In this document: one piece after another, positions 1 to 39,287 of the stretch
Layout of the letters: the number at the start of each line of letters is the position of its first letter
Position numbering within the stretch: position 1 is the stretch's first letter
DNA from: Longimicrobiales bacterium
GTDB lineage: Bacteria > Gemmatimonadota > Gemmatimonadetes > Longimicrobiales > RSA9
Direction of reading: 5' to 3'
NCBI GenBank assembly: GCA_035764935.1
Contig: DASTYK010000058.1
Location: forward strand, 1 to 39,287
DNA length: 39,287 nt
Notes under the pieces: model-generated
What the model saw: the letters and a program-made list of their open reading frames with translations, nothing else
The model's database searches: none
Told to the model about the DNA's origin: nothing
Made by a program: the position numbers and the translations under genes

Positions 1-138
1 GACGCGTGGGTGCGCCGGCCGAACGATGCGCTGCCGTTCGGCGGTCGATCGGCGCTGGATCGGATGCTGTCGGGCAATGTGGCGGACCTGTACGAGGTCC
101 GGCGCTACCTCGATGCGGAGCGTGGCGGGTGGCCGTGA
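1..138 (+). CDS. MbcA/ParS/Xre-type antitoxin, C-terminal fragment (5' cut by window edge)
   Basis: Only the last 45 residues are in the window, reading from base 1 to the TGA at 136-138. They match the C-terminal DUF2384 module of MbcA/ParS/Xre antitoxins: a W-x-R-R-P-N start, then a G-G-R-S-x-L-D segment, a leucine/alanine-rich helix (SGNVADLYEVRRYLDA) and the terminal R-G-G-W. In this family that C-terminal segment contacts and blocks the RES toxin active site, while the missing N-terminal helix-turn-helix usually binds the operon's own promoter. The next gene, a RES toxin, starts in a GTGA overlap with this stop codon, so the two are translationally coupled. Family assignment is confident; autoregulation is family knowledge and cannot be checked because the promoter lies outside the window. 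Confidence 0.85.
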   Translation, partial: DAWVRRPNDALPFGGRSALDRMLSGNVADLYEVRRYLDAERGGWP

Positions 139-899
139 GCCCCGCGGCAGCGGAGGTGCCGGAGCCGCCGCGGCCGGATGAGGAGGAGCATGCGACGCCT
201 GACGTCCCGTCCCTGGCGAGGATTCCCGTACGCCGCATCCGCTGGCGCGCGTGCTACCGGGCGATTCCGAGCCGTTTCCCGCCGATCGACCTGTTCGAGC
301 GCGTTGCCGATCCGGACGACCTGGACGCCGTGATCGCGCTGGAGTCGTTGACCAACGACCGTCTGCGCGACGAGGTGGGCGACATCCAGCTCGTCCCTTC
401 GGACCAGCGGGTGACCGGGCCGGGCGCCGGCTACGTGATGGCCGCGTTCACGCACACGCCGCCCGGCGGCGGTCGTTTCAGCGACGAGCGGCATGGCGCG
501 TGGTACGCGGCGCAGACGCTGGCGACGTCCATCGCGGAGACGTCGTACCACCGCGCGAAGTTCATGGCGGCGACCGGGCAGCCGCCGATGCACCTGGACA
601 TGCGTGTCCTGGTGGCCGAGCTGGACGCGCGGCTGCACGACATCCGCGGCATGAAGTCCCAGCTCCCCGCGATCTACGACCCCGATGATTACGGCGCCTC
701 GCAGGCGTTTGCGCGTGGTGCACGGCAGGCCGGAAGCGACGGTGTGGCCTACGACAGCGTTCGCCACGACGGCGGCCGGTGCGTGGCGGTCTTCAGCCCG
801 CGACGGGTGCGGAGCTGCCGGGAGATCCAGCACCTGACGTACGTGTGGGACGGCGAGCGGATCTCCGAGGTATACGAGAAGCGGGCGCTGCCGGGCTAA
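135..899 (+). CDS. RES-domain toxin (NAD+ phosphorylase type)
   Basis: A protein of about 254 residues. RES toxins paired with Xre/MbcA antitoxins degrade cellular NAD+ (phosphorolysis in MbcT) and so stop growth. The three family landmarks are visible: the Arg in G-G-G-R-F-S (about residue 114), the Glu in T-S-I-A-E-T-S-Y-H (about 136) and the Ser in V-A-V-F-S-P (about 220). The first 35 residues are Pro/Glu-rich and probably not part of the fold. I chose GTG 135 because it overlaps the antitoxin stop (GTGA), a usual arrangement in these operons; another in-frame GTG lies six bases upstream. The reading frame remains open further upstream, but that part overlaps the antitoxin and is unlikely to be used. 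The downstream permease gene is convergent, 42 bp away. Confidence 0.88.
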   Translation: MSPAAAEVPEPPRPDEEEHATPDVPSLARIPVRRIRWRACYRAIPSRFPPIDLFERVADPDDLDAVIALESLTNDRLRDEVGDIQLVPSDQRVTGPGAGYVMAAFTHTPPGGGRFSDERHGAWYAAQTLATSIAETSYHRAKFMAATGQPPMHLDMRVLVAELDARLHDIRGMKSQLPAIYDPDDYGASQAFARGARQAGSDGVAYDSVRHDGGRCVAVFSPRRVRSCREIQHLTYVWDGERISEVYEKRALPG

Positions 900-941
900 G
901 CGCCCCCTCCCTACCTTCCCGCCTGCGCGTCCGCGACCGGC

Positions 942-3596
942 TCAGTCCGTCCGCAGCACCTTGACCGGATCGACGCGTAAAGCCCGCTGCACCGGGGCAA
1001 CAGTAGCGATCACGGCCACGCTGAGCACCATGGCTGCGACGAGCGTGTAGACCCTGGAGTCGGTCGCGCTCACGCCATACAGCGCCCCCTGGACAATCCG
1101 CGAGGCTGCCAACGCGCTGAGCATGCCGACGACCGTGCCGGTGAGGACGAGGACCAGGGCTTCGCCCACGACGAGCCAACGAACCTGCTTCGCCTCGGCG
1201 CCCAGGGCCAGCCGGACGCCGATCTCGCGGTAACGACGAGCTACTCCGTAAGAGAGCAGGCTGTAGATGCCGATCGCCGCGAGCAGTAACGCGACGACGG
1301 CTAGGCTCGTGATGATCACGAACAGGAACCGGGGCAGGTCCAGTGATCCCGCGTAGATGGTTGCCGCCCTGTCCAGCCGGCTGATGACCTGCGTCGGATT
1401 GATGTCATGCACCGTACGTCGCACGTCAGGCAGCACTGCTCCGGGATCTCCGCGTGCCCGGATGGCAATGCCGGCATTGACGTGCTGGAAGCGATCGAGC
1501 GGGTAGAGCACCTCGAAGTTTCCCGTGCGATCATCCGGGCCGATCAGCTTCAGGTCGGCCATGACCCCCACTACGGTCTGCCAGTCTGCTTCCGGGTCGG
1601 TCCTGAACCTCTGGCCTATCGCACTGCTCCCCGGCCAGAGATGGTGCGCGAGATCTTCGTCGATGATGACAGCACCCGATGCATCGTCTTCGCCGGGATG
1701 GAACGGACGTCCTGCAAGCAGCCGTGCCCCGGTGACCCTGAAGAAGTCCGGACCGACGTTCGTGAAGGGGAGGAATCCCTCGAGGGGACGTTTGATACCG
1801 TCATCTGTCTCGAACGTCAGGTCAAACGAGATCCCGCCATGCGGCGGCATGCCACCGGTGATCGCGACGTCATCGACGCCGGGCAGCGCTCGTATGCGCT
1901 CCGCGATTCGATTGAAGTATGCCGCGCGCGCCTCCGGCTGCGGATACTCGGAGGACGATACGGAGAGATCGAGGACGGCGAGTCGCTCGAGATCCACACC
2001 TGGATCCACGCGTGTCAGGCGGACGAAGCTCGCCATCAGCAGCGCTGCGGTGACGAGAAGCGTGACTGCGATTGCGACTTCGGACGCAACGAGCGCGCGA
2101 CGCAATCCGGCAGACGCGGTGCTGTTTACGGAGGCCCGGGGCGCGAGCCCGGTGCCCGCCTTCGATCCCGCCATCCTCGTCACGCGCATGGCCGGCAGCA
2201 GCCCGAATACCAGACCGCTCGCAAGTGCAACGACGAACGTGAACACGAGCGTACGCTGCTCGAAAGTGATGGGATGTGGTGACCAGAAGGCGATCGATGC
2301 AGGTAGGCGCGACTGCAGCAGACGCAGCGTGATGCGTCCGATCAGTGCCGCGAGCACGCCACTGCACAGGGCCAGAAGGAGCGCTTCCGTCGCGAGCTGG
2401 CGTACCAGCCGTGCGCGCGACGCACCCAGCGCAAGCCGGAGCGCGAGCTCGCGTGTACGCGCCGCCCCGCGCAGCAACAGCAGACTCACCATGTTGACGC
2501 CTGCGATCAACAGCGTCAGCGCGACGGCCGCCGCGAGCATCGTGAGGGAGCGCCGCAGCTCGATCGTGGCCAGGCGGGAATCATCGAGCTGCTGGAAGCG
2601 CCAGTCCGCCTCACTGCGAGGATCATCCTGCTGGAGGAGCGAACGAGCGAGTGTGGAGGCCCCCGCCTCCGCCGCCGCGAAATCTCCGCGCTGAATTCGT
2701 GCAACCAGCCCGACCATCCGCGCCTGCGTGCTCAGATACGCATCGTCAGCTCGGATGGGGACCCAGAAATCCGACGTCGAATACAGGGGATACTTGAAGC
2801 CGCGTGGCATCACACCGACGATCTCGCGCTGCACACCGTCGAGCTGCACGATCGTGCCGAGCACGTCGGAGCCACCGAATGCACGCTGCCAGAACTCGAA
2901 CGAAATCAGCACGACGGGAGCTGCACCCACGCGCGTATCTTCCGGCATCAGGCCGCGGCCTGGTTGCGGCAGCACGCCCAGGGTTTCCTCGAACGCATCT
3001 GTAACGGCGAGGCCTGGCAGGTCGACCGGCTCGGCACCACCGACGTACGTGGCCGTCGTGCGAGCATGCATGAACGCCGCCGTCGCAACAGCCTGATCGC
3101 TCAGCCAGCCGCGTACGATCCCGGGATCGAGGTAAGGTCGGCCGCGCTGATCCTTGCCGCTCGTCTGGTAGACTTCCAGCAGTTCCTCGGGCTGCGTGAA
3201 CGGCAGCGGCCGGAACACGAGTGCGTCAGCCACACTGAACAGCGCACTGTTCGCTCCGATGCCCAGACCAAGCGTCAGAATGACGCCGAGCGCGAAACCA
3301 CGGTTGACGGCAAGTGCCCTGGCACCGTAGCGGAGGTCCTGTCGCACCGTTCCGATGAAAGCGGTGAGTCGCTCCCGACGACGCACACCTCGATCGATAC
3401 GGCGCAGCTCCGATCGAAGCCGCGCGCGGTCGCCGAAGGCACGCCGTGCCTCGGCACGAGCCTGGGCCTCCGACATGCCGGTAGAGCGCAGCTCCTCCAC
3501 CCGCTCCTCGATGTGATGCTCGATCTCCCAGTCCACCGCGTCGTCGACTGGCGGACCCCAGAGTCGCAAATGAAAAAGGCGACGCAGCATGCTCAT
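942..3596 (-). CDS. ADOP-family MacB/FtsX-type ABC permease without its own ATPase
   Basis: About 884 residues. The N-terminal 75 residues form the soluble 'permease prefix' (WEIEHHIEERVEELRSTGMSEAQARAEARRAFGD), typical of acidobacterial/gemmatimonad duplicated orphan permeases. Then comes a transmembrane helix (about 103-125), a MacB-type periplasmic core, a three-helix FtsX domain (about 400-530), a second periplasmic domain and a second FtsX domain ending near the C-terminus (the helix starting FLFVIITSLAVVALLLAAIGIYSLLSYG and two more). ATG 3596 overlaps the PadR stop (ATGA), so the two genes are coupled; the longer open frame upstream lies inside padR and is rejected. No ATP-binding subunit is adjacent, as is usual for this family. 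Substrate is unknown; export of small molecules or extraction of lipids/lipoproteins are family-level guesses. Confidence 0.9.
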   Translation of the reverse strand: MSMLRRLFHLRLWGPPVDDAVDWEIEHHIEERVEELRSTGMSEAQARAEARRAFGDRARLRSELRRIDRGVRRRERLTAFIGTVRQDLRYGARALAVNRGFALGVILTLGLGIGANSALFSVADALVFRPLPFTQPEELLEVYQTSGKDQRGRPYLDPGIVRGWLSDQAVATAAFMHARTTATYVGGAEPVDLPGLAVTDAFEETLGVLPQPGRGLMPEDTRVGAAPVVLISFEFWQRAFGGSDVLGTIVQLDGVQREIVGVMPRGFKYPLYSTSDFWVPIRADDAYLSTQARMVGLVARIQRGDFAAAEAGASTLARSLLQQDDPRSEADWRFQQLDDSRLATIELRRSLTMLAAAVALTLLIAGVNMVSLLLLRGAARTRELALRLALGASRARLVRQLATEALLLALCSGVLAALIGRITLRLLQSRLPASIAFWSPHPITFEQRTLVFTFVVALASGLVFGLLPAMRVTRMAGSKAGTGLAPRASVNSTASAGLRRALVASEVAIAVTLLVTAALLMASFVRLTRVDPGVDLERLAVLDLSVSSSEYPQPEARAAYFNRIAERIRALPGVDDVAITGGMPPHGGISFDLTFETDDGIKRPLEGFLPFTNVGPDFFRVTGARLLAGRPFHPGEDDASGAVIIDEDLAHHLWPGSSAIGQRFRTDPEADWQTVVGVMADLKLIGPDDRTGNFEVLYPLDRFQHVNAGIAIRARGDPGAVLPDVRRTVHDINPTQVISRLDRAATIYAGSLDLPRFLFVIITSLAVVALLLAAIGIYSLLSYGVARRYREIGVRLALGAEAKQVRWLVVGEALVLVLTGTVVGMLSALAASRIVQGALYGVSATDSRVYTLVAAMVLSVAVIATVAPVQRALRVDPVKVLRTD

Positions 3597-3937
3597 GCAC
3601 CCGCCGGGACACTGGCCGCTCTCGCGATCCGGCGCCATGCAGCCATGTACTGCGTCCAGCGGGCTTCCTCCGCCTCGAGCTGCTCGCGCCCGCGAGCCGT
3701 GATCCGATAGTACTTGGCACGCCGCCCCTTCTCCGACACGCCCCACTCTGCCGACAGCAGGCGACGCCGCTCGAGACGGTGGAGCGCCGGGTAGAGCGCG
3801 CCCTCCTCCACGACCAGATCCCCGCGCGTCACGCGCCGGAGCCACTGCAGGATCGCGAAACCGTGCATCATGTCACCGCGACTCAATGTCTTCAGCAACA
3901 GCAGCTCGAGCGTGCCCGGAACGACGTCGACCCCCAT
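3593..3937 (-). CDS. PadR-family transcriptional repressor
   Basis: A 114-residue PadR winged-helix protein. The signature is complete: G-T-L-E-L-L-L-L-K-T-L at the N-terminus, M-H-G-F-A-I (HGYxI equivalent), then E-E-G-A-L-Y-P-A-L-H-R-L-E (recognition helix) and the wing Y-Y-R-I-T-A-R-G-R-E-Q-L. It is placed first in a two-gene unit with the ADOP permease, which it presumably controls together with itself. The start at ATG 3937 gives the normal PadR length and follows a purine-rich AGGGGAAAG; the frame stays open upstream but that extension is low-complexity and lacks homology features. A perfect dyad, CCTAA-N5-TTAGG, lies 10 bases upstream of the start and is the best operator candidate. 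Confidence 0.92.
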   Translation of the reverse strand: MGVDVVPGTLELLLLKTLSRGDMMHGFAILQWLRRVTRGDLVVEEGALYPALHRLERRRLLSAEWGVSEKGRRAKYYRITARGREQLEAEEARWTQYMAAWRRIARAASVPAGA

Positions 3938-3946
3938 CGGCTTTCC

Positions 3947-3961
3947 CCTAAGCGGTTTAGG
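3947..3961. promoter_or_regulatory. Perfect dyad CCTAA-GCGGT-TTAGG, candidate PadR operator
   Basis: A 15-bp perfect inverted repeat, 10 bp before the padR start codon in the leader shared with the divergent gene at 4196. Position and symmetry suit autoregulation by PadR. It differs from the ATGT-N8-ACAT sites described for classical PadR proteins, so the link is inferred. Confidence 0.55.
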
Positions 3962-4195
3962 TTCCAAGGTGCGGTGAAGGCCGGGCAGAAGCAAGAACTC
4001 CGTTGCCGCACGCCCCTCACCCGCCGTCAAACCCGAAGCGTCCGCCACCCGCCTCGCATCACCCGCCGCCCAGAACCCGCCGTTCGACGAAGTCAATCGA
4101 GGTCTACCCGACAAAGGCTTCCGGAAACAATCCTACCCCTTCCAATCCCCACCACCCTACATTCGAGAGACAACGGCTCCCCCAGGAGGCAAGCC

Positions 4196-4417
4196 ATGCC
4201 CCATCACATGGCGTACTGCTCCGCCTGCGACCGGCCCGTTCCCGTCGACTTCCGTGCGCTCGCGGATCCCTCGGTGCGGCGCGTGACAGACGACCCGGCG
4301 GAACTGGTCTGCCTCGAGTATCCCGCACGCTGTACAGGTTCGATGTGTCCGATGTTTTCGATCACGCCTCATGTCGACGCCAGGCGCGACATGCGGGCAG
4401 TGGAGCCGCGGCAATGA
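4196..4417 (+). CDS. Small cysteine-rich (putative metal-binding) protein
   Basis: A 73-residue protein starting at ATG 4196, preceded by a consensus AGGAGG (4184-4189) with good spacing. It has five cysteines: C8 and C11 in a C-S-A-C knuckle and C39, C46 and C51 in C-L-E-Y-P-A-R-C-T-G-S-M-C, plus His3 and His4. This spacing suggests a zinc-ribbon-like fold; an iron-sulfur site is also possible given its partners. Its stop overlaps the start of the FAD/ferredoxin oxidoreductase (ATGA at 4414-4417), so it is the first gene of the oxidoreductase operon. I do not recognise a named family. A role as assembly or regulatory partner of the 2-oxoacid oxidoreductase is inference from position only. 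Confidence 0.75.
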   Translation: MPHHMAYCSACDRPVPVDFRALADPSVRRVTDDPAELVCLEYPARCTGSMCPMFSITPHVDARRDMRAVEPRQ

Positions 4418-6246
4418 GAAGACAGAACGGGAATCAGGGCGGCGGGGCGGTCCGGCCGACGGACACGACCGACCCCGCGTACTACCACAGGGTCGTCGAT
4501 TGCCAGTGGGCGTGTCCGGCCCACACCGACGTTCCGCAGTACATCCGTCTGATTGCGCAGGGCCGCTTCGCAGATGCCTACCTGTTGAACCGCGAGTCCA
4601 ACGTTTTCCCCGGCATCCTCGGACGCACGTGCGACCGCCCCTGCGAGCCCGCGTGCCGGCGACAGCGGGTGGACGGCGAGCCGGTCGCGATCTGCCGGCT
4701 GAAGCGGGTTGCCGCGGACCTGAAAGGCGATGTGACATCGCGACTGCCGCAGCGGGCTGAACAGAAGAACGGCAAGCGCGTCGCCTGCATCGGGGCGGGC
4801 CCTGCATCGCTCACGGTTGCGAACGACCTGCTGCCGCTCGGCTACGACGTCACGCTGTTCGAGAAGCACGACCGGCCCGGCGGTCTCATGTGGTCGAACA
4901 TCCCGCAGTTCCGGCTGCCGCCCGAGGTGCTGACCGAAGAGATCAACGCGATCCTGGACATGGGCGCGGACCTGCGGCTCAACTCGCCTGTCACCTCGAT
5001 GGAAGCGCTGCTGCGCGAGGGCTGGGACGCCGTGTTCATCGGATCGGGCGCACCGCGCGGCAAGGAGCTGGACGCGCCCGGCCGCTGGGATGACCCGAAG
5101 CACGTGCACATCGGGATCGACTGGCTGGAGTCGGTCGCATTCGGCCACCTCGACCGGATCGGCGAGCGCGTGCTCGTGATCGGTGTCGGCAACACGGCCA
5201 TGGACTGCTGTCGCACGTCGCTCCGCATCGGCGCGAAGGACGTGAAGGTGATGGCGCGGCGCCCGCGCCCCTACTTCAAGGCGTCGCCCTGGGAGCTGGC
5301 GGACGCGGAGGAAGAGGGCGTCGCGATCGTCGAGAACCATGCGCCGTCGCATTTCGTGATCGAGGACGGGCGGCTGACCGGCATGGCGTTCGACATCGTC
5401 GAGTGGTACGACGACAACGGCAGGCAGCGCTCACGCACGCTCGATCAGGTCGTCGTCCCGTGCGACGACGTGATCCTGGCGATCGGCCAGGAGCCCGCCT
5501 ACCCGTGGCTGGAGCGCGACATCGGCATCCAGTTCAATGAGTGGGATATGCCCGTTGTCGACCGGGTGACGCACCAGACGACGCTGCCCGGCGTGTTCGC
5601 GGGCGGTGACGGCGCGTGGGGCCCGGAGAACATCATCTGGGCGGTCGCCCACGGCCACCAGGCGGCGATCTCGATCCACAACCACTGCAGCGGCATCCCC
5701 GTCACCGAGCGGCCGCCGATCGGCATGAACCTGCTGAGCACCAAGATGGGGCTGCACGAGTGGAGCTACAGCAACGATTACGAGCCGGCACGGCGCGCGG
5801 CGATGAAACACGTCGCGCTGCGGCAGCGCCTCACGGGGGTCAAGGTGGAGGTCGAGCTGGGCTTCGATCTCGACCAGACGCTGCGTGAGGTCGAGCGCTG
5901 CCTCAACTGCGACATCCAGACGCACTTCACGGCTTCGGCATGCATCGAATGCGACGCCTGCATCGACATCTGCCCGATGAGCTGCCTCACCATCGTGCAC
6001 GATGCGCCCGAGCCGGAATTGCGGCTGCAGCTCACGGCCCCGGCGAACAACGTCGACCAGCCGCTCTTCGTTTCGGGGCCGCTCCAGCACACGGCACGCG
6101 TGATGGTGAAGGACGAGGACGTGTGCATCCACTGCGGGCTGTGCGCGGAACGCTGCCCGACAGCGGCGTGGGACATGATGAGATCCGAGATCCTCCTGCC
6201 GTATGCGGGCAAACCCGTCGCGGCAGGCGTGGAGGTGGGGGTATGA
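4414..6246 (+). CDS. GltD-like NAD(P)H/FAD oxidoreductase fused to C-terminal ferredoxin domain
   Basis: About 610 residues. The N-terminal segment (1-115) is the cysteine-rich Fer4_20 module of glutamate synthase small subunit/DPYD (D-C-Q-W-A-C-P-A-H-T-D-V-P and G-R-T-C-D-R-P-C-E-P-A-C). Next are an FAD-binding Rossmann motif (I-G-A-G-P-A-S-L, about 125) and a nucleotide-binding motif (V-I-G-V-G-N-T-A-M-D, about 252) with R-R following, in keeping with NADPH. The C-terminal 110 residues hold two 4Fe-4S motifs (C-I-E-C-D-A-C-I-D-I-C-P and C-I-H-C-G-L-C-A-E-R-C-P). It is coupled by 4-bp overlaps to the genes on both sides and precedes korA/korB, so it probably passes electrons between the OFOR's clusters and NAD(P)H. 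The true start is ATG 4414; the open frame continues upstream through the previous gene but has no family features there. Confidence 0.9.
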   Translation: MRRQNGNQGGGAVRPTDTTDPAYYHRVVDCQWACPAHTDVPQYIRLIAQGRFADAYLLNRESNVFPGILGRTCDRPCEPACRRQRVDGEPVAICRLKRVAADLKGDVTSRLPQRAEQKNGKRVACIGAGPASLTVANDLLPLGYDVTLFEKHDRPGGLMWSNIPQFRLPPEVLTEEINAILDMGADLRLNSPVTSMEALLREGWDAVFIGSGAPRGKELDAPGRWDDPKHVHIGIDWLESVAFGHLDRIGERVLVIGVGNTAMDCCRTSLRIGAKDVKVMARRPRPYFKASPWELADAEEEGVAIVENHAPSHFVIEDGRLTGMAFDIVEWYDDNGRQRSRTLDQVVVPCDDVILAIGQEPAYPWLERDIGIQFNEWDMPVVDRVTHQTTLPGVFAGGDGAWGPENIIWAVAHGHQAAISIHNHCSGIPVTERPPIGMNLLSTKMGLHEWSYSNDYEPARRAAMKHVALRQRLTGVKVEVELGFDLDQTLREVERCLNCDIQTHFTASACIECDACIDICPMSCLTIVHDAPEPELRLQLTAPANNVDQPLFVSGPLQHTARVMVKDEDVCIHCGLCAERCPTAAWDMMRSEILLPYAGKPVAAGVEVGV

Positions 6247-8096
6247 CACGCCCGACGCAGGACCGCACGAACCGTTTCGCGTTCAAGATCGCGACCGTCA
6301 ACGGCACGGGCTCCGCGAGTGCCAACACACTGCTGCGCCAGGCGATCTTCCGCATGGGGATCCCGGTCTCCGGCAAGAACCTGTTCCCTTCCAACATCCA
6401 GGGGCTGCCCACCTGGTACGAGATCCGGGTCAACGCCGACGGCCACGTCGCGCGCACGCCGCGCTTCGACCTGATGGTCGCGATGAACCCGGCATCCTAC
6501 GCTCGCGACATCGCGGAGGTCGTGTCCGGCGGGTGGGTTCTGTACGACTCGACGCGGCCGCTCGATCGCTCGCTGCTGCGCGACGACGTGACGTTCCTCG
6601 GCATCCCGTTCGCCGCGCTGTGCGCGGAAAAGTTCGCCGGCGTGCGCGAGCGCATCCTCATGAAGAACATCATGTACGTGGGTGCCCTCACCGCGCTGCT
6701 GGGGGTGGAGCTGGACGTGGTACGCGCACTGCTGAGCGAGACATACGGCCGCAAGCAGGCGCTGCTCGATTCCAACTACACCGCGATCGACGTCGGCTAC
6801 GAGCACGCGCGTGCGCACCTCGCCTGTCCGCTGCCGATCCGGCTGGAGCGAATGGATGCGCTTGCGGACCACATCCTGGTCGATGGCAACACGGCCGCGG
6901 CGCTCGGCTGTCTCTTCGCCGGCGCGACGGTGGCGGCGTGGTATCCGATCACCCCGTCGACGTCCATGATCGAGGCGTTCTCCAGCTTCGCGGCGAAGTA
7001 CCGCAAGGATCCCGCGAGCGGGAAGCGGCGCGTCGCGATCCTGCAGGCCGAGGACGAGCTGGCCGCGGCGGGCATGGTGCTCGGCGCGACGTGGAACGGC
7101 GCCCGCGCGTTCACTGCCACGAGCGGCCCCGGCATCTCGCTGATGAGCGAGTTCATCGGGCTCGCGTACTACGCGGAGATCCCGGGCGTGTTCTTCGACG
7201 TTCAGCGCGTCGGCCCCTCTACCGGAATGCCGACGCGCACGCAGCAGGGCGACCTGCTCAGCATCGTGTACGCGTCGCACGGCGACACGAAACACATCGC
7301 GCTCGTCCCTGCGGACCCGCACGAGTGCTTCACGCATGCGGTCGCCGCGTTCGACCTGGCCGAGCGGTTCCAGACGCCGGTGTTCGTGGTCAGCGACCTG
7401 GACATCGGCATGAACGACTGGGTGGTGCCGCGCCTCCGGTGGGACGACACCTACCGCCCGGACCGTGGCAAGGTGCTGGACGCCGCGGCACTCGAGCGCG
7501 TCGAGAAGTTCTCGCGCTACCTCGATTCCGACGGCGACGGCATTCCGTACCGCACGCTGCCCGGCCAGAGCGCGAAAGGCGCGTTCTTCACCCGCGGCTC
7601 CGGTCACGACCGATTCGGCCGCTACACGGAGGATCCACCCGCCTACGCGGACGTGATGGAACGGCTCGCGCGCAAGATCGAGAACGCGGCCGCGCACGTC
7701 CCCGCATCGGAGCACATCCCTGCGGCCGCCCCGGCCACGGTCGGCCTGATCGCGATCGGCAGCTCGCGGCGCGCGGTCATCGAGGCGCAGGCGCGCCTGG
7801 CGGAGCTGGGCATTCACGCCGACTTCCTGCGGCCGTGCGGCTTCCCGTTCGCACCCGATGTCGCAGGGTTCATCGCGGCGCACGACATCACGTTCGTCGT
7901 GGATCAGAACCGCGACGCACAGCTCCACCACCTGCTGATCATGGAGGCGGGCGCGCCGCGCGAGAAGCTGCACAGCATCACCCATTTCGGCGGCTACCCG
8001 CTGCCGGCTGATGCCGTGGTCGACGGAGTACTGGCTGCTGTCCAGGCCGCAGCGCCCGTGGAACCGCGGCGCCGGATCGTCGAGGTGCACTCATGA
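6243..8096 (+). CDS. korA: 2-oxoacid:ferredoxin oxidoreductase, fused gamma-alpha subunit
   Basis: About 617 residues. The first 190 residues are the gamma (POR_gamma) domain (G-T-G-S-A-S-A-N-T-L-L-R-Q-A, G-L-P-T-W-Y-E-I-R), followed by the pyrimidine-binding alpha domain with Y-P-I-T-P-S-T-S-M-I-E, the E-D-E-L-A-A motif, T-S-G-P-G-I-S-L-M and G-P-S-T-G-M-P-T-R-T-Q-Q-G-D. A central R-G-S-G-H-D-R-F-G-R-Y-T-E-D-P segment and a C-terminal transketolase-like domain follow. The gamma-alpha order is that of KorA-type two-subunit enzymes, which oxidise 2-oxoglutarate (or other 2-oxoacids) with CoA to acyl-CoA, CO2 and reduced ferredoxin. Overlaps the upstream flavoprotein stop and the korB start (both ATGA). 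Whether the substrate is 2-oxoglutarate or a branched/pyruvate-type acid cannot be decided by eye. Confidence 0.9.
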   Translation: MTRPTQDRTNRFAFKIATVNGTGSASANTLLRQAIFRMGIPVSGKNLFPSNIQGLPTWYEIRVNADGHVARTPRFDLMVAMNPASYARDIAEVVSGGWVLYDSTRPLDRSLLRDDVTFLGIPFAALCAEKFAGVRERILMKNIMYVGALTALLGVELDVVRALLSETYGRKQALLDSNYTAIDVGYEHARAHLACPLPIRLERMDALADHILVDGNTAAALGCLFAGATVAAWYPITPSTSMIEAFSSFAAKYRKDPASGKRRVAILQAEDELAAAGMVLGATWNGARAFTATSGPGISLMSEFIGLAYYAEIPGVFFDVQRVGPSTGMPTRTQQGDLLSIVYASHGDTKHIALVPADPHECFTHAVAAFDLAERFQTPVFVVSDLDIGMNDWVVPRLRWDDTYRPDRGKVLDAAALERVEKFSRYLDSDGDGIPYRTLPGQSAKGAFFTRGSGHDRFGRYTEDPPAYADVMERLARKIENAAAHVPASEHIPAAAPATVGLIAIGSSRRAVIEAQARLAELGIHADFLRPCGFPFAPDVAGFIAAHDITFVVDQNRDAQLHHLLIMEAGAPREKLHSITHFGGYPLPADAVVDGVLAAVQAAAPVEPRRRIVEVHS

Positions 8097-9148
8097 CATA
8101 CATCGCGAAGCCGCGTGTTCACCACCCCTCGCTGCCGAAGAACGCCCTCGGCCTGACGCGGCGCGACTACGAGGGCTCCATGTCGACGCTGTGCGCGGGG
8201 TGCGGCCACGACTCCGTGACCGCCGCGATCATCGAGGCGTTCTGGCGGCTCGAGATCCCGCCACACCGCGTGGCAAAGCTGAGCGGCATCGGCTGCTCCG
8301 CCAAGACGCCGACCTACTTCCTGGGCGGCGCCCACGGCTTCAACGCCGTGCACGGCCGCATGCCCGCGATCGCGTCCGGCGCCGCGGCCGCGAACCGCGA
8401 GCTCACCTACATCGGCGTTTCCGGTGACGGGGACTCGCTCTCCATCGGGCTCGGCCAGCTCTGCCACGCGATCCGCCGCAACGTGGACATGCTGTACGTC
8501 CTGGAGAACAACGGGGTGTACGGCTTGACCAAGGGGCAGTTCAGCGCGTCGGCAGAAATCGGATCGAAGACGAAGAGAGGCGAGGCGAACCGCCAGGCCC
8601 CCATCGACCCCGTGCTGCTCGCGATATCCCTCGGCGCGACTTTCGTTGCACGCTCCTTCTCGGGCGACAAGGCGCAGCTCGTGCCGCTGCTCGAGGCGGG
8701 GATCGCGCACAAGGGCTTTGCGCTGATCGACGTGATCTCGCCCTGCGTCACTTTCAACGACCACGAAGGCTCGACGCGCAGCTACCAGGCCACGCGCGAG
8801 CGCGACGTGGAGATCGTGAGTGCTGATTTCGTTCCGCCCGCGGAGGAGATCACGTCCAGCTACACCATGGGCGACGTCGCACACGTCACGATGCACGACG
8901 GCAGCATGCTGCGCTTCCGGCGCGTGGCCGATGGCTACGACCCCACCGACCGCGACGCGGCCTGGGCATACATCCAGGCGCGGCAGGCGGCCGGTGAAGT
9001 GCCGACAGGGCTGCTGTTCGTGGACACGAGTGTACCGGACATGCACGACCTGCTCGAGACGGTGGAGGCACCGCTGAACGTGCTGCCGTTCGAGGAGCTG
9101 TGTCCCGGCGCGGCGGTGCTCGACTCGATCCAGGCCCGCTGGGTGTAG
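8093..9148 (+). CDS. korB: 2-oxoacid:ferredoxin oxidoreductase, beta (TPP-binding) subunit
   Basis: A 351-residue KorB-type subunit. It shows the cluster-binding cysteines (C-A-G-C-G-H-D-S near residue 35, S-G-I-G-C-S-A-K near 67, S-P-C-V-T-F-N near 220) and the thiamine diphosphate motif G-D-G-D-S ... E-N-N-G-V-Y-G-L-T-K-G-Q. These are the parts that bind TPP-Mg and one 4Fe-4S cluster in the catalytic site between alpha and beta subunits. The start overlaps the korA stop by ATGA. It is the last gene of the four-gene unit; a strong hairpin with a T-rich tail follows. About 50 residues at the C-terminus (MHDLLETVEAPLNVLPFEELCPGAAVLDSIQARWV) are typical of the family. Confidence 0.92.
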   Translation: MTYIAKPRVHHPSLPKNALGLTRRDYEGSMSTLCAGCGHDSVTAAIIEAFWRLEIPPHRVAKLSGIGCSAKTPTYFLGGAHGFNAVHGRMPAIASGAAAANRELTYIGVSGDGDSLSIGLGQLCHAIRRNVDMLYVLENNGVYGLTKGQFSASAEIGSKTKRGEANRQAPIDPVLLAISLGATFVARSFSGDKAQLVPLLEAGIAHKGFALIDVISPCVTFNDHEGSTRSYQATRERDVEIVSADFVPPAEEITSSYTMGDVAHVTMHDGSMLRFRRVADGYDPTDRDAAWAYIQARQAAGEVPTGLLFVDTSVPDMHDLLETVEAPLNVLPFEELCPGAAVLDSIQARWV

Positions 9149-9172
9149 CGGCAGGGTCTCCCCGGGAACACG

Positions 9173-9213
9173 ATGCGCGCGGCCTGCTGGTGGCCGCGCG
9201 CATTGTTGTTCTT
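9173..9213 (+). terminator. Rho-independent terminator of the OFOR operon
   Basis: Perfect 12-bp stem (9173-9184 with 9192-9203, ATGCGCGCGGCC/GGCCGCGCGCAT), 7-nt loop, then the T-rich tail TGTTGTTCTT. It sits 25 bp after the korB stop. Confidence 0.85.
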
Positions 9214-9362
9214 CCATCTCAAGCGGCAGTTCCGGGTCGCGTACCAGTCGGCGCTCCGCACGCCCTCGTACGTGTTGGCCATCGAACATTCGACGGTCTC
9301 ACCGGACTGTCACACCCCTCCCGCACATTGGAACGACCACTTCAGCGGAGGGTGCCAGCCCC

Positions 9363-10619
9363 ATGCAGACCAAAGTTCAGCTCGACCATCACACCGTGCC
9401 GGACGGCCACGTCGTCCGCATGCTCCTGCGGATCGAGGGGAGCCCGCCTCCCGCCGGCACCCGCACTCCCCTTGACCTCGCGCTCGTGCTCGACCGCTCC
9501 GGGTCGATGGAGGGCACGAAGATCGACGCCGCGAAGCACGCCGCGCTCGAGGTCGCACGCCGGCTCTGGCCACAGGACCGGGTGAGCGTCGTCGCGTACG
9601 ATCACGAGGTGGCCACGGTCGCGGCGCGTGCCGCGGGCGGCGACGCACCGGACCTGTCCCACCGCATCGGCTCGATCGCCGCCCGCGGCTCCACGAATCT
9701 GAGCGGCGGCTGGCTGCGCGGCCGCGAGCTCCTCGACACCGGAGCGGAGCGCCTGGTACGCCGCATCGTCCTGCTCACGGACGGGCTCGCCAACACCGGC
9801 ATCACCGATCCGGCGCAGCTCGCGTCCATGGCCGCACGGGCCCGTGAAGGCGGCATCAGCACCACGACGATCGGCTTCGGCGAGGATTACGACGAGACGC
9901 TGCTGCGGCGCATGGCGGAAGCTGGCGGCGGCGGTACGTACTATATCGAGACGGCCGACCAGGCCCTTGCGATCTTCCGCGACGAGCTGAGTGACCTGCT
10001 GGGAACGTGCGCGCAGAACCTTTCAGTGACCATTGCCCCTGCGCCGGTCGTTCAGGCGGTGCGCGTGCGGCACGCGTACACGTCGAGCGCCACGCAGGAC
10101 GGCGTGCGCTACGACATGGGCGACCTGTATGCGCGCGAGCCGCGGCTCCTGCTGGTGGAGTTCCTGCTCCCCGTCGCACCTGCGAGCACGCTTGCGGTCG
10201 CGACCTTGGCGATCAGCGCGGATGTTCTCGATGCCGGCGACGTCCGGCACGAGACGACCACCCTGCCGGTCACGCTCGATGCCGCGCACGTGCCGCACGT
10301 CGATGCGACGATCGAGCGCGAGTCGCTGCTGCTGGACGCGGCAGACGCACGCGAGGAGGCGCTGCGTGCGCGCGAGCGCGGGGATTACGACGCCGCGCGT
10401 CGCACGCTGCGTGAATCAGTCGAGAAGATGCGCAGCGCGGGTGTGCGGGACGACCACGTGCAGGCGGAGATCGACGACCTGGACGCGCTCACGGCGGAAG
10501 CGCCGACCGCCTTCGCCGAGGAGCGCAACGCGAAGTACCTCCACCAGATGGCGTACGACAGAAAGGTGGGCCGCACGCGCAAGCGCGACCTGATCGAGCG
10601 CCGGCGCAGACCTTCCTGA
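9363..10619 (+). CDS. VWA (von Willebrand factor A) domain protein
   Basis: 418 residues. The VWA fold spans about residues 37-210, with the MIDAS metal motif D-R-S-G-S (D-x-S-x-S) near 46, the distal Thr in G-S-T-N-L-S-G-G and the L-L-T-D-G-L-A-N-T-G-I strand. The fold is followed by a beta-sandwich-like region (220-310) and an Arg/Glu-rich helical tail (residues 320-418) with no membrane segment or signal peptide, so the protein is probably cytoplasmic. The layout resembles YfbK/TerY-like VWA proteins that act as metal-dependent scaffolds. Start ATG 9363 follows an AGCGGAGGG stretch (9345-9353). It stands alone between the OFOR terminator and the convergent sigma factor gene 15 bp downstream, so partners are not evident. 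Cellular role unknown. Confidence 0.85.
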   Translation: MQTKVQLDHHTVPDGHVVRMLLRIEGSPPPAGTRTPLDLALVLDRSGSMEGTKIDAAKHAALEVARRLWPQDRVSVVAYDHEVATVAARAAGGDAPDLSHRIGSIAARGSTNLSGGWLRGRELLDTGAERLVRRIVLLTDGLANTGITDPAQLASMAARAREGGISTTTIGFGEDYDETLLRRMAEAGGGGTYYIETADQALAIFRDELSDLLGTCAQNLSVTIAPAPVVQAVRVRHAYTSSATQDGVRYDMGDLYAREPRLLLVEFLLPVAPASTLAVATLAISADVLDAGDVRHETTTLPVTLDAAHVPHVDATIERESLLLDAADAREEALRARERGDYDAARRTLRESVEKMRSAGVRDDHVQAEIDDLDALTAEAPTAFAEERNAKYLHQMAYDRKVGRTRKRDLIERRRRPS

Positions 10620-10634
10620 ACGCCCCTTCACGGG

Positions 10635-11972
10635 TCACCGGTCAGCAGGCTCTGCAGCGCTGCTGGCCGGTTGGCCCGCGCCGGCCACCGCGAGGCGCCG
10701 CTCCAGGAACCTGCGCTCCACGTCGTTGCATGGCAGCCGCAGCGCCATGCGATACCAGCCGGCGGCAGCGGCGAAATCTCCGAGCTGCTGGGCGAATGCC
10801 GCGAGCGTTGCGGGCAGCAGGAAGTAGCGGCGCATCGCAGGATGCTCGAGCAGTGGCAGCGCAGCATCCAGCCCGGCACGTGGGCCATCCACATGGGCGC
10901 GGGCGATCGCCCGGTTCAGTGCGACGACCGGGGTCGGCTCGATCTCGTACAGCTGATCGTGCAGCATGAGCACGAGAGCCCAGTCGATCGCGTCCCACGC
11001 GGGTGCGCTCGCGTATGCAGCGGCGATCGCAGCCTGCACGTGCCACGACGTCAGCCGCTCGCCCGTCGTGGAGCGGTCGAAGTGGTGGAAGGCCTCGGCA
11101 ATCAGCCCACGATCCCAGAGGTCCCGGTCCTGGTCCGGCAGCAGGACCAGCTCGCCGGCATGGTCGACCCGCGCCGGCAGGCGACTGGCCTGGAACAGCA
11201 TCAGTGCAAGCAGCGCATGCGCATGCGGCAGTTCGGTGCGCGGGTCGTTGGCGATCAGCCGCATCAGCCGGATCGCTTCGTTGCACAGCTCCGCGCGCAC
11301 CAGCTGCGCACCGGCGTGCGCGTCGTATCCCTCGTTGAAGAGCAGGTAGAGCGCATCCAGCACGCTGTCCAGCCGATCGGCGACATCTGCAGGATCCGTC
11401 AGCTCGACGACGTCGTCGACACCGGCCAGCGTGCGCTTCGCGCGCACGATCCGCTGCGAGATCGTGGCGGGCTCGGCCAGGAACGCGGCGGCGATCTCGT
11501 CGACGCTGAACGCGCCGGCGAGCCGGAGCGTCAGCGCCACGCGCGCATCGGGCGAAAGCCGTGGGTGACAGCAGAGGAAGACCAGCGCCAGCTCGGCGTC
11601 ATCGAACGGGACATCGCCGGCAGCGGGCGGTGATGTCCAGCGTCGCATGTGCGACTCCGCGGTTCCCGCCTGGCCTGCTGCTCGTCGGGCCGGCGGCACG
11701 CCGTCCCTGCATGCGTGCTCGGCGAGCTTGCCCTCGTAGTTCGCCTCGCGCCGCAGCACGTCCAGTGCACGGTTGCGGGCAACGCGATACAGCCAGCCGC
11801 GCGGGTTCGAGGGCACGCCCTGGAAACGCCAGACATCCAGTGCCCTGAGCGCTGCGTCCTGCGTCGCCTCCTCCGCGAGGTCGATGCGGTGCGCGCCCAG
11901 CTCGCGCGCGAGAGCCGCGACCACCTGCGCCGTGGAATGTCGGAACAGGTGGTCGAAGGCCGCGTCGCTCAC
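10635..11972 (-). CDS. ECF42-type RNA polymerase sigma factor with C-terminal TPR-like extension
   Basis: About 445 residues, far longer than a normal ECF sigma factor. Region 2 is seen near residues 5-70 (D-L-F-R-H... A-L-D-V-W-R-F-Q-G-V-P-S-N-P-R-G-W-L-Y-R-V-A-R-N-R-A-L-D), region 4 near 130-185 (V-D-E-I-A-A-A-F-L-A-E-P-A-T-I-S-Q-R-I-V-R-A-K-R-T-L). The rest (190-445) is helical, contains L-Y-L-L-F-N-E-G-Y and I-R-L-M-R-L and resembles the TPR-bearing extension (DUF6596-type) that marks ECF42. ECF42 genes are paired with DGPF/YCII genes rather than anti-sigma factors, exactly the arrangement here: GTG 11972 overlaps the YCII stop (GTGA). The extension is thought to be needed for activity in place of an anti-sigma switch. 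The signal is unknown. Confidence 0.9.
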   Translation of the reverse strand: MSDAAFDHLFRHSTAQVVAALARELGAHRIDLAEEATQDAALRALDVWRFQGVPSNPRGWLYRVARNRALDVLRREANYEGKLAEHACRDGVPPARRAAGQAGTAESHMRRWTSPPAAGDVPFDDAELALVFLCCHPRLSPDARVALTLRLAGAFSVDEIAAAFLAEPATISQRIVRAKRTLAGVDDVVELTDPADVADRLDSVLDALYLLFNEGYDAHAGAQLVRAELCNEAIRLMRLIANDPRTELPHAHALLALMLFQASRLPARVDHAGELVLLPDQDRDLWDRGLIAEAFHHFDRSTTGERLTSWHVQAAIAAAYASAPAWDAIDWALVLMLHDQLYEIEPTPVVALNRAIARAHVDGPRAGLDAALPLLEHPAMRRYFLLPATLAAFAQQLGDFAAAAGWYRMALRLPCNDVERRFLERRLAVAGAGQPASSAAEPADR

Positions 11973-12325
11973 AGCTCCTCGATCTCGCGCAGCTCGAGCG
12001 TGCCCCACTCCAGGTGAGGATGGTCGCGGATGAGCTCCAACCCCTCGTCATAGCTGTCGGCGCTCAACAGCCAGAAGCCGCCGATCACCTCCTTGCTAGC
12101 GACGTGAGGCCCGTCCGTCACCCGCGTCTCGCCCCGCTCCGCGCGCACCACGCGACCCTCGCCGTCCTTCAGCTTCTCGCTCGCGATCAGCTTGCCGGCG
12201 CTGCGCAGTCGCTCGCTCCACGCGATGTAGCGACCGATGCACGCCTCCATGTCGGCAGGCGACGCCTGTGCGGCGAACGTTTCCCACTCGCTGCCGTCAC
12301 GCGCGATCAACAGGTACTTCGCCAT
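11969..12325 (-). CDS. YCII-related (DGPF family) protein, ECF42 partner
   Basis: 118 residues with the YCII-related fold: N-terminal M-A-K-Y-L-L-I-A-R-D strand, a helical middle and the conserved T-D-G-P-x...K-E-V-I-G-G-F-W-L-L segment near residues 70-87. The signature DGPF reads DGPH here. Other landmarks of the family, A-x-S-Y-D-E-G-L-E-L-I-R-D-H-P and the C-terminal E-L-R-E-I-E-E-L, are present. A strong AGGAGGT lies before ATG 12325 on this strand. The gene overlaps the ECF42 sigma factor start and is its usual genomic partner; its biochemical role in that pair is unresolved. It is the first gene of a two-gene unit diverging from the Nudix gene. Confidence 0.92.
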   Translation of the reverse strand: MAKYLLIARDGSEWETFAAQASPADMEACIGRYIAWSERLRSAGKLIASEKLKDGEGRVVRAERGETRVTDGPHVASKEVIGGFWLLSADSYDEGLELIRDHPHLEWGTLELREIEEL

Positions 12326-12559
12326 GGATCCACCTCCTGGGTAGCGGCCGCGGACGCGGGGCCGCGTGGTCGGATACTGCCGTCGTCCGGTGAAGACGAT
12401 CGGGAGCCCCGGGATTCGACGCTGGCCGCCCGCGTGGTTCGGGCCTATTCTGCGACGACCGCGCGCCGCACGCGAGGCGCGCGCTCGCGGCGCACTGGCC
12501 GGTCAACGGAAGGCCGTCCGCCGGTCGGCCGGTTTCCTCGTTCGCAGCACCGGAGAGCC

Positions 12560-12973
12560 GTGTCAGCAGCGCTATCCCGGGAAGACGACGTCCTGATCCC
12601 CGTCCTGGCCGCAGTGACCGAGCGCGCAGGGCGTTTCCTGGTCTGTCGGCGACCGCTTCACAAGCGGCATGGCGGGCTCTGGGAGTTCCCGGGGGGCAAG
12701 CTCGAGCCCGGCGAATCACTGCGCGCCGCAGCCGAACGAGAGCTGGACGAGGAGCTCGGCGTGCGCGTGACCCGGATCGGAGGCGTAGTCTTCGAGCGAC
12801 ACGATGCGGGCTCGCCCTTTCTGATCCGTTTCGTGCGCGTCGAGTTCACCGGGGAACCACAGCCGCTCGAGCACGACGACCTCCGCTGGGTCGAGCCTGC
12901 GGCCATGCTCGACCTGCCGCTCGCGCCCAGCGATCGGGCGTTCGCGGAATGGCTGATCGCACAGCCGAGCTAG
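12560..12973 (+). CDS. Nudix hydrolase, MutT-like (8-oxo-dGTP diphosphatase type)
   Basis: 137 residues. The Nudix box G-x5-E-x7-R-E-x2-E-E-x-G-x is complete (G-G-K-L-E-P-G-E-S-L-R-A-A-A-E-R-E-L-D-E-E-L-G-V, about residues 41-64), which builds the metal site that hydrolyses nucleoside diphosphate linkages. The opening P-V-L-A-A-V-T-E-R-A-G-R-F-L-V-C-R-R and the H-G-G-L-W-E-F-P-G-G-K run are those of MutT enzymes that sanitise 8-oxo-dGTP. I chose GTG 12560 because it gives MutT length and is preceded by GGAG; the frame is open for another 180 codons upstream but that part overlaps the divergent YCII gene and has no features. Exact substrate is not settled by the motif. Confidence 0.88.
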   Translation: MSAALSREDDVLIPVLAAVTERAGRFLVCRRPLHKRHGGLWEFPGGKLEPGESLRAAAERELDEELGVRVTRIGGVVFERHDAGSPFLIRFVRVEFTGEPQPLEHDDLRWVEPAAMLDLPLAPSDRAFAEWLIAQPS

Positions 12974-13002
12974 ACCCGCCAGGCAACACCACCCTTTCCT
13001 TT

Positions 13003-13028
13003 CGCACACGAGTACGACATCGTGTGCG
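13003..13028. terminator. Hairpin after the Nudix gene
   Basis: Perfect 9-bp stem CGCACACGA/TCGTGTGCG with an 8-nt loop, 30 bp past the Nudix stop. No T run follows, so it may be a Rho-assisted end point or an RNA-stabilising structure. Confidence 0.4.
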
Positions 13029-13109
13029 CATCACCGACACTCGACCCGCAGCACGCGGCGCAGCGCAATCGTACCGGCAGGCTGACCTTTCCACTGCACG
13101 GAGGCATGC

Positions 13110-13661
13110 ATGGTGTCACTGATGTCGCTCTGGCTTCCCATCCTGGTCTCGGCGCTGATCGTGTTCTTCGCGAGCGCGATCCTCCACATGCTGCTGCCCC
13201 TCCACCGTGAGGACTGGGCAAAGCTGCCCGACGAGGAGGCGGCGCGTGCGGCACTGCGCAACGTTCCGCCGAACGATTACATGGTGCCGCGCGGCGAGGG
13301 GATGTCGTCGATGAAGGATCCTGCATTCATGCAGAAGTACCGGGAAGGCCCTGTCGTGCTCATGACGGTGCACCCTGCCGGCGAGCCGTCCATGGGCAGG
13401 AACCTCGCGCAGTGGTTCGTACTGAGCGTGATCGTGAGCATCTTCGCCGCGTATGTGGCGGGACGCGCGCTCGGACCGGGCGCGGGCTACCTGGAGGTCT
13501 TCCGCTTCGCGGGCTCGACCGCGTTCGCCGCATACGCGCTGGGCCAGGTGCAGGAATCGATCTGGAGCGGACGCAAGTGGAGCACGACGCTGAAGAACGT
13601 GCTGGACGCGCTGGTCTACGCCCTGCTCACGGCCGGTGTGTTCGGCTGGCTCTGGCCCTGA
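13110..13661 (+). CDS. Four-helix integral membrane protein of unknown function
   Basis: 183 residues. Hydrophobic helices are visible at about 6-30 (W-L-P-I-L-V-S-A-L-I-V-F-F-A-S-A-I-L-H-M-L-L), 98-118, 126-146 and 163-182. Between helix 1 and 2 is a soluble loop of about 60 residues carrying H-R-E-D-W-A-K-L-P-D and P-P-N-D-Y-M-V-P and a W-S-G-R-K-W-S-T-T motif precedes helix 4. A clear GGAGG lies 5 bases before ATG 13110. I do not assign a named family; similar small membrane proteins with an N-terminal H-M-x-L-P-L-H-R/K-x-D motif occur in many environmental bacteria, but their role is unknown. It is monocistronic: the next gene is convergent and abuts its stop codon. Confidence 0.8.
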   Translation: MVSLMSLWLPILVSALIVFFASAILHMLLPLHREDWAKLPDEEAARAALRNVPPNDYMVPRGEGMSSMKDPAFMQKYREGPVVLMTVHPAGEPSMGRNLAQWFVLSVIVSIFAAYVAGRALGPGAGYLEVFRFAGSTAFAAYALGQVQESIWSGRKWSTTLKNVLDALVYALLTAGVFGWLWP

Positions 13662-14732
13662 TCACATCTCCGCCAGCCGGCGCGCCGCAGCACTCACCCA
13701 GCGGCGCGCCTCGGCTGGCGCTTCCACCGTCGCGGCGCCGCCGTACTGCAGTACGTGGCGGATGAACCAGTCGCGATCGGCCACGTTGTGCGTCACACAA
13801 ACACTGCCGTCCTCTCCCTGCTCCGCCGCGCGCTGCTCGGCGATCCAGCGAGCAATGGTACCGGAATAGCGCACCGTCACCTGCACGTCGTCGCGGGAAT
13901 GGTACGCGATGCCGTCCTGCAGCAGTGCACGCAGATCGACGTCCGGCAACGGATCGGCGGGCTGATCCTCGATCGCCGCATCCAGCATCCTGTCGAGCCG
14001 GAAGAAGCGGAAATCGTCCCGGTCGAGGTCGTGCGCGGCGAGGTACCACGTCCCTTCCGCAAAGACGAGGCGGTACGGGGCGACGCGCCGCTCCGTGCCG
14101 GCGCCATCACCCGGCTTGAGATAGGTCAGGCGGAGCGTGCGATGCTGCTCGATCGCATCCGCGATGATCCCGCGGAGGCCGTCGTCGCCGAACGCAAGCA
14201 CGATGTCCGGCTCGTACTCGACCTCGTGCACGCCTGTACCTTTGCGCGCCTCGACGTCGGTTTCGAGCAGGTCGTCGAATGCGCTGTGCCTGCGCGCGAC
14301 CTCGGCGGACGCGGCATCGGACGGAGCTGCGGCGTCACCGTGCGCGGCCAGGTCGCGCGGCGCTGCCAGGTCGGACTCCAGCCGCGTGGCAAGAGCCATG
14401 ATCTCTGCACGTCGCGGCGAGTCAGACTCGGCTGCAAGTGAGCGCAGCCCCAGCCCGAGCGCGAGCGCCTCGCGCTCGTTGAGCCGAACCGGCCGCTGGA
14501 ACTCGCGTGGTGCGTGCACCCGCACGACGTCGCCCTCGATCATGATCGTGAACGGGTCGACGGTCCCCGCGGGATGGTAGTACGCTCGCGTCATGGCGGC
14601 CTCCAGATCCCGCAGCACCTGGCTCGGCTCCACATCGAGTGCCCGTGCGAGATCCTCGATCCGGGCGCCCTCCTCACGCGCGGCGGCCGGCAGCACGTAC
14701 AGCAGCCGCTCGAGCTGCAGGTCAGCGCGCAT
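13662..14732 (-). CDS. WYL-domain transcriptional regulator, PafC-like (second of a pair)
   Basis: About 356 residues: N-terminal winged helix (residues 1-65, R-L-L-Y-V-L-P-A-A-A ... S-Q-V-L-R-D-L-E-A-A), a linker helix region, the WYL domain at about 190-265 with the eponymous G-T-W-Y-L-A-A-H-D-L-D-R-D-D-F-R-F-F-R-L-D-R-M, and a WCX C-terminal domain (T-V-R-Y-S-G-T-I-A-R-W-I). PafB/PafC in actinobacteria form a DNA-damage-responsive activator whose WYL domains sense single-stranded nucleic acid. Here the start (ATG 14732, or GTG 14735) overlaps the stop of the upstream WYL gene, the pafB-pafC layout. Nothing in the window encodes a Pup ligase or proteasome, so the pair stands alone. The linker between HTH and WYL carries an Ala/Asp-rich insert (about 115-140). 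Confidence 0.85.
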   Translation of the reverse strand: MRADLQLERLLYVLPAAAREEGARIEDLARALDVEPSQVLRDLEAAMTRAYYHPAGTVDPFTIMIEGDVVRVHAPREFQRPVRLNEREALALGLGLRSLAAESDSPRRAEIMALATRLESDLAAPRDLAAHGDAAAPSDAASAEVARRHSAFDDLLETDVEARKGTGVHEVEYEPDIVLAFGDDGLRGIIADAIEQHRTLRLTYLKPGDGAGTERRVAPYRLVFAEGTWYLAAHDLDRDDFRFFRLDRMLDAAIEDQPADPLPDVDLRALLQDGIAYHSRDDVQVTVRYSGTIARWIAEQRAAEQGEDGSVCVTHNVADRDWFIRHVLQYGGAATVEAPAEARRWVSAAARRLAEM

Positions 14733-15913
14733 CACCGGTTTCCCTCATGCCGCGGGTCAGGCGGCGAACGATCGTGCCGGCCGCAGCCCTCGTCAGCGGG
14801 CTCGCTCTCGTGCGAGGCCGCGATCCCGGCGGCGAGCGAGCGCAGCTCCTCGATCAGCTCCACCGGCTCCAGCAGCCGCGCTTCCCCCTGCAGGCTGAGC
14901 AGCCAGCGCAGAAACGGACCCACCTGGTGCACGTTGAAGACACGGATCGCGCTGCCGTCATCGTTGCGCTCGAGCAGCGTGCCGTGCTCGTTGCGCTCCG
15001 CCCAGAGGCTCAGTGGAAAGGGAAACAGCACGCGTGCCTGCACCGGCTGCTCGTCGGGGCCGCCGAGCTCCCACGGCTGCCGGCCGACCCAGGCAGCAAG
15101 CCGGAAATCATCCGGGATCGTGTAGTCCTGCCGGTTGGGCGAGCGCGTGTTCATCACGACGTCGTCCATCCGGCCGACGCGAAACACGCGGATGTCGTCC
15201 CGGTCATGGTCGCGCCCGACGAGATACCAGTGGCCGTGCTGCAGCAGCACGCCGTAACCGTCTACGGTACGTTCGGTCTCGTGGCCGCGGTAGATACCGT
15301 GGTAGCGGAAGCTGACCGACTTGCGTGCAAGCAGTGCATCGGAGAGTACGCGCAGGTTCGTGCTCAACTCCGCCGTGCCGGGCCTCTCTGCGACGAGCAC
15401 GGTCGAGGATTCGCCTACGAAGGCAGTCGGGTCGATGTCGTAGGCAAGCTTGCGGAACGCGCTGCGGGCCTCGCGCAGCAGCGGAAAGCCCGGGATGTCC
15501 GCCACACGGCGCAGCGCCTCCAGCGCGAGCGGCGCGTCGTCACGAGCAACTTCTACCGTGCCCGGCCGGTGACGCTCGGCGTACGGACGTCGCCCCGACA
15601 CCTGCTCGACGAGCTCGAGATACGGGAGGTAGAAGTCGCGCCGCTCGATGACATAGCCTTCCTGGTCCTCGCCCGCAGAACCGAGCGCATACTTCATCGT
15701 GCGGAGCGGTATGCCCAGCCTGCGCAGCTCGTCCTTGTCACGCTCGAACGTGCGCCGCGCCGTCTCGCGATCCGTCTCCGTGCCGGACTCCCATTTCTGC
15801 GCATAGGCCGGCACGGCGCGCATCAACTCGTCGGCCGACACGGGCAGGCGGCGCCCGACCAGGTAGGCAATGAGATCGAGCCAGCGCTGCAGCTTGGTGG
15901 GTGAGTCCGGCAT
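14732..15913 (-). CDS. WYL-domain transcriptional regulator, PafB-like (first of a pair)
   Basis: 393 residues. The N-terminus (K-L-Q-R-W-L-D-L-I-A-Y-L-V-G-R-R-L-P-V-S-A-D-E-L...) is a winged helix with T-A-R-R-T-F-E-R-D-K-D-E-L-R-R-L-G-I-P-L, the segment typical of PafB. The WYL domain (about 190-260) contains G-H-W-Y-L-V-G-R-D-H-D-R-D-D-I-R-V-F-R-V-G-R-M and the WCX domain follows (about 300-370). The last 25 residues are charged and look disordered. It is first in the two-gene unit and overlaps the PafC-like gene. Its leader has two direct copies of TGTCAC (in TGTCACCTGTCACACC, minus strand, about 30 bp before the ATG), a possible binding site. In this family the pair acts as one heterodimeric regulator; target genes here are unknown. 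Confidence 0.87.
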   Translation of the reverse strand: MPDSPTKLQRWLDLIAYLVGRRLPVSADELMRAVPAYAQKWESGTETDRETARRTFERDKDELRRLGIPLRTMKYALGSAGEDQEGYVIERRDFYLPYLELVEQVSGRRPYAERHRPGTVEVARDDAPLALEALRRVADIPGFPLLREARSAFRKLAYDIDPTAFVGESSTVLVAERPGTAELSTNLRVLSDALLARKSVSFRYHGIYRGHETERTVDGYGVLLQHGHWYLVGRDHDRDDIRVFRVGRMDDVVMNTRSPNRQDYTIPDDFRLAAWVGRQPWELGGPDEQPVQARVLFPFPLSLWAERNEHGTLLERNDDGSAIRVFNVHQVGPFLRWLLSLQGEARLLEPVELIEELRSLAAGIAASHESEPADEGCGRHDRSPPDPRHEGNR

Positions 15914-15960
15914 GGCAGCAGTTTACGCGCATGGTGTGACAGGTGACAACCGGAACGGAC

Positions 15961-15996
15961 GGGGCCGTCGGGGCCGTCGGGGCCGTCCGGGCCGTC
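15961..15996. repeat. Four tandem 9-bp repeats, GGGGCCGTC
   Basis: Three exact copies and a fourth with one change (CGGGCCGTC), head to tail, preceded by a partial copy. Read on either strand they give Gly-Pro-x-like frames, but no real gene covers them. Probably slipped-strand expansion. Confidence 0.85.
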
Positions 15997-16253
15997 GGGG
16001 GCCGAGACCTCCACCTCGCTTGTAGGCGTGTCATGGGTGTCACACGGCACCGGTCCTGCGACAGCAGGGGCTGGCGCGCATTGCGCCGGATGCGCGGGTG
16101 AGTCGCTATGTGGTTGACCTATCGACGCTTGGCGTCGGAGGCAGCGACACTGCGGCCATGACCTGATTTCCATCTGCGCGCAGTTTGTAGCGGTTCGGGA
16201 CGTTGTGCGACGCCGAATCGTCACGGCAACAGCTTCCTGCCACACAGGACAGT

Positions 16254-16285
16254 CGGAGCGATGATGCTCCGGAGCGATGATGCTC
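16254..16285 (+). repeat. Perfect 16-bp tandem duplication before the 16301 start
   Basis: CGGAGCGATGATGCTC is present twice, head to tail, ending 15 bp before ATG 16301. The junction makes a 10-bp palindrome (GCTCCGGAGC, 16266-16275). Each copy holds an ATGATG that is upstream of the real Shine-Dalgarno GGGAGG (16290-16295). Confidence 0.9.
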
Positions 16286-16300
16286 GAAAGGGAGGAACGG

Positions 16301-16855
16301 ATGCATTCGATGCAGGCTGCTCTCATTGCGGCTGCGTGTGTCCTCGTGCCAACGGCACTGCACGCCCAGGCCACCGTAGTGCAGCGCGAGTTCGAGGAAG
16401 GCGACTTCAGCGTCAGCATCGCGCAGGACGCGCTGACCGACGCGAACAGCTCGTTCATTCTCTCGATCGCCAACAACGAAGAGGGAGCGCTCGGCTGGAA
16501 GTGCATGGAGGACGGGCTGAACGTGATCCTGGTCATCGGCACCTACTACGCGGGTGACGAGGACGAGGACATCGTCGTGCAGTACCGCTTCGACCAGGAG
16601 GAGGCGGAGCCGGAGGAGTACTGGGCGCTGCTCAGCGGGAACGAGATGGCGTACATCCGCATGGATCGCGTTGCCGGCTTCACGCAGCGCGCGCTCCAGG
16701 CCCGGCGCATCGTCGTGCGTGCCGTCGATCCGTACGACAACGAGACCCGCACGTTCGTCGTCGGGACACGCGGGCTGGAACAGGCGCTCAGGAACCTGCC
16801 GTGCGCGTCAGCAGTGAAGCAGCCTGCGGCCGTGGTCGGCACGAGCTCGACCTGA
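16301..16855 (+). CDS. Secreted protein, VasI-like in outline, unknown function
   Basis: 184 residues. A signal peptide is clear (M-H-S-M-Q-A-A-L-I-A-A-A-C-V-L-V-P-T-A-L-H-A-Q, cleavage after A-H-A). The mature part has L-G-W-K-C near residue 68 and L-R-N-L-P-C near 168, likely one disulfide, with V-V-Q-Y-R-F-D-Q-E-E between and A-R-R-I-V-V-R-A-V-D-P...T-R-T-F-V-V-G-T-R-G-L-E-Q-A-L after. That order of motifs resembles the VasI-type periplasmic proteins, but this is a loose match and no type VI genes are near. ATG 16301 is chosen because it follows GGGAGG and begins the signal peptide; an ATG eight codons upstream is in frame. Alone on its strand. Confidence 0.75.
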   Translation: MHSMQAALIAAACVLVPTALHAQATVVQREFEEGDFSVSIAQDALTDANSSFILSIANNEEGALGWKCMEDGLNVILVIGTYYAGDEDEDIVVQYRFDQEEAEPEEYWALLSGNEMAYIRMDRVAGFTQRALQARRIVVRAVDPYDNETRTFVVGTRGLEQALRNLPCASAVKQPAAVVGTSST

Positions 16856-16890
16856 CGGCGTACACACCACACTCCGATTCGGCCCGCCGT

Positions 16891-16921
16891 GACCCTGCAC
16901 AGAGCCGTCTGATGCAGGGTC
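16891..16921. terminator. Hairpin between convergent genes
   Basis: 9-bp perfect stem GACCCTGCA (16891-16899) with TGCAGGGTC (16913-16921), which can be lengthened by a GCCG/CGGC helix around small bulges. It separates the secreted-protein gene from the convergent propeller gene. No T run. Confidence 0.45.
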
Positions 16922-16991
16922 GGCGGCAGGGCTGATCGCAACCTCCTGCGCACCGCACGCTGTGTCGCGCGATCCGTCGCCGTGCACGCGG

Positions 16992-17870
16992 CTACTGCAC
17001 CTGCTCCGCCACCAGTGCTATCCTGTCACCGGCAGCGCTCGCTGCAACACGAACGATGTTCGCCAGGTCCGGATCGTCGAACCGCGCTACATCGCGCCAC
17101 TCCTCCTCGTGTGCAGGATCCAGCGCGTACAGGGCATTGCCCGAGGGCATCAGCAGAACGTTGCCCGGCAGCCAGGCATAGCTGAGCGATTCGCCCACGG
17201 CCGGGGCGATCGGCGTGATCACACCCGACGCCAGATCCATCCGATGAATCCAGGCCCGGCCATCGCTGCCCGGCATCATGAAGCTCACCGCCGCCTCACC
17301 GGGAATCTGCTGTGGCGGCGAGCCGGCCAGTCCCGTGAGCACAGTGCCTTCGCCACCCTGCACATCCACCACCTCGAACGTGCGCACCGAGTCGTTCACG
17401 AAGAACGCCATGCCACCGTCCGCCAGGGCGCCGTAGTACCCGACGCGCTCCACGCTCGCCGGGTGCTCCGCGATCGGCCTGCCGTCCGTCGAGTAGCGCC
17501 ACAGCGCACCGGTCGACATGTCGGCAGGCCAGCGCACGACCAGCATCTCGCCGCCATCCGGCGTCAGCGACGGGCTGAACTCGTTCTCCGGGGTTTGCGT
17601 CAGGCGCGTCGCTGTCCACGTGCCCAGGTCGAACCGGAAGATCTCCGTCTGCCCGCCTACATCCGCATTGTAGAGAAACCCGCGTCCATCCGGCAGGAAC
17701 CACGGCTGGTTGTCATAGCCGGGGCGCATGGTCGCGTTGCGCGGTGTGCCGATTCCAATGCCACGGTCGTCGAGCCGCAGGTCTGCGATGAAAATGTCGG
17801 TCGACGGCATCTGTGCTGCGACGGGCGGTCCCGCAAGCAGCAGAGTGAAGCTCAGGATTGCGATGCGCAT
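16992..17870 (-). CDS. Secreted TolB/WD40-like beta-propeller protein
   Basis: 292 residues with a Sec signal peptide (M-R-I-A-I-L-S-F-T-L-L-L-A-G-P-P-V-A-A-Q). Mature protein contains repeated propeller blades of TolB type: N-Q-P-W-F-L-P-D-G-R-G-F-L-Y, E-I-F-R-F-D-L-G-T-W-T-A-T-R-L-T-Q-T-P-E-N-E-F-S-P-S-L-T-P-D-G-G-E-M-L-V-V, then A-L-W-R-Y-S-T-D-G-R-P and W-I-H-R-M-D-L-A-S-G-V-I-T-P-I. At about four to five recognisable blades it is shorter than TolB. Such proteins usually bind other proteins or oligosaccharides in the periplasm, and many lone copies in these phyla have no assigned role. A GGAGG precedes ATG 17870. Divergent from marR, 162 bp away. Confidence 0.8.
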   Translation of the reverse strand: MRIAILSFTLLLAGPPVAAQMPSTDIFIADLRLDDRGIGIGTPRNATMRPGYDNQPWFLPDGRGFLYNADVGGQTEIFRFDLGTWTATRLTQTPENEFSPSLTPDGGEMLVVRWPADMSTGALWRYSTDGRPIAEHPASVERVGYYGALADGGMAFFVNDSVRTFEVVDVQGGEGTVLTGLAGSPPQQIPGEAAVSFMMPGSDGRAWIHRMDLASGVITPIAPAVGESLSYAWLPGNVLLMPSGNALYALDPAHEEEWRDVARFDDPDLANIVRVAASAAGDRIALVAEQVQ

Positions 17871-17992
17871 GCGGGTTCCTCCAGGCGTGACGGCAGGGGC
17901 CGCTCGACGGGCAGACCGGACGTGGAACGGCGCTTCCAGGCGATCTCCCGAGTATAGGCGTCACCGGTGCCGCGCGGAAGGGCGTCCCGGGA

Positions 17993-18009
17993 TATACTTG
18001 ACTGATCAA
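17993..18009 (+). promoter_or_regulatory. marR promoter -10 (TATACT) overlapping a TTGACTGATCAA operator
   Basis: TATACT at 17993-17998 is a near-consensus -10; its last base begins the dyad TTGACTGATCAA (17998-18009). The likely start of transcription falls inside the dyad, so a bound dimer would block it. The same dyad, with one central base changed, lies before doxX. No good -35 is visible. Confidence 0.6.
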
Positions 18010-18032
18010 ATACATGCCGCTACCATCTGCGC

Positions 18033-18491
18033 ATGACTGCCGCCACCAGCCGGAACCGACGCGCACGACCGCTGCACCAGCAGGCGTTCGGCGCCATGCT
18101 CCTGACCGCCGACGCCCTGCGCCGCGCGCTCGGGCAGGTGCTGGAGCCGCACGGGCTGACGTCGCAGCAGTACAACGTACTGCGCATCCTGCGGGGTGCG
18201 CGCCCCGATTCCCTGCCGACCATGGAGATCGCGGCGCGCATGCTGGAGCAGACGCCGGGCATCACCCGCCTCCTCGATCGGCTCGAGACAAAGGGGCTCG
18301 TGAGCCGTGAGCGGCGCACGGACGACCGTCGCCAGGTGCTCTGTTCCATCACGCCGCTCGGCCTCGAGCTGCTCGCCGGGCTCGATGAGCCCGTGGACCG
18401 GGCGGACGAGGCGCTGCTGGGTGTGCTGAAGGATGCAGAGCTGCGGACACTGATCGGCTACCTGGAGCGGATCCGGGAGCAGGCAACCTGA
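18033..18491 (+). CDS. MarR-family transcriptional regulator
   Basis: 152 residues. The winged helix is clear: L-T-S-Q-Q-Y-N-V-L-R-I-L-R-G, then I-A-A-R-M-L-E-Q-T-P-G-I-T-R-L-L-D-R-L-E-T-K-G-L-V-S-R-E-R-R-T-D-D-R-R-Q-V-L-C-S-I-T-P-L-G (recognition helix and D-x-R wing). It belongs to the group of small MarR repressors found next to doxX genes. Only one Cys (in the wing, V-L-C-S), so a two-cysteine thiol switch is not evident. Its promoter and that of doxX carry near-identical dyads, so it probably represses itself and the doxX-SDR unit; quinones or electrophiles are the usual signals in such loci, which is inference here. Confidence 0.9.
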   Translation: MTAATSRNRRARPLHQQAFGAMLLTADALRRALGQVLEPHGLTSQQYNVLRILRGARPDSLPTMEIAARMLEQTPGITRLLDRLETKGLVSRERRTDDRRQVLCSITPLGLELLAGLDEPVDRADEALLGVLKDAELRTLIGYLERIREQAT

Positions 18492-18553
18492 TACCGATCG
18501 AGGCCTGGAGCGGGTGTCAGTGCTGCACGCCGATGTTTGTTTTCCCAAGTTAG

Positions 18554-18578
18554 TTGATTAGTCAATACTTAATCAGTC
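18554..18578. promoter_or_regulatory. doxX operator: TTGACTAATCAA (minus) plus a neighbouring half-copy
   Basis: On the minus strand 18565-18554 reads TTGACTAATCAA, identical to the marR site except for one central base. A second partial copy, GACTGATTAA, occupies 18578-18569 on the same strand. Lies 33 bp before the doxX start, in an AT-rich island unlike the surrounding GC-rich DNA. Confidence 0.65.
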
Positions 18579-18597
18579 GGTTTATCGGGAGGATGGC

Positions 18598-19128
18598 ATG
18601 AGCACGAGGGTCGCGGGGGCTGGATCGGGAGGGGTGGCAGCGGAGGGCGCGAGCTCCGCGAGTCTGTTGCACACGCTCGCGCGAACGCGCAACGACGGTG
18701 TTGCACTCGTTCTCCGCGCGACCCTCGCGCTCGTGATCTTTCCGCACGGCGCACAGAAGCTGCTCGGCTGGTTCGATGGTCCGGGCTTCAGTGGAGCGAT
18801 GGCTCATCTCACGACCGACTACGGGCTTCCGGGGCTCATTGCGTTGCCTGTCATCCTGATCGAGTTCTTTGCGCCGCTGGCGCTGGCGCTTGGACTGCTG
18901 ACTCGCCTTGCCGCGCTGGCCGTTGCGGCCGTGATGATCGGCGCCGCCCTGACGACGCATCTGCCGAACGGCTTCTTCATGAACTGGTTCGGCAACCAGG
19001 CAGGCGAGGGATTCGAGTATCACCTGCTGGCGGTGGGACTGGCAGTCGGAGTGATTGCGCGTGGCGGCGGAGCCCTGTCCCTGGACCGGCGCATCATCTG
19101 CGACGCGGATGCCGGGAGGAAATCATGA
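18598..19128 (+). CDS. DoxX-family membrane protein
   Basis: 176 residues. After a 35-residue Ala/Gly/Ser-rich N-terminal tail come four membrane helices with DoxX landmarks: L-R-A-T-L-A-L-V-I-F-P-H-G-A-Q-K-L-L-G-W-F-D-G-P-G-F (helix 1 and loop), L-P-V-I-L-I-E-F-F-A-P-L-A-L-A-L-G-L-L-T-R-L-A-A (helix 2), the M-I-G-A-A-L-T-T-H helix and E-Y-H-L-L-A-V-G-L-A. The charged/polar residues H, K, E, R and H within helices are the conserved set. DoxX proteins are linked to thiol/quinone stress handling. GGGAGG precedes ATG 18598. Stop overlaps the SDR start (ATGA). Preceded by MarR-type operators. The long N-terminal tail is unusual. Confidence 0.9.
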   Translation: MSTRVAGAGSGGVAAEGASSASLLHTLARTRNDGVALVLRATLALVIFPHGAQKLLGWFDGPGFSGAMAHLTTDYGLPGLIALPVILIEFFAPLALALGLLTRLAALAVAAVMIGAALTTHLPNGFFMNWFGNQAGEGFEYHLLAVGLAVGVIARGGGALSLDRRIICDADAGRKS

Positions 19129-19961
19129 CGACAGGCACGATGCCGCGTGAGGGCGGCGCAGTGCGGCCCCTCGCGAACGTGCGCGTCTTCGTGGCAGGCG
19201 GCACCGGCAACGTGGGGCGCGAGCTGGTCAGTGCGCTGATTGCAGCGGGCGCAACCACGGCCGTGTCGTCGCGGTCGGCGGCGAAGCTGGCAGCGTTGCG
19301 GGCACACGTCGGGGGCTCGACGAGCGAGGCGGCAGCGGAGCGCCTGGTCACGATCGATGGCGACGTCGCCGACACAGCCGATTCCTCGCGCGTGCTGTCG
19401 GTGGCGCTGGAACGCCTGGGCGGCCTGGAGGCCGCGGTGGCGAGTCTCGGCACCTTCGTACCGACGGAATCTCTGCTTGCTGCCGCCACGACCGACCTCC
19501 GGCGTGTCCTCGACAGCTATGTCCTCGCGCACCACACGGTTGCGCGCACGCTGATTCCTGCGCTGCAAGAGCAGGCCGGCAGCTACGTCATCATCAATGG
19601 CATGCTCGGTCATGGCTACATGTTCCCGGGCGCGGCACTCGTGTCGGTGGCGGGTGCGGCGCAGGCGCACTGGGCGCGGCTCCTGATGATGGAGCTGGAG
19701 CAGACGAACGTGCGTGCCAACGAGGTCGTCGTGTATTCGAGCTTCGGCCGGCCGGACGACGACGAGCGCAACCGGGGCCGTGTCGGGAAGTCGGATGTGA
19801 CCGGCTTCGTGGTGCAGCTTCTCTCGGCGGCTGGCGCCGCCGTCCGGGGACGATCACTCCATCTCAAGAGCGGGGACGTGATGCAGGTGCTGGGCGCTGC
19901 GGCGGGGTCCGCCATGGGGGGCGATCCGGATGACGGACGGCAGGTGCGCCGACAACCGTAG
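19125..19961 (+). CDS. SDR-family protein with a degenerate active site
   Basis: 278 residues with a Rossmann fold: V-F-V-A-G-G-T-G-N-V-G-R-E (GxxGxxG near 26), S-S-R-S-A-A-K-L, I-D-G-D-V-A-D and V-A-S-L-G-T-F. The catalytic Y-x-x-x-K expected after I-I-N-G-M-L-G-H-G is missing: the region reads A-A-L-V-S-V-A-G-A-A-Q-A-H-W-A-R-L-L-M-M-E-L, so the tyrosine is Val and the lysine absent, and the usual Ser is Gly/Met. The protein probably binds NAD(P) but does not do normal SDR chemistry; a sensor/regulatory or NmrA-like role is possible. Translationally coupled to doxX and therefore presumably under the same MarR control. Confidence 0.82.
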   Translation: MTTGTMPREGGAVRPLANVRVFVAGGTGNVGRELVSALIAAGATTAVSSRSAAKLAALRAHVGGSTSEAAAERLVTIDGDVADTADSSRVLSVALERLGGLEAAVASLGTFVPTESLLAAATTDLRRVLDSYVLAHHTVARTLIPALQEQAGSYVIINGMLGHGYMFPGAALVSVAGAAQAHWARLLMMELEQTNVRANEVVVYSSFGRPDDDERNRGRVGKSDVTGFVVQLLSAAGAAVRGRSLHLKSGDVMQVLGAAAGSAMGGDPDDGRQVRRQP

Positions 19962-19997
19962 TCCAGCTGGGCTGCGCGACGGCGTCCGGGCGCGTAG

Positions 19998-20020
19998 AAT
20001 GAGGCATCCTCAGCCTCATT
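19998..20020 (+). promoter_or_regulatory. Hairpin just upstream of the metalloprotease Shine-Dalgarno
   Basis: AATGAGGC (19998-20005) pairs perfectly with GCCTCATT (20013-20020) over a 7-nt loop. The AGGAGG at 20029-20034 follows after 8 nt. It could end the marR-doxX-SDR transcript or affect translation of the metalloprotease. Confidence 0.5.
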
Positions 20021-20038
20021 TCGACCTCAGGAGGTCCG

Positions 20039-22510
20039 ATGCCCGGTCGCCCCGGCCTTTCCGCTGTCGTTCTTGCCGTTCTGGTCACATCCGGCTGCGC
20101 CAGCGCCGGCGCCACGCCGAGTGCGCCCCAGCAGCGCGCCGCCCGCGATACTACGGGCATGCGTGCGTACAGCCGGGTGATCACACCCGCCATGACCACG
20201 GACAGCGGTCTGTTCGTGGTGCACCAGGACGACGGCAAGGTGTTCTACGAGATCCCGACGGACCGCCTTGGCGAGGAGCTGCTGCTGGTTACACGCATTG
20301 CGCGGACGGCAAGCGACATCGGCTATGGCGGCCAGGAGGCGAACACGCAGGTCGTACGCTGGACGCGCGAGGGCGGCCGCGTACTGCTGCGCACGGTGCA
20401 GTACGACGTCGTCGCGGACACGACGCTGCCGATCTACGAGGCGGTGCGTGCGGCGCACTTCGAGCCGATCATTGCGGCATTCGACATCGAGGCAATGACG
20501 CCGGACAGCAGCGCCGTCGTGATCGAGGTGACGGACCTGTTCACCAAGGACGTGCGTGTGCTCGGCCTGGGTGCGCGCCAGCGCGAGATGTACGAGGTGC
20601 GGCGGCTGGACGAGGCCCGCTCCTTCGTGGCGTCGGTGAAGAGCTATCCGGAGAACATCGAGGTCCGGCACGTGCTCACCTACGAGGCGGCGGAGCCGCC
20701 GGCGAACTCGAGCACCGGCACGATCTCGCTGGAGATGAACCAGTCGATGGTGCAGCTCCCTGCCCGGCCGATGCAGCCGCGGCTGAATGACGCGCGCGTC
20801 GGCTATTTCAACGTCGACCAGCTCGATTACGGCAGTGACGAGCACTTCGCGGATGAAGTCAGCTACATCACCCGCTGGCGGCTGGAGCCGAAGGACACTG
20901 CGGCGTTCCGTCGTGGTGAGCTGGTAGAGCCGGTGAAGCAGATCGTCTACTATGTCGATCCGGCCACCCCGGTGAAGTGGCGGCAGTGCCTGATCGACGG
21001 CGTGAACGACTGGAACGTGGCGTTCGAGGCAGCCGGTTTCCGCAACGCGATCGAGGGCCGTCCCGCGCCGTCACCCGAGCAGGACCCCGAGTTCAGCCCG
21101 GAAGACGCACGCTATTCGGTGATCCGCTACTACCCGTCGGACATCATGAACGCGTCCGGCCCGCACGTGCACGACCCGCGCACGGGCGAGATCCTGGAGA
21201 GCGACATCAACTGGTATCACAACGTCATGAACCTCGTGCGCAACTGGTACTTCGTGCAGACGTCCGCGGCGAACCCTGACGCACGCACGGCACGCATGAG
21301 CGACGAGACGATGTGCCAGCTCATCCGGTTCGTGTCGGCACACGAGGTCGGCCACACGCTGGGGCTGCAGCACAACATGAAATCGAGCGCGGCGTATCCC
21401 GTGGACTCGCTGCGCAGCGGCCCCTTTACGCAGGAGTACGGCACCGCGCCCTCGATCATGGACTACGCGCGTTTCAACTACGTCGCGCAGCCGGGTGACG
21501 CCGGCATCAACTTCATGCCTGCGATCGGCCCGTACGACAAGTGGGCCATCGAGTGGGGCTACCGTCCGATCCTGGAAGCCGACTCGCCCGCGGAAGAGGA
21601 AGCGATTCTCGACGAGTGGATCCGCGAGCACGACGAACCGCTCTACCACTTCGCCGGCTCGACGGGCGCCGACCCGACGGCGCAGAGTGAGGCACTCGGC
21701 GACGACGCGATGCGCGCGAGCCGGTACGGCATCGAGAACCTGAAGCGGACGATGAACAACCTGGTCGCGTGGACCACCCGACCGGGCGAGGACTACGCGC
21801 AGCTCGACGAGCTGTACGGCCAGGTGCTCGGCCAGTGGAATCGCTACCTGGGTCACGTGGCGACCGTGATCGGCGGCGTCGAGCGCACGTTCCGCGAGGC
21901 GGACCAGCCGGGCGTCCCGTACGAGGTCGTGCCGCAGGACGAGCAGGAGCGCGCGGTGGAGTACTTCATCGACGAGGCGTTCACCACCCCGACATGGATG
22001 CTGAACAGGGATGTGCTGAGCCGCATCGGTGCCCCCTCGGCGGTCGACCGCATGCAGTCAGCGCAGGCACGTGCCCTCGAGCTGGTGTTCAACCCCGCAC
22101 GGCTCCAGCGGATGATCGAGCAGGAGGCCGTCCTCGGCGACCGCGCATACTCCATGGGCGAGCTGTTCCGGGACGTACGGGCGGGCGTGTGGTCGGAGCT
22201 GGCTGCCGGGCGCGAGATCGACGTCTATCGTCGCAACCTGCAGCGCGCATACATCGCGCAGATGGCGGAGCTGATGACGCCGCCCGAGCCGGCGCAGAAT
22301 GGTGGCGGGGGCTTCGGTTTTGGCGGGCCACCGGTCGATCCGACGCAAAGCGACATTGCCGCGTTCGCACGCGGTGAGCTGGTCGAGATCGCGGCGGCAG
22401 CGCAGCGGGCGATCGGCCGCACCAGTGACCGGGCGACGCGCCTGCACCTGCAGGACGTGCGCGCACGGATTTCTGCGATCCTGGACCCGGCTCGCCAGGC
22501 GGTGCGCTAG
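20039..22510 (+). CDS. Zinc metalloprotease lipoprotein (DUF5117/DUF5118 type)
   Basis: 823 residues. The N-terminus is a lipoprotein signal (A-V-L-V-T-S-G-C, Cys at about 20), so it is anchored in the envelope. A DUF5117-like beta domain (R-V-I-T-P-A-M-T-T-D-S-G-L-F-V-V-H-Q-D-D-G-K-V-F-Y-E-I-P-T-D-R-L-G-E-E-L-L-L-V-T-R) leads to the metzincin motif H-E-V-G-H-T-L-G-L-Q-H-N near residue 435 (three zinc His, catalytic Glu) followed by the Met-turn-like S-I-M-D-Y-A-R-F-N-Y. The C-terminal half is the DUF4953-like helical region (Y-F-I-D-E-A-F-T-T-P-T-W-M). These large secreted zinc peptidases are frequent in Gemmatimonadota and Bacteroidota; substrates are unknown. AGGAGG four bases before ATG 20039. 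Ends at a hairpin shared with the convergent kinase gene. Confidence 0.92.
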   Translation: MPGRPGLSAVVLAVLVTSGCASAGATPSAPQQRAARDTTGMRAYSRVITPAMTTDSGLFVVHQDDGKVFYEIPTDRLGEELLLVTRIARTASDIGYGGQEANTQVVRWTREGGRVLLRTVQYDVVADTTLPIYEAVRAAHFEPIIAAFDIEAMTPDSSAVVIEVTDLFTKDVRVLGLGARQREMYEVRRLDEARSFVASVKSYPENIEVRHVLTYEAAEPPANSSTGTISLEMNQSMVQLPARPMQPRLNDARVGYFNVDQLDYGSDEHFADEVSYITRWRLEPKDTAAFRRGELVEPVKQIVYYVDPATPVKWRQCLIDGVNDWNVAFEAAGFRNAIEGRPAPSPEQDPEFSPEDARYSVIRYYPSDIMNASGPHVHDPRTGEILESDINWYHNVMNLVRNWYFVQTSAANPDARTARMSDETMCQLIRFVSAHEVGHTLGLQHNMKSSAAYPVDSLRSGPFTQEYGTAPSIMDYARFNYVAQPGDAGINFMPAIGPYDKWAIEWGYRPILEADSPAEEEAILDEWIREHDEPLYHFAGSTGADPTAQSEALGDDAMRASRYGIENLKRTMNNLVAWTTRPGEDYAQLDELYGQVLGQWNRYLGHVATVIGGVERTFREADQPGVPYEVVPQDEQERAVEYFIDEAFTTPTWMLNRDVLSRIGAPSAVDRMQSAQARALELVFNPARLQRMIEQEAVLGDRAYSMGELFRDVRAGVWSELAAGREIDVYRRNLQRAYIAQMAELMTPPEPAQNGGGGFGFGGPPVDPTQSDIAAFARGELVEIAAAAQRAIGRTSDRATRLHLQDVRARISAILDPARQAVR

Positions 22511-22544
22511 TCGCGCGCGGGCGCGCTCACCGCGTATGACCAAC

Positions 22545-22576
22545 CTGAGCAGGGCAGCATCCGAGGCCCTGCTCAG
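22545..22576. terminator. Bidirectional hairpin between convergent genes
   Basis: Perfect 11-bp stem CTGAGCAGGGC (22545-22555) with GCCCTGCTCAG (22566-22576), loop 10 nt. Its right arm contains the stop codon of the histidine kinase on the minus strand. No long T run on either side. Confidence 0.6.
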
Positions 22577-23727
22577 GCGCGCATGGCGCTCTGTTCGGCG
22601 CGAGGTACGTTCACGGTGAAGGTCGTCCCGGTGTCCGGGCCGGACTCGACCTCGATGTAACCGCCGTGCGCGCTGACGATACGTTCGGCGATGTACAGGC
22701 CGAGCCCGAGGCTGTCGGTTGGACCTCGCGGTGCGGACCTGCGTCCGGGGAAGCGTCGGTCCTTCAGCGGGTTGAAGATGCCGTCGAGCTGATCGCCCGG
22801 GATCACTGCGCCCTTGTTGTGCACTGCCACGGACACGATCTCCGCCTCGCCCCGGGCCTCGACCGCGATCGGTTGTCCCGCTTCGCCGTGCTGGACCGCG
22901 TTCACCACGATATTGGTGAGCGCCTGGCGCAGGCGGGCAGCGTCCCATTCGCCCTGCAGATCACCGGTGCACCGGACCCGGATCTGCGAGTCTGGTCCGG
23001 AAGAGACGACCTCGTCGACGACCTTGAGGACGAGGTCCTCGAGGTCCACTTCCTCGCGGGCAACCGGGATGCCGTCACCGAGCCGGCTGCGGGTGAAGTC
23101 CAGGAGGTCGCCCACCATCCGCGTGGTGCGCCGCGCAGCCTCGACAATGCGTGCGGTCAGGTCGCGCTGGGTCGGTTGGAGGCTGCCACTCTCCAGCATG
23201 AACAGCGCAGATGTCAGGATCGCGCCAAGCGGCGTGCGGAGATCATGGCCGAGCATGCCGATGAAGAGCTCTTTCGACTGCTCCACGCTCTGGTCGAACG
23301 CGGCGACCGATTCCGCCAGCGCCTGGTCGATCGCCTCGTTGAAACGGATCAGGTCCTCGAGGTCATTCCCGTCGAGTCCGCCCTTGGCATTTGTCCACAG
23401 CCGCAGCACGCTCGCCCGCAGGGCACGATACTCGGCCACCATCTGCTCGATGTCGAACCCACTGTTGGCTCGACCCGCTCCGTGCAGGGTTGCGGCGCTC
23501 GGTTCCATGGCGGTTTCGGACGCCTGGCCGCGGGACTTGGCGATCTGCGCCTCCGGGCTCTGATACGTCTCCAGGTCCTCGGCGAACGCGTTCAACATCG
23601 CGGCCGCATGGTCCCGCAGCGCACGGTTGTTCATCGTGATGCTGGCGGGGCTGCACAGGCGGGCGAACTCCTCCCAGTCGGCCAGGATCGGCTCGCGGTT
23701 CGCTCGGATGAAATCAGCCAGTCGCAT
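22573..23727 (-). CDS. Soluble histidine kinase with N-terminal RsbRD-like sensor module
   Basis: 384 residues, no membrane segment. Residues 1-135 form a helical module of RsbRD_N type (I-R-A-N-R-E-P-I-L-A-D-W-E-E-F... L-R-D-H-A-A-A-M-L-N-A-F-A... H-G-A-G-R-A-N-S-G-F-D-I-E-Q-M-V-A-E-Y-R-A-L-R-A-S-V-L-R-L-W). The HisKA domain follows with M-L-G-H-D-L-R-T-P-L (phospho-acceptor His near 162), then HATPase_c with N-I-V-V-N-A-V-Q-H-G (N box), F-N-P-L-K-D (F-box variant), G-L-G-L-Y-I-A-E-R-I-V (G box). The D-x-G box is N-K-G (V-H-N-K-G-A), a common variant in this group. No response regulator is adjacent. The gene lies 48 bp after the DUF3037 gene on the same strand. Confidence 0.9.
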   Translation of the reverse strand: MRLADFIRANREPILADWEEFARLCSPASITMNNRALRDHAAAMLNAFAEDLETYQSPEAQIAKSRGQASETAMEPSAATLHGAGRANSGFDIEQMVAEYRALRASVLRLWTNAKGGLDGNDLEDLIRFNEAIDQALAESVAAFDQSVEQSKELFIGMLGHDLRTPLGAILTSALFMLESGSLQPTQRDLTARIVEAARRTTRMVGDLLDFTRSRLGDGIPVAREEVDLEDLVLKVVDEVVSSGPDSQIRVRCTGDLQGEWDAARLRQALTNIVVNAVQHGEAGQPIAVEARGEAEIVSVAVHNKGAVIPGDQLDGIFNPLKDRRFPGRRSAPRGPTDSLGLGLYIAERIVSAHGGYIEVESGPDTGTTFTVNVPRAEQSAMRA

Positions 23728-23775
23728 GGCCGGGCACTACTTCAGCTTTCGTACCATCTGATGACTGAGCCGGGC

Positions 23776-24216
23776 TCAGGTATTGCGTTCCAGGCGGGGC
23801 TCCACGAACGCGCCATACAGCTCGTCGACAGCGGAGGCCGGATCATCGGTCAGACCGCTGTGCACGGGCGAGGGCTGCAGCACATCGGAGCGAGGCGCCG
23901 TCATCCAGTGGAACCGTTCGGACGGGGGAAGCAGTGCGATCCTGCCCGCTGCGGGATCTCCCCGGACGATGCCCTCGTAGCAGCGCAGGTATTCGACGAG
24001 CAGCTCGATATCGACGTCCGGCACGAGCTCGCGCAGCCGTGCTGCGTCGGTGATGATGCGAATGCCGAGGTACTCGGCCGTCCGGGCGTGCAGCACCACG
24101 CCCACGTTCACGAACTCGCCCTTTCGGACGTGCGGCACGACGCGCAACACCGCGAAGTGGTACGCGACGCGCGAGGCGGTGTCCTGCCCCGCGCCCGCGT
24201 CCGGGCGCGCACTCAT
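23776..24216 (-). CDS. DUF3037 protein, partner of the HipA-like kinase
   Basis: 146 residues. The DUF3037 pattern is clear: Y-H-F-A-V-L-R-V-V-P-H-V-R-K-G-E-F-V-N-V-G-V-V-L-H-A-R-T at residues 19-46, a middle helix with V-P-D-V-D-I-E-L-L-V-E-Y-L-R-C-Y-E-G-I-V-R-G-D, then S-E-R-F-H-W-M-T-A-P-R-S-D-V-L-Q-P-S-P-V-H-S-G-L. DUF3037 genes commonly sit directly beside HipA-like kinase genes, and that is the order here (kinase first, 46 bp gap). Function is unknown; acting as the kinase's substrate, antidote or cofactor are open options. A GGAG precedes ATG 24216. A short palindrome (CTGAGCC-G-GGCTCAG, 23765-23779) covers the stop. Confidence 0.88.
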   Translation of the reverse strand: MSARPDAGAGQDTASRVAYHFAVLRVVPHVRKGEFVNVGVVLHARTAEYLGIRIITDAARLRELVPDVDIELLVEYLRCYEGIVRGDPAAGRIALLPPSERFHWMTAPRSDVLQPSPVHSGLTDDPASAVDELYGAFVEPRLERNT

Positions 24217-24262
24217 GGCTGACTCCGGGGGCTACCTCCCCGGGCGCGAGGTTCGTGCATGC

Positions 24263-25099
24263 TCATCGCCGCGCCTTCAGCCGGAGCGGCGGCTCCGCTT
24301 CCACGCGCCGGCGTGCGCTGGACGCTTCCTGCACGAAGGCGCGCGGCTCGCCCAGCCGTGTCGCCAGGTATGCGACGTAGCGTGCGCGGGCGGCGTCCGC
24401 GGATTCGAACTCGGCCTGGCCGGGTGCGCCGAGCAGCAGGTCTGCGGGGATGGCGCTCATGATGTCGTTCAGCACGTCTTCGTTCAGCCGGGAGGCACAC
24501 TCCCCGTCGATCGCCGTTACGTCCTCCGCGATCGTGAGGAGCACATGGTCCCGGATGAGGGGAAAGGGCGTGCGCGTGCGGGCGTCGTCCACGCTGGACC
24601 AGTCGTGGTGCGCGTACAGTGCGGCACCATGATCGATCAGCCAGGGTTGGCGCTCCCAGACGAGAATGTTGGTGTTGCGGTGGGTGCGGTCGGGGTTCGT
24701 GAGCAGCGCGTCCATCCAGACGATGCGCGCCGCGGTGCGCGGATCCACCAGATCACCCGCCGCGCTCGGAGCGAAGTTGAACGCACCATCGAGGTATCGC
24801 AGGCCGACATTGGTGCCGTGACTGGCGCGCAGCAGGTCCTGGATCTCGGGGTCGGGCTCGCTGATGCCGAACTGCGGGTCGATCTGCACGAGCGCGAGCG
24901 GCGGCACCGGCAGGTCCAGGGCGCGCGCCACGCCCGCGCTGATCAGCTCCGCGACCAGCGCCTTCGGCCCCTGCCCGGCACCGCGGAACTTGACCACGTA
25001 TGCTCCGTCGTCGGTATCCACGACGGCAGGGAGCGACCCGCCCTCGCGCAGCGGCTGGACGTAGCGGAGTGCCGTGACTACGGGCGGATGGTGGCTCAT
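24263..25099 (-). CDS. HipA-like kinase (HipA_2 group)
   Basis: 278 residues, shorter than HipA (about 440) and without its N-terminal subdomain. Kinase landmarks are visible: A-Y-V-V-K-F-R-G (ATP-binding Lys, about 36), V-A-E-L-I-S-A-G-V-A-R-A-L-D-L-P-V-P (Glu, about 50), catalytic loop T-N-P-D-R-T-H-R-N-T-N-I-L-V (Asp about 136, Asn about 142) and the metal-binding L-I-D-H-G-A-A-L (about 153), analogous to the DFD of HipA. The chain ends in a helical, Arg-rich tail. The standard HipB-type DNA-binding antitoxin is absent; the next gene in the unit encodes DUF3037 instead. Substrate unknown; HipA itself phosphorylates glutamyl-tRNA synthetase. First gene of a unit that may continue to the histidine kinase at 23727. 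Confidence 0.88.
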   Translation of the reverse strand: MSHHPPVVTALRYVQPLREGGSLPAVVDTDDGAYVVKFRGAGQGPKALVAELISAGVARALDLPVPPLALVQIDPQFGISEPDPEIQDLLRASHGTNVGLRYLDGAFNFAPSAAGDLVDPRTAARIVWMDALLTNPDRTHRNTNILVWERQPWLIDHGAALYAHHDWSSVDDARTRTPFPLIRDHVLLTIAEDVTAIDGECASRLNEDVLNDIMSAIPADLLLGAPGQAEFESADAARARYVAYLATRLGEPRAFVQEASSARRRVEAEPPLRLKARR

Positions 25100-25259
25100 G
25101 CGTGAGAATGGGTGCGGCGCGCGGGCCGGTCAATCCGTCCGGAGGGTGGCGAGTCGCGCGATCCTGCGATGTGACCTTTCCCCACCCCTCATCGTCATCC
25201 CTGCGTTACCCCGATGCTGACGGCGGCATCATTCCCACGAGTCTGCAGCAGGAGGAGCG

Positions 25260-26534
25260 ATGCTACGCAACCTGGCCCGTCTGACGACGGCCGTCACACT
25301 CGTACTGGGTGTCGCGGCATGCGCGGACAGCACGACCAGCCCGAACTCGAATCCTGACCCAGATCCGGCCGGCAGCGGCTTCACGCTGCTGCTGACGGAC
25401 GCGCCGGGCGATTTCCACTCGGCGGTCGTGACGATTTCGGAGATCAACCTGCACGGTTCCGGTGGATCCGTGAACCTGATCGATGATGAGGCGCCGTACA
25501 CGGTCGACCTGATCGATCTGCGCAACGAGGTCGCCACCATCGTGGACGACATCGAGCTGCCGGCCGGTGATTATTCCGAGCTGCGGCTGGTGATCACGGG
25601 TGGCTACATCGAGGTGGAGGGCGAGGATGGCAGGACACGCATTTTCGCGTCTTCGCCGGACTACCATGCGCTGCCGCCGGGGGCACCCGTCGACGGTCAG
25701 CTGCACATGCCGAGCATGGGGCAGAGCGGGCTGAAGGTGAAGCTGCCTGAGCATCTCGACATCGGCGAAGAGGAAACGATCGTCATGATCGACTTCGACG
25801 TCGAGGAGAGCTTCGGCCATGAGGCGGGGAAGTCGGGGCGCTGGGTCATGCATCCTGTGATTCGCGCGACGGACGTGACGTTCGGTGGCAACCTGCTCGT
25901 GCGTGTGCAGCTGGCCGATGGTGTCGTGCTGCCGGAGTTTGCCGGTGAGCTGCTGTCGCTGGTCGATTTCCCGGTGACGCTGGTCCCCGTCGGTGGTGGC
26001 GACGTGCGCACGGGCACGCTGAGCGGCACCGATGAGGCCGGCGTGTTCGAGCTCATGTTCAAGGGACTCGCCCCCGGTGACTACCAGCTGGCGCTGGAGG
26101 TGCTCGACGGCCTGCTGGTGACGTTCGCGCCGGAGCTGCCGCTGGTGACCACGGTGCTCGAGCGTGAGACCACGACGGAGACGATCACGTTGACGTCCAT
26201 TGCAGTCACGGGCTCGGTCACGACGACCCTGGAGGTGGCGGATACGGTATCGCTGCCCGTGGTCGACGGTGACCAGGTCACGCCGGGCGATTACGATGCG
26301 CAGCTCGTTTCGGCTGCCGGCGACACGATCACCGTTGCGTACACCGACGAGGACGAGGACGGCGTGTACGAGGCGCAGTTCCAGGACCTCGTCGCAGGCG
26401 CCTATTCCCTCACGATCATCGAGCCCGACGGTGTTACGACCACCTTCAGCCTGGCGCTGCCGGTCGAGATCGAGCTGCTGGAGGGTGAAGCGGAGACGCA
26501 TGCGATCATCGTGACGGAGGCAGCGGCCTCGTAA
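25260..26534 (+). CDS. DUF4382-domain lipoprotein
   Basis: 424 residues. N-terminal lipoprotein signal (T-L-V-L-G-V-A-A-C, Cys about 21) followed by a Ser/Asn/Pro/Asp-rich spacer. The DUF4382 domain covers about 40-220: F-T-L-L-L-T-D-A-P-G-D-F-H-S-A-V-V-T-I-S-E-I-N-L-H-G, Y-T-V-D-L-I-D-L-R-N-E-V-A-T-I-V-D-D-I-E-L-P-A-G-D-Y-S-E-L-R-L-V-I. The C-terminal half has two similar beta-sandwich units (V-T-L-V-P-V-G-G-G-D...A-P-G-D-Y-Q-L-A-L and Y-D-A-Q-L-V-S-A-A-G-D...V-A-G-A-Y-S-L-T-I) resembling carboxypeptidase-regulatory-like folds. It is strongly acidic. Likely exposed on the outer membrane or periplasmic face; role unknown. AGGAGG precedes ATG 25260 and an excellent terminator follows the gene. 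Confidence 0.9.
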   Translation: MLRNLARLTTAVTLVLGVAACADSTTSPNSNPDPDPAGSGFTLLLTDAPGDFHSAVVTISEINLHGSGGSVNLIDDEAPYTVDLIDLRNEVATIVDDIELPAGDYSELRLVITGGYIEVEGEDGRTRIFASSPDYHALPPGAPVDGQLHMPSMGQSGLKVKLPEHLDIGEEETIVMIDFDVEESFGHEAGKSGRWVMHPVIRATDVTFGGNLLVRVQLADGVVLPEFAGELLSLVDFPVTLVPVGGGDVRTGTLSGTDEAGVFELMFKGLAPGDYQLALEVLDGLLVTFAPELPLVTTVLERETTTETITLTSIAVTGSVTTTLEVADTVSLPVVDGDQVTPGDYDAQLVSAAGDTITVAYTDEDEDGVYEAQFQDLVAGAYSLTIIEPDGVTTTFSLALPVEIELLEGEAETHAIIVTEAAAS

Positions 26535-26556
26535 GCACGCTCCATGCGGAGGATGG

Positions 26557-26596
26557 TGCGGCGGGTGCACAGTGTTGCACCCGCCGCATTTGTTTT
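26557..26596 (+). terminator. Rho-independent terminator after the DUF4382 gene
   Basis: 13-bp perfect stem (26557-26569 with 26576-26588), loop CAGTGT, followed by TTTGTTTT. It lies 23 bp after the stop and upstream of the pcm-like start at 26637, which shows that the upstream part of that open frame is not coding. Confidence 0.92.
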
Positions 26597-26636
26597 CGGC
26601 ATACGACTCGCAGCGCATGTCCTGGCAGGAGGAACC

Positions 26637-28673
26637 ATGCACCGGCAGCGCGAGCGTGAATGGATGGTGGAGCGGGATATCGCTTCCCGCGGAGTCACCG
26701 ATCCGAACGTCCTTGCCGCGATGCGCGCGATCCCGCGCGAGCTGTTCATACCCCCCGAGTTCACGCGGGAGGCCTACAGCGACCGTGCGCTGCCGATCGC
26801 GGAGGGTCAGACCATCTCGCAGCCCTACGTGGTTGCGCTGATGATCGAATCAGCGGAGGTGAAGCCCGGCGACCGTGTGCTCGAGGTGGGCACCGGCTCC
26901 GGGTACGCGGCTGCCGTGCTGAGCCGCATTGCGGACGACGTATACACGGTCGAGCGCCATCCCCTCCTCGCGGACCAGGCACGCGAACGCCTGCGACAGC
27001 TCGGCTGCGACAACGTCCACGTTGCAGTGCGCGACGGCACGCTCGGCTGGGAGGAGCATGCCCCCTATGACGCGATCATCGTCGCCGCGGGTGCGCCTGC
27101 ACAGATTCCGCGGGCGCTGCAGGAGCAGCTTGCGCCCCGCGGCCGGCTCCTGATCCCCCGAGGTGTGACCCAGCTCGGACAGGACCTGATCCGTGTGCGG
27201 CGATCCCGCGACGGCACCCACTTCGACGAGGAGAACCTGGGTGCGGTGGCGTTCGTGCCACTCATCGGCGCGGCCGGCTGGATCTCCGCGGGTGGGCGCG
27301 CGGCGCGCGAGAGCGAGGAGCAGCGACTGCAACCCGCGGAGGGCGGCGCGGCGCTGCACGCGGTACCGCGCACTCTGCCGGAGCGGATCGCCGCTGGAGC
27401 AGAGACCTTTACCGACATCGAATCTGCATCCCTCGCGCCCCTGCTGAACCGCATCGGAGATGCGCGGCTCGTCCTGATCGGCGAGGCGAGTCACGGCACG
27501 TCGGAATTCTACCGGATGCGGGCGCGGATCACGCAGGAGCTGATCGAGCGCAGAGGCTTTCACTTCGTCGCCGTGGAGGCGGACTGGCCGGACGCCGCCG
27601 AGATCGATGCATACGTGCGAGACACGCCGCGCGAACGGCCTCGGGAGAAGCCCTTCCAGCGCTTCCCTCGCTGGATGTGGGCCAACACCGATGTAATGGA
27701 CTTCGTCCACTGGCTGCGGGCGCACAACGAAGGGCACCCCGTGGGCGAGCGGGTCGGCTTCCATGGGCTCGACCTCTACTCGATGCATGCGTCGATCGAT
27801 GCGGTCCTGCACTACCTCGACGATGTCGACCCATCCGCGGCGGCACTCGCGCGCGAACGGTATGCGTGCCTCACTCCATGGCAGGCCGACCCCCTGCTCT
27901 ACGGTGCTTCCCCGCCGGTCGGCGCGTTCGAAGACTGTGAGAGCGCAGTGCTCGCGATGCTGAACGATCTCATGCGAAGCCGCTTCGACTACGTGCGGGC
28001 AGACGGACGACGATTCGCAGACGCCGTCCACAACGCCCGGCTGATTGCGAGTGCCGAGAAATATTATCGCGTGATGTACCGGGGCTCGGCCGCCGCGTGG
28101 AATCTTCGCGACCAGCACATGTTCGACACTCTCGTCATGCTGCTCGAAGAAACAGGACCGCACGCGCGCGGTGTCGTCTGGGCACACAACTCACACCTGG
28201 GTGACGCTTCGGCCACGGCCATGGAGCAGCGCGGCGAGTTCAACGTCGGCCAGCTCGTGCGCCAGTCGTTCGGCGATGATGCGTACCTCATCGGCTTCGG
28301 CACCCACACCGGGACCGTCGCCGCGGCGCCGGAATGGGGCGCGCCGATGCAGATCATGAACGTGCGGCCCTCGCATCCTCGCAGCTATGAGCACCTCGCA
28401 CACGAGAGCGAGGTGCCGGCCTTCTTCCTGCCACTGCGCACGGAAAAGGACGGCTCCCTGCGCGACGCGCTCAAGCCCGACCGGCTGGAGCGGGCGATCG
28501 GCGTGATCTACCGCCCGGAAACCGAGCTGCAGAGTCACTACTTCCACGCATCCCTGCCCCGCCAGTTCGACGAATGGGTCTGGTTCGACCAATCGACAGC
28601 AGTGACGCCGATCAGTGAAGCACACCGCGAGGAACTGGCGGATCTGCCCGACACGTTCCCGTTCGGCATCTGA
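26637..28673 (+). CDS. Fusion of protein-L-isoaspartate O-methyltransferase and erythromycin-esterase-like domain
   Basis: 678 residues. Residues 1-215 are a full PCMT: M-V-E-R-D-I-A-S-R-G-V-T-D-P-N-V-L-A-A-M, G-Q-T-I-S-Q-P-Y-V-V-A-L-M, and the SAM motif V-L-E-V-G-T-G-S-G-Y-A-A (about 82-93), which repairs isoaspartyl damage in proteins. Residues 255-665 match the erythromycin-esterase family: L-I-G-E-A-S-H-G-T-S-E-F-Y (His near 286), V-A-V-E-A-D-W-P-D, G-L-D-L-Y-S-M, V-W-A-H-N-S-H-L-G-D (His pair near 520) and H-E-S-E-V-P. Start ATG 26637 follows AGGAGG; the frame is open upstream through a terminator and is not used there. Such fusions are known. The second domain is often not a macrolide esterase, so resistance should not be assumed. 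Confidence 0.92.
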   Translation: MHRQREREWMVERDIASRGVTDPNVLAAMRAIPRELFIPPEFTREAYSDRALPIAEGQTISQPYVVALMIESAEVKPGDRVLEVGTGSGYAAAVLSRIADDVYTVERHPLLADQARERLRQLGCDNVHVAVRDGTLGWEEHAPYDAIIVAAGAPAQIPRALQEQLAPRGRLLIPRGVTQLGQDLIRVRRSRDGTHFDEENLGAVAFVPLIGAAGWISAGGRAARESEEQRLQPAEGGAALHAVPRTLPERIAAGAETFTDIESASLAPLLNRIGDARLVLIGEASHGTSEFYRMRARITQELIERRGFHFVAVEADWPDAAEIDAYVRDTPRERPREKPFQRFPRWMWANTDVMDFVHWLRAHNEGHPVGERVGFHGLDLYSMHASIDAVLHYLDDVDPSAAALARERYACLTPWQADPLLYGASPPVGAFEDCESAVLAMLNDLMRSRFDYVRADGRRFADAVHNARLIASAEKYYRVMYRGSAAAWNLRDQHMFDTLVMLLEETGPHARGVVWAHNSHLGDASATAMEQRGEFNVGQLVRQSFGDDAYLIGFGTHTGTVAAAPEWGAPMQIMNVRPSHPRSYEHLAHESEVPAFFLPLRTEKDGSLRDALKPDRLERAIGVIYRPETELQSHYFHASLPRQFDEWVWFDQSTAVTPISEAHREELADLPDTFPFGI

Positions 28674-28827
28674 ATCGGGAACGCGGCGGCCTGTCCTCGA
28701 TCAGGGTTGAGTGGGGGGCCAGTTTCGGAGCCGGTCCATCGGCAGGCTCGGTCTGCATGACGAGGGGGCGCGCTTCGTGCGCCATGGTCGGACGCCCCGC
28801 AGAACCAACACCTCAGGAGGATATGCG

Positions 28828-29067
28828 ATGGCTCAGGAAAGACAGAATCGCGAGCGTCAGGGCCGACAGGACCGCGACGACACGCAACGGCAGCAGCACG
28901 AAGAGTCGAATCGCCAGACCCGGCAGGGCCGCGAAAGCGAGAGCACGCGCCAGGGGCAGGGAGGTTCACGACAGGGCACGGACCAGCAACCCGGTGAGGA
29001 GGGCGACCTGGGCAAGCGGAGCACACGCGAGCAGAGCGGCGGCTCGCAGCGCAACCGGAACATGTAG
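28828..29067 (+). CDS. Small disordered Gln/Arg/Glu/Ser-rich hydrophilic protein
   Basis: 79 residues from ATG 28828, 7 bases after a consensus AGGAGG (28815-28820). The sequence is nearly all Gln, Arg, Glu, Ser, Gly, Asp and Thr, with no Cys, Trp, Phe, Tyr, Ile or Val beyond the start region; it includes R-Q-G-R-Q-D-R-D-D-T-Q-R-Q-Q and Q-G-G-S-R-Q-G-T-D-Q-Q. Such fully disordered, hydrophilic proteins resemble bacterial hydrophilins and stress-induced proteins. The strong ribosome site and the hairpin that follows suggest it is expressed. A nearby ATG at 28823 is in another frame. No family is assigned. Confidence 0.7.
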   Translation: MAQERQNRERQGRQDRDDTQRQQHEESNRQTRQGRESESTRQGQGGSRQGTDQQPGEEGDLGKRSTREQSGGSQRNRNM

Positions 29068-29114
29068 GGAAGCGCAGCCCGGTGCGGTCCCGCACCCGGG
29101 CGCGCACGTCCCGC

Positions 29115-29147
29115 GAAAAAGGCCGGCATCGGAATGGGTGCCGGCCT
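29115..29147 (-). terminator. Terminator of the 29244-31463 kinase gene (possibly bidirectional)
   Basis: Perfect 9-bp stem AGGCCGGCA (29120-29128) with TGCCGGCCT (29139-29147), loop 10 nt. On the minus strand the stem is followed by TTTTTCGCG, an intrinsic terminator for the kinase; on the plus strand the tail CGTCGTTTCC is weaker and could end the disordered-protein transcript. Confidence 0.8.
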
Positions 29148-29243
29148 CGTCGTTTCCGGTTTCGCCGCGTTGCGAAGATCGGTGAAAATCGCCCTGACGC
29201 GATCGATCAGCTCTGGAAACGCATCACGCTCGTGTGCGGGTGC

Positions 29244-31463
29244 TCACTCCACCGAGTCGTAGGCGCGCAGGCTCGCACCCAACGCACGATCCAGGAGCCG
29301 GTGCGCGACGGCGAGGGCGTCGTCGACGGGCAGCTCGAGGAGCTCCGCCTCCGCAACGTCACGCAGGAAGCGGTCGAGAACCTCGTGCAGCAGGCGGTAC
29401 TCGCGCTCGATCTCTCTGCGTGCCCAGCCGATCCTGCGACGCTGCCTGCCGTGGCGGGCTGCCATGATGTCCTGCAGCCCGTTGCCTTCGCGCACCATCG
29501 GGTCGTCGGGCGAGCCGTCGGCGAGCGCCGTCATGGTTCGGGCGATGATGGCGAGCACGGCAGCGGTATGGTCGGCGATGTCCGGCGTGGGCGTGTCGCG
29601 TGCGCTCCGCACGTAACGGTCTGCTCGCAGCCGGGCGACGAGCCTGTCCTCGACCTCATCGACGGTGGCGAGGAGTGCGTGGCCGAGCTTCCGGAGTGCG
29701 GGGGCCGGGCGCAGGTTGTCGAGCGCGTCCTGCTGCTCCCAGGAGGACTGGCCGGGGAGCTGTTGTTCAGCAGGTGCGAGCCAGAGGAGAAACCGTGAAC
29801 CCTCGCCGGGCCTGCTGTGCACGGTGAGATCGCCTGCCATCAGGCGTGCGAAGCGACGGCTGATCGTGAGCCCGAGACCGGTCCCTCCCGTGAGCCGCGT
29901 GTGTCCCGAATCGGCCTGCACGAACGGGTCGAAGATGTGCTCGATCTGGTCCGGTGCGATCCCCACGCCGGTGTCCTCGACCTCGACAACGGTCCAGGGT
30001 CCCACGTCCGGCAGCGCCGCCTCCGGGTCGGCGATCGGGTACATGCTGCAGCGGACGGTGATCCTGCCGCCCCGTGGCGTGAACTTGACGGCGTTGGAGA
30101 GCAGGTTGAGCAGCACCTGCCGGATGCGGCCCTCATCGCCGATCACGCGTGGCTCCGGCCCGCACCGGTGTTCGATCGTGAGCTCGAGGCCGTGCGTTTC
30201 CGCCTGCGGTGACATGATCTGCATCGCCGTGTCGATCACCTCCCGCAGCGGTGTCTCCTCGGCCCGCACGAGCATCTCGCCGGCCTCTACCTTGGACAGG
30301 TCCAGTATGTCGTCGACGAGGCCGAGCAGGTGCCGGCTGCTCTCGCGGATCCGCGCAACGAACTCCGTCTGCCGGCCGTTCAAGGCGCCGGCCACACCGA
30401 CGTCCAGCAGATCCGCATAGCCCATCACCGCGTTGATCGGCGTTCGGATCTCATGACTCATGTTCGCGAGGAACTGGCTCTTGGCGCGGTTCGCCTGTTC
30501 GGCGTCGTTGCGGGCGCGGTGCGCTTCCGCACGTGCGAGCACGTGCTCGGTGACGTCGTAGCCGTGTGCCACGATCCCGGCGATGTCACCATCGCTGTCG
30601 TGGACGGGATAGTAGACGAAATCGACGAACCTCGGCGACGGCTCGGCGCCTGCCGCGAGGGTCAGCGAGACCTGCATCTCCCGGCCCGTGTACGCCTGGC
30701 CGGTGCGGAGCACCTGGTCGAGCAGCTGGATGTAGCCCTGTCCGCGCACTTCGGGGAGCGCCTCCGCAACCGGGCGGCCCAGCAGCTCGCGATTGCCGAC
30801 GAGCTTGTAGTAGGCGTCGTTGACGTACTCGAAGACATGGTCGGGCCCGCGCAGCATCGCCATGAAAGCCGGCGCCTGCGCGAAGATGTCCCGCAGGCGA
30901 CCCTCGGCGCGCTCTGCCGCGGCACGCGCAGCATGCGTCGCCCGGTCGGACATCACGCGGGACGTCGTTTCCGAGACGATGTTCAGAAAGCAGACGATCG
31001 CGCCTTCCTCGTCCCGCACCGCACTGAGGGCAAAGGTGTACCACGCATTCGGCTCACTCGGCGGATCTGCGTGGTCACGCTGTACGATGAAGGGGGCGTC
31101 CACCTGGAACTCGGGCGGACCGCCTTCGCGGATCCGCTGGAACATCGGTTCGATCTCCGGCCAGATCTCCGCCCACCCCTCGCGACCCGGACGGCCGAAT
31201 GCCCGGGGGTGCTTTCTGCCGAGGACCTCCGAGTACGCGTCGTTGTAGACCAGGACGAGCTCCGGCCCGCACCAGAGATTGATCGGGAAGGGTGAGTCCA
31301 GGCAGGCGCGGACGGTATTCCGGAGCACGGGGGACCACCGATCGACCGGACCCAGCGAAGTCGCCGACCAGTCCATCTGACGCCCAAGCTCCTTCACCCG
31401 GCCTTCACCCATGAACGGGTCGCCCGTCTTCGATGCCGTGCGGCTCACCGGCCTTGCGCCCAT
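29244..31463 (-). CDS. PAS-sensor histidine kinase with an RsbRD-like C-terminal module
   Basis: 739 residues, soluble. Two PAS domains: residues 25-155 (D-W-S-A-T-S-L-G-P-V-D-R-W... F-P-I-N-L-W-C-G-P-E-L-V-L-V-Y-N-D-A-Y-S-E-V-L-G-R-K-H-P) and 185-310 (A-P-A-F-M-A-M-L-R-G-P-D-H-V-F-E-Y-V-N-D-A-Y). HisKA with [12 protein letters not shown] (His near 337), HATPase_c with L-L-S-N-A-V-K-F-T, D-T-G-V-G-I, F-D-P-F and G-G-T-G-L-G-L. After the kinase core comes an extra helical domain (about 585-739: L-G-H-A-L-L-A-T-V-D-E-V-E-D-R-L ... D-I-A-D-H-T-A-A-V-L... R-H-G-R-Q-R-R-R-I-G-W-A-R-R-E-I-E-R-E-Y-R-L-L-H-E-V-L), similar to the RsbRD module at the N-terminus of the 22573 kinase. No receiver domain. 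ATG 31463 chosen; ATG 31412 lacks a ribosome site. Confidence 0.9.
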   Translation of the reverse strand: MGARPVSRTASKTGDPFMGEGRVKELGRQMDWSATSLGPVDRWSPVLRNTVRACLDSPFPINLWCGPELVLVYNDAYSEVLGRKHPRAFGRPGREGWAEIWPEIEPMFQRIREGGPPEFQVDAPFIVQRDHADPPSEPNAWYTFALSAVRDEEGAIVCFLNIVSETTSRVMSDRATHAARAAAERAEGRLRDIFAQAPAFMAMLRGPDHVFEYVNDAYYKLVGNRELLGRPVAEALPEVRGQGYIQLLDQVLRTGQAYTGREMQVSLTLAAGAEPSPRFVDFVYYPVHDSDGDIAGIVAHGYDVTEHVLARAEAHRARNDAEQANRAKSQFLANMSHEIRTPINAVMGYADLLDVGVAGALNGRQTEFVARIRESSRHLLGLVDDILDLSKVEAGEMLVRAEETPLREVIDTAMQIMSPQAETHGLELTIEHRCGPEPRVIGDEGRIRQVLLNLLSNAVKFTPRGGRITVRCSMYPIADPEAALPDVGPWTVVEVEDTGVGIAPDQIEHIFDPFVQADSGHTRLTGGTGLGLTISRRFARLMAGDLTVHSRPGEGSRFLLWLAPAEQQLPGQSSWEQQDALDNLRPAPALRKLGHALLATVDEVEDRLVARLRADRYVRSARDTPTPDIADHTAAVLAIIARTMTALADGSPDDPMVREGNGLQDIMAARHGRQRRRIGWARREIEREYRLLHEVLDRFLRDVAEAELLELPVDDALAVAHRLLDRALGASLRAYDSVE

Positions 31464-31550
31464 CCTTCGATAGTTGGCAGGAACACGTGCAGGCTCGTGG
31501 CAAGACTGGTACCGCGCGGCACTGTTGCATGGACCAGCAGTTGCGCTCGC

Positions 31551-33461
31551 TCAGCCGGTCGCTTCCTGACCCCGCTGTGATGAAGCATCGGCCGCAGCCA
31601 TGTCGCGCTGCTGCACCAGCGGCAGGCGGAGCACGAACGTGGAGCCCTCCCCCGGCTCGCTGTGAACGTCGATGTCGCCGCCCATCAGGCGCGCGAGCTG
31701 TCTGCTGATCGAAAGGCCGAGCCCGACGCCACCGTGCACGCGGGTGTAGCCGCTCTCCCCCTGGACGAATGCTTCGAAGAGCTGCTCCACCCGCTCATCC
31801 TCGATGCCGATTCCGGTATCACGCACGGCGATGCACGCCCACTGCACTGCATTGCGGTCGGTGGTCGTCTCGGAACGGACGTCGATGCAGCCTCCTTCGG
31901 GTGTGAATTTGACGGCGTTCATCATCAGGTTGATCAGCACCTGCCGGACGCGCAGCGGATCACCGTGGTACCAGACGTCGGGCTCGTCGTCCGTCGGCAT
32001 GGCGAGCGAGATGTGCTTGGCGCGCGCATCCGGCTCCACGACGTGCGCGGCGGCCTGGACCGCCTCACGCGCGGAACCGTGTCGCGCATGCACCTGCAGC
32101 CGTCCCGACTCGATCCGCGCGAGGTCGAGCACTTCGTCGACGAGCCGCATGAGGTGCTGTCCGCTCACGCGGATACGTTCGAGGTGCGTCCGCTGAAGCG
32201 GCGTGAGGGAGCCCGGAATCTCGAGCGCCATGAGGTCGGTGTAGCCGATGATCGCGTTGATCGGCGTCCGGATCTCGTGGCTCATCGTCGCGAGGAAGCG
32301 CGACTTCGCCTGGTTCGCGGCCTCGGCCTCGGCACGCGCGGCGTCGGCGTCGCTCATCGCTTGGACCAGCTGCTGATTGCTCGCTTCCAGCTCCGTGGCC
32401 AGCCGGCGGGCCTCCGTCAGCTGCTCGCGCAGCGCATCTCGGGCCCGGTCCACCTCGGCGGCCATGCTGTTGAAGGCGCGCGCAAGCGTGCCGACCTCAT
32501 CGGTGCGCTCCGCTGCGACGCGGCGCGTGTAGTCACCCGCCGCAATGCCCTCCGCGGCCGTGCTCAGCTCGCGGATGGGTCGCACGATGCCGAGACTCAG
32601 CAGCCAGGCGCCCGCCGCGCCGACCAGCACCAGGACCATGGATCCCAGGACCAGGTTGCGCAGGAACATCTTCGACTGCGCCTGCACACGGCTCATCGGC
32701 ACTTCCGCCGCGACCCACAGCCGGCTGTTCGGCACCGCGGCTCGCCGCATCATGACCTCGACGCCGTCCCGTACATACCTGCCGCTGTTCGCGGGTGGCG
32801 GCGCCACCTGGACCCCGTCGAGCCGGAGCCAGGTGCCTGTCCCGTCCACCATGTAGATGGAGCTGCTGCCGAACAGCTGGATCAGACGCTCCGGCGTGCC
32901 GACGAAGATCGGCCGCAGATGGGTGACGTGGCCGAGCACTGCTCCCCCCCGCGTCACCGGTGCCGTGACCCAGAGGAACCGCTCGCCGGCCACGCTGATG
33001 ATGCTGCCGAGCTCGCCCGTGCCCAGCAGCGGTGCTGCCGCGCGCAGCGAGTCGAGCTGCAGCGGGGTGATGTCCGGCATGGTCCCGGCGCGCAGCGCAG
33101 CGGTGCCATCGCTCCGCAGGATCTCGAGCGGCAGGTCGTCCGCCGGCTCGACACCGGCTTCCAGCACAGCGAGCGCAGGCTCGGCCCTGCCACGACCCGA
33201 CAGGTAGTCGACGACCCGCGGATCGCCCGCAATCTGGCGAACCTGCCCGAGACGCTCGGCCGCGCCCGCCTCCACCACGGACGCCAGCTGCGACGATACG
33301 CGGGTCAGGCGCTCCAACCAGGCCTGCATCGACGTCGCCCGCACCTCCGTGTATGCGAACGCCGCGCCGCCGGCCACCAGGATGGCCAGCAGCGCGATGA
33401 TCAGCAGCGGGAGCCGATACGCCAGCGAGCCACGGCGTCGGATTGGACTTGGCCGGTTCAC
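31551..33461 (-). CDS. Membrane histidine kinase with periplasmic sensor and HAMP domain
   Basis: 636 residues, GTG start at 33461. TM1 at about 17-37 ([21 protein letters not shown]), a periplasmic region of about 230 residues (cache-like: V-D-Y-L-S-G-R-G...I-L-R-S-D-G-T...[11 protein letters not shown]), TM2 at about 271-292, HAMP ([22 protein letters not shown]), a coiled coil to about 385, HisKA ([15 protein letters not shown], His near 393), HATPase_c ([26 protein letters not shown]). No receiver domain or nearby response regulator. The kinase core closely resembles that of the downstream gene at 29244-31463, suggesting duplication. The ligand is unknown. Confidence 0.92.
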
Positions 33462-33574
33462 GATTGCCTGTCGAGGGGGGATACCGCGCCAAGGTAGTCA
33501 GCCCGGACGGTCTCTGACAATCCTGTTGTTGCGAAGCGGTGGGCGTCGCGGCTGCTGCGCCCGGCGGTCGAGGA

Positions 33575-35725
33575 TCAGCGCGTGCCCGCCTCGAGCGAGA
33601 TGGAGAAAGCGCGCGCACGGTTGCCCAGCCCGTGCGCTGCATCGAATCGCAGAACGCCCGCGCCATCGAGTCGCAGCCGCAGTCCGAGTCCGCCGTCGAC
33701 GGCACCACGGGCAGCGCTGCGACCCGCAGCGTCGGCGGACCCGCCGCCCGCGACAGCACCATCGATGAATGCAGCCACTCCAACGTCGATCGGCCCGAGG
33801 CGCGTCAGCCACTGCCTCACTTCGAGCGTGGCACTGGCCAGGCGCGGTGCCCACCAGTCGCTGCGTATGACGCCGTCACCATCGCTCAGCGGATGCGCAC
33901 GCAGCAGCGCCCATGCATCGGGCCCGGTGCCGGCGCCGTTCCAGAGCCCCCGCGCGGCAGTGCTGCTCGTGAGGGCGCCACCCGCGAGCAGCAGCCACTG
34001 CCGCGGTGCTGCATTCGACGTACGCAGCGCGGCATTCACGCGGGCACGACCGGCGCCGCCCGCACCGGGCGACCACCATCCGCTCAGGTCACCGGCGAGC
34101 ACGACGCGATCCTGGTGCAGGTGCAACGCGGCGCCAGCGTCGACGACGCCATGCGTGTCGCCATCGTTCCAGCGCTGCACGCCGGCGTTGGCTTCCCACG
34201 AAACGGCGGGCGTTGCCCAGTCACTCACGCCGAGGGAGATGCTCCGCACGCTCTCACGCCGGGGCACAGCAGCGGCGGCGTTCGCTCCGGCATTCGCGAA
34301 CGTCCATTCACGCGCACGCACATCGACGTGCGTGACCGCGCGCAGACCGAGCACCCGCGGAACGCTCACGCCAAGCTGCAGTGCGCGGCGATTCTCCTGC
34401 CAGCTTCCGCCCACTCGCCAGCGCTCGCCCAGCCGCAGCACGTTCGCAGGTTGGACGAGCACCCGCCGCTCTGCCAGCGCACGCACGCCGTGCAGTGCCA
34501 GGTCGAACGCGCCGAGCGGAAGCACCGCGTGCTCCAGCACGGCGACGCCGACCTGCGCCGTGTCGCGCGACACGGGCCGGTAATCAACGCGCGCACGCGC
34601 GATCGCCGGCAGTGCCCCCACGCGACGACGCGCGTGCTCGAGCGCGCGCCGCGTGACCAGTGTGCCCGGCGCGATGCCGACCGCATCATTCACGATTGCG
34701 TGCGGGGTACGGCGCAGGCCGTCGATGCGCGTCAGGTCGTTGACCGGACGGTCGATCCGATTCCACGCGCTCAGCGCTCCATCCTGCTCGCCGCGAACGA
34801 ACCGGATCGCGCCCAGCAGCTCCCATGCATACGCGTCGCCGGGCGCATGCCGGAGCCGTCGCAGCACCGCGGCGTCCGCCTCGTCGTAGCGCTGCTGCCG
34901 GAACCACAACCCTGCACGCTCGCGCGCGACCAGGGTCGGGTCGGCACAGACCCGGGCCGCGTCCTCGAGCGACCGCTCCGCGGCTGCAAGGTCATTCGCC
35001 GCTGCGGCCTCCGCCGCCGTCCGCATGTGTGCCCCACACGGGTCGTCACGAGTGACTGGGCCGATCGTGTCGCCCGGGTGGATCGTGTCGCTGCGCGCAC
35101 GCTCGCGTTCTGCTCCCGCGTTGCTCGCGCGGCCGCTTACACCCGCGACGTGGCCGGCCTCCGGGTGCGCCGTCTCTGCGGACACCGCCGTGTGCCGGGG
35201 GCCCGTACGCAATGCCCAGTACGCGGTCGGCTGCCATGCCCGCATCAGCTCCACTTCACCCATCACCTGGTGCGGCCCGATCGCCGGATCATGCAGCACG
35301 ACCCGGCCGTCCCCCCACGCGAGCAGGACCACGTAGTGGTAAACGCCGGGGCGATCCTCGATCAGCGCAATGACCGGATCGCCTGCCGCCAGCAGCGCGC
35401 GCACGATCTCCTTCGTGCCGCTGAAGGGCGTCGCGTCCACTCCGCGCTCGCGCGCCGCCGCCGTCAGGTCCGTCGTGCGGATGCCGCTCATCGAGTCGAC
35501 GACCAGGTGCGCGAAGTCCTCCGCCTGAACACCGCGCACGCCATGGTGGCGCAGCACCATCGCGAGTGCGGCGCCACCGCAGAGCAGCTCGCTCTGCGGC
35601 ACGAACGGCATTCCGAGAAGCGGCGTCGCGGCGGCTGTGCCAGGTGACTGCTGGGCCGAAACGGAGTGCGGGAGCGCAAGCACTGCACTCAGCAGCACTG
35701 CGCTCCCGCAGGCGAGCCATCGCAC
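33575..35725 (-). CDS. PA2778-like C39 cysteine peptidase fused to TPR, POTRA-like and predicted outer-membrane barrel
   Basis: 716 residues, GTG start 2 bp past the PA2779-like stop. Signal peptide to about 24 (S-V-S-A/Q-Q). C39 papain-like domain at 35-175: Q44...L-L-C49-G-G-A-A-L-A-M-V-L, H129 in V-Y-H-Y-V-V-L-L-A-W, D145 in H-D-P-A-I-G, a full Gln-Cys-His-Asp set. TPR-like helices at about 225-335. From about 338 the pattern changes: a POTRA-like unit (G-I-A-P-G-T-L-V-T-R-R-A-L-E-H-A...A-R-A-R-V-D-Y-R-P-V) and then some 330 residues of alternating amphipathic strands up to the C-terminal R-A-F-S-I-S-L-E-A-G-T-R, typical of an outer-membrane beta-barrel. PA2778 of Pseudomonas, as known to me, has only the peptidase and TPR parts. 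The last residue is not the usual Phe. Confidence 0.82.
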   Translation of the reverse strand: MRWLACGSAVLLSAVLALPHSVSAQQSPGTAAATPLLGMPFVPQSELLCGGAALAMVLRHHGVRGVQAEDFAHLVVDSMSGIRTTDLTAAARERGVDATPFSGTKEIVRALLAAGDPVIALIEDRPGVYHYVVLLAWGDGRVVLHDPAIGPHQVMGEVELMRAWQPTAYWALRTGPRHTAVSAETAHPEAGHVAGVSGRASNAGAERERARSDTIHPGDTIGPVTRDDPCGAHMRTAAEAAAANDLAAAERSLEDAARVCADPTLVARERAGLWFRQQRYDEADAAVLRRLRHAPGDAYAWELLGAIRFVRGEQDGALSAWNRIDRPVNDLTRIDGLRRTPHAIVNDAVGIAPGTLVTRRALEHARRRVGALPAIARARVDYRPVSRDTAQVGVAVLEHAVLPLGAFDLALHGVRALAERRVLVQPANVLRLGERWRVGGSWQENRRALQLGVSVPRVLGLRAVTHVDVRAREWTFANAGANAAAAVPRRESVRSISLGVSDWATPAVSWEANAGVQRWNDGDTHGVVDAGAALHLHQDRVVLAGDLSGWWSPGAGGAGRARVNAALRTSNAAPRQWLLLAGGALTSSTAARGLWNGAGTGPDAWALLRAHPLSDGDGVIRSDWWAPRLASATLEVRQWLTRLGPIDVGVAAFIDGAVAGGGSADAAGRSAARGAVDGGLGLRLRLDGAGVLRFDAAHGLGNRARAFSISLEAGTR

Positions 35726-35726
35726 G

Positions 35727-36128
35727 TCAGTCGGCGATGAGCACGACGACGATGATGAGAAGCAGGATGATGATCAGCGTCGTCGCATTGAACGTGATCG
35801 ACTGGCCTCCCGCCAGCGCAGCCTCCGCCGCGTGGAGGTGCGGCGCGATCCGCGCCAGCTGCTCCGCCGTCAGTGTACCGACCGCATCGTGCAGGCGGTC
35901 CGCATCGAGCGCGTTCGCTGCGGCAATCTCCCGCACGTCGTCACGCTGGAGCAGTCCCTGCAGGCGCGCGCGGTTCTGCTCCGCTGCCGCTGCGTGCTCC
36001 AGCACGGCCTGTTCGATTACATCGCCACCGGCGACGTGCGCCGGCTGCTGCGCTGCAGCCTCCTCCGCGCCCAGCGTCCCCGCCAATGCGAACACCACTG
36101 CTCCCACACCCATCCGCAACGCCTTCAT
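35727..36128 (-). CDS. PA2779-family membrane-tailed protein
   Basis: 133 residues starting at ATG 36128. N-terminal signal peptide (M-K-A-L-R-M-G-V-G-A-V-V-F-A-L-A-G-T-L-G-A-E-E-A-A-A-Q). The mature part has an acidic helical domain of PA2779 type (R-D-D-V-R-E-I-A-A-A-N-A-L-D-A-D-R-L-H-D-A-V-G-T-L-T-A-E-Q-L-A-R-I) and ends in a single hydrophobic helix (T-T-L-I-I-I-L-L-L-I-I-V-V-V-L-I-A-D). It lies 1 bp upstream of the PA2778-like peptidase gene, the partner it is normally found with. So both are secreted and probably act together at the inner-membrane/periplasm face. Function of the pair is unknown; a peptidase maturing or regulating an exported product is plausible. Confidence 0.88.
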   Translation of the reverse strand: MKALRMGVGAVVFALAGTLGAEEAAAQQPAHVAGGDVIEQAVLEHAAAAEQNRARLQGLLQRDDVREIAAANALDADRLHDAVGTLTAEQLARIAPHLHAAEAALAGGQSITFNATTLIIILLLIIVVVLIAD

Positions 36129-36199
36129 GCTCACACCCCTGGCTGAGTTCCGGTTCCGGTTCGGCGGCGCGCTCGCGCAAGTAGGGTGCCGAATAGCGA

Positions 36200-36231
36200 A
36201 ACGGCCGCCCACCTTGCGGTGAGCGGCCGTT
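36200..36231 (-). terminator. Terminator after the cold shock gene
   Basis: Outer stem AACGGCCGC (36200-36208) with GCGGCCGTT (36223-36231), inner stem CACC/GGTG with a TTGC loop. It begins 26 bp past the csp stop. The tail on the minus strand is short (TTCGCTATT). Confidence 0.7.
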
Positions 36232-36256
36232 CCTTCGTGCTGACGAACGATCCGGA

Positions 36257-36463
36257 TCAGACCTTGGAGACGTTCTCGGCCTTGGGGCCCTTGGCCTCCT
36301 GGACGAGATCGAACTCGACCTGATCACCCTCGGCCAGCGAGCGGAAGCCCGAGCCCTGGATCGCGCTGTGGTGGACGAAGCAGTCCTTCGAGCCGTCCTC
36401 CGGCGTGATGAAGCCGAAGCCCTTGGTGTCGTTGAACCACTTCACGGTGCCACGTGTACGCAT
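36257..36463 (-). CDS. Cold shock domain protein (CspA family)
   Basis: 68 residues, full CSD: T-V-K-W-F-N at the N-terminus, RNP1 K-G-F-G-F-I (residues 14-19), RNP2 C-F-V-H-H-S-A-I (28-35) and [16 protein letters not shown]. These aromatic residues bind single-stranded RNA/DNA and melt RNA secondary structure. An AAGAGGAG site lies 9 bases before ATG 36463. The long leader on this strand includes a hairpin (36572-36600) with a T-rich tail. A terminator follows. Cold inducibility is typical of the family but not shown by the sequence. Confidence 0.97.
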
Positions 36464-36571
36464 ACCGTACTACTCCTCTTGGTGGATGAGGTCGAGCACG
36501 GTATACCCCGGACCGATCCATCATCACGTTCCCTGCGACGGTACCTTCCGCCGCTTACTGCGCCAACAACA

Positions 36572-36600
36572 ACGGGGACAGGCGCACGCCAAGTCCCCGT
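36572..36600 (-). terminator. Terminator-like hairpin in the csp leader region
   Basis: ACGGGGAC (36572-36579) pairs with GTCCCCGT (36593-36600), with an inner GGC/GCC pair. On the minus strand it is followed by TGTTGTTGGCG, so it looks like an intrinsic terminator or attenuator about 110 bases before csp. Confidence 0.5.
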
Positions 36601-36823
36601 CGGTCATCAACGCAATCACAAAGGTAATCGCGCGATCCGCGCAACACAAGGGGTTTCGCCGCAGGCCCGCATGGCGGGTGGGGCAGCCGCGCCGCCACGG
36701 CTCCGACGCCGACCGGGGCAAGCGGCCGACCACCTCCTGGGTGCCCGGCCGGGTTGTGCGGTCGGCCACCGTCCGGGCGGGCCTGCCGCTCCGGGCCGCT
36801 CCCGTGGGCGACCAGCCGCACGA

Positions 36824-36896
36824 GCCACCGCTTCCCTGCACGCCGGCGAGCCGGGCCTGCCACTCGGCCACCGCTTCCCTGCACCCCGGCGAGCCG
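36824..36896. repeat. 30-bp direct repeat, period 43
   Basis: Copies at 36824-36853 and 36867-36896 (from GCCACCGCTTCCCTGCAC to GGCGAGCCG) differ at a single base. The 13 bp between are unrelated. Confidence 0.85.
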
Positions 36897-36976
36897 CGCA
36901 GCGGCCACGCCTGCCGGCACGCTACTCGCAACCCGGCCGGACAGATACCACGCATGACCGCAGCATGGAGACGCAC

Positions 36977-37342
36977 ATGGATCCTGTCCCCTACGAAATT
37001 CGCGCCGACGACATCGACGAGGTCCTCGCCGCGTACGAGCCCGCCACCGGCTGGAGCGAGCAGGATCGGGCGGCCGTGCACAGGCACGTGATGACACACG
37101 TGACCGACCTGAATGAGATCATCCGGACCGCACCCGAGGGATCCGGCGAGGCCCGGCTCGACACACGCACATCCGCCGTCGCGGAACCCGTGGGTGCCCG
37201 GCCCGGTGATGGTTCGCCGGCACGGCGGGAGATGGCGCTGGCCGCTATCGAGGAGCTGCTGATCAGTGAGGGGCTCGTCGACGCGCGGGCGGACGAACAG
37301 CGCGTGTTTCCCATCGTGGAGGACACGCCGCGCGCCGAGTAG
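36977..37342 (+). CDS. Small acidic protein of unknown function
   Basis: 121 residues from ATG 36977, which follows GGAG (36967-36970) at normal spacing; an in-frame ATG at 36965 has no ribosome site. The protein is acidic, has no signal peptide or membrane helix, and reads as two helical segments ([14 protein letters not shown]...[23 protein letters not shown] and [20 protein letters not shown]) joined by a flexible Gly/Pro/Arg-rich linker. I do not recognise a family. It sits upstream of infC, with 186 bp between, and need not be cotranscribed with it. Confidence 0.6.
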
Positions 37343-37409
37343 CCCGCGGCGATCGAATCCATCGACGCGCCACGCGCGCCGAGCAGGGCGCGCCAATCGA
37401 ACCACGGAT

Positions 37410-37423
37410 GCGACGCGCGTCGC
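37410..37423. repeat. 14-bp perfect palindrome in the infC leader
   Basis: GCGACGCGCGTCGC, about 105 bp before the infC start. Could fold in the infC mRNA leader or bind a protein; the region is GC-rich, so chance cannot be excluded. Confidence 0.4.
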
Positions 37424-37518
37424 GCGGCGTAACGCCCCGGACCGACCCGGCGACTGTCGGGTACGCGAACAAGGCGCGTACTCGCGCGACGTGGTCGCGC
37501 ACACTACCACACCAGCCT

Positions 37519-37531
37519 GGAGGTTCTGATC
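37519..37531 (+). promoter_or_regulatory. Shine-Dalgarno and AUC start codon of infC
   Basis: GGAGG-TTCTG-ATC. Spacing of 5 nt is ideal for ATC 37529; CTG 37526 would be only 2 nt away. Non-AUG starts (AUU in E. coli infC) let IF-3 repress its own translation, and an AUC start has been described for Myxococcus IF-3. Confidence 0.75.
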
Positions 37532-38047
37532 GCCACCAACGCGAAGACCCGAGTCAACACCATGATCCGCATCAGTCCCGTGCGCCTGATCACCGAGGAC
37601 GGTGAGCAGCACGGCATCGTGCCGCTCGACCAGGCGCAGGAGGCCGCCGAAGCCGCGGGACTCGACCTCGTCGAGGTCGCTCCCAACGCACGCCCTCCCG
37701 TCGTCCGCGTCATGGACTGGGGCAAGTTCCAGTTCGAGCAGCAGAAGCGGGCGCGCGAATCCAGGAAGAAACAGCACACCGTCGACGTGAAGGAAGTGAA
37801 GCTGCGCCCGCGCACCGACGAGCACGACCTCGAGTTCAAGCTGCGCAATGCGCGCCGCTTCCTCGCCAGGGGAATGACCGTGAAGGTGACCGTACGCTTC
37901 CGCGGGCCGGAGCTGCGTCGCCCCGAGACGGGCCAGCAGGTGCTCGACACGGTGGCCGAGGAGCTCGCCGAGGTCGCGCACGTGGAAAGCCGCTCGCGCG
38001 TGCTGGAAGGCCGCCAGCTCACGATGATGCTGGCCCCGACCGGGTGA
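37529..38047 (+). CDS. infC: Translation initiation factor IF-3, with predicted AUC start codon
   Basis: 172 residues. N-domain: K-T-R-V-N-T-M-I-R-I-S-P-V-R-L-I...G-I-V-P-L-D-Q-A-Q-E-A-A-E-A-A-G-L-D-L-V-E-V-A-P-N-A-R-P-P-V-V-R-V-M-D-W-G-K-F; C-domain: V-K-E-V-K-L-R-P-R-T-D-E-H-D-L-E-F-K-L-R-N-A-R-R-F-L and R-F-R-G-P-E-L. IF-3 binds the 30S subunit and checks initiator tRNA and start codon. The first in-frame ATG (37562) would cut into the conserved R-V-N-x-x-I-R motif and has no Shine-Dalgarno. GGAGG at 37519-37523 lies five bases before an ATC (37529), giving an N-terminus I/M-A-T-N-A-K-T-R-V-N. No rpmI or rplT follows, unlike the usual infC-rpmI-rplT order. Confidence 0.93.
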   Translation: MATNAKTRVNTMIRISPVRLITEDGEQHGIVPLDQAQEAAEAAGLDLVEVAPNARPPVVRVMDWGKFQFEQQKRARESRKKQHTVDVKEVKLRPRTDEHDLEFKLRNARRFLARGMTVKVTVRFRGPELRRPETGQQVLDTVAEELAEVAHVESRSRVLEGRQLTMMLAPTG

Positions 38048-38095
38048 CGGCTGGCGCGGGGCGGCACCGGAGCCCGGGTGCCGCCCGGTCAGCCG
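38048..38095 (+). terminator. Nested hairpin immediately after infC
   Basis: Outer stem CGGCTG (38048-38053) with CAGCCG (38090-38095) encloses a 10-bp stem GGGCGGCACC (38059-38068) with GGTGCCGCCC (38077-38086). Starts on the base after the TGA. No T run, so termination is likely but not of the classical type. Confidence 0.6.
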
Positions 38096-38415
38096 ACAGC
38101 GCCCGCACCGGCAGACGACGGGTTCCGAATCCCGCGCCCGGTGGCTCAGCCAACGTTGCACGACACGGGGGGTCTGACGTACGCGAGCAACGTTGCCTGT
38201 GATAATACAGGGCAACGTTGCTCGCGTGGCGGTGTCACAGGATCAAAGCAACTTTACCTGTGATTATCGAAGGTAATGTTGCTCGCGTCGCGGTGTCGCA
38301 GGACCAGAGCAACGTTGCCTGAGCGCTGCCCCGCTGCACCGCCGCCCCGCGACCCACCGACGCCGCTGCGCCGCGCATGACCCGAACCGCCCGGCCGCGA
38401 TCCGCTGCGCCGCTC
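38096..38415. other. Intergenic region carrying tandem hairpin repeats
   Basis: About 320 bp between the infC hairpin and the convergent propeller gene. It holds the 61-bp repeat block (38186-38323) and an isolated CAACGTTG at about 38151-38158. The bases after 38325 are plain GC-rich sequence. No gene is seen. Confidence 0.6.
38186..38323. repeat. 61-bp tandem hairpin repeats (two full units and a partial third)
   Basis: Units start at 38186, 38247 and 38308, exactly 61 bp apart. Each full unit opens with a stem-loop: in unit 1 the ten-base palindrome GCAACGTTGC occurs at both ends of the hairpin (38187-38196 and 38212-38221) around a TGTGATAAT loop; in unit 2 the arms are GCAACTTTACCT and AGGTAATGTTGC around TGTGATTATCG. 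The second half of each unit (GCTCGCGTxGCGGTGTCxCAGGAxCA) is nearly constant. Unit 3 stops after about 16 bases. Several changes between units are paired across the stem. Confidence 0.9.
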
Positions 38416-39287
38416 TCAGTTCTCGATCGTCCGTACCTCCACCCGGTTCGCATTGAACAGCGGCACGAGCACGCGGTTGCGACGTGAGTCGTAGCCGATA
38501 TCGGCCGGCGACTGGAGACTGTCCGCGAACACGCTGACGTTGCCGCCCGTGTCGATGCGGTACACGCTGCTGCTCTCCCAGCTCGATACGAACAGCTCAC
38601 CTGCACGGCTGCGCACGATGCCGTCGAGCTGTCCGCCCTGAAGCGTCGCGATGGTGTCGGGCGCGCTTCCGTCGAGAGGCACGCGCATGACGACGGCACT
38701 GCCGAAGGGCACCACGACGATTGCGTCGTCCACGACCACGATCCCGTTGGGGCTGCTGAGCGCGTCGCCGCTGGCGACCGGCGTCGCACCGTTCGACTCC
38801 ATGCGCAGGATGGCCGCCCTGCCGTTCGGCTGGAAGCTGGCGTCGACGCCCATGTCGGTCACGTAGAGCGTACCGTCGGCTGCTGTTGCGAGATCGTTCA
38901 GGAAGGTCGCGCCCTCGACGCCGCGGGCACCGAGAGGTGCACCGGTCGTGCGATGAAACGCGCGCACGGTGTCGATGTCCGTCACCCACAAGGTGTCGCC
39001 GTGCACGGCCATGCCCTTGGGGGCGTGCAGCGTGACTTCCTCGGTGGCCCCATCGATCCATCTGGGCGCATCGACGGTCCCGTCCGGCCGCACGCGCGTG
39101 ATGAACCCGTTGCCGTCCTTCTCGGTCGGTGCCCCGTTGATGTTGGAGACGTAGTACATGTCCGCCTGCTCGTCCCAGAGCACCGACTCCGGCGTGGCAA
39201 GGACGCCTTCCCCGATCGCGAAATCGGTCCGCGCGCCCACGATGCCGGCGGTGTCCGCGGACGCCGCTGTACCGGCGCCGGTGTCCG
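38416..39287 (-). CDS. SMP-30/NHL-like beta-propeller protein (5' end beyond window)
   Basis: At least 290 residues; the frame is open to the window edge and the visible GTG at 39240 is probably internal, since the preceding Asp/Thr/Ala-rich stretch looks like the linker after a signal peptide or lipobox. The body is a six-bladed propeller: A-T-P-E-S-V-L-W-D-E-Q-A-D-M-Y-Y-V-S-N-I-N-G, L-H-A-P-K-G-M-A-V-H-G-D-T-L-W-V-T-D-I-D-T-V, F-L-N-D-L-A-T-A-A-D-G-T-L-Y-V-T-D-M-G, S-S-P-N-G-I-V-V-V-D-D-A-I-V-V-V-P-F-G, G-Q-L-D-G-I-V, S-P-A-D-I-G-Y-D-S-R-R-N-R-V-L-V-P. The repeated L-x-x-P-x-G/D-I pattern is that of SMP-30/gluconolactonase-type folds, though catalytic activity cannot be judged. Probably exported. 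Confidence 0.82.
   Translation of the reverse strand, partial: DTGAGTAASADTAGIVGARTDFAIGEGVLATPESVLWDEQADMYYVSNINGAPTEKDGNGFITRVRPDGTVDAPRWIDGATEEVTLHAPKGMAVHGDTLWVTDIDTVRAFHRTTGAPLGARGVEGATFLNDLATAADGTLYVTDMGVDASFQPNGRAAILRMESNGATPVASGDALSSPNGIVVVDDAIVVVPFGSAVVMRVPLDGSAPDTIATLQGGQLDGIVRSRAGELFVSSWESSSVYRIDTGGNVSVFADSLQSPADIGYDSRRNRVLVPLFNANRVEVRTIEN

Follow-up and report, generated by a model that had tools for sequence, protein, structure and literature searches.

Intergenic arrays of a 61-bp inverted-site repeat in a Longimicrobiales bacterium

A tandem repeat lies directly downstream of a putative infC gene in a Longimicrobiales bacterium (GCA_035764935.1), and its inverted motifs resemble the arms of hairpins. 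This raises the question of whether the locus is read as a folded RNA, as a mobile palindrome or as duplex DNA bound by a protein. The window analyzed here is the whole 39,287-nt stretch of contig DASTYK010000058.1. The original prediction described 61-bp hairpin units and took one paired base change between two of them as covariation, suggesting that selection acts on a folded RNA, on cruciform DNA or on a protein-bound palindrome.

The array downstream of infC

The proposed 61-bp period at 38186, 38247 and 38308 was borne out (TRF score 188), and the three exact copies of GCAACGTTGC that had been stated are present (Table 1). The array, however, begins earlier than was seen at first: instead of two units and a stub, a covariance model places three full 61-bp units at 38142–38326. 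The first of them was overlooked because its palindromes, starting at 38150 and 38187, lie 37 rather than 36 bp apart. The natural unit is offset by about half a period from the one originally drawn and runs ATCnnAG, palindrome, 26 bp, palindrome, CTnnGAT. The array occupies the gap between infC and a convergent gene, ~100 bp from either.

Across the family described below, the unit can be written as ATCnnAG-[GC]CAACGTTGC-26 bp-GCAACGTTG[CG]-CTnnGAT, with a single A or T separating units and a linker of the pattern CTnnGATWATCnnAG. It consists of two inverted copies of a directional site of ~27 bp, ATCnnAG-S-CAAY-GTTGC-n-CGC-R-T; read from the outside inward, both halves of the unit fit one directional consensus, ATCnnAGSCAAYGTTGCnCGCRT. 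Site centers are alternately 36 and 25 bp apart, and the pairs recur every 61 bp.

Table 1. Coordinates of the window array, its flanking genes and other repeats of the genome (window positions unless a locus is named).
Feature	Position	Strand	Basis or remark
infC (putative; translation initiation factor IF-3), pointing at the array from the left	37562–38047	+	ORF, coding score
Unit 1	38142–38204	.	1-bp insertion; covariance model (G000:C58:38142-38204), 43.5 bits, E 4e-9
Site 1 core CCAACGTTGC, forward half-site	38150–38159	+	Sequence
Site 2 core GCAACGTTGC, inverted half-site	38187–38196	-	Exact match
Linker of units 1/2, 15 bp, CTGTGATAATACAGG, quasi-palindromic, GATWATC-type center	38197–38211	.	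Sequence
Unit 2	38204–38265	.	Covariance model, 50 bits, E 3.9e-11; TRF period 61
Site 3 core GCAACGTTGC	38212–38221	+	Exact match
Site 4 core, degenerate GCAACTTTAC	38248–38257	-	Sequence
Linker of units 2/3, 15 bp, CTGTGATTATCGAAG	38258–38272	.	Family linker pattern
Unit 3	38265–38326	.	Covariance model, 54.1 bits, E 2.1e-12
Site 5 core, degenerate GTAATGTTGC	38273–38282	+	Sequence
Site 6 core GCAACGTTGC	38309–38318	-	Exact match
Convergent gene to the right, open at the end of the window	38416–39285	-	ORF, coding score
Unrelated tandem repeat near a 61-bp array	L087 5759–5942
Unrelated tandem repeat near a 61-bp array	L097 3983–4129
Unrelated tandem repeat near a 61-bp array	L099 4772–4921
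Unrelated tandem repeat near a 61-bp array	L101 4402–4582
Integron attC site, 125 bp	L181 (C194) 5579–5703
Integron attC site, 125 bp	L181 (C194) 6577–6701
Integron attC site, 125 bp	L181 (C194) 7405–7529
Integron attC site, 125 bp	L181 (C194) 8099–8223

A genome-wide family of arrays

The assembly (3.83 Mb in 195 contigs, of high G+C, 96% complete) contains 61 copies of GCAACGTTGC against 9 of a reversed control, an abundance far beyond chance. BLAST and the covariance model gave strong matches at 20 contig places, every one of them in an array of 2–5 units, and found no solo units in the genome. Contigs C74 and C104 end in common flanking sequence, and the arrays at these two ends are probably one and the same, hence 19 distinct arrays. 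Further copies, whose existence had been left to be checked, are thus present: the 19 intergenic arrays have a period of 61 bp (rarely ±1), and the window array is one of them.

The two copies at the C74 and C104 ends (L014 and L020) differ at several G/T and C/A positions, which suggests that the assembly breaks, or that strains vary, within the array. The outer ends of arrays differ systematically from the inner junctions, often reading GATCnAAG and CTTnGATC (e.g., L060, L055 and L063) where the junctions read GATWATC. Over ~425 kb of the genome, TRF revealed no second, sequence-unrelated family of the same unit length. Unrelated intergenic tandem repeats with periods of 39–76 bp lie within ~200 bp of several 61-bp arrays (Table 1), and the intergenic DNA of this genome seems rich in short tandem repeats.

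Among the other genomes of the class (393) and of the order (153), none gave a convincing covariance-model match. Matches in genomes G010 and G272 are isolated, the former lying inside an apparent response-regulator coding sequence, and 40 relatives carry 0–7 copies of the palindrome each. Thirteen bacterial-contig and five viral matches, which would have indicated a wider presence, turned out to be isolated core pairs 26 bp apart rather than 61-bp arrays. The unit had no matches in IMG/VR, plasmid and phage sequences, 645 kb from three relatives of the same family held no arrays of like type with another sequence, and no description of the core sequence or of the 61-bp repeat was found in the literature. 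By these searches, the array family is species-specific.

Between arrays, identity reaches 0.89 in the palindromes, 0.69 in the linker halves and 0.60 in the inner arms, and the 12-bp unit center is 0.36 identical, where base composition alone predicts 0.33; inside an array, identity is 0.68 for the center and 83% for the arms. Since the center is alike within but not between arrays, units duplicate locally; since it stands at composition level between arrays, these have been apart long enough for complete drift of the center. Retention of the cores next to drifted centers speaks for a functional site, or for one that a mobilizing enzyme once recognized. That enzyme could have been lost since, or could be encoded in unassembled sequence.

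Such an enzyme belongs to a reading of the family as a non-autonomous mobile palindromic element of the REP, REPIN or MITE type: a transposase would have spread it, most copies would be inert today, and arrays would form during or after insertion. The arrays are dispersed, intergenic and species-specific, which fits this origin, as do their often inverted outer ends and the BIME-like alternation of inverted sites. However, the REP-associated tyrosine transposase that was to be looked for was not found: no Y1_Tnp (PF01797) match was obtained in the 96%-complete genome with a search that was positive in control genomes. Neither solo units nor another element with these ends were found, and target-site duplications are not obvious by eye. 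Recent copying has left no sign, as units of different arrays are at most 84% identical and unit order is not conserved from one array to the next. We regard a mobile origin as possible but doubtful.

Base pairing and polarity of the sites

The double change from TTGCC/GGCAA to TTACC/GGTAA, read originally as covariation, does exist in the window (sites 4 and 5), but no family-wide compensation accompanies it. The same palindrome pair also carries an uncompensated change (GCAACTTTAC versus GTAATGTTGC), and, judged across the family, the double change is a single event among many uncompensated ones. A 20-pair stem was tested over the 59 units of the 19 arrays against 500 shuffles of partners. 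Standard pairs made up a smaller share than in the shuffles, double changes were fewer and the covariation score was lower; all five measures of pairing and covariation fell below the shuffles, which is the opposite of what selection for a folded RNA or for a cruciform predicts. When one unit per array was used, a unit's own halves formed 18.3 Watson–Crick pairs versus 20.1 ± 0.5 for halves swapped between arrays, and the linker-centered frame behaved similarly (16.6 versus 17.6 ± 0.4). The compensatory base changes that characterize structured RNA families are therefore not found across the 59 units, and no selection for base pairing is seen. This whole-family test illustrates how misleading a single, seemingly covarying pair at one locus can be.

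The units appear, on the contrary, to avoid perfect hairpins. This avoidance could come from selection against unstable perfect palindromes or from assembly bias; the pairing deficit could be partly due to such a bias, given that contigs C74 and C104 break inside one array. A global unit polarity with G–U bias on one strand was also considered and rejected, as it gave no coherent signal (p 0.5).

Substitutions within the palindrome are polarized. Its outer C is altered in 15 of the 19 arrays and its inner G in 2; likewise, 16 arrays differ at the outermost G, against a single one at the innermost C. Of 16 double changes within a palindrome, not one is symmetric. As far as the aligned units indicate, this polarity marks an oriented duplex site and not a stem: the core is palindromic in look, yet it is evidently not treated so by evolution. 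From the half-site polarity it follows that each array lines up oriented sites in alternating direction. Among the possibilities raised at the outset, these substitution patterns support the protein-bound palindrome.

A transcribed tandem hairpin RNA, serving as a 3′-UTR stabilizer, a terminator or an RNA sponge, draws on the strong predicted folding of the window array, which far exceeds that of shuffled sequences for either strand (z −6.1 and −8.3), and on RNA roles of this kind proposed for 52-nt repeats (PMC8161180). Gene ends lie beside most arrays. With strict gene calls, array gaps (n = 13) comprise 4 convergent, 7 codirectional and 2 divergent ones, compared with 6, 35 and 20 among background gaps (n = 61); the convergent excess is suggestive (p 0.07), and REPs have been described with a similar gap preference (PMC3733652). 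Against an RNA stand the pairing and compensatory changes, both below shuffled partners, and the changes permitting G–U, which do not fall consistently on one strand. No Rfam family reached its gathering score, with weak sub-threshold miRNA-type chance matches only; the window array has no T-tract terminator or terminator-like site, and at least two arrays sit between divergent genes. We consider this explanation improbable. A 3′-end processing structure specific to infC, as first suggested, is not supported, as the arrays have many different, unrelated neighbors (dnaK, ftsK, polA and tuf, judged by eye, are examples) and in some cases lie in divergent gaps.

Related repeat classes and a proposed function

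Neutral tandem duplication of a chance palindrome would suit a genome generally rich in short intergenic tandem repeats, but a common core at 19 unrelated loci with drifted centers requires both common descent and constraint, and the dispersed copies and the excess of palindromes (61 versus 9) already contradict it, which makes it very unlikely.

It is hardly credible that the units are integron attC-like recombination sites without cassettes: the genome does encode a true integron integrase (TIGR02249, 415.9 bits versus a cut-off of 265) and the units are quasi-palindromes of ~60 bp ending in AAC/GTT, but the resident attC is 125 bp long (TCTAACG...GCGTTAGA) and unrelated in sequence, its similarity to the unit being not above shuffles; GCAACGTTGC is missing from the integron contig; the unit ends AGSCAAC depart from RYYYAAC, and with it from the RYYYAAC...GTTRRRY core rule; and no cassettes lie between units.

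The chromosomal integron itself, on contig C194 (L181, 3700–8223), looks complete, with its integrase followed by at least four attC sites (Table 1). One cassette (~6770–7395) resembles a putative HigBA-type toxin–antitoxin pair and another a putative nucleotidyltransferase. Just upstream of the integrase gene (3428–3543), a 58-bp sequence with inverted GGCGGGCAACGAGTTCATTGACCTCCC-type cores occurs twice in tandem; it resembles the 61-bp family in style but differs in sequence.

A CRISPR array was considered and rejected as well. The regular period, palindromic parts and variable middle are alike, but the "spacers" are not unique: they are conserved within arrays (middle 68% and arms 83% identical) and, in the arms, between arrays, and the units are spread as groups of 2–5 over ~19 loci.

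The originally proposed REP/BIME-like element holds in part. Like BIME-2 (tandem, alternately oriented REP units), the family is built of palindromic units that have a direction, alternate in orientation and are set at two spacings in turn; the 61-bp arrays are extragenic, contain several units each, are present in many genome copies and lie in few divergent gaps. The family differs in having a core of 10 bp rather than a 20–40 bp hairpin, in its ~120 sites and in the lack of a RAYT. REPs have an imperfect palindrome of 20–40 bp with an adjacent GTAG or CGTC tag (PMC3733652), and neither tag occurs in the family consensus ATCnnAGSCAAYGTTGCnCGC. REP and BIME palindromes are preserved through complementary mutations (PMC2817692), of which the family shows none. 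Since tag, RAYT and complementary mutations are all lacking, we do not file the family as a BIME.

Subirana and Messeguer described bacterial tandem repeats of constant length and variable sequence, with units of 52 and 20–21 nt (PMC8161180). The family shares with them a fixed unit length, many arrays per genome (here 19 with period 61), species-specific sequence, variable regions combined with a few short conserved motifs that often occur with their reverse in the same unit, a non-coding length and turnover of array length. It differs in its unit of 61 bp, in lying apparently outside the Firmicutes pattern reported for the 52-nt repeats, in its shorter arrays (2–5 units versus mostly 4–10) and in forming just one family, whose members clearly share an inverted site. 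In behavior, the arrays are closest to these constant-length, species-specific repeats, while their architecture is BIME-2-like; the best reading of their class is a 61-bp variant of constant-length, variable-sequence bacterial tandem repeats.

As to function, we hold with even confidence that the ~19 species-specific extragenic arrays are BIME-like sets of inverted, putatively protein-binding duplex sites, changed by local duplication. A sequence-specific protein would recognize the sites in double-stranded form and would need them inverted and close together; it is perhaps a dimer, a polymerizing nucleoid-type protein or, as for BIMEs, a topoisomerase. BIMEs bind gyrase and IHF (PMC2817692), and a polymerizing nucleoid protein has been proposed as binder of constant-length repeats (PMC8161180). 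Each array may thus act as a BIME-like nucleoprotein docking or chromosome-organization element, whose unit number would be altered through local tandem duplication. Several points count against such protein sites: the conserved cores and the pairing deficit could have the other causes given above, the arrays form strong RNA hairpins on paper, and the spacings of 36, 25 and 61 bp are not whole helical turns, which would put the sites on different sides of the helix.

More tentatively, and with considerable doubt, we speculate about a lineage-specific chromosomal nucleoprotein system in which a dedicated protein polymerizes or bridges on the inverted-site arrays at ~19 places. Such a system would organize the chromosome as a counterpart of matS/SlmA-type site sets, though with its sites in tandem, and selection would favor the sites while disfavoring hairpins.

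Fixed-length tandem repeats of bacteria, such as the enigmatic ones known from Bacillus that the family resembles, are an unexplained class, to which this family adds a third unit length in an apparently different lineage. Its anatomy offers a concrete hypothesis, namely that such repeats may be oriented inverted duplex binding sites and not RNA hairpins, and it supplies an exact probe sequence for seeking a binding protein.
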